Of a stretch of 64,000 bases of DNA, positions 1-64,000 are shown in pieces. A program made the translations under genes and the position numbers. Within the stretch, counting starts at the first letter, position 1, and every line of letters starts with the position of its first letter. The DNA is from Actinomyces sp. Marseille-P3109 (GTDB lineage Bacteria; Actinomycetota; Actinomycetes; Actinomycetales; Actinomycetaceae), in contig NZ_OOHN01000008.1 of assembly GCF_900323545.1 (NCBI RefSeq), positions 1,107,144 through 1,171,143 of the forward strand, read 5' to 3'. The notes beneath the pieces are model-generated. The model ran no database searches, was not told the DNA's origin, and was given only the letters and a program-made list of their open reading frames with translations.

Positions 1-781
1 CGAGGTAGTCGCTGTATCGCCCCGAGCACCTGTAGGCGCCGATGGGGCTCTTGTCCCCGGCGGCGGTGGCGAGCGCCTGCCACGGCGCTGTGTCGAGGTC
101 GACGACGGCGGTGGCCACCTCGTCGATGAAGGCACGATCGTGGGTGGTGAACAGGACCGGTCCGGGCCATGACACCATCATCTGGCTCAGGTAGTCGCTG
201 CTACCGGCATCCAGGTGGTTGGTGGGTTCGTCGAGCACCAGCGCCTGACCGGATGAAAGGAGCAGGGCAGCAAGCTCCAGCCTTCCCCGTTGCCCCGGCG
301 ACAGGGAAGAGACAAGTCGGCCTGTGTCCACCTGCCCCAGTCCCAGCCCGGCAAGCGCCTCAGTCCGCCGAACCGGTAGGTTCCAGGCGTCGAGAGACTC
401 AAGCCGGGCCAGTAACGAGTCGTATTCCTCAGCGAGGGAGCCGGTGTCGACTCCGTCCTGGGCTATGGCCTCGCCCATGCGCTCGAAACGATCAAGCGCG
501 TCCAAGGTCTCAGCGCAGATGGCGTCGAGGTAGCCCTTGATCGACGTCGCAGTCGACTCCTCCGAGTCGGCCGCCGGCGGGCCATGCTGCTCGGGAAAGC
601 TAACAGCCCCATGGTCAGGGGTCAGCTCGCCGGTGGCCAGGCGCAGAAGCGTGGACTTCCCCGATCCGTTGGGACCGACGACGCAGACGCGTTCGCGGTC
701 GGAGACCGTGAGACTGATGTTCTCCAGCAGGGGATCAGAGGTGTAGGAGAAGCTGACGTGGGAGAAGCAGATCGCAGGCAT
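1..781 (-). CDS. ABC-F family ATPase (partial, C-terminus beyond window)
   Basis: ABC-F proteins are soluble twin-ATPase factors that act on the ribosome, in translation or antibiotic protection, rather than transporters. About 260 residues are visible. Walker A GPNGSGKS is at residues 36-43, a signature loop reads LSPGQRGRL, and Walker B reads LVLDEPTNHLD. The DEPTNHLD form is typical of ABC-F and there are no membrane segments. The ATG at 779-781 is preceded by AAGGACGAG. The gene is divergent from the DUF349 gene. The second ATPase domain is off the window, so the subfamily (housekeeping or resistance) cannot be told. Confidence 0.85.
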   Translation of the reverse strand, partial: MPAICFSHVSFSYTSDPLLENISLTVSDRERVCVVGPNGSGKSTLLRLATGELTPDHGAVSFPEQHGPPAADSEESTATSIKGYLDAICAETLDALDRFERMGEAIAQDGVDTGSLAEEYDSLLARLESLDAWNLPVRRTEALAGLGLGQVDTGRLVSSLSPGQRGRLELAALLLSSGQALVLDEPTNHLDAGSSDYLSQMMVSWPGPVLFTTHDRAFIDEVATAVVDLDTAPWQALATAAGDKSPIGAYRCSGRYSDYL

Positions 782-1107
782 GACTCGTCCTTGACATGAG
801 GCGGTGGGGGGCACAAGGGCGAGTCACGCGAGCATGCCTGGAGTTTATCAGTGTCTATCAGCACGGGCCGTTGACGAGGTCCGAGTCGATGCGTATGGCG
901 CAAGGTGAGCTCACAATCAGGCGGATTATCAACGACTCAACTGAAATCGATGGGGCCAGGGATGGTGGTTGCCGCCCGCAGGAACGTAGACTCTCGGCAC
1001 TGCCGTCCTCCGACGGCACCTCACCACCACCCGGCCTGACGGCCGGGCGCGAACGGAACGGAGCGGTCATCCTGCTCCCTCCCCGTCAACCCATGAAGGA
1101 GCATCCC
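782..1107. other. Intergenic region between divergent ABC-F and DUF349 genes
   Basis: No gene is supported in these 326 bases. A TAGACT hexamer at 986-991 is a plausible -10 for the rightward gene and would give a leader of about 110 nt. A 7-base inverted repeat (TGACTCG and CGAGTCA) lies just upstream of the ABC-F start. Two tetraloop hairpins sit in the putative leader and are listed separately. Confidence 0.5.
1001..1047 (+). promoter_or_regulatory. Two consecutive tetraloop hairpins in the DUF349 leader
   Basis: TGCCGTC and GACGGCA (1001-1018, loop CTCC) and CCCGGCC and GGCCGGG (1030-1047, loop TGAC) are perfect 7-bp stems. They lie about 60-110 bases before the GTG start. Neither is followed by a U run, so they look like leader structures rather than terminators. 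Their function is unknown. Confidence 0.4.
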
Positions 1108-2793
1108 GTGACCGAGCGGATCCAGCCCGACAACCGGCCTGACAACCAGCCCAACGCTGAGCAGGCCGACCAGCCGACCGGCCTTGACGAGTCGGCAGCG
1201 CAGACTCCGACGGAGCAGGCACCAACGGCCGACGCCTCCCCCACCGATCCCGCGGTTGAGGCCGTCGCGTCAACAGCGACCAACACCTCGCAGACGCAGG
1301 CCGACGTCGAGTCCTCCAAGGAGCCCGAGCCCGGCGAGCCTGCAGGCCAGTCCATCGAGCAGTCCACAGAGAAGTCCTCTGACGAGTCGGCGTCGCCCGC
1401 CTCCGAGGATCCCGCGCAGACCGAGCAGCCGGCCGAGACGGTTCAGGCCGCCGAGGCCGCCCAGGAGGACGCCACGCCGACTCCTGCCGAGGTTCCCGCC
1501 CCTGCAGCGGCACCTGCGGCGCCCGCCGAGCCCGCTGTCGACCCGCAGGAGGCGATGGACGCCGCCAAGTGGGGGCGCGTGGACGGCGAGGGACGGGTCT
1601 ATGTCCAGGACGGTGGAACCGAACGCGAGGTCGGTCAGTTCCCCGATGCTCCCATCGCCGAGGCGATGGCCTTCTACGTGCGCCGCTACCTGGACCTCAA
1701 GGCGACCATCGACCTGTTCGCCACTCGCCTTCCCCAGCTCAGCGTCCGCGAGATCGACTCGACCCTGTCCTCCATCTCTGAGTCTCTCACCGAGCCGGCC
1801 GCCGTGGGTGACCTGGAGGGGCTGCGAGCCCGCTTCGCCGCCCTCAAGACCGTGGCCGCCGAGCGCCGCGAGGCCGTGGCCGCCGAGCGCGCCGCCGCCA
1901 AGGAGCAGGCGCTCAAGGAGCGCACCGTGATCGTCGAGCGCGCCGAGGCCATCGCCGAGCAGGACCCGGCCCGCACGCAGTGGAAGAACTCCGGCGCCGA
2001 GCTGCGCGAGCTGCTCGAGTCCTGGAAGTCAGCGCAGCGGCGCGGCCCGCGCCTGGACCGCCCCACCGAGGACGGGCTGTGGAAGCGCTTCTCCCACGCC
2101 CGCACCACCTTCGACCGTCACCGTCGCCAGTTCTTCAGTGAGCTGGACGCCAAGCAGGCGCAGGTGCGGGCCGCCAAGGAGGCGCTCATCAAGCGTGCCG
2201 AGGAGATGCAGAACTCCACCGACTGGGCCGGTACCTCCGCGAAGTACCGCGACCTGCTGGCCGAGTGGAAGAAGGCCGGCCGCGCCTCCCGCAAGGAGGA
2301 CGACGCCCTGTGGGCCCGCTTCCGGGCCGCCCAGCAGGTCTTCTACGACGCCCGCCGCGCCAAGGACGAGGCCGTCGACGCCGAGTTCGCCGAGAACCTC
2401 AAGGTCAAGGAGGCGCTGGTGGCCAAGGCCGAAGCGCTCCTGCCCATCAAGGACATCAAGGCCGCCAAGAAGGCCCTGCGCCCCATTCAGGACGCCTGGG
2501 AGGAGGCCGGGCGGGTCCCCCGCGGTGCCGTGCGTCGCATCGAGGGCCGCATGCGCGCCGTCGAGGACGCGATCCGGGAGGCCGAGAACGCCGAGTGGCG
2601 CCGCACCGACCCGGAGACCAAGGCCCGCGCCGAGGGCCTGGCCGGTCAGCTCCAGGACGCGATCGCCGGTCTGGAGAAGGACCTGGCAGCCGCCCAGGCC
2701 GCCGGTGACGCCAAGAAGATCGCCGAGGCCGAGGCCGCGCTGACGGCCCGCCGTGCCTGGCTCGAGCAGGTGCTGCGCTCGGCCAAGGCGTGA
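1108..2793 (+). CDS. DUF349 repeat protein
   Basis: 561 residues. Residues 1-150 are a low-complexity, Ala/Pro/Glu/Thr-rich, acidic linker. From about 152 (AKWGRV) a soluble, strongly helical, charged region follows, with repeated blocks of the type W+..G...+....LW.RF (around WKSAQRRGPR, WKKAGRASRK and WEEAGRVPRG) that match DUF349 repeats. Proteins of this family are widespread in actinobacteria and their role is not settled. There is no signal peptide or membrane segment. The GTG at 1108 was chosen because AAGGAG lies 6 bases upstream and the region before it has no DUF349 similarity. It ends at a strong terminator shared with the convergent MerR gene. Confidence 0.85.
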   Translation: MTERIQPDNRPDNQPNAEQADQPTGLDESAAQTPTEQAPTADASPTDPAVEAVASTATNTSQTQADVESSKEPEPGEPAGQSIEQSTEKSSDESASPASEDPAQTEQPAETVQAAEAAQEDATPTPAEVPAPAAAPAAPAEPAVDPQEAMDAAKWGRVDGEGRVYVQDGGTEREVGQFPDAPIAEAMAFYVRRYLDLKATIDLFATRLPQLSVREIDSTLSSISESLTEPAAVGDLEGLRARFAALKTVAAERREAVAAERAAAKEQALKERTVIVERAEAIAEQDPARTQWKNSGAELRELLESWKSAQRRGPRLDRPTEDGLWKRFSHARTTFDRHRRQFFSELDAKQAQVRAAKEALIKRAEEMQNSTDWAGTSAKYRDLLAEWKKAGRASRKEDDALWARFRAAQQVFYDARRAKDEAVDAEFAENLKVKEALVAKAEALLPIKDIKAAKKALRPIQDAWEEAGRVPRGAVRRIEGRMRAVEDAIREAENAEWRRTDPETKARAEGLAGQLQDAIAGLEKDLAAAQAAGDAKKIAEAEAALTARRAWLEQVLRSAKA

Positions 2794-2837
2794 CCCGAGC
2801 ACGTTCCGCTCAGCTCTGAGGCTCAGGAGCAAGCACC

Positions 2838-2880
2838 TGAGGCGGGGCCGACACCACCCACCGGTGTCGGCCCCGCCTCA
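2838..2880. terminator. Bidirectional terminator between DUF349 and MerR genes
   Basis: A perfect 18-bp GC-rich stem (2838-2855 with 2863-2880) and a 7-base loop lie between the convergent stops at 2793 and 2915. There is no long U tract, which is common in high-GC actinobacteria. Confidence 0.85.
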
Positions 2881-2914
2881 TGTCTCGTCCTGGCGTCCAT
2901 CGTCGGGAGCTCTG

Positions 2915-3778
2915 CTACTCCCAGGTGGCGGTCGCGGGGTCCACTCCTTCAGACCTGGCGCCGGCGTCGATGACGTCCTTGAGCCAGGCCGCCAGCCCTG
3001 GCGCGCGTTTGTCGTAGTACCGGGCGTAACGCTCGTCCGCCACGTAGCCGCGGGCGATGAGCACCTGCTTAGAGGTGGAGACCTCGAACCACCGGTTGAA
3101 GTCCTTGCGGTGCCACCGCGCCAGGGCATTGGCCTCGGGGCTTCCCGGCTCGACGCCGCTGCGCATCGCTTTAGCCAGCGCGGTCTCCAGAGCGACAGTC
3201 TCCTCGTGCGCCCGTTCCCAGTCGGCGCGAGTCATCCGGGCCTTACGCCGGTAGGACTCTGCCCACTCCTCCGTGTCACCCCACTGAGCACGGGCCTCCT
3301 CAATATAGACAGGATCCCAGTCGGTCCCCCAGATCTCCGCCATCTCAGCCACAGAGATCCTCGCTCCCGACTGCTGTATATCCATCACCATGTCGATGGA
3401 GCTAAGCATCTGCTGCATGTGGGAGATCTGTCCTTGCAGCAGCTCACGCTGACGGCGCAGGTGCGTCATGGCGTCCGTATCCGGCTCATCAAGGACCATC
3501 TTGATATCGGCCAGGCTCATGCCGGTCTGCCGATAGACGAGAACCTGCTGAATACGCATGACGTCCGCTTCAGAGTAGAGGCGGTAGTTGGCGTCACTGC
3601 GCCGGCAGGGACGCACCAGACCGGTCTCGTCCCAGTGGTGCAGCGCCCTGACGCTGATGCCCAGGAGCGTTGAGACCTCGCCGACTGTCAGCGCGATATC
3701 CGCACCGTCTTCCATAGCATCATCCGCTGCGTCGAGCGCTCCGGCTCCGTCACGCTCCTGCCCGGAATCCGTCACCAT
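2915..3778 (-). CDS. MerR-family regulator with TipAS-like ligand domain
   Basis: 287 residues. A MerR winged helix-turn-helix spans about residues 31-98, with the motif ISVRALHHWDETGLVRP and then NYRLYSEADV. A dimerisation coiled coil (about 100-135) and a C-terminal domain (about 145-280) follow. The C-terminal domain has the WYxxSxxRKARMTR-like and RWHRKDFNRWFE segments typical of TipAS/SkgA antibiotic-recognition domains. In that family, thiopeptides or other drugs bind TipAS and activate transcription. The ATG at 3778 is preceded by AAGGAGG. No obvious drug pump is adjacent, so the target may be its own promoter or lie elsewhere. Confidence 0.85.
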   Translation of the reverse strand: MVTDSGQERDGAGALDAADDAMEDGADIALTVGEVSTLLGISVRALHHWDETGLVRPCRRSDANYRLYSEADVMRIQQVLVYRQTGMSLADIKMVLDEPDTDAMTHLRRQRELLQGQISHMQQMLSSIDMVMDIQQSGARISVAEMAEIWGTDWDPVYIEEARAQWGDTEEWAESYRRKARMTRADWERAHEETVALETALAKAMRSGVEPGSPEANALARWHRKDFNRWFEVSTSKQVLIARGYVADERYARYYDKRAPGLAAWLKDVIDAGARSEGVDPATATWE

Positions 3779-3948
3779 GCCTCCTTCCTCACAGCCCTTG
3801 CCTCAATGCGTCTTCACTGTGGCACCTATCGAGTACCTTGGCGCCTCCCCCTACGTGAGGGTCAAGTCCTCCTCGTTTCACAACGAGGTTTTCCACAGGT
3901 AGCCGGTTCGCTCTGGCACCGTAGACGAGGAGAGGCCCACCATGGCAT

Positions 3949-4584
3949 ATGGCTCGTTTCGTCCCGGTACCGGGTCACGCCGCTGTGGCCCACCTGTCCT
4001 CCCGCCCCCTCTCCCCTGTCCTGGGCACGCTTCCACCCCAGGACATGCAGGCACTGCGGTGCGCCGAGCTCGACTCCCGGCTGCTGGTCAGCGTCCTGGG
4101 AAACCTTCAACCCGTCGACCTCCTGCGCTCGGCGGAGGGTCGCCTTCGGGCCGTCATCGCTGCGCTGCCCCACCAGGGCGTGCTCCTGGCGAGCACGGCG
4201 CTGTGGGTGCATGTCGGCGGGCCGCCGCCCGAGACGCTGGAGGTCTGCCTACCCGGGGGCCGTCGGAGCCGGCTCCCCTACCTGGAGACCAGGCGTGGCA
4301 GGCTGCCCCGTTCCGACACCACTGTGATCAACGGCGTCACCTGCGCCACCATTGCCCGGGCCGCTGTTGACATCGCCCGCCTGGGGCCGCCGGTGGCCGC
4401 CGTCCGAGCCATCATGATCGCTCGCGACCACGGGATCAGCCGAGTCCGCCTGCTGTTGACGCTCAACCACTGCCGCGGGGCGGCCAGCCGGGGTTGCCCG
4501 CGGGCACAGCACATCATCGAGGAGGTCATGTCCGGCGCGCCGCCGCGAGCGGTCGCCCCGCCAGAGAACGACACGGATGGCTGA
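3949..4584 (+). CDS. Hypothetical protein, possible AbiEi-like orphan antitoxin
   Basis: 211 residues, soluble. The middle and end (a segment ALWVHVGGPPPETLEV, then RRGRLPRSDTTVINGVTCAT, then ARAAVDIARLGPPVAAVRAI) resemble the C-terminal half of actinobacterial AbiEi-type antitoxin-like proteins. An N-terminal winged helix is not evident and no AbiEii toxin lies next to it. GAGGAGAGG lies 14 bases before the ATG at 3949, which is long. Another ATG at 3942 has better spacing but opens a different frame without recognisable similarity. Converges with rel, with only 9 bases between the stops. The family assignment is tentative. Confidence 0.45.
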   Translation: MARFVPVPGHAAVAHLSSRPLSPVLGTLPPQDMQALRCAELDSRLLVSVLGNLQPVDLLRSAEGRLRAVIAALPHQGVLLASTALWVHVGGPPPETLEVCLPGGRRSRLPYLETRRGRLPRSDTTVINGVTCATIARAAVDIARLGPPVAAVRAIMIARDHGISRVRLLLTLNHCRGAASRGCPRAQHIIEEVMSGAPPRAVAPPENDTDG

Positions 4585-4593
4585 GCCCGGGCA

Positions 4594-6921
4594 TTAGTCG
4601 GAGCGCCGGGCCGTGGACAGGCTCCTGCGTGCCTCGAAGACGCCGTCGATGCGTCGCAGGGCCGCCAGCGTGTGGTCCAGGTGGCCGACCTCGGCCAGCT
4701 CGACGACGAACCGGCCGGTGACGACCCGGTCGCGGCTGGTGGCGATGTTGGCACTGACGAGGTTGACATGGCTGTCTGCGAGCGCCCGGGTGACGTCAGC
4801 GAGCAGGCCTCCGCGGTCGAGGGCCTCAACCTCCACCTGGACCAGGTAGGCGGACTGGGCGTGGTCCGCCCAGGAGACGGTGATGAGCCGCTCGGGCTCG
4901 CGTCGGAGCTGATGGACGTTCTGGCAGTCCGCCCGGTGTACCGAGACGCCCGAGCCCCTGGTGATGAAGCCGACGATAGGGTCGCCCGGCATGGGGGTGC
5001 AGCACCGTGCCAGTTTGACGTAGACGTCGCCCTCCTCCATGCCGGCGACGACGACTCCGGCGTCGGCGGTGCGCGGGCGTCGGTGCACCGTTGCCCGGGT
5101 GGGCAGGACGCCCTCCGCGAGAGTCTCCTCGGCGCCGTCCTCCCCGCCCATGGTGGCGACCAGGGTGTCGACGACATGCTGGGCAGAGACGTGCCCCTCC
5201 CCCACGGCTGCGTAGAGACCGTCGATGTCGACCTTGTCGAGGGTCTTGGCCACGTTCATGAGGGTCTCGTGGCTCATGAGACGCTGGATGGGCAGGTTCT
5301 GCTTGCGCAGAGTTCGGGCGATGGCGCCCTTGCCCTCCTCGATGGCCTCCTCGCGGCGCTCCTTGGAGAACCAGGAGCGGATCTTGTTGCGGGCACGAGT
5401 GGAGCCGACGAAGGTGAGCCAGTCGCGCGAGGGCCCGGCGTTGATGGCCTTGGAGGTGAAGACCTCCACGGTGTCGCCGTTCTCCAGGCGCGTGTCCAAG
5501 GGCACCAGGCGGCTGTTGACGCGCGCGCCCACCGTGCGGTGCCCGACCTCGGTGTGAACGGCGTAGGCGAAGTCCACCGGGGTCGCTCCCGCGGGAAGGG
5601 CCAGGACGTCGCCCTTGGGGGTGAAGACGTAGACCTGATCCCCGGCCATCTCGTAACGCAGGGCGTCGAGGAACTCCGAGGGGTCCTGGGTCTCCTTCTG
5701 CCAGTCGATGAGCTGACGCAGCCAGCTGATGTCTCCCTGGTCGGAGTCCCCGGGCCTGCCTCCCAGGGAACTGGGGCCTGAGGCGTTGGGGTCCTCCTTG
5801 TAGCGCCAGTGCGCCGCCACGCCGTACTCCGCCATGCGGTGCATCTCATGGGTGCGGATCTGGATCTCCACCGGCTTGCCGCCCGGCCCCACGACCGTGG
5901 TGTGCAGCGACTGGTAGAGGTTGAACTTGGGAACGGCGATGTAGTCCTTGAAGCGCCCACTCATGGGAGTCCAGCGCGAGTGCAGGGAGCCGAGTACCGC
6001 GTAGCAGTCCTGGACGGTGTCGACGATGACCCGCACCGCCACCAGGTCGTAGATGTCGTCGAAGTCCTTACCCCGCACGATCATCTTCTGGTAGATCGAG
6101 TAGTAGTGCTTGGGCCGGCCGGTGACGGCGCCCTTGATCTTGTTGATCCGCAGGTCCTCCTCGATCTGGAGGCGCACCTGGCGCAGGTACTCCTCGCGCG
6201 CCGGGGCCCGCTCGGCCACCATGTGCTCGATCTCCTCGTACACGCCCGGGTAGAGGGCCTTGAAGGAGCGGTCCTCCAGCTCCCACTTGATCGTGTTCAT
6301 TCCCAGGCGGTGGGCGAGCGGTGCGTAGATCTCCAGGGTCTCCTTGGCCTTGCGGGCGGCGTTCTCCGCGGAGACGTACTTCCAGGTGCGAGCGTTGTGG
6401 AGCCGGTCGCCGAGCTTGATGACCAGGACGCGGATGTCCTTGGACATCGCGATGATCATCTTGCGCACGGTCTCGGCCTGGGCGGCCTCACCGTACTGGA
6501 GCTTGTCGAGCTTGGTGACGCCGTCGACGAGCAGCGTGATCTCGTCACCGAAGTCGGCGCGCAGGCGGTCGAGGGTGTAGTCGGTGTCCTCCACGGTGTC
6601 GTGCAGGACGGCGGCGGCCAGGGTCTGGGCCGTCATGCCGAGCTCGGCCAGGATCGTGGCCACCGCCACCGGGTGAGTGATGTAGGGCTCCCCGGACTTG
6701 CGCCGTTGGCCGGCATGGGCCTTCTCAGCGACCTCGTAGGCGCGCACGATGAGGCTCGTGTCCGCTTTGGGGTGGTTGGCGCGCACCGCGCGCAGCAGCG
6801 GCTCAATGGCCGCCGGGGTGGAGTGTCCACGTGAGCCGAACCAGGCCAGACGGCTGCGCACGCGCGAGCCGGGGACAACACTGTCACCCGACGTGTCTGG
6901 GCTGCTCTTCGTCTCCGTCAT
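4594..6921 (-). CDS. relA: Bifunctional (p)ppGpp synthetase/hydrolase Rel
   Basis: 775 residues, the normal length for a long RelA/SpoT homologue. It makes and degrades the alarmone (p)ppGpp of the stringent response. The HD hydrolase domain is intact (ITHP around residue 81, HDTVED at 107-112). The synthetase domain carries RFKD, the RXKD form seen in bifunctional enzymes, and EIQIRT. TGS and ACT domains follow, with the ACT domain in the last 85 residues. The ATG at 6921 was chosen because the sequence before it is not conserved. There is no Shine-Dalgarno sequence; TATGAT lies 6 bases upstream, so a leaderless mRNA is likely. It lies downstream of apt, as in other actinobacteria. Confidence 0.97.
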
Positions 6922-6927
6922 TGACGC

Positions 6928-6933
6928 ATCATA
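6928..6933 (-). promoter_or_regulatory. Putative leaderless -10 box of rel
   Basis: TATGAT on the minus strand is separated by six bases from the rel ATG. This places the expected transcription start on the A of the start codon. There is no ribosome-binding site in the interval. Confidence 0.6.
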
Positions 6934-6975
6934 TAGCGGCCTGCGCACCGAGGCCCATCGGCGCTGCCGACGAGT

Positions 6976-7012
6976 GTGCGGTGTCGCGTCCATCGTGAGC
7001 GCGACACCGCAC
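6976..7012 (-). terminator. Terminator after apt
   Basis: A perfect 13-bp stem (6976-6988 with 7000-7012), with an 11-base loop, lies between the apt stop and the rel promoter. It would separate rel transcription from the secDF-apt operon. Confidence 0.75.
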
Positions 7013-7064
7013 GGGAACCAGCAGACGATATCGGTTGAGGAACCGTGCGAAGACCGCTGTCCTG

Positions 7065-7622
7065 CTAGAAGATGACGACCGAGTCGACCTTGCGCCCACC
7101 CAGCTGGCGCCGACCGCCGAGTTCGGCCAGCTCCAGGAGCATGCAAATGGCCTCCACCGAGGCACCGGCCTGCTCAATGAGGCAGATGGAGGCCGCGGCG
7201 GTCCCTCCGGTGGCCAGGACGTCATCGATCACCAGGACGCGCGCGCCCTGCGCAACCGTCTCGGGGCGCAGCTCCATGCGGGCCGTGCCGTACTCCAGGG
7301 CGTAGTCCAAGCCGATGACCGGGCCGGGGAGCTTACCGCCCTTACGCACAGTGATCATGCCGATTCCGAGCCTGACGGCCAGGGGCGCCGCCAGGATGAA
7401 TCCGCGAGACTCCAGACCCGCCACGGCGTCGATCCGACCTCGGTAGTGGTCGGCGAGCCCGTCGATGAGCTCGGCGAAGGCCTGGCCGTCGGCCAGAAGA
7501 GGGGTGATGTCCCGGAAGAGGACCCCGGGCTCGGGGAAGTCGGGGATCTCTCGCAGGTGGCTCATGACCAGCCTGGTCAGAGACTCGGGAACCGTCTCGT
7601 AGTGGGCCACGGAGGTGGTCAT
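7065..7622 (-). CDS. apt: Adenine phosphoribosyltransferase
   Basis: 185 residues. It salvages adenine with PRPP to give AMP in the cytoplasm. The PRPP-binding loop [13 protein letters not shown] is near residues 128-140, and the N-terminal segment [16 protein letters not shown] and the flexible-loop region are typical of Apt. The start overlaps the secF stop by 4 bases (ATGA), so the gene is translationally coupled to secD-secF. The secDF-apt-rel order is common in actinobacteria. Confidence 0.95.
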
Positions 7623-8722
7623 CTGCGCTTCTTCTTCCTCTTGGGCTGAGCCGCCACACCGAGGTGGTGGCCAGGGGTGACGGGTGAGGCGGCTGGGGCC
7701 GCATCGATCTTAGCCAGCTCCTCGACGTCGTCGCCGGCCTCCTCACGGCGCTGCTGTCGAGCCGCGTCCACCTTGGCGTTGTGCTCCTTGATGCGCTTCT
7801 CGCGTGAGCGCAGATCCACCAGAAGGGGGGTGGCCAGGAAGATCGAGGACAGGGTGCCCGCGATCATGCCGATGAACAGGGTCAGGGCGATGTCGCGCAG
7901 CGTCCCGGCCCCCAGGATGAAGGCGCCGACGACCAGGAGCGAGGCGACCGGGAGCACGCCGACCACAGAGGTGTTGATCGAGCGGATGAAGGTCTGGTTG
8001 ACCGCCAGGTTCGCCAGCTCCGCGTAGGTGGAGCGGCTCTGGGCCTCGAAGCCTTCGGTGTTCTCCCGAATCTTGTCGAAGACCACCACCGTGTCATAGA
8101 GGGAGTACCCCAGGATCGTCAGTACACCGATGATCGTGGCCGGGGTGACCTCGAAACCGGATAGGGCGTAGATGCCCACGGTGACGACGATGTCATGGCA
8201 CAGGGCCAGCAGCGCCGCCGCCGCCATCTTCCAGGTTCGGAAGTACGCCCAGATGAGCAGTCCGACGAAGATGAAGAACAGGACCAGTCCTCGGGCCGCC
8301 TTCTTGGTCACGTCGGAGGACCAGGTCGGCCCCACGGTCGTGGCCGAGACGTTGGAGATGTCGGTCTTGTAGGCGTTGGCGAGCTTGCCCGCCAGGGAGT
8401 CGAGGCGATCCTTGCTCAGCTCGCTGGTCTGAACGCGCACCGAGGACGATCCCATGGTCGTCACCGACGAGCCGGCGGTCAGGTCCTCTTTGGACAGGAC
8501 ATCGTTGCCGGGACGCTCCGAGGGCGAGGACAGGCCCACCACGGTGATCTCCGAGCCGCCCTTGAAGTCGATTCCCGGGGTCAGCCCCACGGTGGCCAGG
8601 AGCGTGGCCGAGCCGGCGATGACGACGACGGCGATGAGGTACCAGATCCGTCGCTTACCCACGAAGGGGATGGACGTCTTGGCCGAGTAGAGCTCGTTAC
8701 CGAGCGTGGCGAGAGACTTCAC
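7619..8722 (-). CDS. secF: Protein translocase subunit SecF
   Basis: 367 residues. SecF works with SecD and SecYEG in the cytoplasmic membrane, using proton motive force to pull exported proteins through. Six membrane segments are expected. The first (WYLIAVVVIAGSATLLA) is followed by GIDFKGGSEI, the conserved SecF periplasmic entry motif, and later segments include GFEVTPATIIGVLTILGYSLYDTVVVFDK cut by conserved polar residues. The C-terminal tail is long, charged and Lys/Arg-rich. The GTG start at 8722 overlaps the secD stop by 4 bases. Confidence 0.96.
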   Translation of the reverse strand: MKSLATLGNELYSAKTSIPFVGKRRIWYLIAVVVIAGSATLLATVGLTPGIDFKGGSEITVVGLSSPSERPGNDVLSKEDLTAGSSVTTMGSSSVRVQTSELSKDRLDSLAGKLANAYKTDISNVSATTVGPTWSSDVTKKAARGLVLFFIFVGLLIWAYFRTWKMAAAALLALCHDIVVTVGIYALSGFEVTPATIIGVLTILGYSLYDTVVVFDKIRENTEGFEAQSRSTYAELANLAVNQTFIRSINTSVVGVLPVASLLVVGAFILGAGTLRDIALTLFIGMIAGTLSSIFLATPLLVDLRSREKRIKEHNAKVDAARQQRREEAGDDVEELAKIDAAPAASPVTPGHHLGVAAQPKRKKKRR

Positions 8723-10824
8723 TTCGTCTTACCGTCCTTTCCGCCGTCGGCCAGGACATCGACCGCTTCGTCCTCCTCCTGCTCAACCGCGTCCTCATGT
8801 GCTTCATCGGCAGCACCGTCCGGGCTCTCGGCCGCCCTGCGGGCCTGCGCCTTGCGGCGCGCCAGGGAGCCGGCCACGCGGTCGGCAACGGCCTCACGCG
8901 CCCTGCCGTAGGTTGATGCCGTGGCCCCGAGGTGCTCGGGGTCGAGGCCGGAGAGTCGGTGCCCCTCCCCGAAGAAGCGGAAGCGGACGATCCACTCCAT
9001 GAATGGGTGGGTGAAGAAGATGATGATGGCCAGGTCGACGCAGGTGGTGACTCCCAGGGTGAAGGCGAAGCCCTGAACCCCACCGACGGCGAGGAAGTAC
9101 AGCACGATCGCGGCCACGAGGTTGACGGCGTCGGAGACGAGGATCGTCCGCCTGGCGTGCTTCCACCCCTCGTCGATCGCCGTCTTGAGCGTCCGTCCAA
9201 GACGCACCTCGTCACGGACGCGTTCGAAGTAGATGATGAAGGAGTCCACCGTGATGCCGATGGAGATGATGAGGCCGGCCACGCCCGCCAGGGACAGACG
9301 GTATCCCATCAGTGCGCTCAACGCGGCGATGACCAGGTAGGTTCCTACCGCGGCCACCACCAACGAGGCCACCGCCACCACCGCCAGGCCCCGATACTGC
9401 CAGGCCAGGTAGAGGATGATGAGGGCGAAGCCGATGAGACCGGCGATCAGGCCGTTGCGCAGCTGCTCGGTTCCCAGGGTGGCGGAGATCTGCTGCTCGG
9501 ACTGGACCGTGAAACTCAGCGGCAGCGAGCCGAAGGAGAGCTGGTTGGCCAGTGTGTTGGCCTGGTTCTGATTGAATCCGCCGGTGATCTGGACCCGGCC
9601 GTCAGTGATCGGCGAGTGGACGTCCGAGTTGAAGCCGGAGGCCATGATGGTCAGGCCGTCCAAGACGATGGCGAACTGGGCCTTGCTCTGGCTGTCCTGA
9701 TTCTGAGCACCTTGAGCTCCCTGAGCACCGGCAGCAGCGGCCTGGTCGCGGTAGGCCAGCAGCCGCTTGGACAGCTCGGAGAACTTCTTGGTGCCCTCGG
9801 GGTTGAAGGCCAGCGAGACGACCCACTTATTGGTGGTCTGCCCCCGCGAGTCGGTCTCCAGCCCGGAGTTGGCGCTCTTGAGCTCGGTACCGGTGATGTC
9901 GGCCGGGCCGAGGATGTAGGCGCCGTGCTGCTGCGAGCCGGCCTCCTTGGAGCAGGAGATGACGGCGACCTTGGGGTCCTGCGTCTGACCGGTGAGGTTC
10001 TTCGGGTCGGAGCAGTCGGTCATGTAGCCGTCGTAGAGGAGCTGCTCAGTGATCCAGGAGTCGGAGGAGTTGTCCTGGGACGTGGCGGGCAGCGGGTCGG
10101 AGGAGATAACGCCGTCCTGATTGACGTCCGCCAGCTGTGTGGCGATCTCCTCCGGTGTTCTGGGCTGCGCCGTGGACTGGGCGGTGGGGTCCGGGGTGGC
10201 GGCGGGCTGATCCGCGGGAGAGCCCTCCTGCCCCTCCTGGTCGGCCGCCTGGTCGCCCTCACTCGAGCCCGTGTCGGTGTTGCCGGAGTCGTCAGCCGGC
10301 TGGGTGGCCTCCCCACCGGACCCTGAGTCGGGCTGGGCCTGGGCCTGGGCAGTGGGCTGGTCCGTGGGCGCCGGTGTGGCAGCGGCGGATGGGTTCTGGC
10401 TGGCGATGTTCCTGGCCGCCTGCTGGGCGCTTCCGGGCAGGATGCGCAGGACCGGCCGGAAGTACATGACGGCCGATGTCCGCACCAGCTCCAGGGTCGC
10501 CTGACTGGGTTTCCCTGGCAACGAGACCACGATGTTCTGTCCGCCCTGGCGGGAGATCTGGGCCTCGGAGACACCGGAGGCGTCCACGCGCTGGCGGATC
10601 ACCTCGATGGCCTGCTCGACGTCGTTGTCGCTGATCGCCGAGCCGTCGGAGGTCGTGGGGGTCAGGATGATCTGGGTTCCGCCTTCGAGGTCGAGGGCGA
10701 GCCCGGGCGTCAGCGACGCCTTGTGCCTCATGGTTCCCGCCACGAGCGCGCCGAAACCGATGACGATGACGAGGATGAACATCAGGAGGCGGCGCCCTGG
10801 GCGCTTTCGCTGCTTGCTGGACAC
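8719..10824 (-). CDS. secD: Protein translocase subunit SecD
   Basis: 701 residues. The N-terminal membrane helix is followed by LTPGLALDLEGGTQIIL, a diagnostic SecD motif, and the last third holds the five-helix RND-like bundle (GLIIGFALIILYLAW type segments and GLIISIGITVDSFIIYFER). A Pro/Ala/Gln/Ser/Gly-rich low-complexity insert of about 110 residues sits in the extracytoplasmic region, with a second short AGAQGAQGAQNQ run near the P1 head. Such inserts are common in actinobacterial SecD. The GTG at 10824 was preferred because AGGAAGG precedes it and the protein then begins with a short basic segment before the helix. Confidence 0.95.
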   Translation of the reverse strand: MSSKQRKRPGRRLLMFILVIVIGFGALVAGTMRHKASLTPGLALDLEGGTQIILTPTTSDGSAISDNDVEQAIEVIRQRVDASGVSEAQISRQGGQNIVVSLPGKPSQATLELVRTSAVMYFRPVLRILPGSAQQAARNIASQNPSAAATPAPTDQPTAQAQAQPDSGSGGEATQPADDSGNTDTGSSEGDQAADQEGQEGSPADQPAATPDPTAQSTAQPRTPEEIATQLADVNQDGVISSDPLPATSQDNSSDSWITEQLLYDGYMTDCSDPKNLTGQTQDPKVAVISCSKEAGSQQHGAYILGPADITGTELKSANSGLETDSRGQTTNKWVVSLAFNPEGTKKFSELSKRLLAYRDQAAAAGAQGAQGAQNQDSQSKAQFAIVLDGLTIMASGFNSDVHSPITDGRVQITGGFNQNQANTLANQLSFGSLPLSFTVQSEQQISATLGTEQLRNGLIAGLIGFALIILYLAWQYRGLAVVAVASLVVAAVGTYLVIAALSALMGYRLSLAGVAGLIISIGITVDSFIIYFERVRDEVRLGRTLKTAIDEGWKHARRTILVSDAVNLVAAIVLYFLAVGGVQGFAFTLGVTTCVDLAIIIFFTHPFMEWIVRFRFFGEGHRLSGLDPEHLGATASTYGRAREAVADRVAGSLARRKAQARRAAESPDGAADEAHEDAVEQEEDEAVDVLADGGKDGKTK

Positions 10825-10987
10825 GTGGTCCCTTCCTGGGGTGGGGGTGTGCTCGGGTGCATGACCCATGAGCGGGGTGAGTGTGCTGGGCGCCGCGGTG
10901 GGACGGACCATGGCCGGTGGGCGCCGGACGACGGCATGGGGTCGTTCAGCCGGGCCGAAACCTCACCGGGGCCGCGAGGTCCAGCAA

Positions 10988-11023
10988 GGTCGACCTCATT
11001 GAGTCATCGGGGCTCGGTCGACC
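10988..11023. repeat. Paired GGTCGACC palindromes between yajC and secD
   Basis: Two copies of the 8-base palindrome GGTCGACC (10988-10995 and 11016-11023) lie in the 239-base gap between yajC and secD. They could form an 8-bp hairpin with a 20-base loop. The gap otherwise shows no gene. Confidence 0.35.
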
Positions 11024-11063
11024 GACCTGAGGGCCAGTGGGAGTGGTGGTCCCCCGTGAGACG

Positions 11064-11405
11064 TCAGGACTGCGGCTCGGCCGTGTCGTGCTCGGACTCG
11101 CGGGTGTCGTCGTCGGGCTCCTCCTGGGCGCTGGCCGAGCCGAAGGGCGGTTCCTCGATGGCGGCGATGGCCCGCTTGCTCCACAGGGTCTCGTCGCCCA
11201 GGGGCGTGGCCAGGGTGACCACGTCGCCGTCGACCTCCACGACCGTGCCGTAGAAGCCGCCGATCGTGCGCACCCAGTTCCCGGGCACCAGCCCCTCCTC
11301 CGTACGGCGCTTCTGCTCCTCCTGCATCGCGCGCTGCCTACGACTGACGAACCACATCATCAGGAGCATCCCGATGAGTACGATCCAGAGGAAATACGAC
11401 GGCAT
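11064..11405 (-). CDS. yajC: Preprotein translocase accessory protein YajC
   Basis: 113 residues. A single N-terminal membrane helix (SYFLWIVLIGMLLMMWFV) is followed by the conserved small domain LVPGNWVRTIGGFYGTVVEVDGDVVTLAT and an acidic tail. YajC associates with SecD and SecF. The ATG at 11405 has GGAGAAG upstream. It lies between ruvB and secD, the usual actinobacterial order. Confidence 0.93.
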   Translation of the reverse strand: MPSYFLWIVLIGMLLMMWFVSRRQRAMQEEQKRRTEEGLVPGNWVRTIGGFYGTVVEVDGDVVTLATPLGDETLWSKRAIAAIEEPPFGSASAQEEPDDDTRESEHDTAEPQS

Positions 11406-11586
11406 GGAGGCTTCTCCGTTTCGACTAGGCAGTCTCGATGCAGACCCACGACTGTCACAGGCCGGCGGTGGCGAGTCTATTGCACGCGGGCAAGACCGTT
11501 ACCTACCGCCGGCGAGTGGTCGGGCACAACTGGGTACCAACTAGGTACCGACCGGTCACGAAATGATTACAGTACCCGGTGGCAGG

Positions 11587-12627
11587 TCAGGAGAACAATG
11601 CCCCATCCGTAGGAGGCTCCAGTCCCAGATGGGTGTAGGCCGCCGCGGTAGCCGCCCTTCCCCGCGGAGTGCGTACAACCAGGCCCTCGCGTACAAGGTA
11701 CGGCTCAGCCACAGTCTCCACGGTCTCGGGCTCCTCCCCCACGCTGACCGCCAGCGTCGTCAGTCCCACCGGCCCGCCCCCGAAACGGGTGCACAGGGCC
11801 TCGAGCACCTGACGGTCCAGGCGGTCCAGCCCCAGAGCGTCGACCTCGAAGACGTCCAGGGCGCCACGAGCCGCCATCAGGTCGAGATGGCCGGGCCTCC
11901 CGTGGACCTCCGCCCAGTCCTGGACCCGGCGCAGCAGCCGGTTGGCGATGCGGGGCGTGCCGCGCGAGCGCGAGGCCAGTTCCTTGGCGGCGTCCTTATC
12001 CAGGTCCACCCCCAGCAGGCCCGCGCTGCGCGTGAGGATCCGAGTGAGTTCGCCCGGCCCGTAGTAGTCCAGGTGCCCGGTGAAACCGAAGCGGTCCCGC
12101 AGCGGGGCTGGCAGAAGCCCCGCCCTCGTGGTGGCGCCGACGACGGTGAAGGGCGGCAGTGACAGAGGGATGGAGGTGGCCCCCGGGCCCTTGCCCACGA
12201 CGATATCGACGCGGAAGTCCTCCATCGCCAGGTAGAGCATCTCCTCGGCGGTACGGGCCAGACGGTGGATCTCGTCGATGAACAGCACGTCCCCCTCCTC
12301 AAGGGAGGACAGGATGGCGGCGAGGTCTCCAGCGTGCTGGATCGCAGGTCCTGAGGTCAGACGCAGGGAGCCGTCCACCTCGGCGGCGATGATCATGGCC
12401 AGGGTGGTCTTGCCCAGCCCGGGAGGGCCGGACAGCAGGACGTGGTCGGCCGTCACCCCGCGGGCCAGGGCCGAGCGGAGAACCACCGAGAGCTGGCCCC
12501 GCACCACCTCCTGGCCGGTGAAGTCCTCCAGACGCTTGGGTCGCAGGGCCGCCTCGGCGGCCCGCTCGGTGGCATCGGCGCCGCCGCCCACGAGCCGGTC
12601 TTGGTGGTCCTCGTCCATCTCAGCCAC
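11587..12627 (-). CDS. ruvB: Holliday junction helicase motor RuvB
   Basis: 346 residues. RuvB is the AAA+ motor that drives branch migration of Holliday junctions with RuvA. Walker A GPPGLGKT is at 67-74, Walker B LFIDEIH is near 114-120, sensor motif VGATTRAG follows, and a C-terminal winged helix ends the protein (arginine-rich [13 protein letters not shown]). The GTG at 12627 was chosen over the ATG three codons in because GGAGGCGGG precedes it. It overlaps the ruvA stop by 8 bases. Confidence 0.97.
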
Positions 12628-13276
12628 GGTTCCCGCCTCCCAGCCACCTGAGAGAGGCCCTCAGCAGGACGGCCATGTCGGGGTCCTTGCCGGCCTCGGC
12701 ATAGTCCGACTCGACGGCGGTCACGGCCTGGCGGGCGCTGGCCTCGTTCCAGCCGAGCTGGACCAGGGCAGCGACGACGTCAGCACTGGGCTGCGCACCA
12801 TCGGTCACCGTCTCATGCCCCTCGCCCTCGGCGATCCCAGAGCCTGCCTGCGGAGCGTTGAGGTCGTCACCGGTGACGGGGCCGAGCTTGTCGGCCACGT
12901 CCAGGATGACGCGCTGGGCCCCCTTGGGGCCGAGGCCTGGAACCCGGGTGAGGGCTGCGACGTCCTGGGAGGCGATGGCGCGCCGGAGCGTGTTGGGGGT
13001 GTGGACCGCGAGCATGGCCAGCGCCAGCTTGGCCCCGACTCCCTTGGCACTCATGAGCGTGCGGAAGCTGTCCCGCTCGTCGGCGTCGGCGAATCCGAAC
13101 AGCGTCAGCGAGTCCTCACGGACGACCAGCTCGGTGTGAACGAGGGCCTCCTCACCCACCCTGAGACCGGACAGTGTGGTGGGCGTGGCCTGGATGCTCA
13201 TACCGACGCCGCCGGTCTCGATGACGGCACCGGTCAGACCGACGCTGAGGACAGTGCCGCGCAGGGACGCGATCAT
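12620..13276 (-). CDS. ruvA: Holliday junction helicase subunit RuvA
   Basis: 218 residues, close to the family norm. RuvA forms tetramers on Holliday junctions and loads RuvB. It begins MIASLRGTV (OB-fold start), has the helix-hairpin-helix segments [13 protein letters not shown] and [16 protein letters not shown], and ends in the three-helix domain III that touches RuvB. AGGAGAAG precedes the ATG. A 115-base gap separates it from ruvC and carries a LexA box, so ruvAB can be transcribed apart from ruvC. Confidence 0.97.
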
Positions 13277-13346
13277 GGGCAGCTTCTCCTGAACATTCTC
13301 AGTGAGCCGAACGGACTCAGGCAGGCTCAAACAGACATTGATGAAC

Positions 13347-13368
13347 TCGAACAACTGTTCGGATCCTA
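13347..13368 (-). promoter_or_regulatory. LexA (SOS) box at the ruvAB promoter
   Basis: CGAAC-AACT-GTTCG (13348-13361) matches the Gram-positive/actinobacterial SOS box CGAAC-N4-GTTCG exactly. On the minus strand a TAGGAT -10 hexamer (13363-13368) directly abuts it, so bound LexA would sit on the transcription start about 70 bases before ruvA. Confidence 0.85.
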
Positions 13369-13391
13369 GCAGCCCGCGGAAGACAGTGCCG

Positions 13392-14063
13392 TCAGCGCCG
13401 CACTCGGCGCGGGTCGACGGCGCCGGTGCGGCGGGCGGCGGCCTGAGCGGCGGCCCACTGGCGCTGGGCGGGGGTGCGGGCGGAGACGCGCACCGATCCT
13501 CCGGCCGAGACCATCTCGGTGGCGTCGTCCGTCCCGGTCCCGCCACCGCGCCAGCCGTGGCAGATCGCCTGGGCCAGGGCGTCGGCGGCGTCGGCGGGCC
13601 GGGGCGGGGCGCTCAGACCGAGGATGCGGGTCACCATGGCCTGGACCTGGGACTTGTCCGCCGTTCCCGATCCGGTGACGGCTGCTTTGGCCTCGCTGGG
13701 GGTGTGCTGAGCGACCTCCAGGCCCGCACGCGCCGCGGTGGCCATGGCGGTGCCCATCACCTGGGCGACCCCGATGACGGAGCGCAGGTTGTCCTGGGCG
13801 AAGACCCGCTCGATGGAGACCACCGAGGGGCCCAGGCGGGCGATCCAGTCCTCGATGGCCTCGGTGATGGTCAGCAGCCGCAGCTCGGGGCTCTGCGAGG
13901 GCGGGGTGCGCACGACGTCGACCTCCACCAGGCGGACCTGGCGGCGGGGATCGACGTCGACACACCCCAGGCCGCAGCGGGTCAGCCCGGGGTCGATCCC
14001 GAGGACCCGCTGCTGGGCAACGACTGCGCCGGCCGAGCGCGGCCGGGGACCGGCGACGCCCAG
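13392..14063 (-). CDS. ruvC: Crossover junction endodeoxyribonuclease RuvC
   Basis: RuvC resolves Holliday junctions. The catalytic start [13 protein letters not shown], the [10 protein letters not shown] segment with its glutamate, and the C-terminal [12 protein letters not shown] acidic pair are all present. There is no ATG, GTG or TTG in frame between a GTG at 14189, deep inside yebC, and the catalytic motif. I place the start at CTG 14063, five bases past the yebC stop with GAGGA upstream, which gives 223 residues. The alternative GTG at 14189 would give 265 residues with a Ser/Thr/Pro-rich out-of-frame yebC extension. The function is certain; the start is not. Confidence 0.9.
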
Positions 14064-14067
14064 GGAC

Positions 14068-14832
14068 TCAGTCCTCGTCGGTGGCGAACTCGGCGGCCAC
14101 CTCGGGGCTGAGGTCCACGGAGGTGTAGACGTTCTGGACGTCGTCGGAGTCCTCCAGGGCGTCGATGAGCCGGAAGACCTTGCGCGCACCGTCGACGTCG
14201 ACCTCGACCTTGGTGCCGGCGACGAACTGGACCTCGGCGGAGTCGTAGTCCATCCCGGCTTCCGTCAGTGCGGTGCGCACCGCGACGATGTCACCGGGCT
14301 CGGAGTAGATCTCGAAGGACTCCCCCATGTCCTCGACCTCCTCGGCGCCGGCGTCCAGGACGGCCATGAGGATGGAGTCCTCGTCCACGCCGTCGGCCTT
14401 GGCGACCTCGACGACTCCCTTGCGGGTGAAGTTGTAGGCCACCGAGCCGGGGTCGGCCAGGTTGCCGCCGTTACGGGAGAAGGCCACGCGCACGTCGGAG
14501 GCGGCCCGGTTGCGGTTGTCGGTGAGGCACTCGACGAGGAAGGCGACGCCGCCGGGGCCGTAGCCCTCGTACATGATGGTCTGCCAGTCGGCACCGCCGG
14601 CCTCCTCACCGCTGCCGCGCTTGACGGCACGGGTGATGTTGTCGGCCGGCACGGAGTTCTTCTTGGCCTTCTGGATGGCGTCGAACAGGGTGGGGTTGCC
14701 GGTCGGGTCACCGCCGCCGGTACGGGCGGCGACCTCGATGTTCTTGATGAGGCGCGCGAAGAGCTTGCCGCGCTTGGCGTCGATGGCGGCCTTCTTGTGC
14801 TTGGTGGTGGCCCACTTGGAGTGACCCGACAT
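14068..14832 (-). CDS. YebC/PmpR family protein
   Basis: 254 residues. It begins [22 protein letters not shown], the strongly conserved family N-terminus, with the [12 protein letters not shown] and YEGYGPGG motifs following. Members are described as transcriptional regulators and, for some, as translation factors that relieve stalling at proline-rich stretches. Which role applies here cannot be told. It sits between pdxT and ruvC, its usual place in actinobacteria, and is probably cotranscribed with ruvC. Confidence 0.95.
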
Positions 14833-14877
14833 ATGTGCTCCTTGGGAGTCGATGATGAGGGCGCAGCCGGACGGGAC

Positions 14878-15615
14878 TCAGGTCCGGCGCGTCACCATGG
14901 AGACGAAGACGTCGTGGACCCGGTGGTCGCCTCCGACCTCCGGGTGGAAGGAGGTGGCGAGCAGGGGCCCCTGACGAACCGCGACGATCCTACCGCCGTC
15001 GGCCCCGCCGACCCCAGCCGCTCGTCCTGCGCGGGTCGTGGCGAGGACCTCGACGCCCTGCCCCACCTCCTCCACCCAGGGGGCGCGGATGAAGACGGCG
15101 TGCAGCGGCCGGTCCGGCCCGGCACCCAGCGCAGGGGCGATGAGGTCCTCCTCGTAGGAGTCCACCTGGCGGCCGAAGGCGTTGCGGCGCACGGTCATGT
15201 CGATGCCGGCCACGAAGACCTGTCCCTCCTCGGCCCCCTCGACGCGATCGGCCAGCATGATCATCCCGGCGCACGACCCGTAGGCGGGCAGGCCCGCACC
15301 AATCAGCTCGCGCAGGGGCTCGAGCATGCCGAAGGAGGTCAGCAGCGTGCTCATCGTCGTCGACTCCCCGCCGGGGATCACCAGTCCGTCGAGCCGGTCG
15401 CCGGGGGCCTGGCCCAGGTCGGTGGCGCGGCGCACGACGACGGGACGCGCGCCCGCCGCCTCGAGGGCCAGGGAGTGCTCGCGTACGTCGCCCTGCAAGG
15501 CCAGGACACCGATCGTGGGGCGGGAGTCGGTCGGCACGGGTGCGGGGAAGAGCGCCCGAGGATGGCGCGAGTCCATCGTGTGGGCTCGCCGGTAGGGGTG
15601 GTTCGGATGCGTCAT
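14878..15615 (-). CDS. pdxT: Pyridoxal 5'-phosphate synthase glutaminase subunit PdxT
   Basis: 245 residues, including an N-terminal extension of about 30. PdxT hydrolyses glutamine and passes ammonia to PdxS for vitamin B6 synthesis. The oxyanion GGEST is at 82-86, the nucleophile is Cys115 in YGSCAGM, and the His224/Glu226 pair is in SFHPE. The ATG at 15615 overlaps the stop of the upstream Nudix gene by 4 bases. An internal ATG at residue 14 could be the true start. Confidence 0.95.
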
Positions 15616-16304
15616 CTGGGTCCTTGGCGATCGGTGCGGGAGGTTGGAGGGCGACGGGCCGTGAGCTCGGCCAGGAGCTCGGCATCCACCGGATCGGTGA
15701 GGTCGAGAGGCTCACCGCTCCAGCCCGCAGCGAGCTCACGCACGATCGAGGGCAGGCGTACCGGATAGATCTCCTGGCCCCGTTCCTGTGCGGCCTGCAG
15801 GTCCTCGGAGCTCCACCAGGAGATGGAGTCGACGACGTCGCGCTCGAGGTCGGTCCAGCCATCGCCCCCGACGGTGCGTGCGGAGGGCAGGCGCAGGAGG
15901 AAGAAGACCTCGTCCTGTCGGCAGGTGACGGTGGCAAAACGGAAGATTGCCTCCCGGTGGGCGATGGGCCCCTCGAGCTCGGTGGGTGCGACGTCGATCC
16001 CGGACTCCTCGCCCAGCTCACGCACGGCTCCGGCTCGCGGGTTCTCGCCGGGGTGGAGCCCTCCTCCGGGGGTGAAGACCCAGGTGTGTTCCGGATCGGT
16101 GGCGTCGTGCCCCGCCAGGAGCAGTACGTCTGCGTCCCGGGTGACGACCAGAACCCGTGCGGCCGTCCTGAAGGGCAGGCCGTCATCGCCCAGGCTCCAC
16201 TCGGAGGCGTCGAGGTACTGGTCCCAGTCCTCGGGGACCAGTAGCGGGTGACGGCCTCCGGGGTGTCCGGAAGCTCGTCCCCCGTTGACCGGAGATCCTG
16301 TCAC
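15612..16304 (-). CDS. Nudix hydrolase coupled to pdxS and pdxT
   Basis: 230 residues. A complete Nudix box runs from Gly81: G-x5-E87-x7-R95-E96-x2-E99-E100-x-G102. This gives a Mg2+-dependent hydrolase of a nucleoside diphosphate linked to some other group; the substrate is not predictable from sequence. The GTG at 16304 overlaps the pdxS stop by 4 bases (GTGA), and its own stop overlaps the pdxT start by 4 bases (ATGA). It is therefore fully embedded in the B6 operon, which suggests, but does not prove, a linked role such as clearing a damaged nucleotide or phosphorylated intermediate. Confidence 0.88.
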
Positions 16305-17203
16305 CAGCCGCGTTCCGCGAGCCGGTGCGGCTCGGGGATCTCGTCCACGTTGATGCCGACCATGGCCTCTCCCAGGCCGCGCGAGACCTCGGCGATGACG
16401 CCGGGGTCGTCGAACTGGGCGGTGGCGCGCACGATAGCGGCCGCACGCTTGGCGGGGTCGCCCGACTTGAAGATGCCCGAGCCGACGAAGACGCCCTCGG
16501 CGCCCATCTGCATCATCATGGCGGCGTCGGCCGGGGTGGCGATGCCGCCGGCGGTGAACAGGACAACGGGCAGGTGACCGGTGCGGGCGATCTCCGCGAC
16601 GAGCTCGTAGGGGGCGCCGAGCTCCTTGGCGGCCACGTAGAGCTCGTCCTCGGGCAGCGAGGTCAGACGGCGGATCTCGTCGCGGATCGTGCGCATGTGG
16701 GTGACCGCGTTGGAGACGTCCCCGGTGCCGGCCTCTCCCTTGGAACGGATCATGGCGGCGCCCTCGGTGATACGGCGCAGCGCCTCGCCCAGGTTGGTGG
16801 CCCCGCAGACGAAGGGGACGGTGAAGGACTGCTTGTCGATGTGGTGGGCGTAATCGGCCGGGGTGAGGACCTCGGACTCGTCGATGTAGTCCACGCCGAG
16901 GCTCTGGAGCACCTGGGCCTCCACGAAGTGACCGATGCGGGCCTTGGCCATGACCGGGATGGAGACCGCCTCGATGATGCCGGTGATGAGGTCGGGATCG
17001 CTCATGCGAGCCACACCGCCCTGAGCGCGGATGTCGGCCGGGACGCGTTCGAGGGCCATGACGGCGACGGCGCCCGCGTCCTGGGCGATCCGGGCCTGCT
17101 CGGGCGTGACGACGTCCATGATGACGCCGCCCTTGAGCATGTCTGCCATGCCGCGCTTGACGGTGAGGGTGCCGGTGCTGGGTGTACTCTGCTCTGTGCT
17201 CAA
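16301..17203 (-). CDS. pdxS: Pyridoxal 5'-phosphate synthase subunit PdxS
   Basis: 300 residues. PdxS condenses ribose 5-phosphate, glyceraldehyde 3-phosphate and ammonia into PLP in a dodecamer with PdxT. The imine-forming lysine is Lys87 in [10 protein letters not shown], and the second lysine is Lys155 in [10 protein letters not shown]. The protein starts at TTG 17203, with AGGACCAGGA upstream; no ATG or GTG lies near the conserved N-terminus ([17 protein letters not shown]). It is first in a tightly overlapping pdxS-Nudix-pdxT operon. Confidence 0.96.
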
Positions 17204-17349
17204 TCCTGGTCCTCGGGCCGTGGGCCGTCGCGTCCGCGCCGGGACAGGATCGACGGCTCCGTGAAAAGATGCTGACGGAGTGCATGCTACTCCCCGGTTC
17301 GGAATCGGCTCGACGCGCTCACCCTGTGAGCACTGTGCCTGGCCTGCTC

Positions 17350-18633
17350 CTACGCGGCTCCGATGAAGGTGCGACGCGCCGAGGTGATACGGTCGAGCAG
17401 CTCGGTCTCCTTGGCGGAGAAATCGGCTTGGGCATGACCGTCCACAGCCTGCTGGCGCAACTGGGCGAGCTCGGCTGCCCCCTTCTGGAAAGTCCTCATG
17501 GCGCACACCGCCTGCGGCCCCCGGGTGGCGGCCCATCGCTTGCCCGCCTTGCGTCCCCCACCGGTGGTGAGCATCTGGACCTCGGCCGGAGCGAACCAAC
17601 CGGCCCGGGCGTAGTCATCCAGGCGGCTGCGCATGGTCATGCGTTCGGCCCAGCGCAGCCACGCCACAATCCCCATGCAGACGAAGAAGACCGGAAGATC
17701 CACCAGGAAAAACATGTCCAGTGAACTCCCAGCGGCCGCAATGACCCCGTTCCAGATGGCGTGGAGGACGATGGCGCAGACCAGGCCGATGGGGGTCATC
17801 CAGACCCAGGCCGCCGGCGAACGGCGTCTTGAGGACATACCGATGGCCAGGCCCGTGCAGGCGGTGAAGGTGACGTGCGCGAAGGGGGAGAACACGCCTC
17901 TGGCGATGAAGACATCGGTGATGGAGCCCCAGTACCGGACGAAGTAGCTGATGTTCTCGGCGAAGGCGAAGCCCGCGGCAGCGACGGCGGCGTAGACGAG
18001 TCCGTCGACGGCCCCGTTGAAGGTGCGTCTCCAGATGAGGAAGATGATAAGGACTCCGAACCCCTTGGTCGTCTCCTCGATGATTGGGGCCGAGACCACC
18101 GCGGAGATTTGAAAGGCCCCTTCCAGGCTGAGCGTTGAATCTGCGGCGGCGTAGAGCACGGTGCTATTGACAAGCATGGAGATGGCGGTGGCCACGCCTG
18201 CTCCCCACAGGAAGGCCACGACGAGCGTGGGCAGCGGCTCGGGCTCCCAGCGGTCGATCCAGAAGATGACGGTGAGCACGAGCCCTAGGGGGATCAGTGC
18301 CAGGGCGATCGCTGTGAACAGCACGGAGGAGTCGGATGCCGACTGGGAGGCGATCCAGATGACGACGATCATGAGAACAGCGCCGAAGAGAGCCAGGACC
18401 AGGCGTACGACGAGGTCCACAATCCCCCGCTCGGAGTGGGGGCCGGGGTGGGTCCAGGACGGAGCCGACTGCTGACCATCCTGCCCCGCCGGGGCGAAGG
18501 GGGCGGTCTCCCGGTGGACCTGGTAGCGCTGTCCTGTGCCGGGAAGCGGGCTGGGATCCGAGGATGTCTGGGGCAGCCCGCTGGCACGCTGGTAGCCGGG
18601 GCGGGGCGCCCAGGGGCTGGGACTCATACTCAT
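17350..18633 (-). CDS. PrsW-family intramembrane metalloprotease
   Basis: 427 residues with about eight membrane helices after a Pro/Gln-rich cytoplasmic head of about 65 residues. The family motifs are present: DRWEPEP near the second helix, PIIEETTKG (the EExxK active-site motif), FAENISYF, and two further histidines in membrane segments ([11 protein letters not shown] and LHAIWNG). In Bacillus PrsW cleaves an anti-sigma factor; the substrate here is unknown. A soluble C-terminal tail of about 90 residues has no clear match. It lies 4 bases downstream of the LemA-like gene and probably shares its transcript. Confidence 0.88.
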
Positions 18634-18637
18634 TGGT

Positions 18638-19396
18638 TCACCTCTGCTGCGCCTGGTCGTACGGGGCCGGCTGCACCTCTGGGGTGGTGTCGTCGTCGGC
18701 GTCGAAGGTCTGGGGCATGGGTGCGCGGCCGGCCAGGTGGAACACCCGAACGAGCAGCTGTCCTCTCAGAGCCTGAGCCTCGCTGACGTGCGTGTTGTGG
18801 AACCTGCGCGCCAAGACCAGACGGGAGCAGGCCCGGTCCAGGCGGCTGAGCGCGGGCACGCTCAAGGGGTCCTCGGTGAGATCTCGGCGGGCGGGCTCGG
18901 AGATCACCGTGCGCAGGACCCGGCTGAGGTCTGACTCGATGAGGGCTCGGCTGCGGGTGGGGAGCACGCTGCCCTCACTGGCAACGCCGTCGGAGGGACC
19001 GTGCTCAACGTCGAGCCTCGGAGAGGTGTCCAGGCCGTCGTCGACGATGGGCCCCTCGGCATCCAGCGCCTCACGGGCGGCCTGGCTGAGCAGCAGGCTG
19101 GAGGCCGGGTCCAGGGCCCGGGTCGTGGCCAGGTCCGCTGCGGCCTCGGCCCGGTGGACGAGCTGGGCCTCCAGGGTGGCTCGCGAGCCCAGGACCTGCC
19201 GGTGCAGTCGGTCTACCCGTACCGCCCTGGCGTACAGAGCCCATCCGATGGCCACGGCCAACCCGACAAGCAGCACGACGACGCTCCACACCGGCACATC
19301 AGTCGCCGAGGTCACCGAGGAGGCCGCGGATGAATCCGCTGCGGAGACTGCGATTGCACCCGCAGAGAGGCCGGTTGCTTGTGTCATGGCTGTCAT
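18638..19396 (-). CDS. Membrane-anchored LemA-like protein
   Basis: 252 residues. One N-terminal membrane helix (VPVWSVVVLLVGLAVAIGWAL) is followed by a helical region. The pattern (RAVRVDRLHRQVLGSRATLEAQLVHR, then LVLARRFHNTHVSEAQALR) resembles LemA-type proteins, including the arginine-rich first helix and the AxxFxN motif. The middle is loop-rich and acidic. The function is unknown. AAGGA lies 6 bases before the ATG at 19396. Its position downstream of pimA and just before the PrsW-type protease suggests a membrane role. Confidence 0.6.
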   Translation of the reverse strand: MTAMTQATGLSAGAIAVSAADSSAASSVTSATDVPVWSVVVLLVGLAVAIGWALYARAVRVDRLHRQVLGSRATLEAQLVHRAEAAADLATTRALDPASSLLLSQAAREALDAEGPIVDDGLDTSPRLDVEHGPSDGVASEGSVLPTRSRALIESDLSRVLRTVISEPARRDLTEDPLSVPALSRLDRACSRLVLARRFHNTHVSEAQALRGQLLVRVFHLAGRAPMPQTFDADDDTTPEVQPAPYDQAQQR

Positions 19397-19461
19397 TGTC
19401 GGTCCTTCATCCCTCCTGGGGAGCCTTGGTGCTCGTGCTCACTGATCAGCTGGATGTCAGG

Positions 19462-20643
19462 CTAGTCGTCCAGGGCGTCACGAAGGCGGCCCAGCATCGT
19501 GCGTGAGCCGTGTGCCGGTGCCACCCGGGTGTGGGCGGTGGACAGGGCCATGTCGTAGACATCGAGGACCTCGTCGGTGACCGCCGACCAGTCGTATCGC
19601 CCGACGACCTGGGAGGCGGCCTCCTGGCGGGCCTGAGCGGCTGGGACGTCCTGCAGGGTGTTGATGATGGCCCGGGCCAGGTCACCCCCGTCCTCGTTGC
19701 GGAACAGGGCCCCGTAGCGGCCTTCGGCGAGCACGTCGGAGAAGGCCTTGAGGTCGGAGGCGATGACCCGGGTGCCCGCGGCCATGGCCTCCACCAGGAC
19801 GATACCGAAGGATTCCCCACCGGTCTGCGGGGCGACGTAGCAGGTGGCCGAGGCCAGCATGGCGGCCTTGTCCTCGTCACTGACTCCCCCCAGGAAGACC
19901 ACCGAGTCGCCGAAGCGGGCGAGCTCGTCACGGATCTCTTGCGCCTGCCCGCGGCCGGCGATGAGGAAGCGGGCGCCGGGAACAGACTCCAGCACCGTGG
20001 GAATGGCGTCCGCCAGGATCCGCAGCCCCTTGCGGGGCTCGTCGAGGCGTCCCAGGAAGGAGATGGTGGGGGCGTCATCACTCCCCAGGAAGCGGGGGTC
20101 GTCCTTGGGCGCGGAGGCGAAGGGAGCGACGTTGACCCCGTTGGGGATGACGACGGCGTCACCGCCGTGGTACTGAATGAGGGTGCGACGGGCCTCCTCC
20201 GAGACGGCGATGCGCGCGGAGAGCTTCTCCATGAGGGGAACGGTTGCCGGGCTCAACAGCTCACGGGCGAGCGAACGGTCCATGGCGGCGTGGAAGGTGC
20301 CCACGACCGGACCGGTGGCAGCCTGGAGGGTCAGCATTCCGACGCTGGGGGTGATGGGCTCGTGGATGTGCAGGATGTCGAAGTCCCCGGACTCCAGCCA
20401 GCGCCGTGCCCGCCTGGCGACGAGCGCACCGAAGTTGAGCCTGGCCACCGAGCCGTTGTAGGGGATGGCGATGGAGTCCCCAGCGCTGGTGACCCAGTCC
20501 GGCAGGTCGGTGTCCTGGGAGGCCGGTGCCAGGACCTGGACCTCGTGCCCGCGCCGGAAGAGCTCACCCGCCAGGTCCATGACGTGGACCTGGACGCCTC
20601 CGTGAGCGTCGAAGGAGTACGGGCAGACGATGCCGATCCTCAT
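19462..20643 (-). CDS. pimA: Phosphatidyl-myo-inositol mannosyltransferase (PimA-like)
   Basis: 393 residues, GT-B fold, GT4 family. It begins MRIGIVCPYSFDAHGGVQ, the PimA-type N-terminus that binds the acceptor, and the C-terminal half has the donor-binding motif TGGESFGIVLVEAMAAG. PimA adds the first mannose from GDP-mannose to phosphatidylinositol at the inner face of the membrane. Its neighbours (pgsA and an acyltransferase) fit the first three steps of PIM synthesis. The ATG overlaps the acyltransferase stop by one base (TGATG). Confidence 0.92.
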   Translation of the reverse strand: MRIGIVCPYSFDAHGGVQVHVMDLAGELFRRGHEVQVLAPASQDTDLPDWVTSAGDSIAIPYNGSVARLNFGALVARRARRWLESGDFDILHIHEPITPSVGMLTLQAATGPVVGTFHAAMDRSLARELLSPATVPLMEKLSARIAVSEEARRTLIQYHGGDAVVIPNGVNVAPFASAPKDDPRFLGSDDAPTISFLGRLDEPRKGLRILADAIPTVLESVPGARFLIAGRGQAQEIRDELARFGDSVVFLGGVSDEDKAAMLASATCYVAPQTGGESFGIVLVEAMAAGTRVIASDLKAFSDVLAEGRYGALFRNEDGGDLARAIINTLQDVPAAQARQEAASQVVGRYDWSAVTDEVLDVYDMALSTAHTRVAPAHGSRTMLGRLRDALDD

Positions 20644-21644
20644 CAGATCTCCTCGTGCTTGCGGGCGTCCTGCTGCTCGCGGGCGTGACTGCGGGCGAGG
20701 CGCTCCTGGTCCAGGTCGGCGTCGAAGACGGGCTGCAGCATGTGCCAGTCCTGGGCATGGTTGGCGATCAACGGTTCCAGCGCGGCGACCCAGGCACGGG
20801 TGTGCGCCACCACCTGTTCCCGCCCCTCGAGATCCTGCGGCGCCGGAACCCTGCGGGCGGTCAGCACGAGTCCCCATGGCGAGCCCGCCCGACGACGTCG
20901 TTCACCTGCCAAGGGCTCGTAGTGGATCGACACGGCGTACAGGGGGCAGCCCAGGCGCTGGGCGATCGCCGCGGGCCCGGCCGCCACCCGAGCGGTGGCA
21001 CCGCCCAGCCGGGCGGTGATGCCGGCCGAGGACAGGTCCCGGTCGGCCAAGAGGGCGACGACGTAGTGCCCTCGGCTCGCCGTCTGCAGAAGACGGTCGA
21101 AGACCTTCTCCCCGTGGGCCTGGCCGATGATCCGCATACCCAGGCTCTCGCGGAAGGAGACGAACTGGTTGAAGAGGTCGTCGGGCTTGAGCCGCTCCGC
21201 CACGGTCAGGACGGTGGCGAGCTCGCGGCAGGCCCAGGCACCCAGGAGGTCCCAGTTGCCCATGTGCGGCAGTGCCATGACAACGCTGCCGGTGCGCACG
21301 TCCTCGTGCAGCTGGGGGTCGAGGTCCGCGCGCACGCGCGCGAGGATTTCATCCTGCGTGACTCCGGGGAGAGCGAAGGCCTCGTAGAAGTAGCGCATGT
21401 AGGAGCGCATCCCCGCGCGTGACACCCGGTGAAGCTCACGCGGCGGCGTGCCCGGAGGAAGGATGCGGGACAGGTTGCGCTCGAGCTGTCCCACGCCGGT
21501 GGTCGTGCGCCGTAGGCGGTGGGAGACCCAGAGAACATCGGCAACGGTGTGCGCCAGGCCGTAGCCCAGGACGGCGGGCAGACGGCGTGTGACGCCCCAG
21601 GCCAGACGGTAGGCGTCGGAGACCGTGGGCAGGCGAATCCTCAT
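20643..21644 (-). CDS. PatA-like lysophospholipid acyltransferase (HtrB/LpxL superfamily)
   Basis: 333 residues. The catalytic HX4D motif is His127-Asp132 in LPHMGNWD, followed by a FRESLGMRII-type segment and ADRDLSSAGI, typical of HtrB-like acyltransferases. In mycobacteria the enzyme at this locus (PatA) acylates the mannose of PIM1. The acceptor here is inferred from pgsA upstream and pimA downstream. The ATG at 21644 overlaps the pgsA stop by 4 bases. Confidence 0.88.
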   Translation of the reverse strand: MRIRLPTVSDAYRLAWGVTRRLPAVLGYGLAHTVADVLWVSHRLRRTTTGVGQLERNLSRILPPGTPPRELHRVSRAGMRSYMRYFYEAFALPGVTQDEILARVRADLDPQLHEDVRTGSVVMALPHMGNWDLLGAWACRELATVLTVAERLKPDDLFNQFVSFRESLGMRIIGQAHGEKVFDRLLQTASRGHYVVALLADRDLSSAGITARLGGATARVAAGPAAIAQRLGCPLYAVSIHYEPLAGERRRRAGSPWGLVLTARRVPAPQDLEGREQVVAHTRAWVAALEPLIANHAQDWHMLQPVFDADLDQERLARSHAREQQDARKHEEI

Positions 21645-22273
21645 GCGGGCCCTCCCATCCGCTGGGTCTGCCGATAGACGGTCCACACGCGCTGGACCAC
21701 GGTGATGAAGGAGGCGATCGCCACGTAGACGAGTGCGATGGTGAGCACCCACGGGGGCGCTCCCAGTCCCACGATGAAGGTGGCTCCGAGCGCCACGAGG
21801 AGCCGGTCGGTGCGTTCTGCGATCCCCACCTTGGCGGTGGCGCCGATGGACTCCGCCCGGGCTCGGGCGTAGGGAACGGTGGCGCCCAGGATGATGGCGG
21901 CCAGGGCGGCAGCAACCGTGACGGTGCGAAGCGGTCCGGGCGGCATGGTCAGTGCGGCCCAGGCCGCCAGGGACCCCAGGACGGCACCGTCGGCCAGGCG
22001 GTCCATCGTGGAGTCGAGGAAGGCGCCGAAGACCGAGCTCCTGCCGGTGGCGCGGGCCAGGATGCCGTCGAAGGAGTCGGCCACCAGTACCACCAGCAGG
22101 ACGAGGGGTCCGGCCACGAAGTGTCCTCGGGGCAGCAGGGTGACCGCCGCCGTCACCGACAGGACCGTCCCGGCGACGGTGAGCATGTTGGGGGTCACCC
22201 CGAGCCGCCCGAGCGCAAGGGCGGGGCGGGTGAACAGGGCCTTGGTCAGACCGCGGCCGTGGTTGCCGAGCAT
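21641..22273 (-). CDS. pgsA: CDP-alcohol phosphatidyltransferase, likely phosphatidylinositol phosphate synthase
   Basis: 210 residues, about six membrane helices. The CDP-alcohol signature is complete: D66-x2-D69-G70-x2-A73-R74-x8-G83-x3-D87-x3-D91. In actinobacteria the enzyme at this locus joins CDP-diacylglycerol to inositol 1-phosphate, giving phosphatidylinositol phosphate, the precursor of PI and PIMs. AAGGA lies 6 bases before the ATG. A gap of about 120 bases separates it from the HIT gene, and no intact terminator is visible there. Confidence 0.9.
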   Translation of the reverse strand: MLGNHGRGLTKALFTRPALALGRLGVTPNMLTVAGTVLSVTAAVTLLPRGHFVAGPLVLLVVLVADSFDGILARATGRSSVFGAFLDSTMDRLADGAVLGSLAAWAALTMPPGPLRTVTVAAALAAIILGATVPYARARAESIGATAKVGIAERTDRLLVALGATFIVGLGAPPWVLTIALVYVAIASFITVVQRVWTVYRQTQRMGGPA

Positions 22274-22392
22274 AGGGTCCTTAGGTCTCGGGTGAAGGAG
22301 GTGGAGGAATCAGTGAGACGGGCTGAGATACGGCTGGGACAAGCAGGGGGCGCGATCAGCATGACAACGATCGTCGGAGAGGACCAGGGATA

Positions 22393-23031
22393 TCAGTCCC
22401 CAGGCTCCTGACGACGGGTCGCCCAGGCGGAGGCGAGCATGTCCCGCTGCTCGCCGAGCAGCTGGGGCACGGGCTTGGTCCGCCCGATGATGGGCATGAA
22501 GTTCGCGTCCCCCTTCCAGCGCGGCACGATGTGCTGGTGGAGGTGGGCGGCGATCCCCGCGCCGGCGACCTCGCCCTGGTTCATCCCCAGGTTGAAACCG
22601 TGGGGGTGACTCACCGAGCGTACGACGCTCATGGCCGTGGCGGTCAGCTCGCCGATCTCCACCCGCTCGGCCTCGGTGGCCTCGGTCCAGTCGGAGAAGT
22701 GCCGGTAGGGGCACACGAGCAGGTGGCCGGTGTTGTAGGGGTAGAGGTTCATGATGACGTAGCTGGTCTCGCCCCGGTGGACGATGAGCGCCTCCTCATC
22801 GCCACGGCCCGGTCCTGTGCAGAAGGGACATTGGGCGGGAGTGTCATCCGAGGGCTTGTTCTGCCCTCCGATGTAGACCATGCGGTGCGGGGTCCACAGG
22901 CGCTGGAAGGCCTGCGGGGCGCCCTCGTGGTAGAAGGGGGACTCCGCATGGAGATCGTTCCCGGCGGGCAGGCCGTCACCCACCGCGTCAGTCGGCCGAT
23001 GAATCGGTTCGTCTGTCACTTCATCAGTCAC
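22393..23031 (-). CDS. HIT-domain nucleotide hydrolase/transferase
   Basis: 212 residues. The histidine triad is HLHQHIV (His163, His165, His167), and a CPFC pair near residue 68 suggests a zinc site. Members act on Ap4A-like or nucleoside phosphoramidate substrates, and mycobacterial homologues at this locus act on diadenosine polyphosphates. The GTG at 23031 overlaps the thrS stop by 8 bases, so the two genes are translationally coupled. The substrate is not determined by the sequence. Confidence 0.9.
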
Positions 23032-25075
23032 TGTGCAGCTTCTCCCCCGCCGGGTCGTTGATACGGGCATCGATGACGCTGGCGATATGGTCCACGGCCT
23101 CCTTGACGGGGACGCCGTTGGTCTGCTCACCGTCGCGGAACCGGAAGGAGACGGCGCCGGCCTCGGCGTCCTCCCCGCCGGCGATGAGGGTGAAGGGGAT
23201 CTTGTCCTTGGAGGCGTTGCGGATCTTCTTGCCGAAACGGTCGTCGGAGTGGTCCACCTCGACGCGCACCCCTCGGGCGCGCAGCCGAGCGGCGACGTCG
23301 TCGACGTAGGCGTCGAAGGCCTCGGCGACGGGGACGAGGCGGACCTGCACCGGGGAGAGCCAGGCGGGGAAGGCACCGGCGTAGTGCTCGGTGAGCACCC
23401 CGATGAAGCGCTCCACGCTGCCCAGCTTGGCCGAGTGGATCATGATGGGGCGCTGGTGGGTGCCGTCGGCGGCCGTGTACTCCAGGTCAAAGCGCTCGGG
23501 CTGGTTGAAGTCGTACTGGATGGTGGACATCTGCCAGGTCCGGCCGATGGCGTCCTTGACCTGCACCGAGACCTTGGGACCGTAGAAGGCCGCGCCGCCC
23601 GGGTCGGGGACGACCTCGAGCCCGGAGGCGTCGCAGGCGTCCTGAAGGGCCTGCGTGGCGGCGGCCCAGTCGGCCTCGGAGCCGATGAACTTGTCTTTCT
23701 TGGCACCGTCCTCGTCGCGGGTGGACAGCTCGAGGTAGAAGTCGGTCAGTCCGAAGGCCTTGAGGATGGACAGGAAGAAGTCGATCTGGGCGCGGATCTC
23801 CTCTCCTGCCTGCTCGGGCGTGCAGTAGGTGTGCGAGTCGTCCTGGGTGAAGCCGCGCATACGGGTCAGTCCGTGGACGACGCCGGACTTCTCGTAGCGG
23901 TAGTCGTGGCCCATCTCGAAGAAGCGCAGCGGCAGCTCACGGTAGGAGCGGCCCCGCGAGCGGAAGATGAGGTTGTGCATCGGGCAGTTCATGGCCTTGA
24001 GGTAGTACTCCTGACCGGCCTTGGTGATATTGCCCTCGGCGTCACGCTCCTCATCGGCCAGCATCGGCGGGAACATGGTGTCGGCGTAGTAGGGCAGGTG
24101 GCCCGAGGTGTGGAACAGCCCGCCCTTGGAGATCTCGGGGGTGTGGACGAAGTCGAAGCCGTAGTCCAGGTGGCGGTCGACGACGTACTGCTCGATCTGG
24201 TGGCGCAGCATGGCGCCCTTGGGATGGAAGACCACGAGGCCGGGGCCGATCTCCTCGGGGAAGGAGTACAGGTCGAGCTCGGCGCCGAGCTTGCGGTGGT
24301 CGCGCTTGGCGGCCTCGGCCAGACGGGTCTGGTAGGCCTTGAGGTCGTCCTTGCTGGCCCAGGCGGTACCGTAGATGCGCTGGAGGGAGTCGCCGGACTG
24401 GTCGCCCTTCCAGTACGCCGATGAGGACTTGGTCAGCGCGAAGCCCTGCCCGATGAGACGGGTCGAGGGCAGGTGGGGGCCGCGGCACAGGTCGGTCCAG
24501 GCGACGCTCCCGTCGCGCCGAACGTTGTCGTACATGGTGAGCCCGCCGGCGCCGACCTCGACCGAGGCGCCCTCGGCGCCCGCACCCTTGGTGGTGATGA
24601 GCTCGAGCTTGTAGGGCTGGTCGGCCAGCTCCTCGCGCCCCTCGGCCTCGGTGATGTCGCGGCGCAGGAAGCGCTGCCCCTCCTTGACGATCCGCTTCAT
24701 GCGCTTCTCGATCTCGCGCAGCATCTCGGGGGTGACGGCGTCGATGGCGCCGAAGTCGTAGTAGAAGCCGTCGGTGATGAAGGGGCCGATGCCAAGGTTG
24801 ACGTCCGGGAACATCTCCTGGACGGCCTGCGCCATGACGTGGGTGGCGCTGTGGCGCAGGATGTTCAGGCCGTCCTCGCTGGACAGGGTGATGGGCTCGA
24901 CGACGGCGCCGTCTGGGACCTGGCGGTCCAGGTCCCAGGGCTCACCGTTGACGCGCATCGCGACGACGCCGTCGTGCTTGACGGCGTCCTGCAGGAGGAG
25001 CGTTCCCGTGGTGCCCGCCTCAATGGTACGTGGTGCGCCGTCGAGGGTGATGTCGATCGTGGGCTGGGTTGACAC
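23024..25075 (-). CDS. thrS: Threonyl-tRNA synthetase
   Basis: 683 residues. An N-terminal TGS domain is followed by the editing domain ([11 protein letters not shown] near residue 75, then a [11 protein letters not shown] segment), the class II catalytic core ([20 protein letters not shown], with the zinc-ligand Cys in MNCPMH), and a C-terminal anticodon-binding domain ([18 protein letters not shown]). The GTG at 25075 has AGGAGA upstream. I see no T-box leader in the 87 bases before it. Confidence 0.98.
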
Positions 25076-25162
25076 GGGCTCGTCTCCTCTTGCATTGGTG
25101 TGGGGCGCTGTACTGGTGCACCCCCGCGTTCGGCCGCGAGTCTACGTCCTGACCGCGCGGAC

Positions 25163-26491
25163 TCAGTGCTCCCGTGAGCCACGCCGCGCGCGCAGTGCGT
25201 CACGCAGGCGCTTGGCGGTGGACATCCCGGAGTAGATGACCCGGGAGACCGGGACGTCCCAGGCGCCGTCGACCTCGGTGACGTGCTGGGCGTAACGCTT
25301 CTTGTACTGGCCCACTGTGTAGAGCGAGGGGACACGCGTGGAGCCGGCCCCCATGAGGTCCAGTCCGCGGTAGCCCTCCTGAGCCAGGGTGCAGGCGGCC
25401 CACCAGTCGAGGGCCTCGGCCCCGCGGAAGGTGCGCGACTCGTTGGATGAGGCGCCGTAGTAGGCCACGGAGTCCTTGCCCGAGGTGAGAATGAGGTCCC
25501 AGGCGTGGGGGACGCCGTCCTTGCGCAGAACGAACAGGCGAGCGTTCTTCTCCCCCAGCGCTGTCAGCATGGTCCAGTAGACCTCGGCGTCATGGGGCTT
25601 AAAGCCGTCGCGCTCGGCGGTCTCACGCAGGACCTCGTAGACCTTGTCGAACTCCTCGCGGCTCAGGCCGGTCTCGTCGCTGATGGTGCAGCCGGCCTCG
25701 CGGGCCACGCGCTCGGCGCGCTTGACCGCGCGGCGGCCGTCCTTGGGCATGACGGCGGCCATCTTCTCAGGCGTCTTGGGTGCCAGATCGATGACGTAGG
25801 TGCGGTCATAGGTGATGGTGGAGAGCAGCTCTCGCAGATCGGTGTCGCCGTAGCGGGCGTGCAGGCGGATGAAGCGCACGGAGCGGTCACGCTCCTTGGC
25901 CACCGAGCGCAGCAGGCGGCGCAGGTGGGCCTCCCGCTCGGGCGACTGCTCCTTGAGCCAGACCGGGCCGTGCTTGGCCCACAGGAAGGTCTGACCGCCG
26001 ATCTCGTAGCGGTACAGGGCGATGGCGGCCACGGGCTTGCCGCCGTCCTCGTAGAGGTAGCGACCCCACAGCGGACGCCCCATGGCCTCCTCGAAGCGCT
26101 CCCAGGCCTCGGTCTGCTCGACCGGGAAGGGGCTGTTGCCCACAGCCAGGCGCATCTCGCGCCCGTCGACCCGACGCAGGGTCTCGGAGCGGTCGGAGGT
26201 GGAGTGCACCGGCTCGGGGTGAGTGGGCCGGGATGCCTTGGGCTTCTCAACCTTCGCAGCCTTCTCAGCCCTTTCGGCCTTCTTTGGCTGGTCAGAGGGC
26301 TTCTGCGCAGCATCCTCCGTGCCCGAGGTCTTCCCGGCGGGCTCCGCGTCGGGTGTCGCCGGCTCGGGAGCGGCCTGGCGATCCGCCTGCGGACTGTCGG
26401 TCGTGGTCTCGGTGGAGGTCTGAGGGGTCTCGGGGTTCGGTGCGGCGGTGTCGGGCGTGGTGCTGTCAGGCATGTTCTCGTTCTCGGGCAT
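25163..26491 (-). CDS. FemAB-family peptidoglycan bridge aminoacyltransferase
   Basis: 442 residues. The first 90 are a disordered, acidic then basic, Pro/Thr/Lys-rich region. The rest is a double GNAT fold typical of Fem enzymes (PFPVEQTEAWERFEE, the FIRLHARYGD segment, KDGRRAVKRAERV, and a late GLDLMGAGS then YKKRYAQHV region). Fem proteins move an amino acid from aminoacyl-tRNA to the side chain of peptidoglycan stem residue 3. It abuts the ATP-grasp gene (TGA then ATG), and the pair is the likely cross-bridge module. The transferred residue cannot be read from sequence. Confidence 0.85.
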   Translation of the reverse strand: MPENENMPDSTTPDTAAPNPETPQTSTETTTDSPQADRQAAPEPATPDAEPAGKTSGTEDAAQKPSDQPKKAERAEKAAKVEKPKASRPTHPEPVHSTSDRSETLRRVDGREMRLAVGNSPFPVEQTEAWERFEEAMGRPLWGRYLYEDGGKPVAAIALYRYEIGGQTFLWAKHGPVWLKEQSPEREAHLRRLLRSVAKERDRSVRFIRLHARYGDTDLRELLSTITYDRTYVIDLAPKTPEKMAAVMPKDGRRAVKRAERVAREAGCTISDETGLSREEFDKVYEVLRETAERDGFKPHDAEVYWTMLTALGEKNARLFVLRKDGVPHAWDLILTSGKDSVAYYGASSNESRTFRGAEALDWWAACTLAQEGYRGLDLMGAGSTRVPSLYTVGQYKKRYAQHVTEVDGAWDVPVSRVIYSGMSTAKRLRDALRARRGSREH

Positions 26492-27739
26492 TCAGCGGGA
26501 CCTGTCGACTCGTTGCGGATAGTTGCGGGCGAACTTGCGGTAGTGGTTGAGGCGCTGGAGCTCGATCGTCACGCGCCGGCGGAGTGAGCGCTCGGCCGGG
26601 TCGCGCAGGGGGTCGATCCCCTGCCCCAGGCTCTTGGCCTTGCGGCGCAGCGCCTCGTCGGACACGTAGCGTGCGATGACGCCGTCGGGAACCAGGGAGT
26701 AGAGGACCTGCCGGGTGACCTCGACGGGCTCGTCGCGCCGGTTCAGGACCAGGTCCTCGAGCATGACGGCCATGGGGTTGGCGCCGGCAGCGGTCAGGTA
26801 GAAGGAGTTGCGGCCGATGCGGGGGTTGACCTCGAAGAAGAGCTCTCGTCCGTCACGCGGGTCCACCTTGATGTCGAGGTTGGCGAATCCGCGGTAGCCG
26901 GCGTGGCGCAGCAGGCGGCCCGTCGCGTCCCACAGGTCGGGGAAGGCCTCGGTGATCATGGCGACCGGGTTGCCGATCATGGTGGGGGCGTGGTCCTGCA
27001 GAAGGACGCGCGCCGAGCCGATGAGGCGCAGCTCGCCGGTGGAGTCCATGTAGGCGGTCACCGAGCGCATGGCGGTGTCGTCGCCCGGGATGCACTCCTG
27101 GACCAGGAAGGTGGAGCGGTAGCCGGCCTGCTTGAGGCTCTGCCACATGCCGGCCAGCTCGGCCGCGTCGTCGATGAACCAGATCTTGCGCTTGCCGGGG
27201 AAGGAGATGCGGTCGTAGTCGGCGCCGATGGCGGCCTTGGCCACGAGCGGGAACTCCAGGCCCAGCTCGGCGGCGGAGGTCGGGGGCTCGCGGTCGGGAT
27301 CGGCCAGGTCGACGACGACCTCACGGGGCGTGAGCACTCCCACCTCGGCGCACAGCCGGGAGAAGGATGCCTTGTCACTGACGGCGTTGAGCACGTCGAT
27401 GTCCGGGAAGGGCAGCACGTAGGTCGGCTCGAGCTCGCCCCGGTGGGCGGAGATCATGGCGGCCGCGGCGTCGGTGTTGGCCATGAGCACGGCGCTGCGA
27501 GGTCCTCTGCCCTTGGCCAGGCCCTGCAGCAGCGCGATCGTCCGCTCCGGCGGCGCTCCGGCCTCCTGGTGGACGACGGAGATGTAGGCGGACCTGGAGA
27601 TCGCCACGATGGGGTCCGAGGCCACGATCGTCACCGGAGTGCCGGTGACCTCGTGAAGCTGCCGCGCCAGGGCGTAGGCGCCGATGTCTCCTCCAAGGAC
27701 CACGGGCAGCAGGTGCCTGAAGCGTTCCGTCATGTCCAT
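26492..27739 (-). CDS. ATP-grasp carboxylate-amine ligase, D-Asp/D-Glu ligase-like
   Basis: 415 residues. A preATP-grasp Rossmann segment (LPVVLGGDIGAYALARQLHE) is followed by an ATP-grasp domain with FPLVAKAAIG, FLVQECIPGDD and the metal-binding FFEVNPRIGRNS. The fold and these motifs resemble the D-aspartate ligase group that attaches a D-amino acid to the stem-peptide lysine. Together with the adjoining FemAB-type gene this fits a mixed L/D bridge such as the ornithine/lysine plus D-Glu types reported in Actinomyces cell walls; that link is inference. The start at 27739 is uncertain, with a second ATG at 27733 and a weak ribosome site. Confidence 0.75.
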   Translation of the reverse strand: MDMTERFRHLLPVVLGGDIGAYALARQLHEVTGTPVTIVASDPIVAISRSAYISVVHQEAGAPPERTIALLQGLAKGRGPRSAVLMANTDAAAAMISAHRGELEPTYVLPFPDIDVLNAVSDKASFSRLCAEVGVLTPREVVVDLADPDREPPTSAAELGLEFPLVAKAAIGADYDRISFPGKRKIWFIDDAAELAGMWQSLKQAGYRSTFLVQECIPGDDTAMRSVTAYMDSTGELRLIGSARVLLQDHAPTMIGNPVAMITEAFPDLWDATGRLLRHAGYRGFANLDIKVDPRDGRELFFEVNPRIGRNSFYLTAAGANPMAVMLEDLVLNRRDEPVEVTRQVLYSLVPDGVIARYVSDEALRRKAKSLGQGIDPLRDPAERSLRRRVTIELQRLNHYRKFARNYPQRVDRSR

Positions 27740-28016
27740 CCGTTTCTTGCCGCAGGGACCAACTCCTCCCCAGATGGTAGAGCACGCCGGGACAGCCCGT
27801 TCCCGGCCTTCATGAGGACGTCGCGATCCGGACACGCAGCCGATCCCGACCGTTGCGGGGCGACATCGAGAATCCGGCCGGATTCCAGGCGGACGCCACC
27901 CCGACCGAGCGGCCGGATCGCGGCGTTCCGGTGACACATACCACCCGGCACGCGCACGCCGAGAGCCCCACGACACGCCGCCTGAAGCACCACGCTCACG
28001 CCGATGACCGGAGCGC

Positions 28017-28047
28017 GAAAAGGCCCGGAGCGGCGTGCTCCGGGCCT
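28017..28047 (-). terminator. Rho-independent terminator of the tRNA-Gly/tRNA-Val transcript
   Basis: On the minus strand a 10-bp GC-rich stem (28021-28030 with 28038-28047) with a 7-base loop is followed by TTTT, 15 bases after the tRNA-Val 3' end. The 277 bases between here and the ATP-grasp start at 27739 show no gene. Confidence 0.9.
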
Positions 28048-28062
28048 ATATGACATCAGGTC

Positions 28063-28137
28063 TGGTGGGCGATACTGGGATCGAACCAGTGACCTCTTCC
28101 GTGTCAGGGAAGCGCGCTCCCGCTGCGCCAATCGCCC
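28063..28137 (-). tRNA. tRNA-Val (GAC)
   Basis: A cloverleaf folds on the minus strand: acceptor GGGCGAT/ATCGCCC, D arm GCGC/GCGC, anticodon arm CTTCC/GGAAG with loop CTGACAC (anticodon GAC), and T arm ACTGG/CCAGT. The discriminator is A and CCA is encoded. It is 72 nt plus CCA. Confidence 0.95.
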
Positions 28138-28138
28138 G

Positions 28139-28211
28139 AGCGGATGACGGGACTCGAACCCGCGACCCTCACCTTGGCAAGGTGATGCTCTACCAACTGA
28201 GCCACATCCGC
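28139..28211 (-). tRNA. tRNA-Gly (GCC)
   Basis: Acceptor GCGGATG/CATCCGC, anticodon stem TCACC/GGTGA with loop TTGCCAA (anticodon GCC), and discriminator T are all present. No CCA is encoded; only one base separates it from the 5' end of tRNA-Val. It is first in the transcript. Confidence 0.95.
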
Positions 28212-28326
28212 GTGACACCCTTGTGGGGTGCGGGAAGAAAGTTAGCAGAGGTCGTCGCCGGAGGCAAAACCATCCCGGCACCGATCCTCCATGAGGTGTC
28301 TCACGCCCCAGGAGGCGCCTGTGATC

Positions 28327-28369
28327 AAGACATGTGATCGAAGCAAGAGGGACTGACGTGACATGTCTT
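28327..28369. promoter_or_regulatory. Inverted repeat upstream of glgX (candidate operator)
   Basis: AAGACATGT (28327-28335) and ACATGTCTT (28361-28369) are perfect 9-base inverted arms. Their centres are 34 bases apart and lie about 50-90 bases before the glgX start. The second arm contains the palindrome GACATGTC. The arrangement suits a dimeric regulator bound at two sites; the regulator is unknown. Confidence 0.5.
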
Positions 28370-28417
28370 TCTCCCACACGCCTGCCTTCACACCTCAGTC
28401 GTGGCAGGGTTGTCCCT

Positions 28418-30625
28418 ATGACCACGCCGACGACACCGAAGCCTCAGGCCACTCAGGAAACTCAGGAAGCTCCGCAGCGCCAGATCTGGCCCGGCCACCC
28501 CTACCCGCTCGGGGCGACCTACGACGGCTCAGGAACCAACTTCGCCCTCTACTCCTCGGCGGCGACCGGCGTCGGCCTGTGCCTGTTCGACGAGGAGGGC
28601 AACGAGGAGCGGGTGGCGCTCAAGGAGGTCGACGGCGACGTCTGGCACGCCTACCTTCCTGGGATCTCCCCGGGACAGAAGTACGGCTACCGGGTGGACG
28701 GCCCCTACGATCCGGCCTCCGGCCACCGCTGCGACCCCTCCAAACTGTTGCTGGACCCGTACGCCAAGGCGATCTCCGGCGAGGTGACGCCCTCCCAGAC
28801 CCTGTACTCCTACTCCTTCGACAACCCGGAGGTGCGCAATGAGGAGGACTCCGCCGAGCACACAATGCGCTCGGTGGTCATCAACCCCTACTTCGACTGG
28901 GGACACGACCGTCCCCCGGGGCACGAGTACCACGAGACGATCATCTACGAGGCCCATGTCAAGGGAATGACCCAGCTGCACCCGATGGTTCCCGAGAACC
29001 TGCGGGGCACCTACGCGGGCCTGTCGCAGCCCGCGGTCATCGAGCACCTCAAGAGCCTGGGCGTCACGGCCATCGAGCTCATGCCGGTCCACCAGTTCGT
29101 CAACGACACCCACCTGCAGGAGAAGGGGTTGTCCAACTACTGGGGCTACAACACGATCGGCTTCTTCGCCCCGCACAACACCTACGCCGCCTACGGGACC
29201 GAGGGCGAGCAGGTCCAGGAGTTCAAGTCCATGGTCAAGGCCTTCCACGAGGAGGGCATCGAGGTCATCCTGGACGTGGTCTACAACCACACGGCCGAGG
29301 GCAACCACCTGGGCCCCACCCTGTCCTTCCGCGGCATCGACAACAGCTCCTACTACCGGCTCGTGGACGGCTCGCCGGCCCACTACTTCGACACCACCGG
29401 AACCGGCAACTCGCTGCTCATGCGCTCGCCGGCCGTCCTCCAGCTCATCATGGACTCGCTGCGTTACTGGGTCACTGAGATGCACGTGGACGGGTTCCGC
29501 TTCGACCTGGCCTCCACCCTGGCCCGCCAGTTCCACGAGGTCGACAAGCTCAGCGCCTTCTTCGACATCATCCACCAGGACCCGGTGCTCTCCCAGGTCA
29601 AGCTCATCGCCGAGCCCTGGGACGTGGGAGACGGCGGCTACAACGTGGGCGGGTTCCCGGCCCTGTGGAGCGAGTGGAACGGTAAGTACCGCGACACCGT
29701 GCGCGACTTCTGGCGCGGAGAGCCCTCAACCCTGGGCGAGTTCGCCTCCCGCATCACCGGCTCCTCCGACCTGTACCAGCACGCCGGTCGCACACCGGTG
29801 GCCAGCATCAACTTCGTCACCGCCCACGACGGCTTCACGATGCACGACCTGGTCTCCTACAACGAGAAGCACAACGAGGCCAACCTCGAGGGCAACGCCG
29901 ACGGCGACAACAACAACCGCTCCTGGAACTGCGGCGCCGAGGGCCCCACTGACGACCCGACGATCAACGAGCTGCGTCATCGCCAGACCCGTAACTTCCT
30001 GGCCACCATCCTGTTCAGTCAGGGCGTCCCCATGATCTGTCACGGCGACGAGCTGGGACGCACCCAGGGGGGAAACAACAACGCCTACTGCCAGGACAAT
30101 GAGATCTCGTGGATCGACTGGAACCTCGATGAGCAGGACAACGACCTGCTCCAGTTCACCCGCACCATGATGTGGCTGCGTCGGGACCACCCGGTGCTGC
30201 GGCGTCGGCGATTCTTCACCGGGGACGCCGGGCACGGCGGTGAGAGCGAGCTCGGCGAGATCGAGTGGCTCACACCGGCTGGTGAGTCGATGACCGATCA
30301 GGACTGGACCACCTGGTACGCCCGCGCCATGATGGTCTTCCTCAATGGGGAGGCCATCACCGAGCCTGATGAGCGGGGTCAGAGAGTCGTGGACAACTCC
30401 TTCCTCGTGCTCATCAACGCCTCCGACGAGGACATCACCTTCACCCTTCCGGGCGAGGGCTACTCCCCCACCTGGAAGGTCGCCCTGGACACGGCTCCGG
30501 CGGTGGACGGGGACTCCGACCCGGTCCTTGCCGCGGACGAGACCGTCACGGTGGAGGCCCGCTCCATGCTCTTCCTCACCGATGCCCCGGAGTCCGACGC
30601 GACGACGGAGCGGCTCCAGCGGTAG
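28418..30625 (+). CDS. glgX: Glycogen debranching enzyme GlgX/TreX
   Basis: 735 residues, GH13. An N-terminal CBM48-like domain (about 25-130) precedes the (beta/alpha)8 barrel. The nucleophile is Asp363 in GFRFDLAS, the acid/base is Glu399 in LIAEPWDVG, and the third aspartate is Asp471 in TAHDGF. It cleaves alpha-1,6 branches of glycogen and frees linear malto-oligosaccharides. The ATG at 28418 starts the conserved protein; an upstream in-frame start at 28334 adds a non-conserved segment. No clear ribosome site is seen. With treY and treZ it makes the TreX-TreY-TreZ route to trehalose. Confidence 0.95.
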   Translation: MTTPTTPKPQATQETQEAPQRQIWPGHPYPLGATYDGSGTNFALYSSAATGVGLCLFDEEGNEERVALKEVDGDVWHAYLPGISPGQKYGYRVDGPYDPASGHRCDPSKLLLDPYAKAISGEVTPSQTLYSYSFDNPEVRNEEDSAEHTMRSVVINPYFDWGHDRPPGHEYHETIIYEAHVKGMTQLHPMVPENLRGTYAGLSQPAVIEHLKSLGVTAIELMPVHQFVNDTHLQEKGLSNYWGYNTIGFFAPHNTYAAYGTEGEQVQEFKSMVKAFHEEGIEVILDVVYNHTAEGNHLGPTLSFRGIDNSSYYRLVDGSPAHYFDTTGTGNSLLMRSPAVLQLIMDSLRYWVTEMHVDGFRFDLASTLARQFHEVDKLSAFFDIIHQDPVLSQVKLIAEPWDVGDGGYNVGGFPALWSEWNGKYRDTVRDFWRGEPSTLGEFASRITGSSDLYQHAGRTPVASINFVTAHDGFTMHDLVSYNEKHNEANLEGNADGDNNNRSWNCGAEGPTDDPTINELRHRQTRNFLATILFSQGVPMICHGDELGRTQGGNNNAYCQDNEISWIDWNLDEQDNDLLQFTRTMMWLRRDHPVLRRRRFFTGDAGHGGESELGEIEWLTPAGESMTDQDWTTWYARAMMVFLNGEAITEPDERGQRVVDNSFLVLINASDEDITFTLPGEGYSPTWKVALDTAPAVDGDSDPVLAADETVTVEARSMLFLTDAPESDATTERLQR

Positions 30626-30709
30626 AGCCCGTGCCGGCCGACGCGCAATCGGATACGACCAGACAACAGCGCACCGCCCGACGCGCACCAGACGAGCTCA
30701 GGAAGTCAC

Positions 30710-33388
30710 ATGACCGACGCATTGGACGCAGCAGTGGATTCAGGGAACTCAGTGGATAGAAAGAGCTCAGGGGGCTCAGCGGATTCAACTGTCTCCGCGG
30801 AGTCGGCGGAGACCCCCACCTACGCCCCCTGGTCGGGGCACGTGCCGGCGCCCGAGCACCGCACCCCGGTGACCACCTACCGGCTCCAGCTGGGAGCGGG
30901 CCTCACCTTCGCCGACGCCAAGGCGCTGGTCCCCTACCTGGCCAGCCTCGGGGTCACCGACCTCTACCTGTCTCCGGTCCTCACCGCCGCCCCAGGGTCC
31001 ACCCACGGGTACGACGTCGTCGATCATCGGCGCATCAGCGCCGTCATGGGTGGGCGCGACCAGCTGGAGTCCCTGGCTGCCGAAGCCGGCTCCCACGGTA
31101 TGGGCGTCGTGGTGGACATCGTTCCCAACCACATGGCGGTGCCGACCCCCTGCTGGCACAACCTTCCCCTGTGGTCGGTACTGCGCGAGGGCCCGGACTC
31201 CCCTTACGCCGCCTGGTTCGATCTCTCCCTGGACGAGCCCATCCTCATGCCGATCCTGGGCAAGCGCATCGGCGCGGTCCTGGCCGACGAGGAGCTCACC
31301 CTGGAGCAGATGGTGGTCCCCGGTCAGGAGGATCTGGGCGAGCAGTGGGTGCTGCGCTACTACGACCACGCCTTCCCCGTCGCCCAGGGAACCGAGTCGC
31401 TGCCGATGCACGTGCTCGTCGAGCGTCAGCACTACCGTCTGGCCTACTGGAAGGTCGGTGACGAGGAGATCAACTACCGGCGGTTCTTCGACGTCGGCAC
31501 CCTGGCCGCGATCCGGGTGGAGGATCCCGACGTCTTCGCCGGGAGCCACGCCCTCATCCTGGAGCTCATGCGGGCCGGTGCCATCAGCGCCCTGCGCGTG
31601 GACCACCCGGATGGCCTGGCCGATCCCGGCGGCTACCTCACCCAGCTGGCTGACGCCACCGATGGATCGTGGATCGCTGCGGAGAAGATCCTGGCGCCGA
31701 ACGAGTCCCTGCCCACATCCTGGCCGGTGGCCGGAACCACCGGCTACGACGCCGCCTGGAGGATCGACCAGCTTCAGGTGGACCCCGCCGGAGCCGCCCG
31801 ACTGGGCGCACTCATGCAGGAGCTCACCGGTGACGCACCGGTCGACTACGACCGCATCGTCGAGGAGGCCAAGCGGGAGGTCATCGCCGGGTCGCTGGCC
31901 GCGGAGGTCGACCGCCTGGCGCGCATCCTGGAATCGTTGACCTCGCAGGACGTTCGTCTGCGTGACCACACACTGCGCGACCTGCGGGCCTGCGTCGTCG
32001 AGCTGCTCGTGGCCGCCGATCAATACCGGGTCTACGTCGTCCCGGGTACTCCGCCCAGCCCGGAGACGGCCGCCGTCCTGCACGCCGACGCCGAGCGCGC
32101 CCGACAGCGCCTCGAGCCGGACCAGGGCGAGACACTCGACCTCGTGGTCGCGATCCTTCTGGGCGAGCCGGTCGGCTCCGAGGGCCTGTCGGAGGCCCCG
32201 GAGCGTGCCGAGGCAGTCATCCGCTTCCAGCAGGTGTGCGGGGCAGTCACCGCCAAGGGGGTGGAGGACACGGCCTTCTACCGCTGGACCCACCTGACCA
32301 GTCTCACCGAGGTCGGCGGGAACCCGGCCGGATTCGCGTTGAGCGCCGACGAGGCCCACGCCTGGGCGGACCGGGTCCAGAACACCTGGCCCGACACAAT
32401 GGTCACCTCCACCACTCACGACACCAAGCGCGGCGAGGACGTGCGCGCGCGCCTGGACGTCCTGGCCTCCTACGCCGACGAGTGGAGCGATCTCGTCCAC
32501 CGCCTGCGCGCCGTGACCGCGCAGGCCCGCCCTCTGGACCTCGACGGGCGCAGCGAGAACCTGCTGTGGCAGACCCTGTGGGGCACCTGGGCGCCCGACA
32601 GCCACGACCCCATGAATCCCGAGCGCCTGAACGCCTACCTCATCAAGGCCTCCCGGGAGCAGAAGGTTTGGACCACCTGGACCGCCCCGGACCTGGCCCG
32701 CGAGCAGGCCCTGACCGACTACGCCACCCACCTGCTGAGCAATGAGGACGTCACCCGTGAGCTTGAGGGCTTCGCGACTCTGACGGCCAAGGCGGTACGC
32801 ACCGCCGTCCTCGCCAACAAGGCTCTGGCCCTGACCTGGATGGGGGTGAGCGACATCTACCAGGGCAGTGAGATCACCCGCACCTCCCTGGTGGACCCCG
32901 ACAACCGGCGCGCGGTCGACTACACCGGTCCCGCCGGCCTCATGAGCACCCTGGAGCGCCTCGACTCCGGCGCCACTCCGCGCAACCTCGACGAGGACAA
33001 GCTCTTCCTCACCTCCCGCCTGGCGCGCTTGCGCGCCTCCCGCCCCAACACCTTCGTCGGCCCCCGGTCGGGCTACCGGGCCATCCCGGTGACCACCTCC
33101 TTCGCCTTCGCCTACGCCCGTCTGCTCGACGAGGCGCCCGACGTCGTCGTCATCGTCAGGCGCCTGTCCGAGCGGCTCGAGCAGCTGGGCGGGTGGCGCG
33201 AGGAGAGCGTCGTCCTGCCCGACGGCACCTGGGAGGACGTCCTGCACGGCGGCACCGTGGAGGGCGGCAACCAGCCCCTGGCCGCGGTGGTGGGAGACGC
33301 GCCGGCCGTCGTCCTGGCCAAGGTCCCCACGAGGACATCAGCCGACACCGCTCAGCCTGGTCAGTCCGCGGAGGAGGCCACCCCATGA
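30710..33388 (+). CDS. treY: Malto-oligosyltrehalose synthase TreY
   Basis: 892 residues. It turns the reducing-end glucose of a malto-oligosaccharide into an alpha,alpha-1,1 linkage. After a Ser-rich head of about 45 residues come the TreY signatures TPVTTYRLQLGAGLTF, STHGYDVVDH and DIVPNHMA, the catalytic ALRVDHPDGLADP and the late STTHDTKRGEDVRARL. The length is somewhat above the usual 750-850 because of the N-terminal head. An 84-base gap follows glgX, and the stop overlaps the treZ start by 4 bases. Confidence 0.96.
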   Translation: MTDALDAAVDSGNSVDRKSSGGSADSTVSAESAETPTYAPWSGHVPAPEHRTPVTTYRLQLGAGLTFADAKALVPYLASLGVTDLYLSPVLTAAPGSTHGYDVVDHRRISAVMGGRDQLESLAAEAGSHGMGVVVDIVPNHMAVPTPCWHNLPLWSVLREGPDSPYAAWFDLSLDEPILMPILGKRIGAVLADEELTLEQMVVPGQEDLGEQWVLRYYDHAFPVAQGTESLPMHVLVERQHYRLAYWKVGDEEINYRRFFDVGTLAAIRVEDPDVFAGSHALILELMRAGAISALRVDHPDGLADPGGYLTQLADATDGSWIAAEKILAPNESLPTSWPVAGTTGYDAAWRIDQLQVDPAGAARLGALMQELTGDAPVDYDRIVEEAKREVIAGSLAAEVDRLARILESLTSQDVRLRDHTLRDLRACVVELLVAADQYRVYVVPGTPPSPETAAVLHADAERARQRLEPDQGETLDLVVAILLGEPVGSEGLSEAPERAEAVIRFQQVCGAVTAKGVEDTAFYRWTHLTSLTEVGGNPAGFALSADEAHAWADRVQNTWPDTMVTSTTHDTKRGEDVRARLDVLASYADEWSDLVHRLRAVTAQARPLDLDGRSENLLWQTLWGTWAPDSHDPMNPERLNAYLIKASREQKVWTTWTAPDLAREQALTDYATHLLSNEDVTRELEGFATLTAKAVRTAVLANKALALTWMGVSDIYQGSEITRTSLVDPDNRRAVDYTGPAGLMSTLERLDSGATPRNLDEDKLFLTSRLARLRASRPNTFVGPRSGYRAIPVTTSFAFAYARLLDEAPDVVVIVRRLSERLEQLGGWREESVVLPDGTWEDVLHGGTVEGGNQPLAAVVGDAPAVVLAKVPTRTSADTAQPGQSAEEATP

Positions 33389-35172
33389 GCCCGACGCCAC
33401 GGACCTGGACCTCTCCCGCTCTACCCGTGGGACCACGGGTGCCGGTGTGGGCGCCCTCAGCCCGGAGCGTGGAGCTGCACCTGCCCGAGGACGACCGGCT
33501 GGTCGGCATGGTCCCGGTCTCCGGAGGATGGTGGACCGCGCCCTTCGACCTGGAGCCGGGTACCGACTACGCCTTCCGTGTGGACGGCTCCCCGAACCGC
33601 CCCGATCCTCGCAGCGCCCTGCAGCCTCACGGCGTCCACGGCCCCTCGCGAACAGTGGATCCGGCCTCGTGGCAGTGGACCGACCAGGACTGGGCGGGCA
33701 AGGAGCTGCTCGGCTCGGTCATCTACGAGCTTCACGTGGGCACCTTCACCCCGGAGGGCACCCTGGACGCCGCCATCTCCCGCCTGGGTCACCTGGCCGA
33801 TCTGGGCGTCGACATCGTCGAGCTCATGCCGCTGGCAGCCTTTCCCGGCAAGGCCGGCTGGGGCTATGACGGAGTGGGACTGTGGGCGGTCCACGAGGCC
33901 TACGGAGGCCCCGAGGCCCTGGCCCGCTTCGTCGACGCCGCCCACCGCGCCGGCATCGGCGTGTGCCTCGACGTCGTCTACAACCACCTGGGCCCGTCGG
34001 GCAACTACCTCAGCGTCTTCGGCCCGTACTTCACCCGGGCTCACCACACGCCCTGGGGCGAGGCCGTCAACTACGACCATGACGGCAGCCAGCAGGTGCG
34101 TGCCTTCGTCATCGACTCCGCCCTGCGCTGGCTGCGGGACTTCCACGTCGACGCCCTGAGGCTGGACGCCATCCACGAGATCAAGGACGACGCCGCAGCC
34201 GCCGACCCGCCCCAGGCGCACGTCCTGGCCGAGCTCTCCGACGCCGTGGCCTCCCTGTCCGCTGAGCTGGGCCGCCCCCTGGGCTTGGTGGCGGAGGCCG
34301 ACCTCAACGACGTCGGTGTCATCACTCCCACCGACGAGCCGCCACCGGCCAAGATGCCGAGCCTGGGCATGACCGCCCAGTGGGCCGACGACGTCCACCA
34401 CGCCCTGCACGCCCGGCTCACCGGCGAGGCCCAGGGCTACTACGGGGACTTCGCTGAGGCCGGCGCCTGGGCCAAGGCATATGGACGGGCTTTCCTCCAC
34501 AACGGCACCTGGTCCACCTTCCGGCAGCGGGACTGGGGAGCACCCGTGCCCGAGGCCACCGACCCCCGGCGCTTCGTCGTCTTCGGCTCCGACCATGACC
34601 AGGTCGGCAACCGGGCCGTCGGCGACCGTCCCTCGACCAGCCTCGACGACTCCGCCCTGGCGGCCACCGCCGCCCTGGTGCTGTTGTCCCCCTACACGCC
34701 CATGCTCTTCATGGGCGAGGAGTGGGGCACGCGTACCCCCTTCCAGTTCTTCACCGACTACGAGGAGACCGACCTCGCCCGCAGCGTCAGCGAGGGCCGC
34801 GTACGGGAGTTCGCCGGCTTCGGCTGGGACGCCGACGAGATCCCCGACCCTCAGGCGCCCAGCACCGTTGAGGCCTCGCGCCTGCGCTGGTCAGAGCTGA
34901 ACGAGCCCGGGCACGCCCGCATGCTGTCGTGGTACCGCGCGCTGACCGCCCTGCGACGCGAGCTGGGCTGGTCGCGTCGCACCGCCTGGCCCCAAATCGA
35001 CGAGACCGATGACGTCCTCACGGTAACCTACGAGGACATCGTCGTCGCAGCCAATCTCTCCGGTCAGAAGCGCCCCGCTCCCGCCTTCACGACAGTGCTC
35101 CTGTCCTGGGACACGATCGATCCAGACCAGCCGGTCATGTCCCACGGACAGACACTCATCGCTCGGCGCTGA
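33385..35172 (+). CDS. treZ: Malto-oligosyltrehalose trehalohydrolase TreZ
   Basis: 595 residues, GH13. It releases trehalose from the TreY product. An N-terminal domain with VPVWAPSARSVELHL is followed by the barrel: YELHVGTFTPEGTLDAAI, the nucleophile region DALRLDAIHEI, the acid in LVAEADLNDV, and FGSDHDQVGNR. The ATG at 33385 overlaps the treY stop (ATGA) and has GGAGGAGG upstream. No clear terminator follows. Confidence 0.96.
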   Translation: MSPTPRTWTSPALPVGPRVPVWAPSARSVELHLPEDDRLVGMVPVSGGWWTAPFDLEPGTDYAFRVDGSPNRPDPRSALQPHGVHGPSRTVDPASWQWTDQDWAGKELLGSVIYELHVGTFTPEGTLDAAISRLGHLADLGVDIVELMPLAAFPGKAGWGYDGVGLWAVHEAYGGPEALARFVDAAHRAGIGVCLDVVYNHLGPSGNYLSVFGPYFTRAHHTPWGEAVNYDHDGSQQVRAFVIDSALRWLRDFHVDALRLDAIHEIKDDAAAADPPQAHVLAELSDAVASLSAELGRPLGLVAEADLNDVGVITPTDEPPPAKMPSLGMTAQWADDVHHALHARLTGEAQGYYGDFAEAGAWAKAYGRAFLHNGTWSTFRQRDWGAPVPEATDPRRFVVFGSDHDQVGNRAVGDRPSTSLDDSALAATAALVLLSPYTPMLFMGEEWGTRTPFQFFTDYEETDLARSVSEGRVREFAGFGWDADEIPDPQAPSTVEASRLRWSELNEPGHARMLSWYRALTALRRELGWSRRTAWPQIDETDDVLTVTYEDIVVAANLSGQKRPAPAFTTVLLSWDTIDPDQPVMSHGQTLIARR

Positions 35173-35325
35173 CGAGGCGGATCAGGAGGCCTCCCACCAC
35201 GACACGCCGCACGCTGCCGCACCGAGACTCAACAGATGCACATCCGTTCAGAAAGGCAGGTACCTCGATGGCACAATGCAACCCACTGCGCGGCGTGGCT
35301 TCGTGTGCCCGCCGCAGTGGCGCAC

Positions 35326-35331
35326 TAGCGT
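35326..35331 (+). promoter_or_regulatory. Putative leaderless -10 box of the DUF3000 gene
   Basis: TAGCGT is separated by seven bases from the GTG at 35339, with no Shine-Dalgarno sequence between. Confidence 0.5.
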
Positions 35332-35338
35332 GGCATCC

Positions 35339-35935
35339 GTGACTATCAATGGCAGGCCGCGCCAGAACGAGGCAGGTGTCATCCCCGAACGATTCGAGGA
35401 AGCGCTCCTGTCCCTTCGCAACGCGCCCCGTTCACGAGGGCTCCTCATGGAGGAGGTGCCCGCTCCCAAGAAGCTGGCGCCCTACTCCGCCGCACTGACG
35501 GCGGAGACCATTGAGGCGGTCGGCACCACGCCGATCGCCACCGGACGCTTCGTCGTCCTCCACGACCCCAACGGTCAGGACGCCTGGGACGGAGACTTCC
35601 GCATCGTGGTCCAGGCGCGTGCCCGGATCGATGACGAGGTCGGCATGGACCCCGTCTTCGAGTCCGCTGCCTGGAGCTGGCTCACCGACGGGCTGGAGGA
35701 CTCCCGAGCCGGGTACCGGGCGCTGGTAGGAACCGTCACCAGGGTCCTGTCCGAGACCTTCGGCGGGCTGACCCTCACCGACTCCTGCGCCCACGCCGAG
35801 ATCCGGGCCTCATGGACACCCACGTCCGCTCATCTCGGCCCCCACCTGACCGCCTGGCACGAGCTCCTCCTGGTCGCCTCCGGCCACGAACCGGCCGCGG
35901 TCCACCCGCTCACCCTCGCCGGAGTCGCCAGGTGA
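35339..35935 (+). CDS. DUF3000 family protein
   Basis: 198 residues from the GTG at 35339, soluble. Conserved-looking parts are FEEALLSLRNAPRSRGLLMEE, LAPYSAAL and GRFVVLHDPNGQDAWDGDFRIV. DUF3000 proteins are actinobacterial and almost always lie directly before an RNase D/HRDC gene, as here. The function is unknown. Upstream in-frame starts (35276, 35330) would add residues that do not look conserved. The stop overlaps the next start by 4 bases (GTGA). Confidence 0.85.
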   Translation: MTINGRPRQNEAGVIPERFEEALLSLRNAPRSRGLLMEEVPAPKKLAPYSAALTAETIEAVGTTPIATGRFVVLHDPNGQDAWDGDFRIVVQARARIDDEVGMDPVFESAAWSWLTDGLEDSRAGYRALVGTVTRVLSETFGGLTLTDSCAHAEIRASWTPTSAHLGPHLTAWHELLLVASGHEPAAVHPLTLAGVAR

Positions 35936-37281
35936 CAACCCGCGCAACCGGCGCCTCCCGCCCATCTGCGTCCTCGGCCGTACCCCGCCCATCTGCGTCC
36001 TCGGCCGTACCCCGCCCAGCCGTACCCCCCGGGACGACGGACCATCCCATCAGCCCCCACGACGTCATCGACTACCCGCGTCCCCGGGACGGTCTGCCCA
36101 AGATCACCAGTACTCCCACCGACCTGAGCCGGGTCGCCCACCTTCTGGCCGACGGACGCGGCCCCGTCGCCGTTGACGCCGAACGCGCCTCAGGCTTCCG
36201 CTACGGACAGGACGCCTACCTCGTCCAGCTCCGGCGTGAAGGCGTCGGCACCCTCCTCATCGACCCGGTCACCAGCGGTCCGCTGACAGAGCTGGCCACC
36301 ACCCTCGACGGCCCCGAGTGGATCCTTCATGCCGCCGACCAGGACATCCCCTGCCTGACCGCCCTCGGCCTGAGGGCCACCTCCCTGTTCGACACCGAGC
36401 TGGCCGCCCGGCTCCTGGGACGCCAGCACGTCGGGCTGGGAGCTGTCATCGAGGAGACCCTGGGGCTGCGCCTGGCCAAGGACCATGCGGCGGCCGACTG
36501 GTCCACCAGGCCCCTGCCCACCTCCTGGCTCATCTACGCCACTCTCGATGTCGAGCTGCTCATCGACCTCAGGCACGCCCTGGCCGCCGAGCTCGAGGCG
36601 GCCGGCAAGGCGCAGTGGGCCGCCCAGGAGTTCGAGCACGTGCGGACCAGGCCGGCCAGGCCCGCCAAGCTCGACCCGTGGCGCAAGACCCCGCGAGCAG
36701 GAAGCGCCGTGCGCTCCCCCCGCTCGCTCGCGATCCTGCGCGAGCTGTGGCAGTCCCGGGAGGAGCTGGCCGCAGAGCTCGACCGGACCCCCTCCAAGGT
36801 TCTGTCCCACCAGGCTCTCATCGCCGCCGCCGTCGCCCGACCCCGATCGCGGCGCAAGATGACCAGCCTCAAGGAGTTCTCCTCCCGGCAGGCGCGCCAG
36901 AACCAGGAGCGCTGGTGGAGAGCCATTGAGCGCGCCCTGGAGCTGCCCGACGACGAGCTGCCCCCCACCCGAGCCCCGATGGGTCCCGAGGATCTTCCCC
37001 ACCCGCGCACCTGGCAGCGTCACCATGCCGAGGCCGCCGACCAGTTCAATCGAGTACGCGGGGCCGTCAGGCAGCGCGCCGAGGGCATCCATGTCCCCCA
37101 GGAACTGCTCCTGGCGCCGGGCTGCCAACGCCGTCTGGCCTGGGACCTCGGTGAGGAGATCGAGGCCGGACGCACCGGCGGCGTCAGTGCCCAGGAGATC
37201 GGTGAGCGCCTGGCCGCCATGGGGGCCAGACCATGGCAGATCGACCAGGCAGCACCCGCCCTAGCGACAGCACTGAGCTGA
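35932..37281 (+). CDS. RNase D-like 3'-5' exonuclease with HRDC domain
   Basis: 449 residues. A DEDD exonuclease domain begins VAVDAERASGFRYGQDAYLVQ (the DxE pair) and continues with ILHAADQDIPCL and a late YATLDVELLIDLR. One HRDC-like helical domain follows (SLAILRELWQSREELAAELDRTP). Such enzymes trim structured RNA 3' ends. The N-terminal 40 residues hold a perfect 9-residue tandem repeat (SASSAVPRP) and look disordered. The GTG at 35932 overlaps the DUF3000 stop, so the two are coupled. Confidence 0.9.
   Translation: MTTRATGASRPSASSAVPRPSASSAVPRPAVPPGTTDHPISPHDVIDYPRPRDGLPKITSTPTDLSRVAHLLADGRGPVAVDAERASGFRYGQDAYLVQLRREGVGTLLIDPVTSGPLTELATTLDGPEWILHAADQDIPCLTALGLRATSLFDTELAARLLGRQHVGLGAVIEETLGLRLAKDHAAADWSTRPLPTSWLIYATLDVELLIDLRHALAAELEAAGKAQWAAQEFEHVRTRPARPAKLDPWRKTPRAGSAVRSPRSLAILRELWQSREELAAELDRTPSKVLSHQALIAAAVARPRSRRKMTSLKEFSSRQARQNQERWWRAIERALELPDDELPPTRAPMGPEDLPHPRTWQRHHAEAADQFNRVRGAVRQRAEGIHVPQELLLAPGCQRRLAWDLGEEIEAGRTGGVSAQEIGERLAAMGARPWQIDQAAPALATALS
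35957..36017. repeat. 27-bp tandem repeat inside the RNase D gene
   Basis: Two full copies and a 7-base remnant with period 27 (copies at 35957 and 35984, remnant at 36011). The period is a multiple of 3, so copy number changes keep the frame and alter only the disordered N-terminal tail. Confidence 0.9.
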
Positions 37282-37298
37282 ACGCTCCTCGAGCACAC

Positions 37299-37341
37299 AC
37301 GACGGGCGCCGTCCGCCTCGGTGGTGGACGGCGCCCGTCGT
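37299..37341. terminator. Bidirectional terminator between RNase D and pflA
   Basis: A perfect 16-bp stem (37299-37314 with 37326-37341) and an 11-base loop lie between the convergent stops at 37281 and 37386. Confidence 0.85.
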
Positions 37342-37385
37342 CGTCACAGACTCGTGGACGTGCAACCTGACGGCCTCTGAGAGCC

Positions 37386-38261
37386 TCAGTGAACCTCGAA
37401 ACCATAGGAACGGAAGATGGCGCGCGTGGACTCCACAAGCTCCGGCTCCGGAGGCCTGGTGTCACGCAGCTGGTACTTCAGTCCCAGAGCATCCCATTTG
37501 TCGGTGCCCATCTGGTGGAAGGGCAGGACCTCAACACGGCTGACCGAGCCCCAGCGCTCAATGATGCGGGCCACGTTGTGGACGTTCTCGGGGTCGTCAG
37601 TGAGGTCCGGGACCAGGACGAACCGGGCCCAGATCTCGATTCCCTTGGCCGCCAGCCGGTCACCGAAGGTGATCGTCGGGGCGAGGGAGCGTCCCGTCAC
37701 CTTCTTGTAGGTCTCCTCATCACCGCTCTTGACGTCGAGGAGCACCAGGTCGATGTTGTCGAGCATCTCATCGCTGGCATTGGCTCCCAGGAACCCCGAG
37801 GTGTCGATGCACGTGTGGATCCCCATCTTCTTCGCACCGGCCAGGAGCTTGCCCGCGAAGGCCGGCTGCATGAGAACCTCGCCGCCTGACAGCGTGATAC
37901 CGCCCTTGGACGCACGGAACACCCCCCGGTAGCGGCGCATACGACGGAGAAGCTCCGAGGCCTCAACCGGCTCGCCGTCCTTCATGAGGAAGGTATCGGG
38001 GTTGTGGCAGTACAGACACCGCAGGGGGCATCCGTTGAGGAAGACGGTCATCCGGGTACCGGGACCATCCACCGCGGTGACGAGCTCCCAGGAGTGGATC
38101 GAGCCCAACTCACCGGCCCGCATCCGGGCCAGGCGCTCAGAGCGCTGAAGATCCGTCAGCTCCTCGAGCCCGCCGATACCCGCCCCGCGCAAACGGGCGG
38201 CCGGGGCCAGGAAGTCCTGGTCCCGACCGCCGTCGCGCACGGTCGTCGTGGTCTGCGTCAT
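37386..38261 (-). CDS. pflA: Pyruvate formate-lyase activating enzyme
   Basis: 291 residues, radical SAM. The cluster motif C78-x3-C82-x2-C85 lies in NGCPLRCLYCHNPD, and GGITLSGGEVLMQP is the SAM-binding GGE region. PflA abstracts a hydrogen from the glycine of the RVSGYAV motif to make the glycyl radical. Here that motif is on the separate small protein encoded just upstream, so the activase must act on it rather than on PflB. An N-terminal extension of about 50 residues is longer than in E. coli. It is 23 bases after grcA. Confidence 0.95.
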   Translation of the reverse strand: MTQTTTTVRDGGRDQDFLAPAARLRGAGIGGLEELTDLQRSERLARMRAGELGSIHSWELVTAVDGPGTRMTVFLNGCPLRCLYCHNPDTFLMKDGEPVEASELLRRMRRYRGVFRASKGGITLSGGEVLMQPAFAGKLLAGAKKMGIHTCIDTSGFLGANASDEMLDNIDLVLLDVKSGDEETYKKVTGRSLAPTITFGDRLAAKGIEIWARFVLVPDLTDDPENVHNVARIIERWGSVSRVEVLPFHQMGTDKWDALGLKYQLRDTRPPEPELVESTRAIFRSYGFEVH

Positions 38262-38284
38262 GACCGCTCGCCGTGCTCCAGGGC

Positions 38285-38530
38285 TCAGGCCTGGGAGTGG
38301 AAGGTGCGGTGGAGCACGTCAAGCTGCTGCTCGCGAGTCAGCTTGACGAAGTTGACGGCGTAGCCGGAGACGCGGACCGTGAGGTTCGGGTAGTTCTCCG
38401 GGTGCTCCATCGCGTCCTCGAGGGTGTTGCGGTCCAGGACGTTGATGTTGGCGTGGTACAGGCCCTTGACGCCGCCGTTGTCCTGACGCTGCGCCTTCAT
38501 GGAGGCGAGGCGCTCTTCATACGTGGCCAT
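38285..38530 (-). CDS. grcA: Separate glycyl-radical domain protein (GrcA/YfiD-like)
   Basis: 81 residues. After a 22-residue basic helical head the protein is simply the last 60 residues of a pyruvate formate-lyase: [19 protein letters not shown], then RVSGYAV with the radical glycine at Gly56, then [16 protein letters not shown]. In E. coli the homologue YfiD is a spare part that rescues oxygen-cleaved PflB. Here the neighbouring PflB lacks this domain, so the small protein should be required, not spare. It has its own ribosome site (AAAGGGG) and lies 77 bases after the pflB stop and 23 before pflA. Confidence 0.93.
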
Positions 38531-38607
38531 GGTGGCCCCTTTCTGAGGTGATGTTATCGATGTGTGAGAGGTTGCTGCGGTGTGATCAGCCGGGGAAGCC
38601 GGCTGGA

Positions 38608-40722
38608 TCAGATCTCGGCGCAGTCGTCGGGAACGAATCCGGCGTCGAGGATGCCCACGAGGTTGGCGACGCGCTCATCGAGCGTACGGCCCAGACCCTG
38701 CGGGGTGATCGTGTTGGTCAGCGAGATGCCGTCCAGGGCGTCGTTGTAGTCGAGCTTGCCAACGCTGAGCATCGAGGCGACCATGCCGTGGGTGTCCATC
38801 CCGTTCTCCGGGTTGGCGCCGGGCGAGAAGGGGGTGCCCTTCTGGTGACCCGAGGGGAAGGAGCCCGTGGCCTTGCCGTAGACGACGTTGGAGGTGATCG
38901 TCAGCACCGACTGGGTCGGGATGGCGTCCCGGTAGAAGGGCTGAGCCTTGATCTTCGACATGATCGTGTGGACCACGGTGGCTGCGATGTCGTCGGCGCG
39001 GTCATCGTCGTTGCCGTAGATCGGGAAGTCGCCCTCGGTGACATAGTCGACCACCAGGCCGGTCTCATCACGCACCGGGGTGACCTTGGCGTACTTGATG
39101 GCAGCCAGGGAGTCGGCCACGATCGACAGGCCGGCGATGCCGCAGCCCATGGTGCGCACGATGTCGGAGTCGTGCAGCGCCATCTCGATGGACTCGTAGG
39201 CGTAACGGTCATGGCAGTAGTGGATGATGTTGAGGGCCTCGACGTAGGTGGCCACCACCCAGTCCAGCATCTTCTCGTACTTGTCCCACACCTCGTCGAA
39301 GTCGAGGGGGCCGTCGCCCTCGATACCGGGCAGACCGGAGACGACCTGCTTGCCGGTCATCTCGTCGCGACCGCCGTTGATGGCGTAGAGCAGGGCCTTG
39401 GCGGAGTTGACGCGGGCGCCGAAGAACTGCATCTGCTTACCCACGCGCATCGGGGACACGCAGCAGGCGATCGCGGCGTCGTCGCCCCAGTGGTCACGGA
39501 TCTGCTCGTCGGCCTCGTACTGGATGGAGGAGGTCGTGATCGAGATCAGGGCGCAGAAGTCCTTGTAGCCCTGCGGCAGGTTCTCGTCCCAGAAGATCGT
39601 GATGTTCGGCTCCGGGGCGGGACCGAGGTTGCGCAGGGTCTGCAGCAGACGGAAGGAGGTCTTGGTGACCAGGGAGCGACCGTCCTCGCCGAAGCCGGCG
39701 TCGGACCAGGTGGCCCAGTAGGGGTCACCGGAGAAGATCTGGTCGTAGTCGATGGTGCGCAGGAAGCGCGTGATGCGCAGCTTCATGACGATGTTGTCGA
39801 TGAGCTCCTGGGCTCGGCTCTCATCGATGACGCCGTTGCGCAGGTCCCTCTCGAAGTAGATGTCCAGGAAGCCGGAGAGACGGCCGATGCTCATGGCGGC
39901 ACCGTCCTGGGACTTCACGGAGGCCAGGTAGGCGAAGTAGGTCCACTGGACCGCCTCGTGGGCGTTCTTGGCCGGGCCGGAGATGTCGTAGCCGTAGGAG
40001 GCGGCCATGACCTTGAGCTTCTTGAGGGCCTTGATCTGCTCGGAGTGCTCCTCGCGGTAGCGGGCCCAGTGCTCGGAGAAGGGTTTGTCCGCCACGGCGT
40101 CCTTGGCCCTCTGCTTCTCCTCAATGAGGAAGTCGGCACCGTAGAGCGCCACCCGGCGGTAGTCGCCGATGATGCGACCGCGGCCGTAGGCGTCGGGCAG
40201 ACCGGTGATGATGTGGCTGGAGCGCGCCGCACGGATGCGCGGGGTGTAGATGTCGAAGACCGCGTCGTTGTGGGTCTTGCGGTAGCGGGTGAAGATCTTC
40301 TTGACCTCGGGGTCGACCTCCTTGCCCGCCTCCTTGATCGCGGTCTCCACCATGCGCCAGCCACCGTTGGGCATCATGGCGCGACGCAGCGGGGAATCCG
40401 TCTGCAGGCCAACGATGACGTCGTCGTCCTCGCTGATGTAGCCGGCAGGGAAGGCGTCGATGTCAGCGGGAGTGTGGGTGTCGACGTCAAGGATGCGGAC
40501 CTTGCGCTCCTCGGAGAGGTAGTCCTTCTCCAGGGTGTCCCACAGGCGCAGGGTCTTGTCCGTGGCGCCCGCGAGGAACGAGGCGTCACCCTCGTAGGGG
40601 GTGTAGTTACGCTGGATGAAGTCGCGGACGTCAATGTCCTCGGTCCACGGTCCGGTAACGAAGCCCTCCCAGGCGTCATTGCCGCTCACCGTGGTGGCAG
40701 ATGTTGTGACCTCAGTGGTCAT
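38608..40722 (-). CDS. pflB: Pyruvate formate-lyase core lacking the glycyl-radical domain
   Basis: 704 residues against about 760 for a complete enzyme. It converts pyruvate and CoA to acetyl-CoA and formate. The active-site pair Cys420-Cys421 ([11 protein letters not shown]) matches E. coli Cys418-Cys419, and the substrate-site and barrel segments are well conserved ([40 protein letters not shown]). The protein stops at [16 protein letters not shown], just before the point where the HLNVNV...RVSGYAV radical domain should begin; that domain is the next gene. GAGGAGGG precedes the ATG. A stop, a 77-base gap and a new ribosome site argue against a sequencing frameshift. Confidence 0.95.
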
Positions 40723-40864
40723 CCGTGCCCTCCTCGTGTGGGTGACCGGAGAGCCACCCGGTTGTTGTCGCCCTTGTGAGGCGAGGCGGCACATCGGCGC
40801 GCCGTCACTCTCAGAGTAGAACTCCGGCGAGGCCTTGTGGGCCACTGGTCCCAAGAAGAGCCGG

Positions 40865-40878
40865 TGTGATGACTCACA
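40865..40878. promoter_or_regulatory. TGTGA-N4-TCACA palindrome upstream of pflB
   Basis: Perfect TGTGA and TCACA arms with a 4-base spacer, 143 bases before the pflB start. The arms match CRP/GlxR and Rex half-sites, but the usual spacer for those is 6. Confidence 0.4.
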
Positions 40879-40901
40879 GGCCGATCAACACCACCCCAAA
40901 C

Positions 40902-40918
40902 TAGGACATAGGTCCCTA
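40902..40918. promoter_or_regulatory. GGAC-N4-GTCC palindrome, pfl site 1
   Basis: Read on the minus strand it is TAGGGAC-CTAT-GTCCTA. Core arms GGAC and GTCC are at 40904-40907 and 40912-40915, about 185 bases before pflB. A second copy and a third near lpdA share the pattern. Confidence 0.5.
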
Positions 40919-41027
40919 TCGCTACCGTTCGGAAAGATGATCGTCGCCCGAAAACAACGTCGCTCTACCTTCGACGATATCGGCGAACGGGAGCACGCCC
41001 GCAGGCTGTCGGCCTATCACAAAGATT

Positions 41028-41041
41028 AGGACAGGTGTCCC
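41028..41041. promoter_or_regulatory. GGAC-N4-GTCC palindrome, pfl site 2
   Basis: AGGAC-AGGT-GTCCC, core arms at 41029-41032 and 41037-41040. On the plus strand it shares TAGGACA-N3-GTCCC with site 1. Confidence 0.45.
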
Positions 41042-41107
41042 AGTGGCGGTCGGCTGCATGGTCGACAACGAGCGCGCCAGAAGCCGCGCCGCACCGCCGA
41101 TGCACGC

Positions 41108-43156
41108 CTACTCGGCCCCAAGGTCCCGGACCGCCACGACGCCGTCAGCGGCGGTAGCCGCCGTCCTGGCAATGTCGGCCGCCAGCATGCCGAAGTCCTC
41201 CAGCAGCTCGGCCCGGGAGGCGGTGTCGATGAACTGACGCGGGATGCCGATGCGACGGAAGACCGGGGAGCCTGCCTCACCGGGACGGGAGGCCTGGTGG
41301 TCCTCCACAGCATCGCGCAGCTGGGACCCGATGCCTCCGTCAACCAGTCCGTCCTCGATCACGACGACGACGTCGGCCTCGGCTGCGGCCCGGACAAGAG
41401 GATCGGGAGCCGGGATGACCCAGTGCGGGTGCACCACCGCGACGGTGCGGCCCTCCTGCTGAAGGGTCCGTCCGGCCTCGCAGGCCTGAGCCGCCATGGC
41501 GCCCACGCCCACCAGGAGGATATGAGGCGCGCCCACCGTGCCCCGACTCTCGAGCAGCACGTCGACGACGTCGAAGGCATCCGCCTCCCCCGTCTCCCCA
41601 CTCTCCTCGTCCTGCAGGCCCTGGTCATCAACCACCTGCTCGAGGCGGCGCACCACCGGCAGCGGGTCGGGCAGAGTTCCCTTGGGGTAGCGCACCACCG
41701 TGGGGGCGTCGTCGGTGGTCACGGCCTGACGCAGGCTCTCACGCAGCGTCGCCTCGTCCCGGGGAGCCGCCAGGCGCAGGCCCGGGACGTGAGCCAGCAG
41801 CGCCATGTCCCACATGCCGTTGTGGCTGGCCCCGTCCGTGCCGGTGATCCCGGCTCGATCCAGGACTACCGTCACTCCTGCGCGGTGGAGAGCGACATCC
41901 ATGAGGACCTGGTCGAAAGCGCGGTTGAGGAAGGTGGCGTAGAGGGCCACCACGGGGTGCATCCCGGAGAACGCCAGCCCGGCGGAGAAGGTGAGCGCGT
42001 GCTGCTCGGCGATGCCGACGTCGATGACCCGCTCCGGCATGGCGTCGGCCAAGGGCTGGAGACCCACGGGAGCCTGCATCGCAGCGGTGACCCCGACGAT
42101 CCGCTCGTCGCCGCGCGCCAGCGACACGATCTCCTCGGCGAAGACGGAGGTCCACCCGAAGCGCTCGGCCACGACCGGCAGCCCGGTCTCGGGATGGATC
42201 TGGCCCACGGCGTGGAAGCGGTCTGGAACGTGCTCCTCGGCGGGGGTGTATCCGCGCCCCTTCTCGGTGATGACGTGGACGATGACCGGTTCGGCGTACT
42301 CGCGGGCCCGGGTGAGGGCGAACTCGATGGCGGTGATGTCGTGGCCGTCGACGGGTCCGGTGTACTTGATTCCCAGGTCCTCGAAGAAGGCCGAGGGGAC
42401 GAGGACGTCCTTGAGTCCCCGCTTGAGGCCGTGCAGGGCGTCGAAGGCCGCCCGGCCGGGCGCCCCCTGGGACAGGAGCGTGCGCTTGACCCCGGTCAGG
42501 ACGCGCTCGTAGCCGGGATTCGTGCGCAGCGCGTCGAGGTGGTGGGCCAGTCCCCCGATGGTGGGGGCGTAGGAGCGTCCGTTGTCGTTGACGACGATGA
42601 CCAGGTGCCGGTCTGAGGAGTCGGCGATGTTGTCCAGGGCCTCCCAGGCCATGCCGCCGGTCATGGCGCCGTCACCGATGACGGCGACCACGTGGCGCTC
42701 GTCGTGGCCCTGGAGGTGGTTGGCTCGGGCGATGCCGTCCGCCCAGGACAGCGAGGTGGAGGCGTGGGAGTTCTCCACGACGTCGTGAACGGACTCGGCC
42801 CGCGACGGGTAACCGGACAGCCCTCCGCGCTCGCGCAGGTGGGTGAAGTCCTGCCGGCCGGTGAGCAGCTTGTGGACGTAGGCCTGGTGACCGGTGTCGA
42901 AGACGATGGTGTCCCGCGGCGAGCGGAAGGTGCGGTGCAGGGCGATCGTCAGCTCCACGACACCGAGGTTGGGACCCAGGTGGCCGCCGGTGCGCGCCAC
43001 CGAGGCGACGAGGTGGCGACGGATCTCGGCCGCGAGCGCCACCAGCTCGTCGCTGGTGAGGCGGTTGAGGTCGGCGGGCTTCCTCACTGAGGAAAGAAGC
43101 GCTCGGCTGCCCTTGCCCTGCTTGGCGGGCCGACCAGTGTGCTCAGCTGCTGGCAC
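41108..43156 (-). CDS. dxs: 1-deoxy-D-xylulose-5-phosphate synthase
   Basis: 682 residues. It condenses pyruvate and glyceraldehyde 3-phosphate, the first step of the MEP isoprenoid route. Motifs include HLGPNLGVVELTIALH, the thiamine diphosphate motif VIGDGAMTGGMAWEALDN, and the C-terminal transketolase domain (DRAGITGTDGASHNG, then VGVGAMAAQACEA). An acidic insert of about 25 residues (around DDQGLQDEESGETGEADA) precedes the last domain. The GTG at 43156 was chosen for the strong AAGGAGG 7 bases upstream; in-frame ATGs further upstream extend into non-conserved sequence. Confidence 0.96.
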   Translation of the reverse strand: MPAAEHTGRPAKQGKGSRALLSSVRKPADLNRLTSDELVALAAEIRRHLVASVARTGGHLGPNLGVVELTIALHRTFRSPRDTIVFDTGHQAYVHKLLTGRQDFTHLRERGGLSGYPSRAESVHDVVENSHASTSLSWADGIARANHLQGHDERHVVAVIGDGAMTGGMAWEALDNIADSSDRHLVIVVNDNGRSYAPTIGGLAHHLDALRTNPGYERVLTGVKRTLLSQGAPGRAAFDALHGLKRGLKDVLVPSAFFEDLGIKYTGPVDGHDITAIEFALTRAREYAEPVIVHVITEKGRGYTPAEEHVPDRFHAVGQIHPETGLPVVAERFGWTSVFAEEIVSLARGDERIVGVTAAMQAPVGLQPLADAMPERVIDVGIAEQHALTFSAGLAFSGMHPVVALYATFLNRAFDQVLMDVALHRAGVTVVLDRAGITGTDGASHNGMWDMALLAHVPGLRLAAPRDEATLRESLRQAVTTDDAPTVVRYPKGTLPDPLPVVRRLEQVVDDQGLQDEESGETGEADAFDVVDVLLESRGTVGAPHILLVGVGAMAAQACEAGRTLQQEGRTVAVVHPHWVIPAPDPLVRAAAEADVVVVIEDGLVDGGIGSQLRDAVEDHQASRPGEAGSPVFRRIGIPRQFIDTASRAELLEDFGMLAADIARTAATAADGVVAVRDLGAE

Positions 43157-43592
43157 GGTGCGCCTCCTTGTCGAAGGTGATGTCGAGTGTGGTGAGGTGT
43201 CGTTCATGCGGTGGTGCGTCGTCGGCCACCGAGCTGGTGGAGCGGATGAGAGGATGCGGAGGCACCCGGGAAAGGGTAGCCGGTGGGCACGCAATGATGT
43301 TTCTGCGGTGGTGGTACTCCTCCTGACGTCACCGCTTCGGTGGCGGTATCACAGCCTGTCTCCGTGCCGATCGCCGAGCCGGTCTCGATGCCGGTCTCGA
43401 TGCCGGTCTCATGCTGGCCTTCAGCATAGGGCGGTCCTGGCCGCCGTACAGTCACGTGTCACGCGGGTCACGGATAAGCACGTACTGTATGCCTTGACCG
43501 TCGGAACCCTTCGCGCCGGCCGGTCCGTGGCGTCGTCGCACCTGACCGCCCGACCGCCCGACCGCCCTCAGGACAGCCTTCCAGGAGGAACC
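43157..43592. other. Intergenic region between divergent dxs and S9 peptidase genes
   Basis: 436 bases with no supported gene. It holds a 12-bp tandem repeat (43378-43411). Promoters for both genes are expected here; TACTGT in the right half is a possible -10 for the peptidase gene, without a clear -35. Confidence 0.5.
43378..43411. repeat. 12-bp tandem repeat upstream of dxs
   Basis: GCCGGTCTCGAT occurs at 43378 and 43390, with a partial third copy at 43402. The short period invites copy-number variation between strains. Confidence 0.85.
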
Positions 43593-45620
43593 ATGAGCAT
43601 CACAGCCCCCTTCGGCACCTGGCCCTCACCCATCACTCCAGGCACGATCACGACCCGGACGGTTCTGCTGTCCCAGGTTCGTGTGGACGGAGGCGATACC
43701 TACTGGGTGGAGCAGCGCGCCTCGCAGGCAGGGCGCAACGTCCTGCTGCGCCGTAACGGGGACGGTCAGATCGGAGAGGTGCTTCCGCTGACGCCGGCCG
43801 ACGAGCTGGTCGACGTGCGTACCCGGGTGCACGAGTACGGCGGAAGGGCCTACGCCGTCGACGGCGGGATCATCGTGGTTTCCCATGCTGGGGACGGGCG
43901 CCTGTACCGCTATGACGTGGCGCACCGCCTGCGCGGTCTGGTTCCCTTGACCATCTACGGCGACGTGCGTCATGGCGACCTGGAGATCGACACGGGCCGT
44001 GGCCTGGTCTACGCGGTCCGCGAGGACCACCGTGGCGAGGGCGAGGCGGTCAACACCCTGGTGGCGATTCCTCTGGACGGCTCGGCCGCCCGTGACGACT
44101 CGCGTGTGCTCACGCTGGTGTCGGGAACGGACTTCGTGGTCGCCCCGACGCTCTCGCCCGACGGCGAGCACCTGGCCTGGATCACCTGGGACCACCCGGG
44201 TATGCCGTGGGACAACGCCTCCCTGCACGTGGGCGACCTGAATCCGGACGGGACGATCGGCGAGCAGGCGCTGGTGGACGGCGGTGACGGGCACTCGGTC
44301 TCCGAGCCGCGCTGGACCGAGGAGTGCGACCTGGTTCATGGCTCGAACGCCTCGGGCTTCTGGAACCTCTATCGCACCGAGGGCTTCCCGGTGCGCGGCA
44401 CCAACCGTCCGGGATGGTCCGAGAAGCTGCGCACCCGCCCCCTGCACCCGGCCGAGGTCACGTTCACCACCCCGGCCTGGCAGCTGGGACCGCACTCCTT
44501 CGACGTACTCGACGCCGACCACATCATCGCCTCCTGGGCCCAGGACGCGGTCTCCCACCTGGGCACCATCAAGCTCGCCAACGGCGAGCTCGAGGAGTGG
44601 AACGTGGGCTGGCAGCCGATCGGCAACGTGGCCTCCAGCGCCGGTCGCGTCGTCATGCTGGCCTCCAACGAGATGACGATGCCAAGCATCGTGGAGGTCA
44701 AGAACAGCACGGTGCAGGTGCTGCGCGGCTCGGGTGAGTTCGAGCCCGAGGGCCTCGGGGTGTCCTTCCCCGAGCCGGTCTCCTGGCCCACGAGCGATGG
44801 TGCGAGCGCTCACGGCTTCTACTACCCGCCGACGTCGGCCTCCCACGTGGGCGGCGAGGGCGAGCTGCCACCCCTCATCGTCAACGTCCACGGCGGCCCG
44901 ACGGCGACGGCCGTGCCCGGCTACGACCTGCGCATCCAGTACTGGACCAGTCGGGGCTTCGCCTATCTCGACGTCAACTACCGCGGCTCCATGGGCTACG
45001 GCACCGGCTACCGCAAGGCCCTCGAGGGCAAGTGGGGCATCTACGACGTCGACGACTGCGTCAGCGGCGTCCAGCACCTGGTGGACGCCGGGCTCGTGGA
45101 TCCGCGCCGCATCGCGATCCGCGGCGGATCGGCCGGCGGTTTCACGGTGCTGTCGGCGATCACCCGCTCCTCGGCGTTCACGGCCGCCAGCTCCTGCTTC
45201 GGGGTGACCGATCTCAAGAGGCTGGTGCGCACGACCCACAAGTTCGAGTCGCACTACATCGGCCAGCTCATGGGCACCCACGACATTGACGACCCGGTTC
45301 TGGACGAGCGCAGCCCCATCAACCACATCGAGGACATCAGTGTGCCGCTGCTGCTCATCCAGGGCTCGGAGGACCCGATCGTCCCGGCTGAGCAGGCCAC
45401 CGCCATGTACGAGGCTCTCAAGGAGGCCGGCGCGCCGGTGGCCCTGGAGGTCTTCCAGGGCGAGGGCCACGGGTTCCGTCTGGCCGCGAACATCCGGCGC
45501 CGCTACGAGGCCGAGCTGAGCTTCTACCGCCAGGTGTGGAACATCGGCGGCTCCTGCTCGGGGTCCGAGCGGCGCGGTGAGGAGGACACCTTCATGGTCA
45601 AGGTGGAGAACCTGCGCTGA
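43593..45620 (+). CDS. S9-family prolyl oligopeptidase-like peptidase
   Basis: 675 residues, no signal peptide. An N-terminal beta-propeller of about 400 residues (repeated blades such as TLSPDGEHLAWITWDHPG) precedes an alpha/beta hydrolase domain. The nucleophile is Ser513 in RGGSAGGF, the Asp is near residue 594 in GSEDPIVP, and the His is near 624 in GEGHGF. It most resembles the acylaminoacyl/dipeptidyl peptidase branch and probably cleaves short cytosolic peptides. GGAGGAA precedes the ATG. It overlaps the ClC gene by one base (TGATG). Confidence 0.92.
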   Translation: MSITAPFGTWPSPITPGTITTRTVLLSQVRVDGGDTYWVEQRASQAGRNVLLRRNGDGQIGEVLPLTPADELVDVRTRVHEYGGRAYAVDGGIIVVSHAGDGRLYRYDVAHRLRGLVPLTIYGDVRHGDLEIDTGRGLVYAVREDHRGEGEAVNTLVAIPLDGSAARDDSRVLTLVSGTDFVVAPTLSPDGEHLAWITWDHPGMPWDNASLHVGDLNPDGTIGEQALVDGGDGHSVSEPRWTEECDLVHGSNASGFWNLYRTEGFPVRGTNRPGWSEKLRTRPLHPAEVTFTTPAWQLGPHSFDVLDADHIIASWAQDAVSHLGTIKLANGELEEWNVGWQPIGNVASSAGRVVMLASNEMTMPSIVEVKNSTVQVLRGSGEFEPEGLGVSFPEPVSWPTSDGASAHGFYYPPTSASHVGGEGELPPLIVNVHGGPTATAVPGYDLRIQYWTSRGFAYLDVNYRGSMGYGTGYRKALEGKWGIYDVDDCVSGVQHLVDAGLVDPRRIAIRGGSAGGFTVLSAITRSSAFTAASSCFGVTDLKRLVRTTHKFESHYIGQLMGTHDIDDPVLDERSPINHIEDISVPLLLIQGSEDPIVPAEQATAMYEALKEAGAPVALEVFQGEGHGFRLAANIRRRYEAELSFYRQVWNIGGSCSGSERRGEEDTFMVKVENLR

Positions 45621-47713
45621 TGGATCATGCCTGGAAGAGGCTGTCCCAGCCCCTGACAAGGCGCGCGGGCAGCCTCTTCCGTCATCATCGCCTCGGGCTC
45701 TACATCCTGGCGGTGCTGGTAGGGCTCGCCTCGGGTCTGGGGGCCGTACTGTTCCGGCTGGGGATCGACGCCTGGTCCCGGCTGCTGAGCGGGGCCAACG
45801 ACTACACGGAGTCGATGGGGCCCTCGGTCGGGTCTCTGGCGGCGCTCGGCACCTGGTTCGTCCTGGCGGCCCCGGTGCTCTCGGGGCTCATCGTGGGTCC
45901 TGTCATGTCCCGGCTGGGTCATACGCCCACCGGTCACGGGGTGGCCGGCGTCATCTGGTCGACGCGCCACGGCGACGGCACGATGGCACCGCTCCCAGCT
46001 CTGGCCGTGACGACGTCGTCGGCTCTGACGATCGGTGGGGGCGGCTCGGTGGGTCCGGAGGGACCGATCGCAGAGCTGGGCGCCTCGACGGCAAGCCTCA
46101 TCGGGCGGGGCCTGCGCCTGCCGAAGCTCCCGATCCGCTACCTGGCTGCCGCCGGAACTGCCGCTGGGATCGCGGCGGCCTTCAACGCTCCGCTGGCGGG
46201 GGCCTTCTTCGCCCTGGAGGTCGTCCTCATGGGCTTCAGCTCGGATGCCTTCATCGTCATCGTCCTGGCCTGTGTGACCTCGACGGTTCTGTCCCACCAT
46301 CTTCTGGGGACGACCCTGTCACTGTCGCTGCCCTACCTGGACCTATCCGGGGACGCCCAGCTCGGATGGGTCGCTCTCCTGGGTGTGGTGGGCGGATGCG
46401 TCGGCATCGGCTTCATGCGCCTTCGCTTCATCGTGCTCGACGCCCTGACCCGCGCCTGGCAGCGACTGGGCGTCCCGATCTGGGTGCGTCCCGGTATCGG
46501 GGGTCTGGCGGTGGGCGGCATCCTGCTCGTCCTGCCTGAGATGTACGGGGAGTCCTCGGCGACGCTCAACCGGGCACTGGCGGGCCGCTACACCCTGGTG
46601 CTGCTGCTCGTCCTGTGCCTGGGCAAGATGCTGGCCACCTCGATGACGCTCGGGATGGGGTTCGTCGGCGGGGTGTTCGCCCCATCCCTGTTCATCGGGG
46701 GGACGCTCGGCGCGGCCTTCGGGACCCTGGTCGCGCCCTCCTATGCCCCGGCAGCCGGGGTCTTCGGGGTCATCGGGATGGGTGCGGTGTTCGCCGGTGC
46801 GGCTCGCGCACCGATGACTGCGGTCCTGCTCATCATCGAGATGACCGGCCAGCACGCGCTGCTGCTGCCCCTCATGCTGGCCACGGTGCTAGCCACCTTC
46901 GCCAGCCGCTTCCTGTCGCGTGGGACGCTGTTCACCGAGGAGCTGCGCCGCCGCGGTGAGGATGTTGAGGACCCGATGACCACCACGCTCATGGGGCGTA
47001 CCCGCGCCTCCAGGATCATGGTGGAACCGCCGGCTGTGGTGGAGGAGACGATGACGGTGCGGCAGGCGGCCGCCCTCATGAGCCGGCACGGCGTCTCGAT
47101 CCTGCCCGTCGTGCGGACGAGGACCGGTTCTCACGACGTTCGCAGCGGTGCTCACGACGACGGCCCCGCACCGACGTCCAAGGGCGCCGGGAGCACCGAG
47201 AGTGGTATCGGGTCCGGCGCCGAGACAACTGCGAAGACTGACGCTGGCAGCGCCCCACGGTTCATGGGTGAGCTGCTCGGCTGCATCACAGCCGCACAGC
47301 TCACCGACGCGCTTCTCAAGGAGGAGCCTGACGACGTCGGCGACGGCTCCCGACCGTCACCGACGGTGACGGACCTGCCTTTGGTCACTGCCCGCCTGAC
47401 GGCTGAGGCCGAGGCGACCGACGTGCTCGAGGCCCTGACCAGCACTCGCCTGGAGGGTCTGCCGGTGGTCACCCCAGTGGAGGGCTCCAGCAGAGACCGG
47501 CCCGGTGAGCAGCTGGCAGGCTGGGTGTCTCAAAGGATCGTCGTGGAGAGGATCTACGAGGTACAGGCCCGGGCTCGCACCGCGGCCGCCACCTACACCT
47601 CGCTGGGCTCCCGCCTGCAGCACCGGTGGTACTCCCGTCCCGTTCCCCGGCGCAGGATCGGCCGGATCGGCCGGATCAGCTCACGCGGCTCTCTTCACTC
47701 GCGACGCCGGTAG
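45620..47713 (+). CDS. ClC-family chloride channel/antiporter with CBS domains
   Basis: 697 residues. About ten to twelve membrane helices span residues 25-440. ClC filter motifs are present: GGGGSVGPEGPI, whose Glu corresponds to the gating glutamate of H+/Cl- antiporters, and GGVFAPS. A C-terminal cytoplasmic part holds two CBS-like segments (TVRQAAALMSRHGVSILPVV and ATDVLEALTSTRLEGLPVV), separated by a Ser/Gly/Thr-rich linker of about 70 residues. The tail is very Arg-rich. A GGHNLP-like SLP anion site is not obvious, so ion selectivity is uncertain. Coupled to the S9 peptidase gene by a one-base overlap. Confidence 0.92.
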   Translation: MDHAWKRLSQPLTRRAGSLFRHHRLGLYILAVLVGLASGLGAVLFRLGIDAWSRLLSGANDYTESMGPSVGSLAALGTWFVLAAPVLSGLIVGPVMSRLGHTPTGHGVAGVIWSTRHGDGTMAPLPALAVTTSSALTIGGGGSVGPEGPIAELGASTASLIGRGLRLPKLPIRYLAAAGTAAGIAAAFNAPLAGAFFALEVVLMGFSSDAFIVIVLACVTSTVLSHHLLGTTLSLSLPYLDLSGDAQLGWVALLGVVGGCVGIGFMRLRFIVLDALTRAWQRLGVPIWVRPGIGGLAVGGILLVLPEMYGESSATLNRALAGRYTLVLLLVLCLGKMLATSMTLGMGFVGGVFAPSLFIGGTLGAAFGTLVAPSYAPAAGVFGVIGMGAVFAGAARAPMTAVLLIIEMTGQHALLLPLMLATVLATFASRFLSRGTLFTEELRRRGEDVEDPMTTTLMGRTRASRIMVEPPAVVEETMTVRQAAALMSRHGVSILPVVRTRTGSHDVRSGAHDDGPAPTSKGAGSTESGIGSGAETTAKTDAGSAPRFMGELLGCITAAQLTDALLKEEPDDVGDGSRPSPTVTDLPLVTARLTAEAEATDVLEALTSTRLEGLPVVTPVEGSSRDRPGEQLAGWVSQRIVVERIYEVQARARTAAATYTSLGSRLQHRWYSRPVPRRRIGRIGRISSRGSLHSRRR

Positions 47714-47759
47714 CCGCGGCTCCGTCACCGAGAGCTACCGATGAGCCGCCGATCATCCA

Positions 47760-48371
47760 TCACTGATCGTCGCCGCTACTGTCACCGCGCTCCGTGGCGA
47801 TACCGGTTCCAGGGCCGTCCTCGTTGCTCCGGGGGCTCTTGAGACCGCGGCTCTCCTGAACCGCACGGGCCTTTTCGGTGATGCTCTCGGTGAGGGTGTC
47901 GGACAGCTCGGTGATGCGTTCGGCATTGGCCACGATGCGTCGGGGGTCAGACATCCACATCCAGGCAGCGGCCACGATCGGGAGGATCACAGGTAGGTAC
48001 CACCTCGACCTGCCCCAGTGCGCCCACACCGACACGCTGAGGTCGGCAGGTGTGGGCGGGGTTTCCGTCAGGGTGAGGACGCCGATGAGCACGGCCATGG
48101 TGGCCAGCGCTCCCAGGCACATCCAGCCGATGTTGCGCATCCGGCGTCCGTTGTGGGCCACGCAGACGGCCAGAAGGATGTAAAGGCCCCCTCCCAGGAG
48201 GTTGAAGGACCACACCGCAGGCGCCTCGTCGGGGTTTCGGACCAGAGACACCAGGGAGGGTACGAGGACTATCGTCCCGAAGACGGCGAAGACGCCGACC
48301 AGGATGCGTCCCCAGCCGTAGGCGGGACGACGGGTGTCCTGCACCGTGCGTACCGATGAGCGCTCGTCCAT
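47760..48371 (-). CDS. Hypothetical four-helix membrane protein
   Basis: 203 residues, not recognised. Four hydrophobic helices are visible (ILVGVFAVFGTIVLVPSLV, SFNLLGGGLYILLAVCV, WMCLGALATMAVLIGVL, LPVILPIVAAAWMWM). A charged, probably cytoplasmic tail of about 55 residues begins SDPRRIVANAERITELS, a likely amphipathic or coiled segment. GGAAAGG lies before the ATG at 48371. It converges with the ClC gene and is divergent from pepA. Confidence 0.75.
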   Translation of the reverse strand: MDERSSVRTVQDTRRPAYGWGRILVGVFAVFGTIVLVPSLVSLVRNPDEAPAVWSFNLLGGGLYILLAVCVAHNGRRMRNIGWMCLGALATMAVLIGVLTLTETPPTPADLSVSVWAHWGRSRWYLPVILPIVAAAWMWMSDPRRIVANAERITELSDTLTESITEKARAVQESRGLKSPRSNEDGPGTGIATERGDSSGDDQ

Positions 48372-48445
48372 GAGGAACGACCTTTCCACGTGATGACCTC
48401 CGGCACGCGCGGTGCCAACTCGGCCTCCAACCGATGCCATAACGT

Positions 48446-48451
48446 TACTAT
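48446..48451 (+). promoter_or_regulatory. Putative leaderless -10 box of pepA
   Basis: TACTAT is separated by seven bases from the GTG at 48459, with no ribosome-binding site between. Surrounding bases are AT-rich for this genome. Confidence 0.6.
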
Positions 48452-48458
48452 TCACAAC

Positions 48459-50408
48459 GTGAGCACCATTAAGTTGACCAAATCCTTGAACGCACACGCC
48501 TCGGTGGACGACGACCGTAAGGATACCGACCTCACCAATCAGGCCGAGGTCGACACAGTCGATGAGACCCAGGACTCTGAGACCACCGGTGCCCAGGAGC
48601 AGCCCGGCGCCACAGGCGTCTCGCAGGACACTGACAGTCCCGAGGATGACACGCAGAGGCGCAAGGCCACCGGCGACCAGGACGACGACAGCGCCGAGGC
48701 ACTCACTGAGACCGACGGGACCACCGACGCCGCGTCGGGCAGCTCATCAGACGCCTCCTCCGACACCAACCCGGTGGCCGACGTGCTCGTCATGGCCGCA
48801 GCACCGGGCAAGGACGGGGCGGAGGCTCCCGAGATCCTCCTGGAGGGCCTCCGGCCGCCCTCCAGCACCGCTCTGGAGGATCTGGACATCGATGCGCTCG
48901 TCGCCCTGCTGCCCTCCCTCGGGTTCTCCGGCGCTCAGGACTCCGTAGTGCGCCTCCCCTCGTCGTCGGTGAGCACCACGACCTACGACGGCCCGCCGAC
49001 GATTCTTGTCGTCGGCGTCGGGACGGGGTGGGCCGACACCGATCCGCTTGCCGTCACCATGGACGACGAGGCCGCTCTGGGCTACGACCAGACGGGGCTG
49101 CTGCGTCGGGCCGCCGGGCGTGCCACCCGGGCGCTGGCCGGAACCGATTCCGCGATCCTGGCGCTGCCCACCCTCTCGGAGGAACAGCTCGCCGCCGTCG
49201 CGCACGGAGCAGCCTTGGGGGCCTACTCCTGGAGGGCCACCAAGAACGAGGACAAGCCGGGGCAGCTCTCCTCCTCGAAGCAGACCTCTCCTGTGAAAAG
49301 CATCTCCATCGTCTCACCCCTGTCCGATACTCCGGAGGGGCAGGAGGCACTGACCGGCGCCCTCGTACTGGCCGAGGCCACAGCCCTGACCCGTGACCTC
49401 GTCAACGAGCCCCCCAACCGCCTGACCCCGGAGGTCTTCGCGGAGAGGGCCCGATCCGCCGGGCAGGAGGCCGGGATCAGGGTCGAGGTGTGGGACGCCC
49501 CTGCTCTCATCGAGCAGGGATTCGGCGGGATTCTTGGCGTTGCCCAGGGCTCGGTGCACCCGGCGCGCCTGGTCCGCCTGGAGTGGGTTCCCTCGCAGAC
49601 CGGTGAGGACGCGAGCCATGCTCGCTCCGAGACTGAGAGCGATGATGACACGACCCGGCTCAAGCACGTGGCACTCATCGGCAAGGGCATCACCTTCGAC
49701 TCCGGAGGCCTGTCCCTCAAGCCGGCCGCCTCCATGCCGGAGATGAAGTCCGACATGGCCGGGGCCGCCACAGTGCTGGGCGCTGTTGTGACGGCTGCGC
49801 GCCTGGCTCTGCCGATCCGAGTGACCGCCTGGCTGGCACTGGCCGAGAACATGCCTGGAGCCGACGCCCAGCGCCCCAGCGACGTCATCACGATGTTCGA
49901 CGGCACGACGGTCGAGGTCACCAACACCGACGCGGAGGGACGCCTGGTCATGGCCGACGCCCTGGCCAGGGCCGTGACCGAGGAGCCGGACGCCGTCCTG
50001 GACGTGGCGACTCTCACCGGAGCCCAGATCGTGGCCCTGGGCGATCACGTGGCCGCCGTCATGGGAACACCGGACCTTCGCGAGGAGGTCGTGGCCGCGG
50101 CCCAGCGGGCAGGAGAGTCCTTCTGGCCGATGCCGCTGCCTGCGCACCTCCGGGCCACCCTGGACTCCCCTTTCGCCGACCTGCGCAACACCAAGGTCGG
50201 TTCTCGCGCCGGCGGGATGCTGTCGGCCGGGCTGTTCCTGCGCGAGTTCGTCGGACACCGGCCGTGGGCGCACCTCGATATCGCCGGGCCCGCCTACAAC
50301 GACTCCTCGCCGTGGGGACTGACACCGACCGGCGGCACCGGCATGGGGGTCTCCACCCTCGTGGAGCTGCTCCGCTCACTGTCCGCCGAGGTCAGCATCC
50401 TTTCCTGA
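48459..50408 (+). CDS. pepA: Leucyl aminopeptidase (M17)
   Basis: 649 residues against about 500 for the family. The surplus is an acidic, Thr/Asp/Glu-rich N-terminal extension of about 95 residues and a short acidic insert (around SETESDDDTTR). The C-terminal catalytic domain has KGITFDSGGLSLKPA, the DMAGAA segment and the signature NTDAEGRL, which bind two metal ions. It removes N-terminal residues from cytosolic peptides. The GTG at 48459 is taken from the leaderless promoter geometry; an upstream start at 48390 would have no promoter room. Confidence 0.93.
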   Translation: MSTIKLTKSLNAHASVDDDRKDTDLTNQAEVDTVDETQDSETTGAQEQPGATGVSQDTDSPEDDTQRRKATGDQDDDSAEALTETDGTTDAASGSSSDASSDTNPVADVLVMAAAPGKDGAEAPEILLEGLRPPSSTALEDLDIDALVALLPSLGFSGAQDSVVRLPSSSVSTTTYDGPPTILVVGVGTGWADTDPLAVTMDDEAALGYDQTGLLRRAAGRATRALAGTDSAILALPTLSEEQLAAVAHGAALGAYSWRATKNEDKPGQLSSSKQTSPVKSISIVSPLSDTPEGQEALTGALVLAEATALTRDLVNEPPNRLTPEVFAERARSAGQEAGIRVEVWDAPALIEQGFGGILGVAQGSVHPARLVRLEWVPSQTGEDASHARSETESDDDTTRLKHVALIGKGITFDSGGLSLKPAASMPEMKSDMAGAATVLGAVVTAARLALPIRVTAWLALAENMPGADAQRPSDVITMFDGTTVEVTNTDAEGRLVMADALARAVTEEPDAVLDVATLTGAQIVALGDHVAAVMGTPDLREEVVAAAQRAGESFWPMPLPAHLRATLDSPFADLRNTKVGSRAGGMLSAGLFLREFVGHRPWAHLDIAGPAYNDSSPWGLTPTGGTGMGVSTLVELLRSLSAEVSILS

Positions 50409-50420
50409 GCCTTCTGCCGG

Positions 50421-50475
50421 CCTGCAACGAGCCGCCGAGTCTCATATCACAGTCTCCGTCACGGCTCGTTGCAGG
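50421..50475 (+). terminator. Hairpin after pepA
   Basis: A perfect 14-bp stem (50421-50434 with 50462-50475) encloses a 27-base loop, just after the pepA stop. No U run follows directly and the loop is long for an intrinsic terminator, so a regulatory role is also possible. Confidence 0.55.
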
Positions 50476-50490
50476 CATCACCCACATACA

Positions 50491-50504
50491 GTGACGCGTA
50501 TCAC
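50491..50504. promoter_or_regulatory. GTGA-N6-TCAC palindrome upstream of lpdA (CRP/GlxR- or Rex-like)
   Basis: GTGA-CGCGTA-TCAC fits the core of both the CRP/GlxR and the Rex consensus with the correct 6-base spacer. It lies about 130 bases before lpdA. Confidence 0.5.
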
Positions 50505-50513
50505 CCTTTTTTC

Positions 50514-50527
50514 GGGACTCTAGTCCC
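50514..50527. promoter_or_regulatory. GGGAC-N4-GTCCC palindrome upstream of lpdA
   Basis: Perfect 5-base arms (50514-50518 and 50523-50527). On the minus strand it reads TAGGGAC-TAGA-GTCCC, the same pattern as the pfl sites. Confidence 0.5.
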
Positions 50528-50633
50528 TAAACAGCAGCCCCTGGGCTCCTGCATACCCTCTTCAGGTGGAACAATGGCCCCGTGCCGAGCCGCCCCATAA
50601 GGGCGTCGTGACCAACCAACAAGGAGTGAGTTC

Positions 50634-52007
50634 GTGACAGAGACCGTCTACGACATGGTCATCCTGGGCGCGGGATCAGGGGGCTACGCCGCCGCCCTGC
50701 GCGGCGCCCAGCTGGGCCTCAAGGTCGCCCTCATCGAGGCCGACAAGCTGGGAGGCACCTGCCTCCACCGCGGCTGCGTACCCACCAAGGCCCTGCTGCA
50801 CGCCGCCGAGACCGCTGACGCCGTGCGCGAGGCCGCCACGGTCGGTATCAAGGCCGCCTTCGAGGGCGTGGACATGCCGGGTGTCCAGAAGTACAAGAAC
50901 AGCATCGTCTCGCGGATGCACAAGGGGCTTGAGGGCCTGGTCTCCTCACGGGGCATCGACCTGATCCAGGGCTGGGGGCGCCTGGTGGCTGCCGACGCCG
51001 TCGAGGTTGACGGCCGTCGCATCACCGGCCGCAACGTGGTCCTCGCCTCCGGCTCCTACTCCAAGACCATCGGGCAGGAGATCTCCGGGGGCGTCATCAC
51101 CTCCGAGGAAGCCCTGGAGATGGACCACGTCCCCGCCTCCGCGGTGATCCTGGGCGGGGGCGTCATCGGTGTCGAGTTCGCCTCGGCCTGGGCCTCCATG
51201 GGCAGCCAGGTCACCATCATCGAGGGGCTCCCTCACCTGGTCCCCAACGAGGACGAGGCGATCTCCAAGCAGCTCGAGCGCGCCTTCCGCAAGCGCAAGA
51301 TCGCCTTCCGCACCAACACGATGTTCGAGTCGGTCGAGCGCCACGACAGCGGCGTCACGGTGCGCACCCAGGACGGCAAGACCCACGAGGCCGAGGTCCT
51401 TCTCATCGCCGTGGGCCGTGGACCGGCGACCGCTAACCTGGGCTATGAGGAGGTCGGGGTCTCCATGGACCGCGGCTTCGTCCTGGCCGACGAGTACGGC
51501 CGCACCAATGTCCCCGGCGTATGGGCCGTGGGCGACATCGTCCCCGGTGTCCAGCTCGCCCACCGCGGCTTCGCCCAGGGCATCGTCGTGGCGGAGAAGA
51601 TCGCGGGCCTGGACCCGACTCCGGTCGACGACGTCCTGGTCCCCAAGGTCACCTTCTGCGAACCTGAGATCGCCTCTGTGGGACTGTCCGAGGCGAAGGC
51701 TGCTGAGACCCACGGCAAGGACAACATCACCACCGCCGAGTTCAACGTGGCCGGGAACGCCAAGAGCCAGATCCTGGGGACCCAGGGCTTCGTCAAGCTC
51801 GTCTCCCTCAAGGACGGCCCCATCCTGGGCTTCCACGCCATCGGCGCCCGCATGGGAGAGCAGGTCGGAGAGGGCCAGCTGATGGTGTCCTGGGAGGCGG
51901 ACGCCAACGACGTCGCCTCCCTGGTCCACGCCCACCCCACCCAGAACGAGACCCTCGGCGAGGCCGCCATGGCACTCGCCGGCAAGCCGCTGCACAACCA
52001 CGGCTGA
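50634..52007 (+). CDS. lpdA: Dihydrolipoyl dehydrogenase (E3)
   Basis: 457 residues. It reoxidises dihydrolipoyl groups of 2-oxoacid dehydrogenases with NAD+. FAD site ILGAGSGGYAAA, redox disulfide Cys43/Cys48 in GGTCLHRGCVP, NAD site ILGGGVIGVEFAS, and the catalytic His-Glu pair in HAHPTQNETLGE are all present. AAGGAG lies before the GTG at 50634. It forms an operon with sucB, 30 bases downstream. The E1 component is not in the window. Confidence 0.97.
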   Translation: MTETVYDMVILGAGSGGYAAALRGAQLGLKVALIEADKLGGTCLHRGCVPTKALLHAAETADAVREAATVGIKAAFEGVDMPGVQKYKNSIVSRMHKGLEGLVSSRGIDLIQGWGRLVAADAVEVDGRRITGRNVVLASGSYSKTIGQEISGGVITSEEALEMDHVPASAVILGGGVIGVEFASAWASMGSQVTIIEGLPHLVPNEDEAISKQLERAFRKRKIAFRTNTMFESVERHDSGVTVRTQDGKTHEAEVLLIAVGRGPATANLGYEEVGVSMDRGFVLADEYGRTNVPGVWAVGDIVPGVQLAHRGFAQGIVVAEKIAGLDPTPVDDVLVPKVTFCEPEIASVGLSEAKAAETHGKDNITTAEFNVAGNAKSQILGTQGFVKLVSLKDGPILGFHAIGARMGEQVGEGQLMVSWEADANDVASLVHAHPTQNETLGEAAMALAGKPLHNHG

Positions 52008-52037
52008 TCCAGCTAGACAAGAGTAAGGAAGACAGCA

Positions 52038-53378
52038 ATGTCCGAGTCCGTGAAGATGCCCGCTCTGGGTGAGTCCGTCACCGAGGGGACGGTCTCCTCC
52101 TGGCTCAAGGCCGTGGGCGACACCGTCGAGGCCGACGAGCCCCTGCTGGAGGTCGCCACCGACAAGGTGGACACCGAGGTCCCCTCCCCCGCATCCGGCG
52201 TCCTGCTGGAGATCCGCGTCCCCGAGGACGAGACCGTCGAGGTCGGCACCGTCCTGGCCATCATCGGGTCCCCGTCGGCGGCCCCGGCGGGTGCACCTGC
52301 CCCGGCAGCCGCACCGGAGGCGCCGGCTCCCGCTCCCGCACCGGCCCCTGCGGCCCCGCCAGCGCCGGCACCGGCGGCGACCGAGGCACCTGCGGCCACC
52401 GCAGCGCCGGTGAGCTCGGGCGCCACGGGCTCCTACGTCACACCGATCGTTCGCAAGCTCGCCAGGGACAAGGGCGTGGACCTGTCCACCGTCACCGGGA
52501 CCGGCGTGGGCGGCCGTATCCGCAAGCAGGACGTGGAGGCCGCGGCCAAGGCCGCCGAGGAGGCCCGTGCCGCAGCCGCTGCTGCCGCCCCTGCTGCCCA
52601 GGCACCCGCTCCTGCCGCTGCGGACAAGCCGGCCTCGGCCAAGCCTGAGGTGGACACGACCCTGCGTGGCCGTACGGAGAAGATGAGCCGCCTGCGCCAG
52701 GTCATTGCCGAGCGCATGATCGACTCCATGCAGACCTCCGCGCAGCTGACCACCGTTGTCGAGGTGGACGTGACTCGGGTGGCCGCGCTGCGGGCCCGCG
52801 CGAAGAACGACTTCCTGGCCAAGAACGGCACCAAGCTGACCTTCCTGCCCTTCTTCGTCCAGGCGGCCACGGAGGCCCTCAAGGCCCACCCGAAGATCAA
52901 TGCCTCCATCGAGGGCAAGAACGTCACCTACCACGACGTCGAGCACGTCGGCATCGCGGTGGACACGCCGCGCGGCCTGCTCGTGCCCGTGGTCAAGAAC
53001 GCCGGGGACCTCAATATCCCCGGGTTGGCCAAGCGCATCAATGATCTGGCTGCCCGCACCCGGGACAACAAGGTCAACCCCGATGAGCTCAGCGGCTCGA
53101 CCTTCACAATCACGAACACCGGCAGCGGTGGTGCCCTGTTCGACACCCCGATCATCAACCAGCCGGAGGTCGCGATCCTGGGTCTGGGCGCCATCCAGCG
53201 CCAGCCCCGCGTCATCAAGGACGCCGACGGCGGCGAGGTCATCGCCATCCGCTCGGTGTGCTACCTGGCACTGTCCTACGACCACCGACTGGTGGACGGC
53301 GCGGATGCGGCCCGCTACCTCATGACGGTCAAGAAGCGCCTTGAGGAGGGCGACTTCGGCGGCGAGCTGGGTCTGTGA
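52038..53378 (+). CDS. sucB: Dihydrolipoyllysine acyltransferase (E2), SucB-type
   Basis: 446 residues. One lipoyl domain (residues 1-77) has the lipoylated lysine at Lys43 in ATDKVDTE. A long Ala/Pro linker, a peripheral subunit-binding domain ([18 protein letters not shown]), a second Ala/Pro linker and the catalytic domain follow, with His416 in DHRLVDG. Actinobacterial SucB-named E2 proteins often serve pyruvate dehydrogenase, so the substrate (pyruvate or 2-oxoglutarate) is open. Its lipoate supply genes lipB and lipA lie 5 kb downstream. Confidence 0.94.
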
Positions 53379-53403
53379 ACCTGAGCCCGGCCCGCTAGCC
53401 GTC

Positions 53404-53440
53404 AGCGGGGCCCCGCACCATCACGGTGCGGGGCCCCGCT
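53404..53440 (+). terminator. Terminator of lpdA-sucB
   Basis: A perfect 16-bp GC-rich stem (53404-53419 with 53425-53440) with a 5-base loop lies 26 bases after the sucB stop. Confidence 0.85.
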
Positions 53441-53780
53441 CGTCGTTTGCCAGACGCATCAGGTCCCAGAACAGGAGCCAGGCGGGGCAAAAAGAGGGGC
53501 CGGGTGTCCACTCAGCGGACATGAGCCGGATCCACCGTCGACGCGCCCAGTGTGCATCCTTGGAATTCTGGGGTTCACGCTCAGTTTGCGGAGGCTGCGC
53601 GGTGTTCATGTCCGCTGCGTGGACACCTACTACCTGAGAGGCCGCCCTCAGCGGCTCACCGCCGTCTTCAGGACGACCAGACCCGCCAGAGGTTCCATCG
53701 AAGCGAGCGTCTCAGAAGCCATGACACCCAAACGCCTCAGAAGTGAGGAGACACGACGCCCCTGGTCTTGCCGCTCGGCC
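53441..53780. other. Non-coding stretch between sucB terminator and tetR
   Basis: 340 bases. Overlapping short frames lack ribosome sites and recognisable sequence. The only clear structure is the 22-base inverted repeat at 53503-53627. Confidence 0.6.
53503..53627. repeat. 22-base inverted repeat, possible remnant of a small mobile element
   Basis: Arms at 53503-53524 and 53606-53627 match at 21 of 22 positions as inverted repeats, with 81 bases between. Each arm itself contains TGTCC-N7-GGACA. No coding sequence lies inside and no target duplication is visible at the ends. A structured RNA is the alternative. Confidence 0.5.
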
Positions 53781-54422
53781 TCAGCAGTCCTCGTCCGCTG
53801 CCCGTGTGATGTCGGTGAACGGGATCTCGGTCAGGCTGACGACGCCACGAGCGAAGTCGATGCGCTCCTCAACCGAGGTGAACTCACCCGCCAACGGGCC
53901 ATCGAGCAGCAACGAGGCCAAGCCGTGCACGCCGGACCAGAACAGGACCTCCACCTCGAGCGGAGCGTCATCACCCAGCACGACCTTCACCAGGCGGGTC
54001 AGCTCACCGCGCGCACGCCCACCGGCCTGAACGACCTCCGGGAAGCGCTCCGGATCGCAGACGTCTGGACGGAACATCACCCGAAACACCCCGGGGTGAC
54101 GTAGCGCGAACTCGACATACGCGTTTCCCGAGGCCGTCAGGATCGCACGGAGATCCGTGCTCTCGAGCCCCTCATGCGCCGAGGCGAGCCGGTCCGCGAG
54201 CTCATCGAAGCCCTCGTGCACCAGCGCCGCCAGGATGGCCTCACGATTGGCGAAGTAGTGGTACGGCGCCTGGTGCGTGCAGCCGGCGCGACGCGCCACC
54301 TCCCGCATGCTCAGTGCGCCGGGACCGGACTCATCCAGGAGCTGCCTGCTGGTTCGCAGCAGCTCGGAGCGCAGGTCCCGGCCGCCGCGGCGCCCGGAGG
54401 AGCCTGTCGATTCAGACGTCAT
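53781..54422 (-). CDS. TetR-family transcriptional regulator
   Basis: 213 residues. The helix-turn-helix spans about 25-70 (LSMREVARRAGCTHQAPYHYFANREAILAAL), and the C-terminal ligand domain resembles the WHG type (YVEFALRHPGVFRVMF, then LFWSGVHGLASLLLDG). It is divergent from the fused flavoprotein gene, 86 bases away, with an operator over the promoter, and so probably represses that gene and itself. There is no ribosome site; TACACT lies 6 bases before the ATG, so it is likely leaderless. Confidence 0.92.
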   Translation of the reverse strand: MTSESTGSSGRRGGRDLRSELLRTSRQLLDESGPGALSMREVARRAGCTHQAPYHYFANREAILAALVHEGFDELADRLASAHEGLESTDLRAILTASGNAYVEFALRHPGVFRVMFRPDVCDPERFPEVVQAGGRARGELTRLVKVVLGDDAPLEVEVLFWSGVHGLASLLLDGPLAGEFTSVEERIDFARGVVSLTEIPFTDITRAADEDC

Positions 54423-54428
54423 ACGGAG

Positions 54429-54434
54429 AGTGTA
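54429..54434 (-). promoter_or_regulatory. Putative leaderless -10 box of tetR
   Basis: TACACT on the minus strand is separated by six bases from the tetR ATG at 54422. Confidence 0.55.
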
Positions 54435-54442
54435 GAGCCACC

Positions 54443-54494
54443 CGACTAGACACTGTCCAGTAGGCTGTTATGCTGGCTTGACGCTGTCTAGTCG
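54443..54494. promoter_or_regulatory. TetR operator and promoter of the flavoprotein gene
   Basis: CGACTAGACA (54443-54452) and TGTCTAGTCG (54485-54494) are perfect 10-base inverted arms with centres 42 bases apart, about four helical turns. The left arm is also half of a near-perfect 17-base palindrome ACTAGACA-C-TGTCCAGT (54445-54461). A -35 TAGACA (54447-54452) and -10 TATGCT (54469-54474) with 16-base spacing lie within it, so a bound repressor would block the rightward promoter. Confidence 0.65.
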
Positions 54495-54508
54495 AGTGAG
54501 GGGTATGC

Positions 54509-56779
54509 ATGTCCTACGACGTCATCGTGATCGGTTCGGGTATTGGCGGGCTGACGACTGCTGGTCTGCTGGCGCGCGCCGCCGGCAAACGAGTTCTTGT
54601 CCTGGAGCGGCATACGGAACCGGGCGGCCTGACCCACACCTTTCGGCGCGACGGCGCCTCCTGGGACGTGGGGGTGCACTACATCGGGCAGGTCGCGCCC
54701 GAAAGCCAGGCCCGTGCCTACTTCGACTACCTCTCCGATGGCGAGTTGGAGTGGAACCGCATGCCGGACGCCTACGACCGGTTCGTCTACCCGGGGCTCG
54801 ATCTGAGCGTCAGCAGCGACCCCAACCGATACGAGCACGACCTGATCGCGGTGTTCCCCACGGAGGCCAGAGCCATTCGCCGTTACTTCAAGGATGTTCG
54901 CCGCACGATATCGTGGGTGACCATGGGCTTCGCCCAGGGGATGGTTCCCCGCCCGATGGCATCACTTCTGAGGGCTGCCCAACGCCTGGGTAGACGGACG
55001 GCCACCAGCACGACGAAGGAGTACCTGGACGCCCACTTCCGCTCCCCCGAGCTCAAGGCCGTCCTTGCCAGCCAGTGGGGAGACTACGGCCTGCCGCCAT
55101 CCCGCTCGGCCTTCGCCGTGCACGCGACGATCGTCTCCCACTACCTTGAGGGCGGATGGTTCCCCAAGGGCGGCAGCGCTCGCATCGCCCGCACCTTCGA
55201 GAAGGGGATCGAGCAGGCAGGAGGAGCTGTCCGCGTCGCTCAGGAGGTCACGGAGATACTCCTTGATGACGGCGGCGCAGCCACGGGGGTCCGAGTCATG
55301 GATCACCGAGGCGCAGCCGTGCGCGAGCGGGTCTACCAGGCCCCTGTCGTGATATCCGCCGTAGGCGCCTTCAACACCTTCAACCGTCTGCTGCCTACGT
55401 CCGGCAGGATCGGTCGCCTCACCGGGCCGACGCGCCGTACTCTGGCGAATCTGGGCACCGGCGCATCGGCGGTCACCGTGTTCCTGCGCCTGCGCGACGA
55501 CCCGCGCAGTATCGACATCGACGGCGGCAACATCTGGGTCAATCAGGATCTCGACCACGAGCGCAGTCAGGAGCACAGCGCCTCCCTGCTGGAGGGCCGC
55601 CCCCATGACGTCTTCGTCTCCTTCCCCTCACTGAAGTCCGGGGAGTCCCCGCACACGGCCGAGATCATCTCCTTCTGCGACGCGAAGGCGTTCCGGCAGT
55701 GGGCCCAGCAGCCGAAAGGACGCCGCGACCCCGAGTACTCCGCCCTCAAGGAGCGCATCGCCCGCGGCATGCTGGAGCTGGCGGATAGCGCGGCACCGGG
55801 CCTGAGCGATCTGGTGGACTACATGGAGGTCTCCACGCCTCTCACCTACGAGCACTACACCGCCCACCCCGCCGGCGCCTTCTACGGACCGCCCGCTACT
55901 CCACTGCGGTACAGGTCCGCCCCGTTGGGCCCGCGTACGGCTATCCCAGGACTGCTTCTGTCCGGGCAGGACGCCGGGAGCGCCGGCATCATGGGCGCCA
56001 TGATGGGCGGGGTGGCGGCAGCCAGTCAGGTGCTCGGTCCACGCGGGTACGCCACCATCGCCTCCGCCCTGAAAGAAGCCCCTGCTATCCCTGACTCGGG
56101 CGGCGCACGCCGGCTGCCCGAGGGCAAGCATCACGCCGTGCTGGCCTCCAAACGCCTCCTCACCCCCAGCGTCTGGGAGGTGGTGCTGCACGTGGAGGGG
56201 CAGATCGGACGATGGGCGCCGGGACAGTTCGCCCGTCTGCACGTGGGCGACGACGCATGGCGCGACTACTCGATCGCGGGCCTTGAGGACAATCGTCTCC
56301 GCCTTCTCATCTCAACCCGGACAGGTGGACGAGGGTCGCAGTTCATCGAGCATGCAGGCACCGGCACCGGAACGGTGGTCGAGCTGCCCCTGGGCGAGTT
56401 CGGACTCGCCGACTCAGGCAGACGCCGACTATTCATTGCCACAGGCACCGGGATCGCCCCGATGCTGGCCATGTTCGCTCAGGCCCCCGGACTAGAGCAC
56501 GACACCCTGCTCTTCGGGTGCCGCGATCGCAGCGAGGACCTGGTCAGCCGGATCAGCTCCCCCATGCCCGGGCGGGTACTGCGCTGCCTGAGCCGCGAGG
56601 AGGCACCCGATACGTTCCACGGACGAGTCACTGACGCACTCCCCGGACTCACCGGCAGCTCCGGGCTCGATCCTCGCAGCACGGAGGTCTACCTGTGCGG
56701 CTCGGCCGCGATGGTGGCCGACACCCGGAGCGTCCTTGAGCGGGCCGGTTATGACTCCGTCTTCACCGAACCGTACTGA
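54509..56779 (+). CDS. Fused flavoprotein: CrtI/retinol-saturase-like domain plus FNR-like reductase domain
   Basis: 756 residues. The N-terminal part (about 1-520) begins with a dinucleotide motif VIVIGSGIGGLTTAG and LERHTEPGGLTHTF, and ends with PGLLLSGQDAGSAGIMGAMMGG. This is the phytoene desaturase/all-trans-retinol 13,14-reductase pattern. The C-terminal part (about 535-756) is a ferredoxin-NADP reductase-like module: RDYSIAG near 584 (FAD), GTGIAPMLAM near 646 (NAD(P)H) and VYLCGSAAMV near 727. No [2Fe-2S] domain follows. The C-terminal half could feed NAD(P)H electrons to the N-terminal half (inference). GAGTGAGGGG precedes the ATG. The substrate is unknown. Confidence 0.85.
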   Translation: MSYDVIVIGSGIGGLTTAGLLARAAGKRVLVLERHTEPGGLTHTFRRDGASWDVGVHYIGQVAPESQARAYFDYLSDGELEWNRMPDAYDRFVYPGLDLSVSSDPNRYEHDLIAVFPTEARAIRRYFKDVRRTISWVTMGFAQGMVPRPMASLLRAAQRLGRRTATSTTKEYLDAHFRSPELKAVLASQWGDYGLPPSRSAFAVHATIVSHYLEGGWFPKGGSARIARTFEKGIEQAGGAVRVAQEVTEILLDDGGAATGVRVMDHRGAAVRERVYQAPVVISAVGAFNTFNRLLPTSGRIGRLTGPTRRTLANLGTGASAVTVFLRLRDDPRSIDIDGGNIWVNQDLDHERSQEHSASLLEGRPHDVFVSFPSLKSGESPHTAEIISFCDAKAFRQWAQQPKGRRDPEYSALKERIARGMLELADSAAPGLSDLVDYMEVSTPLTYEHYTAHPAGAFYGPPATPLRYRSAPLGPRTAIPGLLLSGQDAGSAGIMGAMMGGVAAASQVLGPRGYATIASALKEAPAIPDSGGARRLPEGKHHAVLASKRLLTPSVWEVVLHVEGQIGRWAPGQFARLHVGDDAWRDYSIAGLEDNRLRLLISTRTGGRGSQFIEHAGTGTGTVVELPLGEFGLADSGRRRLFIATGTGIAPMLAMFAQAPGLEHDTLLFGCRDRSEDLVSRISSPMPGRVLRCLSREEAPDTFHGRVTDALPGLTGSSGLDPRSTEVYLCGSAAMVADTRSVLERAGYDSVFTEPY

Positions 56780-56883
56780 ACTCGACCGCGCCGAGCCCAA
56801 CCCTCCTGAGCTCGCGGAAGCCTCTTCGTGCCGGTACCGCCGGTACCGCAGCCACAACGGATACGGAGGCACATGGGCACGAG

Positions 56884-58653
56884 TCAGCCTGCCTCTCGGA
56901 CCTCGGCAACGCGCCATGGTCCTGGAACCAGGATGAGCACGACCTGGCGTGACTCCAGCGCGGGAACCGTCCGCGTTCCGGAGGCACCCGAACGCGTCGA
57001 CGCGCTTTGGGACAGCGTGACCCGCACTGCCCGGGCACCGGGCCAGAGCGTGGCGGCATCCCCGGGCAGCTCCACATCGACCACCTGGCTCACGGAGGTC
57101 TGCAGGCCTCCAACGCTCTCACCGGCCTCGATCAGACCGTTCAGGACCTGCGTATCAGCCTCGGCAGCGGGTGAGCCCGGCACGGTCGTGGCCGCCAGCG
57201 CGCCGGCGTCGGCAGCCGTGAGTGCGCGGTCCCGGGCGGCCGACAGCCCGACGACGACACTGACCATGTCCGCTCCGTCCCCCTCAGCCGTCGGCGAGGC
57301 CGGCGCGCTTGGAGGAGAGTTCTCCGACGCCCCGGGGGAGGCGCCGGTTGAGGGGGCTCCTGAGCGGGAGCCGGCCGGTGCGTGTGGCGGCAGGCGCGTC
57401 GTCGAGGTCGGAGCAGCGCCGAGCGCCCATGCCGGCCTCAGCGACACCAGCCCTCTCGCCGGCCCCCAGGCGACCATGCAGGCGGCGACGAGCAGCACAG
57501 CCGCACACCCCCAGATGCGGACGTGCCCGCGCCCCTCTCGCCGACCTCTGCCCCAGCGGATGACCGCTGGAGCCCGCCCAGCACGGTTCGCACCACCAGG
57601 GTCCTTTTCTTCACGCCTACCGGAACCATCTCGAGGTCCTGCCTTCGACCTCATCCTGCCGCCCGGCCTGGTCCCGGACCGGGCCCCCAGCCTGGACCCC
57701 ACGGTGCGTGTCGGCGTGCGGGCCGCGGCACGCAACGATCCAGCGGCGAGCCGGGCGCCGTCGGGCAGCTCGATGGCCGAGGCCTGACCCAGCTCCGGAG
57801 CACGGGCCGCCAGGTCGCGGGCAGTCGGGCGGTCGGCCGGATCCTCGGCCAGGGCGTCGCCCAGGAAGCCCGCCAGCCGTCGGGCCCCGCCTCCGCCCTG
57901 CCCCGCGCACTCGGTCAGAAGGCGGGCCAGAGCATAGACGTCGGAGGCCGCCGACGCCGGAGCGCCCTTGAGCCGCTCGGGGGCGGCGCACTCCTTCGTC
58001 CCCGCCTCCATCGCGGACGCCAGCAGGTCGACAAGGACCGGACGACCTTCGGTGGTCACCAGGACGTTGCCGCTGGAGACGTCGCCGTGGACGGCGCCGT
58101 GCTCATGGAGGTAGGCCAGCGCGGAGCCGAGGACGTCCAGGATGGCGGCCAGGTGGGAGAGGCTGAGCCTGCCTCTGGCTCCCAGGACCACGTCGAGCCC
58201 TGCGCCGTCGATGAGATCCATGATGACGGCGGCCCTCTCCTCCGGCAGGGCCACCACCTCCCGCACGGTCACCAGGCCAGGATGACGCAGGACGCGCAGA
58301 TCGGCCAGTCTCCGTAGGACGGACGCTCCGCCGCGTCCATGAGGCAGGTCGACGACCCTGATGACCACATGACGTCCCTGCGCGTCCAGCCCACGCCGGG
58401 GCGCACAGGCGGCGGTGGAGCGCCCCATCACCTCACCGACGGTATAGCCCTGCTGAGTCAGGGCCGTGAGCGCCGATCCTGGAATGCCCGGTTCGGCATC
58501 GGAGATCGGGATCCTGGAGGCGCGGGGCCTGCGCACGCCGCGCCTCCGAGGCACCGGGCGACGGGCCGGCCGGCTGTGTCCTGCACCGTCGGCATTGCTA
58601 TCGGGCGGACGGTCACCGGGGCGGGGGCGCATCGTTGGGCTCATGCACTCCAT
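56884..58653 (-). CDS. Degenerate membrane-anchored Ser/Thr protein kinase homologue
   Basis: 589 residues. A kinase-like domain spans about 68-290: the catalytic loop reads VHGDVSSGNVLV (Asp191, Asn196), with an APE motif (224-226) and SDVYALARLL. The glycine loop is eroded, the beta-3 lysine position is Arg99 (VVIRV), and DFG is DLL (209-211). Catalysis is doubtful, so it may be a pseudokinase. A basic linker, one membrane helix (about 378-396) and an extracellular Pro/Ser/Ala-rich stalk with a small C-terminal domain follow. The start at 58653 is uncertain (ATG also at 58644). Convergent with the flavoprotein gene and divergent from lipB. Confidence 0.75.
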   Translation of the reverse strand: MECMSPTMRPRPGDRPPDSNADGAGHSRPARRPVPRRRGVRRPRASRIPISDAEPGIPGSALTALTQQGYTVGEVMGRSTAACAPRRGLDAQGRHVVIRVVDLPHGRGGASVLRRLADLRVLRHPGLVTVREVVALPEERAAVIMDLIDGAGLDVVLGARGRLSLSHLAAILDVLGSALAYLHEHGAVHGDVSSGNVLVTTEGRPVLVDLLASAMEAGTKECAAPERLKGAPASAASDVYALARLLTECAGQGGGGARRLAGFLGDALAEDPADRPTARDLAARAPELGQASAIELPDGARLAAGSLRAAARTPTRTVGSRLGARSGTRPGGRMRSKAGPRDGSGRREEKDPGGANRAGRAPAVIRWGRGRREGRGHVRIWGCAAVLLVAACMVAWGPARGLVSLRPAWALGAAPTSTTRLPPHAPAGSRSGAPSTGASPGASENSPPSAPASPTAEGDGADMVSVVVGLSAARDRALTAADAGALAATTVPGSPAAEADTQVLNGLIEAGESVGGLQTSVSQVVDVELPGDAATLWPGARAVRVTLSQSASTRSGASGTRTVPALESRQVVLILVPGPWRVAEVREAG

Positions 58654-58734
58654 GGTCACCACGCCGACGTCAGATGGCCAGACCGCGCTGCCAGCCTGTG
58701 GATAACTCCGGTTCTTGCACCGGTTGTGGTCACG

Positions 58735-58740
58735 TAGGCT
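58735..58740 (+). promoter_or_regulatory. Putative leaderless -10 box of lipB
   Basis: TAGGCT is separated by six bases from the GTG start at 58747, with no Shine-Dalgarno sequence between. Confidence 0.6.
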
Positions 58741-58746
58741 GTCCCC

Positions 58747-59460
58747 GTGCTGCGTCAGGACGTGGAGCTCGGCTCCCGACTCATCCCCTTCAGTGAGGGC
58801 TGGGAGCGACAACGAGCCGTCCATGCCGAGGTCGTGGCGGGCCGCCGGCCCAGCACGCTGCTGCTCATGGAGCACGAGCCGGTCTACACGGTCGGCAGAC
58901 GCACCCACACGTGGGAGCGGCCCGACGGCGACGTCGTCGAGCCCGGGCACGTTCCGGTCATCGACGTGGACCGCGGCGGCAAGACCACCTGGCACGGGCC
59001 GGGCCAGCTGACCGTCTACCCGATCCTCCGCCTGGCCGCACCGATCGACGTCATCCGTTACGTGCGGGCGCTGGAGGCCGCCGTCATCGACGTGTGCGCT
59101 CTCCACGGCCTGGAGACGATCCGGGTCGAGGGACGCTCAGGGGTCTGGGTGCCGGCCGACCCCGCGAGCACCCTCGCGGACACCACGGCACCCGGCCAGT
59201 ACCCTCGTGCCGAGCGCAAGATCTGCGCCCTGGGAGTGAGGGTCGCTCGGGGAGTGACGATGCACGGGATCGGCCTCAACGTGAACCCGGATCTGGACGC
59301 CTTCTCCCTGGATCGGATCATCCCCTGCGGGATCGACGACGCCGGAGTGACCTCCTTGAGCGTGGAGACTGGCCGGCACCTGACCACCAGCGCCCCCGCG
59401 AACGCCCTGGTAGCGGCCCTGGAGACCCACCTGGCGCCGTTGGTGGCAGACGCCACGTGA
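58747..59460 (+). CDS. lipB: Lipoyl(octanoyl) transferase LipB
   Basis: 237 residues. It moves the octanoyl group from acyl carrier protein to the lipoyl domains of E2 and H proteins. The motif [18 protein letters not shown], the catalytic Lys158 ([10 protein letters not shown]) and the acyl-enzyme Cys194 (IIPCG) are present. lipA follows after about 93 bases. The product serves SucB upstream. Confidence 0.96.
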
Positions 59461-59553
59461 CAACAGCCGCCCATATCTAGGCCCGAGGTCCTACGAATCG
59501 CCGGGAGGGTATTAGACTCCCTATGGAATCGTCGTCGGCGAGGAGAGTTAGAC

Positions 59554-60585
59554 GTGAGCACCACCGTGGCCCCCGAAGGACGCAAGCTCCTGCGGGTCGA
59601 GGCGCGCAACGCCCAGACGCCCATCGAGTCCAAGCCCGACTGGCTGCGCACCCGGGCGGTCGTCTCCGAGACCTACCAGGAGGTCCGCGGCCTGGTGCGG
59701 GAGAAGAGCCTGCACACGGTGTGCGCCGAGGCCAACTGCCCCAACATCTACGAGTGCTGGAACGATCGTGAGGCCACCTTCCTGGTGGGTGGAGAGATGT
59801 GCACGCGTCGCTGCGACTTCTGCGACATCGCCACCGGCCGCCCCACCGAGTACGACGTCGACGAGCCCAGGCGCGTCGCGATCTCGATCATGGAGATGGA
59901 CCTGCGCTACGCCACCGTCACCGGGGTGGCCCGTGACGACCGCCCCGACGGCGGGGCCTGGCTCTACGCCGAGACCGCCCGCCAGGTGCACGAGCTCTCT
60001 CCGGGCACCGGGGTCGAACTGCTCATCCCCGATTTCAAGGGGAACCCCGACGCGCTTGAGGACGTCTTCTCCTCGCGCCCCGAGGTGCTCGGACACAACC
60101 TGGAGACCGTCCCCCGCATCTTCAAGCGCATTCGACCGGCCTTCTCCTACGAGGGCAGCCTTGACGTCATCACCGCCGCCTCGGAGGCGGGGCTGGTCAC
60201 CAAGTCCAACCTCATCCTGGGAATGGGTGAGACCCGTGACGAGATCGAGGCGGCGATGGCCGCCCTGGTGGAGGCTCGCTGCGACATCCTCACCATCACG
60301 CAGTACCTGCGTCCCTCCAAGCTGCACCACCCCGTTGACCGCTGGGTCAAGCCCCAGGAGTTCGTGGAGCTGAGCCGACTGGCTGAGGACATCGGCTTCG
60401 CGGCTGTCATGAGCGGCCCGATGGTGCGCTCCTCCTACCGGGCCGGGATGCTGTGGGGACGGGCCATGGTCAAGCGCGGCTGGCCCATCCCCGAGCGCCT
60501 GGCCCAGCTCGCCGAGCCCGCCACCGCCCGTCAGGAGGCGTCAGCCCTCCTGGGGACCCACCCCCACCTCGCCGCCGCCTGCTGA
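59554..60585 (+). CDS. lipA: Lipoyl synthase LipA
   Basis: 343 residues, radical SAM. It inserts two sulfurs into the octanoyl chain. The auxiliary cluster cysteines are Cys57, Cys62 and Cys68 ([12 protein letters not shown]), the SAM cluster cysteines are Cys83, Cys87 and Cys90 (CTRRCDFC), and the serine ligand is in RSSYRAG near the C-terminus. The GTG at 59554 has GAGGAGAG upstream, so unlike lipB it has a normal leader. Confidence 0.97.
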
Positions 60586-60680
60586 GAGCCGGGAGCCGAG
60601 CTTCACGTACCGACTTCTTCGCGCACGCGAGTCGGCCACGCTGACGGCGAGACCATGTGTGGCAGCGCACCGACGTCGTC

Positions 60681-60686
60681 TATTGT
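60681..60686 (+). promoter_or_regulatory. Putative leaderless -10 box of the DUF4191 gene
   Basis: TATTGT is separated by six bases from the GTG at 60693, with no ribosome-binding site between. Confidence 0.6.
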
Positions 60687-60692
60687 GTGCCC

Positions 60693-61412
60693 GTGAGTAG
60701 TGCCCAGTCCCCCCAGCCGAAGAAGAAGCGCCGGCTGGCCCAGTACCTTCAGAACATCAAGGACTCCTACACGATCTCGCGGCGCAGCTACCCGTGGATC
60801 GGATGGGCGATGCTGGCCGCGTCCGCCGCCTGCCTCGCCCTGGGCGTTGCCATAGCCTTCGCCAGTGGGATGTCCCTGTGGTACTGGCTGTTCCTGAGCA
60901 TCCTTCTGGCGCTCATGGTCGACATGATCATCCTGTCCATGACGGTGCGTCGAGCCTCCTACGCCCAGATCGAGGGGATGCCGGGAGCGACCAAGGCAGT
61001 CCTCGACCAGATCGGGCGCGGCTGGTACGTGGAGTCCGAACCCGTGGCCTTCACCAAGAACCAGGACCTCGTGTGGAGGCTGGTGGGGCGCCCCGGCGTC
61101 GTGCTCATCGCGGAGGGACCGGGAAACCGCACCCGCCGCATGCTGGCCGAGGAGGAGCGCAAGGTCCACCGGCTGCTGTCAACGGTCCCCATCCACACGC
61201 TTCAGGTGGGTACCGACGCCGGACAGGTGCGTCTGACCGATCTGTCCAAGACGCTGCGCCAGCTCCCGACCAAGCCAACGGCGCTGACCGACGCCGAGAT
61301 CACCCAGGTCTCCAAGCGACTGGCATCGATGGCCGGCAGGAACCTCCCGATCCCCAAGCACATCGATCCCAACCGGGTACGCCCCGACCGTCGCGCGATG
61401 CGCGGCCGTTGA
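60693..61412 (+). CDS. DUF4191 membrane protein
   Basis: 239 residues. A basic N-terminus ([14 protein letters not shown]) leads into two membrane helices ([22 protein letters not shown] and [19 protein letters not shown]), then a soluble cytoplasmic domain ([30 protein letters not shown]). DUF4191 is actinobacterial and regularly lies between lipA and glnA; the function is unknown. The GTG at 60693 fits the leaderless promoter. Confidence 0.88.
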
Positions 61413-61546
61413 GCGCCGGGCCGGCTCCTCCCCGTCCTCAGCCTTCGCGATCACCGCATAGCAGCCCTTTTCCCTGGGCTCTGTGCAGAAAATGGGCGAA
61501 ACACTCAGGCAACACCCACGCCATTCCTTTGTCACGGGCGGATCAA

Positions 61547-61552
61547 TATAGT
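61547..61552 (+). promoter_or_regulatory. Possible -10 box of glnA
   Basis: TATAGT lies 64 bases before the glnA ATG, in an AT-richer part of the 203-base gap. No convincing -35 at 16-18 bases and no recognisable GlnR or AmtR site were seen. Confidence 0.4.
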
Positions 61553-61615
61553 TGCCGATGTCAGCCGCAGTGCATACGCGTGGAGTATGTGCGCAGCCCC
61601 CCATCTGGAGGAGAT

Positions 61616-63040
61616 ATGTTCAAGGACGCATCCGAGGCACTGACGTTCATCGAGAAGGAGAATGTCGCGCTGGTCGATGTGCGGTTCTGCGACCTACCGG
61701 GCGTCATGCAGCACTTCACCATTCCCGTGGCCGCGTTCAAGGACGAGGCCCTCACCGAGGGGCTCATGTTCGACGGCTCCTCGATCCGCGGCTTCACCGC
61801 GATCCACGAGTCGGACATGAAATTGGTTCCGGATGTGACCACCGCCTTCCTGGACCCCTTCCGCGAGGAGAAGACTCTGGTCGTCAACTTCTCGATCGTG
61901 GACCCCTTCACCGATGAGGTCTACTCGCGCGATCCGCGCTCCATCGCGGCCAAGGCGGAGGACTACCTGCGCTCCACCGGAATCGCCGACACCTGCTACA
62001 TCGGCGCGGAGGCCGAGTTCTACCTCTTCGACTCGGTGCGTTACGAGTCCTCGCCGGCCGAGTCCTTCTACGCCATCGACTCCGCCGAGGCGGCCTGGAA
62101 CACCGGGCGCGAGGAGGAGGGCGGCAACAAGGGCTACAAGACCGCCTTCAAGGGCGGTTACTTCCCCGTCTCCCCCAACGACCAGATGGCCGATATCCGT
62201 GACCGCATGGTGCGCACCTGCCTGGCCGCCGGCCTGGAGATCGAAAGGGCCCATCACGAGGTCGGCACCGCCGGGCAGCAGGAGATCAACTACCGCTTCA
62301 GCTCCCTGCTGGCCGCCGGCGACGACATGATGAAGTTCAAGTACATCATCAAGAACGAGGCCTGGCGCAACGGCAAGACGGCGACCTTCATGCCCAAGCC
62401 AATCTTCGGCGACAACGGCTCGGGCATGCACACGCACCACTCGTTGTGGAAGGAAGGCAAGCCGCTGTTCTTCGACGAGCGCGGCTACGGCCAGCTCTCC
62501 GACCTGGCCCGCTGGTACATCGGTGGGATCCTCGCCCATGCCCCGGCACTGCTGGCCTTCACCAACCCGTCGGTGAACTCCTTCCACCGTCTGGTCCCCG
62601 GCTTCGAGGCACCGGTCAACCTGGTCTACTCGGCCCGCAACCGCTCGGCCTGCATCCGTATCCCCGTCACGGGCTCCTCCCCCAAGGCCAAGCGCGTGGA
62701 GTACCGGGTGCCGGACCCCTCGTCCAACCCCTACCTGTGCTTCACCGCCGTCCTCATGGCGGGCATCGACGGCATCCGCAATCGGATCGAGCCTCGTGAG
62801 CCCATCGACAAGGACCTCTACGAGCTCGCACCCGAGGAGTACTTCGACATCGACAAGCTCCCCGACAGCCTGGACCAGGCGCTGGAGGCGCTGGAGGAGG
62901 ACCACGACTTCCTCACCGAGGGAGACGTCTTCACCCCCGATCTCATCGAGACCTGGATCGAGTACAAGCGCTCCAACGAGATCGAGCCGCTGCGGCTGCG
63001 CCCCCACCCCTACGAGTTCCAGCTCTACTACGACCTGTGA
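61616..63040 (+). CDS. glnA: Glutamine synthetase type I
   Basis: 474 residues. It forms glutamine from glutamate and ammonia with ATP. Conserved parts are FDGSSIRGF, the metal-site [21 protein letters not shown] and [10 protein letters not shown]. The adenylylation tyrosine is Tyr402 in DLYELAPEE, so GlnE control is likely. GGAGGAG precedes the ATG. A strong terminator follows. Confidence 0.97.
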
Positions 63041-63057
63041 GCCGTTGATGCAGTTCA

Positions 63058-63103
63058 GACGTCGGCCCTGAGCCTCCTGCTCATGAGGCTCAGGGCCGAC
63101 GTC
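63058..63103 (+). terminator. Terminator of glnA
   Basis: A perfect 18-bp stem (63058-63075 with 63086-63103) with a 10-base loop lies 17 bases after the glnA stop. Confidence 0.85.
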
Positions 63104-63126
63104 GTGCTGTATGCCACCCTCAACGA

Positions 63127-63157
63127 TTGCATACCTATACCGTATTGCGGATATTCT
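63127..63157 (+). promoter_or_regulatory. Promoter of the ABC substrate-binding gene
   Basis: TTGCAT (63127-63132) and TATTCT (63152-63157) are separated by 19 bases in an AT-rich tract, 40-70 bases before the ATG at 63196. Confidence 0.55.
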
Positions 63158-63195
63158 TTCTCTGTCTTGATCAACTCCGAAAAGGACAACCCACG

Positions 63196-64000
63196 ATGAG
63201 GATCCGCCAACACGCCACCCTCGGCCTGGCAGCCACAGCCTGCCTGGTGCTGAGCGGATGCACCAACGCCGCTGACTGGAACGCGAACCGGAGCTCGCAG
63301 ATACACTCCTACGACACCTCCTCGATCCAGGCTCAGCCCGACATCATCGCCAAGCTCCCCCAGGGGGCGCTCGAGGACGGAGTCCTGGACGTGGCGGCAT
63401 CCACGGACTATGCACCGGCCGAGTTCCTCGACCCCTCGGGCAAGGCCGTGGGCTACGACGTCGACCTCACCAACGCGATCGCCGCCGTCCTGGGCGTCAA
63501 GGGAAAGGTCCACACCGCCGAGTTCGACTCGATCATCGCCTCGATCGGATCGAAGTACGACGCCGGCATCTCCTCCTTCACCGTGACGCCAGAGCGGACC
63601 GCCGAGGTGGACATGACCGCCTACGTCAACGTGGGCTCGCGCTTCAACGTCCAGGCCGGCAACCCCAAGGGAGTCGATACCTCGGACCACCTCAACCTGT
63701 GCGGACGCACCATCGGGGTCCAGGTCGGAACCGACCAGGAGACCGCCATGCGCAAGGCCGCCGACGACTGCGCCGACGCCGGCAAGGACGTCCTGTCGGT
63801 GCGCTCCTACTCCAAGCAGTCCGAGGCCACCACGGGGCTGGTCGGCGGCACCATCGACGCCACCTACTCCGACTCCACGGTGGCCGGGTACGCCGTCGAG
63901 CTGACCGACGGCCAGATCGTCACCCTGGGCGAGGTGGAGGACGCCGCACCCCAGGGCGTGGTGACCTCCAAGGCGGAGCCGCAGTTCACCGCCGCGATCC
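63196..64000 (+). CDS. Amino-acid ABC transporter substrate-binding lipoprotein (partial)
   Basis: 268 residues are visible and the end is beyond the window. A signal peptide with lipobox LVLSGC gives the lipidated Cys22. The mature part fits the SBP_bac_3 family: DVAASTDYAPAEFLDPSGKAVGYDVDLTNAIAAVLG, then AEFDSIIASIGSKYDAGISSFTVTPERT and a second lobe GRTIGVQVGTDQE. It probably binds a polar amino acid, possibly glutamine or glutamate given glnA upstream (weak inference). AAAGGAC precedes the ATG at 63196. Permease and ATPase genes are expected just outside. Confidence 0.92.
   Translation, partial: MRIRQHATLGLAATACLVLSGCTNAADWNANRSSQIHSYDTSSIQAQPDIIAKLPQGALEDGVLDVAASTDYAPAEFLDPSGKAVGYDVDLTNAIAAVLGVKGKVHTAEFDSIIASIGSKYDAGISSFTVTPERTAEVDMTAYVNVGSRFNVQAGNPKGVDTSDHLNLCGRTIGVQVGTDQETAMRKAADDCADAGKDVLSVRSYSKQSEATTGLVGGTIDATYSDSTVAGYAVELTDGQIVTLGEVEDAAPQGVVTSKAEPQFTAAI

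Follow-up and report, generated by a model that had tools for sequence, protein, structure and literature searches.

The closest described counterpart of the locus analysed here is the pair formed in E. coli by pyruvate formate-lyase (PFL; PflB) and YfiD/GrcA (TIGR04365), in which a separate small protein likewise supplies the radical loop, using the same domain and the same type of activase. E. coli PflB has its own radical domain, and YfiD acts after that domain has been cleaved at Gly734; in the locus described below the core never has the domain (PMC8683613). A nearer structural parallel is an engineered E. coli truncation, tPFL (residues 1–695, residues 696–759 removed), which is cut at nearly the same residue as the natural core and, together with YfiD or truncYfiD, is fully active once activated, tPFL with YfiD reaching wild-type activity (PMC8683613). 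However, binding of YfiD to tPFL is undetectable and activation is 32-fold lower than for cPFL:YfiD; YfiD binding requires both PFL residues 696–733 and YfiD residues 1–60 (PMC8683613). The natural pair, by comparison, has a conserved leader and a core of its own. Two PDB entries listed as 'Formate acetyltransferase', 38la and 38lb, contain PFL chains (687 and 739 residues) in which the radical domain is unmatched; they are possibly related prior work on truncated PFL, and for both the score to a clostridial PFL exceeds that to the core described here. A naturally split PFL was not found in the literature at title and abstract level, a coverage that leaves out most subscription journals. In databases, the small gene already carries the name GrcA2 in Actinomyces, Trueperella, Actinotignum and others; as a whole word, 'GrcA2' is absent from the literature searched.

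The window is a stretch of 64,000 nt from Actinomyces sp. Marseille-P3109, and all features described here lie on its minus strand. The pflB core, a PFL without the glycyl-radical loop, occupies 38611..40722 (704 aa, with Cys420-Cys421) and ends at a TGA at 38608–38610. After a 77-nt spacer (38531..38607) that carries the ribosome site AAAGGGG comes grcA2 (38285..38530 with its stop; coding 38288–38530), which encodes a separate 81-aa glycyl-radical protein with Gly56 in RVSGYAV. The gene for the PFL-activating radical SAM enzyme, pflA (37386..38261, 291 aa; 301.9 bits to TIGR02493, cut-off 231.75), starts 23 nt past grcA2, giving the gene order pflB - grcA2 - pflA. Coordinates, lengths, spacer, stop codon, ribosome site and gene order, as well as the positions of the cysteine pair and the glycine, were all described correctly in an earlier note made from the sequence. 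Immediately upstream, also on the minus strand, lies a gene (41108–43294) that resembles DXP synthase (dxs), judged by eye from its translation.

The core belongs to the PFL family by score, at 997.7 bits to TIGR01255 against a curated cut-off of 994.2, but the match covers only profile positions 1–681 of 744: the glycyl-radical domain expected on the same chain sits on a separate one. PF02901 matches the core, and the Pfam Gly_radical domain PF01228 is shared out between the two proteins, with positions 1–65 on the core and 65–106 on the small protein. The adjacent catalytic pair Cys420-Cys421 is invariant in 25 aligned core rows, as is RVSGYAV in 22 aligned GrcA2 rows. Core residues 16–696 align with residues 9–693 of E. 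coli PFL, the core ending eight residues past E. coli Phe693, and GrcA2 residues 18–78 align with E. coli residues 696–756; Gly56 therefore corresponds to E. coli Gly734. In the topology of the E. coli enzyme, strand beta-10 leads into the radical loop, and the cut falls immediately ahead of this strand (PMC8683613). The earlier note had the core stopping exactly before the radical domain and the small gene encoding only that domain. Both statements need correction, since the core ends inside the Pfam domain, at the strand preceding the radical loop, and the small gene also encodes a conserved leader of 20 residues that had been missed. The small protein is a member of NF008341, 'GrcA2' (166.2 bits, cut-off 145), and falls below the cut-off of the YfiD/GrcA family TIGR04365 (84.6 bits against 170, profile positions 59–124 of 126 only). 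A model of the GrcA2 radical domain superposes on E. coli PFL (1cm5) at 1.2 Å over 47 columns. The predicted structure of the core had a mean pLDDT of 47.3 and was left out of any fold search.

We sampled 151 genomes of the family, of which 129 had a TIGR01255 match at 1e-100, one match each. Ninety-seven of these genomes have only the split form, 32 have only the fused form and none has both; the match ends at profile positions 676–702 in the 97 split genomes and 742–744 in the 32 fused ones. When the loci of all 97 split genomes were read, the window's own included, a separate radical-domain ORF was found directly downstream on the same strand in every case, although the core of L180, from a draft genome, is interrupted and the small gene of L181 is truncated where its contig ends. 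About a dozen small-gene matches lie in apparent open frames of 764–858 aa; these were rejected as fused genes, as a real stop follows the core in 20 of 20 loci read. No free small PF01228 gene was found in the 32 fused genomes, 27 of which have a single PF01228 match, the other five having a second match inside a frame of 723–790 aa. By genus code, the split form occurs in 23 genera and the fused form in 11; g21 and g33 hold both, in different species. Within the window's own genus, the split form was found in 12 of 12 genomes sampled. We conclude that the split is a conserved, family-wide trait of PFL, an aspect that the earlier note had also overlooked. A Varibaculum genome is described in PMC4177395 as giving no evidence of PFL.

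The leader comprises GrcA2 residues 3–22 (38465..38524, minus strand, 20 residues) and is proposed to be a docking helix. Its length is identical in 98 of 98 small proteins, a set made up of 96 from the family (L181 is outside this set and outside the selection test) together with L190 and L191. Counted from the GLYHAN strand, Thr/Ser at −20, Tyr/Phe at −19 and Arg at −16 are present in 98 of 98, Met at −12 and Arg at −8 in 97 each, and Lys at −11 in 90. The spacing of Arg, Met and Arg by four would put them on the same face of a helix, and AlphaFold2 places a helix at GrcA2 residues 4–17 with low confidence (block pLDDT 57 and 52). Pooled dN/dS over 49 close pairs was 0.195 for the leader and 0.042 for the radical domain; thus, the leader is under purifying selection and is less constrained than the radical domain. 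No leader-like segment was found in the fused PFL tails compared (L004–L033 and L057–L083). The YfiD model matches GrcA2 from residue 14 onward only, and where YfiD has a disordered tail of 60 residues, GrcA2 has its 20-residue leader of different sequence (PMC8683613).

The very weak binding and activation of YfiD by tPFL mean that an enzyme cut here is not guaranteed to work, and because the ends of the natural core and of tPFL lie only a few residues apart, something must replace the lost recognition element. The leader is the sole added and conserved feature that we found, and we therefore propose it as the docking element. On this sequence evidence, the leader probably holds GrcA2 on the core in place of a covalent link.

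In a profile search of the whole genome that contains the window (3.15 Mb, 99.98% complete), PF02901 matched once and PF01228 in two pieces, each of them within the locus described here, and there was no second PFL. The genome encodes pyruvate dehydrogenase E1 and cytochrome bd subunit I, and POR_N, a domain of pyruvate:ferredoxin oxidoreductase, had no match in it. This gene content looks like that of a facultative organism in which PFL would be the route recognised for making acetyl-CoA from pyruvate without oxygen.

We conclude, with a probability of about 0.86, that pflB and grcA2 encode one PFL made of two chains, a reading taken from gene content and alignment. We infer the following assembly. 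The core would bind pyruvate and CoA and hold the catalytic cysteine pair, and GrcA2 would insert the barrel strand that the core lacks, together with the glycyl-radical loop and the C-terminal helix, docked by its leader as a substitute for the covalent link. PflA would then install the radical on Gly56 of GrcA2, from which a thiyl radical would form on the core, and oxygen cleavage at Gly56 could be repaired by swapping the small chain. Since GrcA2 would be supplying the radical to a domain-less core, it would be an obligate subunit and not a spare part. The earlier note had likewise proposed an obligate two-part PFL, and the genomes support this well: there is no second PFL, the stop and the separate gene are kept in 97 of 97 split loci, and both forms occur together in 0 of 129 genomes. 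Two of the outcomes that it had named as counting against it were looked for: a second full-length PFL in the genome is absent, and a mis-sequenced stop is excluded by the conservation of the stop and of the separate gene.

Actinomyces and its relatives include many oral, skin and urogenital bacteria. If the two-chain reading is true, what serves E. coli as an emergency repair scheme is the normal state of the enzyme in these organisms. They would thereby offer a natural experiment on what lets a separate radical domain find a PFL core and be activated on it, and a working split could help to build PFL pathways that recover after exposure to air.

Why the enzyme is split is a separate question. 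By analogy with the E. coli YfiD work, the small subunit may be replaceable after oxygen damage: a chain cut at Gly56 would become two small pieces without a covalent hold, and these could be exchanged for a fresh chain of 81 aa. This rationale is plausible, and we put the odds that the split brings an oxygen benefit at about even. The earlier note had gone further and suggested life at shifting oxygen levels, for which the gene content of split relatives gives no more reason than that of fused ones. An association of the split with an aerobic gene set was looked for among the 97 split and 32 fused family genomes and was not found: cytochrome bd subunit I is present in 97/97 and 32/32, respectively, and pyruvate dehydrogenase E1 in 94/97 and 32/32. 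Since split and fused genomes have the same aerobic markers, nothing in their gene content points to a particular oxygen niche.

These equal markers fit an alternative that concerns only the cause of the split and is compatible with the two-chain reading, namely that the two-chain enzyme is real but arose without any oxygen benefit, by neutral fission, which a duplication of the radical domain may have preceded, and was then locked in and spread by inheritance and transfer. The trait also tracks the gene tree, the 99 split rows forming one clade in the first tree, and Silvimonas terrae, with a full PFL, a leaderless radical-domain gene and pflA, has an arrangement of the expected intermediate type. 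Against neutral fission, the leader is kept by selection, although this indicates a need and not a reason, and a replaceable radical chain would spare the 704-aa core after an oxygen hit, as has been argued for YfiD (PMC8683613). We regard neutral fission as a serious contender that falls somewhat short of an even chance. A more specific proposal is that GrcA2 is an exchangeable radical cartridge: the leader would have taken over the docking role of E. coli residues 696–733, oxygen-cleaved cartridges would drop off and be replaced while the core is reused, and the system would have arisen from a tandem spare part and been re-fused at least once, in Cellulomonas citrea and possibly in the Bifidobacteriaceae. 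We offer this proposal tentatively, and in its full form we think it rather more likely to be wrong than right.

When Bifidobacteriaceae are left out, the tree unites all 99 split cores in a single clade with an SH-aLRT of 100. Their nearest fused relatives are the PFLs of Bifidobacteriaceae and Cellulomonas citrea, with a common strand (10 protein letters, not shown); these are single chains with a short junction and no leader. The other sampled fused PFLs, including those of the same family, lie beyond a branch of 1.15 changes per column. Depending on sampling, the Bifidobacteriaceae fall outside the split rows in one tree (82/205 rows) and inside them in another (51/205 rows), whereas C. 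citrea falls inside in both. An AU test did not reject monophyly of the split form (p 0.352). Two histories stand, one fission followed by re-fusion and one fission with fused sisters, and the fused PFL of C. citrea (L207:1437-3695) is possibly a natural re-fusion in which the leader was lost. Two genera of the family contain both split- and fused-PFL species (loci L142 of G021 and L170 of G099); the split gene of G021 clusters with those of a different genus, suggesting that it was replaced through gene transfer or that a stray contig is present in a draft genome.

In the alignment, 41 core positions distinguish the split form from most fused PFLs (L180, L192, L193, L197, L200, L001–L002, L004–L033, L054–L083 and sequences of <600 aa were left out). 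The split residue occupies 303 of 369 cells at these positions in the nine Bifidobacteriaceae and C. citrea rows, whereas across the remaining 89 fused rows it occupies 138 of 3649 cells. Because the nearest fused rows carry the split residues, most of the 41 positions mark the clade and not the split, and we rejected them as split-specific residues of the core. We likewise rejected a split-specialised activase, as an extended PflA N-terminus occurs beside split and fused PFLs alike in the loci inspected and gave no signal.

Silvimonas terrae (L212:1344-4849) has the same gene order as the split loci: pflB, here of full length and with an extended linker, is followed by a glycyl-radical gene of 61 aa that lacks the leader, and then by pflA. 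Its PflB (782 aa) keeps its own radical domain, in contrast to the split cores, and its small protein, at 121 bits, is under the GrcA2 cut-off. This arrangement possibly illustrates an intermediate, although the S. terrae PFL lies at a distance from the split clade.

We considered three further readings. According to the first, GrcA2 is a spare part of the YfiD type and the normal radical comes from some other protein. The NCBIfam name, 'autonomous glycyl radical cofactor GrcA2', says as much, and GrcA2 aligns with YfiD across the radical domain. However, a PFL that includes the radical domain is absent from the window's genome and from the split family genomes, 0 of 97 of which have a further TIGR01255 match at 1e-100, so that the small protein does not coexist with a full-length enzyme that it could mend. 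The window's genome was found to encode one more glycyl-radical enzyme, NrdD, which is of a different family and is matched over its full length (positions 2–562 of 562). We therefore consider the spare-part reading very unlikely. The small protein belongs to NF008341 by score, yet the name implies a spare part in genomes without an intact PFL; such naming can mislead both ways, with cores labelled as complete enzymes and the essential subunit labelled as a spare part. Moreover, 28 of the 97 split family cores fall under the TIGR01255 cut-off of 994.2 bits, and automatic annotation may therefore label the same enzyme differently between species.

The second reading, that readthrough of the stop or frameshifting yields a full-length PFL from the two frames, draws on the 26 of 97 loci in which core and small gene are in frame, nine of which have no further in-frame stop in the spacer. 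Against this, the frames differ in the other 71 loci (relative frames 0/1/2 = 26/42/29), all three stop codons are in use (TGA 58, TAA 31, TAG 8; for both counts, L180 was entered with the values of its interruption), and the spacer varies from 4 to 227 nt (median 63; 96 family loci, L180 excluded). In addition, a Shine-Dalgarno-like site precedes 94 of 97 small genes, as compared with 428 of 2989 control ATG triplets inside the same cores (14%); in this test, start codons were set by rule and up to five in-frame starts were tried per small gene. Conservation, frames and stop codons together rule out sequencing error or recoding, and we give readthrough hardly any credence.

The third reading, that the core is devoid of PFL activity and has a radical-free function instead, has in its favour the missing domain and nothing more, and is scarcely credible given the invariant catalytic cysteines in 25 rows, the pflA-type motif that comes next on the same strand in 92 of the 97 split stretches, and formate secretion by Actinomyces naeslundii (PMC6493303). 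Depending on which of four media was used, this species released 0.56–2.53 µg formate per 10^6 cells within 20 h, exceeding the other two species of the study (Streptococcus sobrinus, 0.09–0.47; Lactobacillus rhamnosus, 0.001), although the authors rated formate as low relative to lactate and acetate (PMC6493303); its link to the split form is through its genus, in which 12 of 12 sampled genomes have that form. The main text of a transposon study of Schaalia odontolytica makes no mention of pfl, formate or glycyl (PMC12369343).

Split PFL genes also occur outside the family. Of 394 genomes sampled across the class, 45 match the GrcA2 model and three exceed its cut-off: the window's own, G526 and G231, the latter two being L190 and L191, which were already among the loci examined above. 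PFL is present in 6 of 79 genomes of the G231 family (three split, three fused) and in 15 of 251 genomes of the G526 family (nine split, six fused). The small gene with its leader was found in 12 of 12 split genomes of these two families and, within the fetched stretch, in none of the nine fused genomes.

Among the best 80 loci from named genomes, a fused PFL is lacking and the small gene stands free in 11: Actinomyces gaoshouyii, a Trueperella, seven Corynebacterium, Brachybacterium squillarum and Dermabacter hominis. A domain-less core lies beside the small gene in nine of these 11; in one the core is interrupted, and in one it is unrecognised on a contig piece. The rest of the best 80 comprise 65 fused loci, three cut by a contig end, and Silvimonas terrae, with a fused PFL and a free small gene. 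L192 and L193 were dropped, as the PFL core is absent from the fetched stretch. At least three of the 11 named loci duplicate records of other samples (L196 = L046, L197 = L180 and L201 = L295, by identical 400-base centres), and counts from the different samples must therefore not be summed.

Finally, glycyl-radical proteins other than PFL also occur in the family. One genome of the window's genus encodes a separate, longer glycyl-radical protein (G149:C39:18874-19188, in an 899-aa frame) that is not a PFL by TIGR01255, and further long Gly_radical frames were found in other family members.
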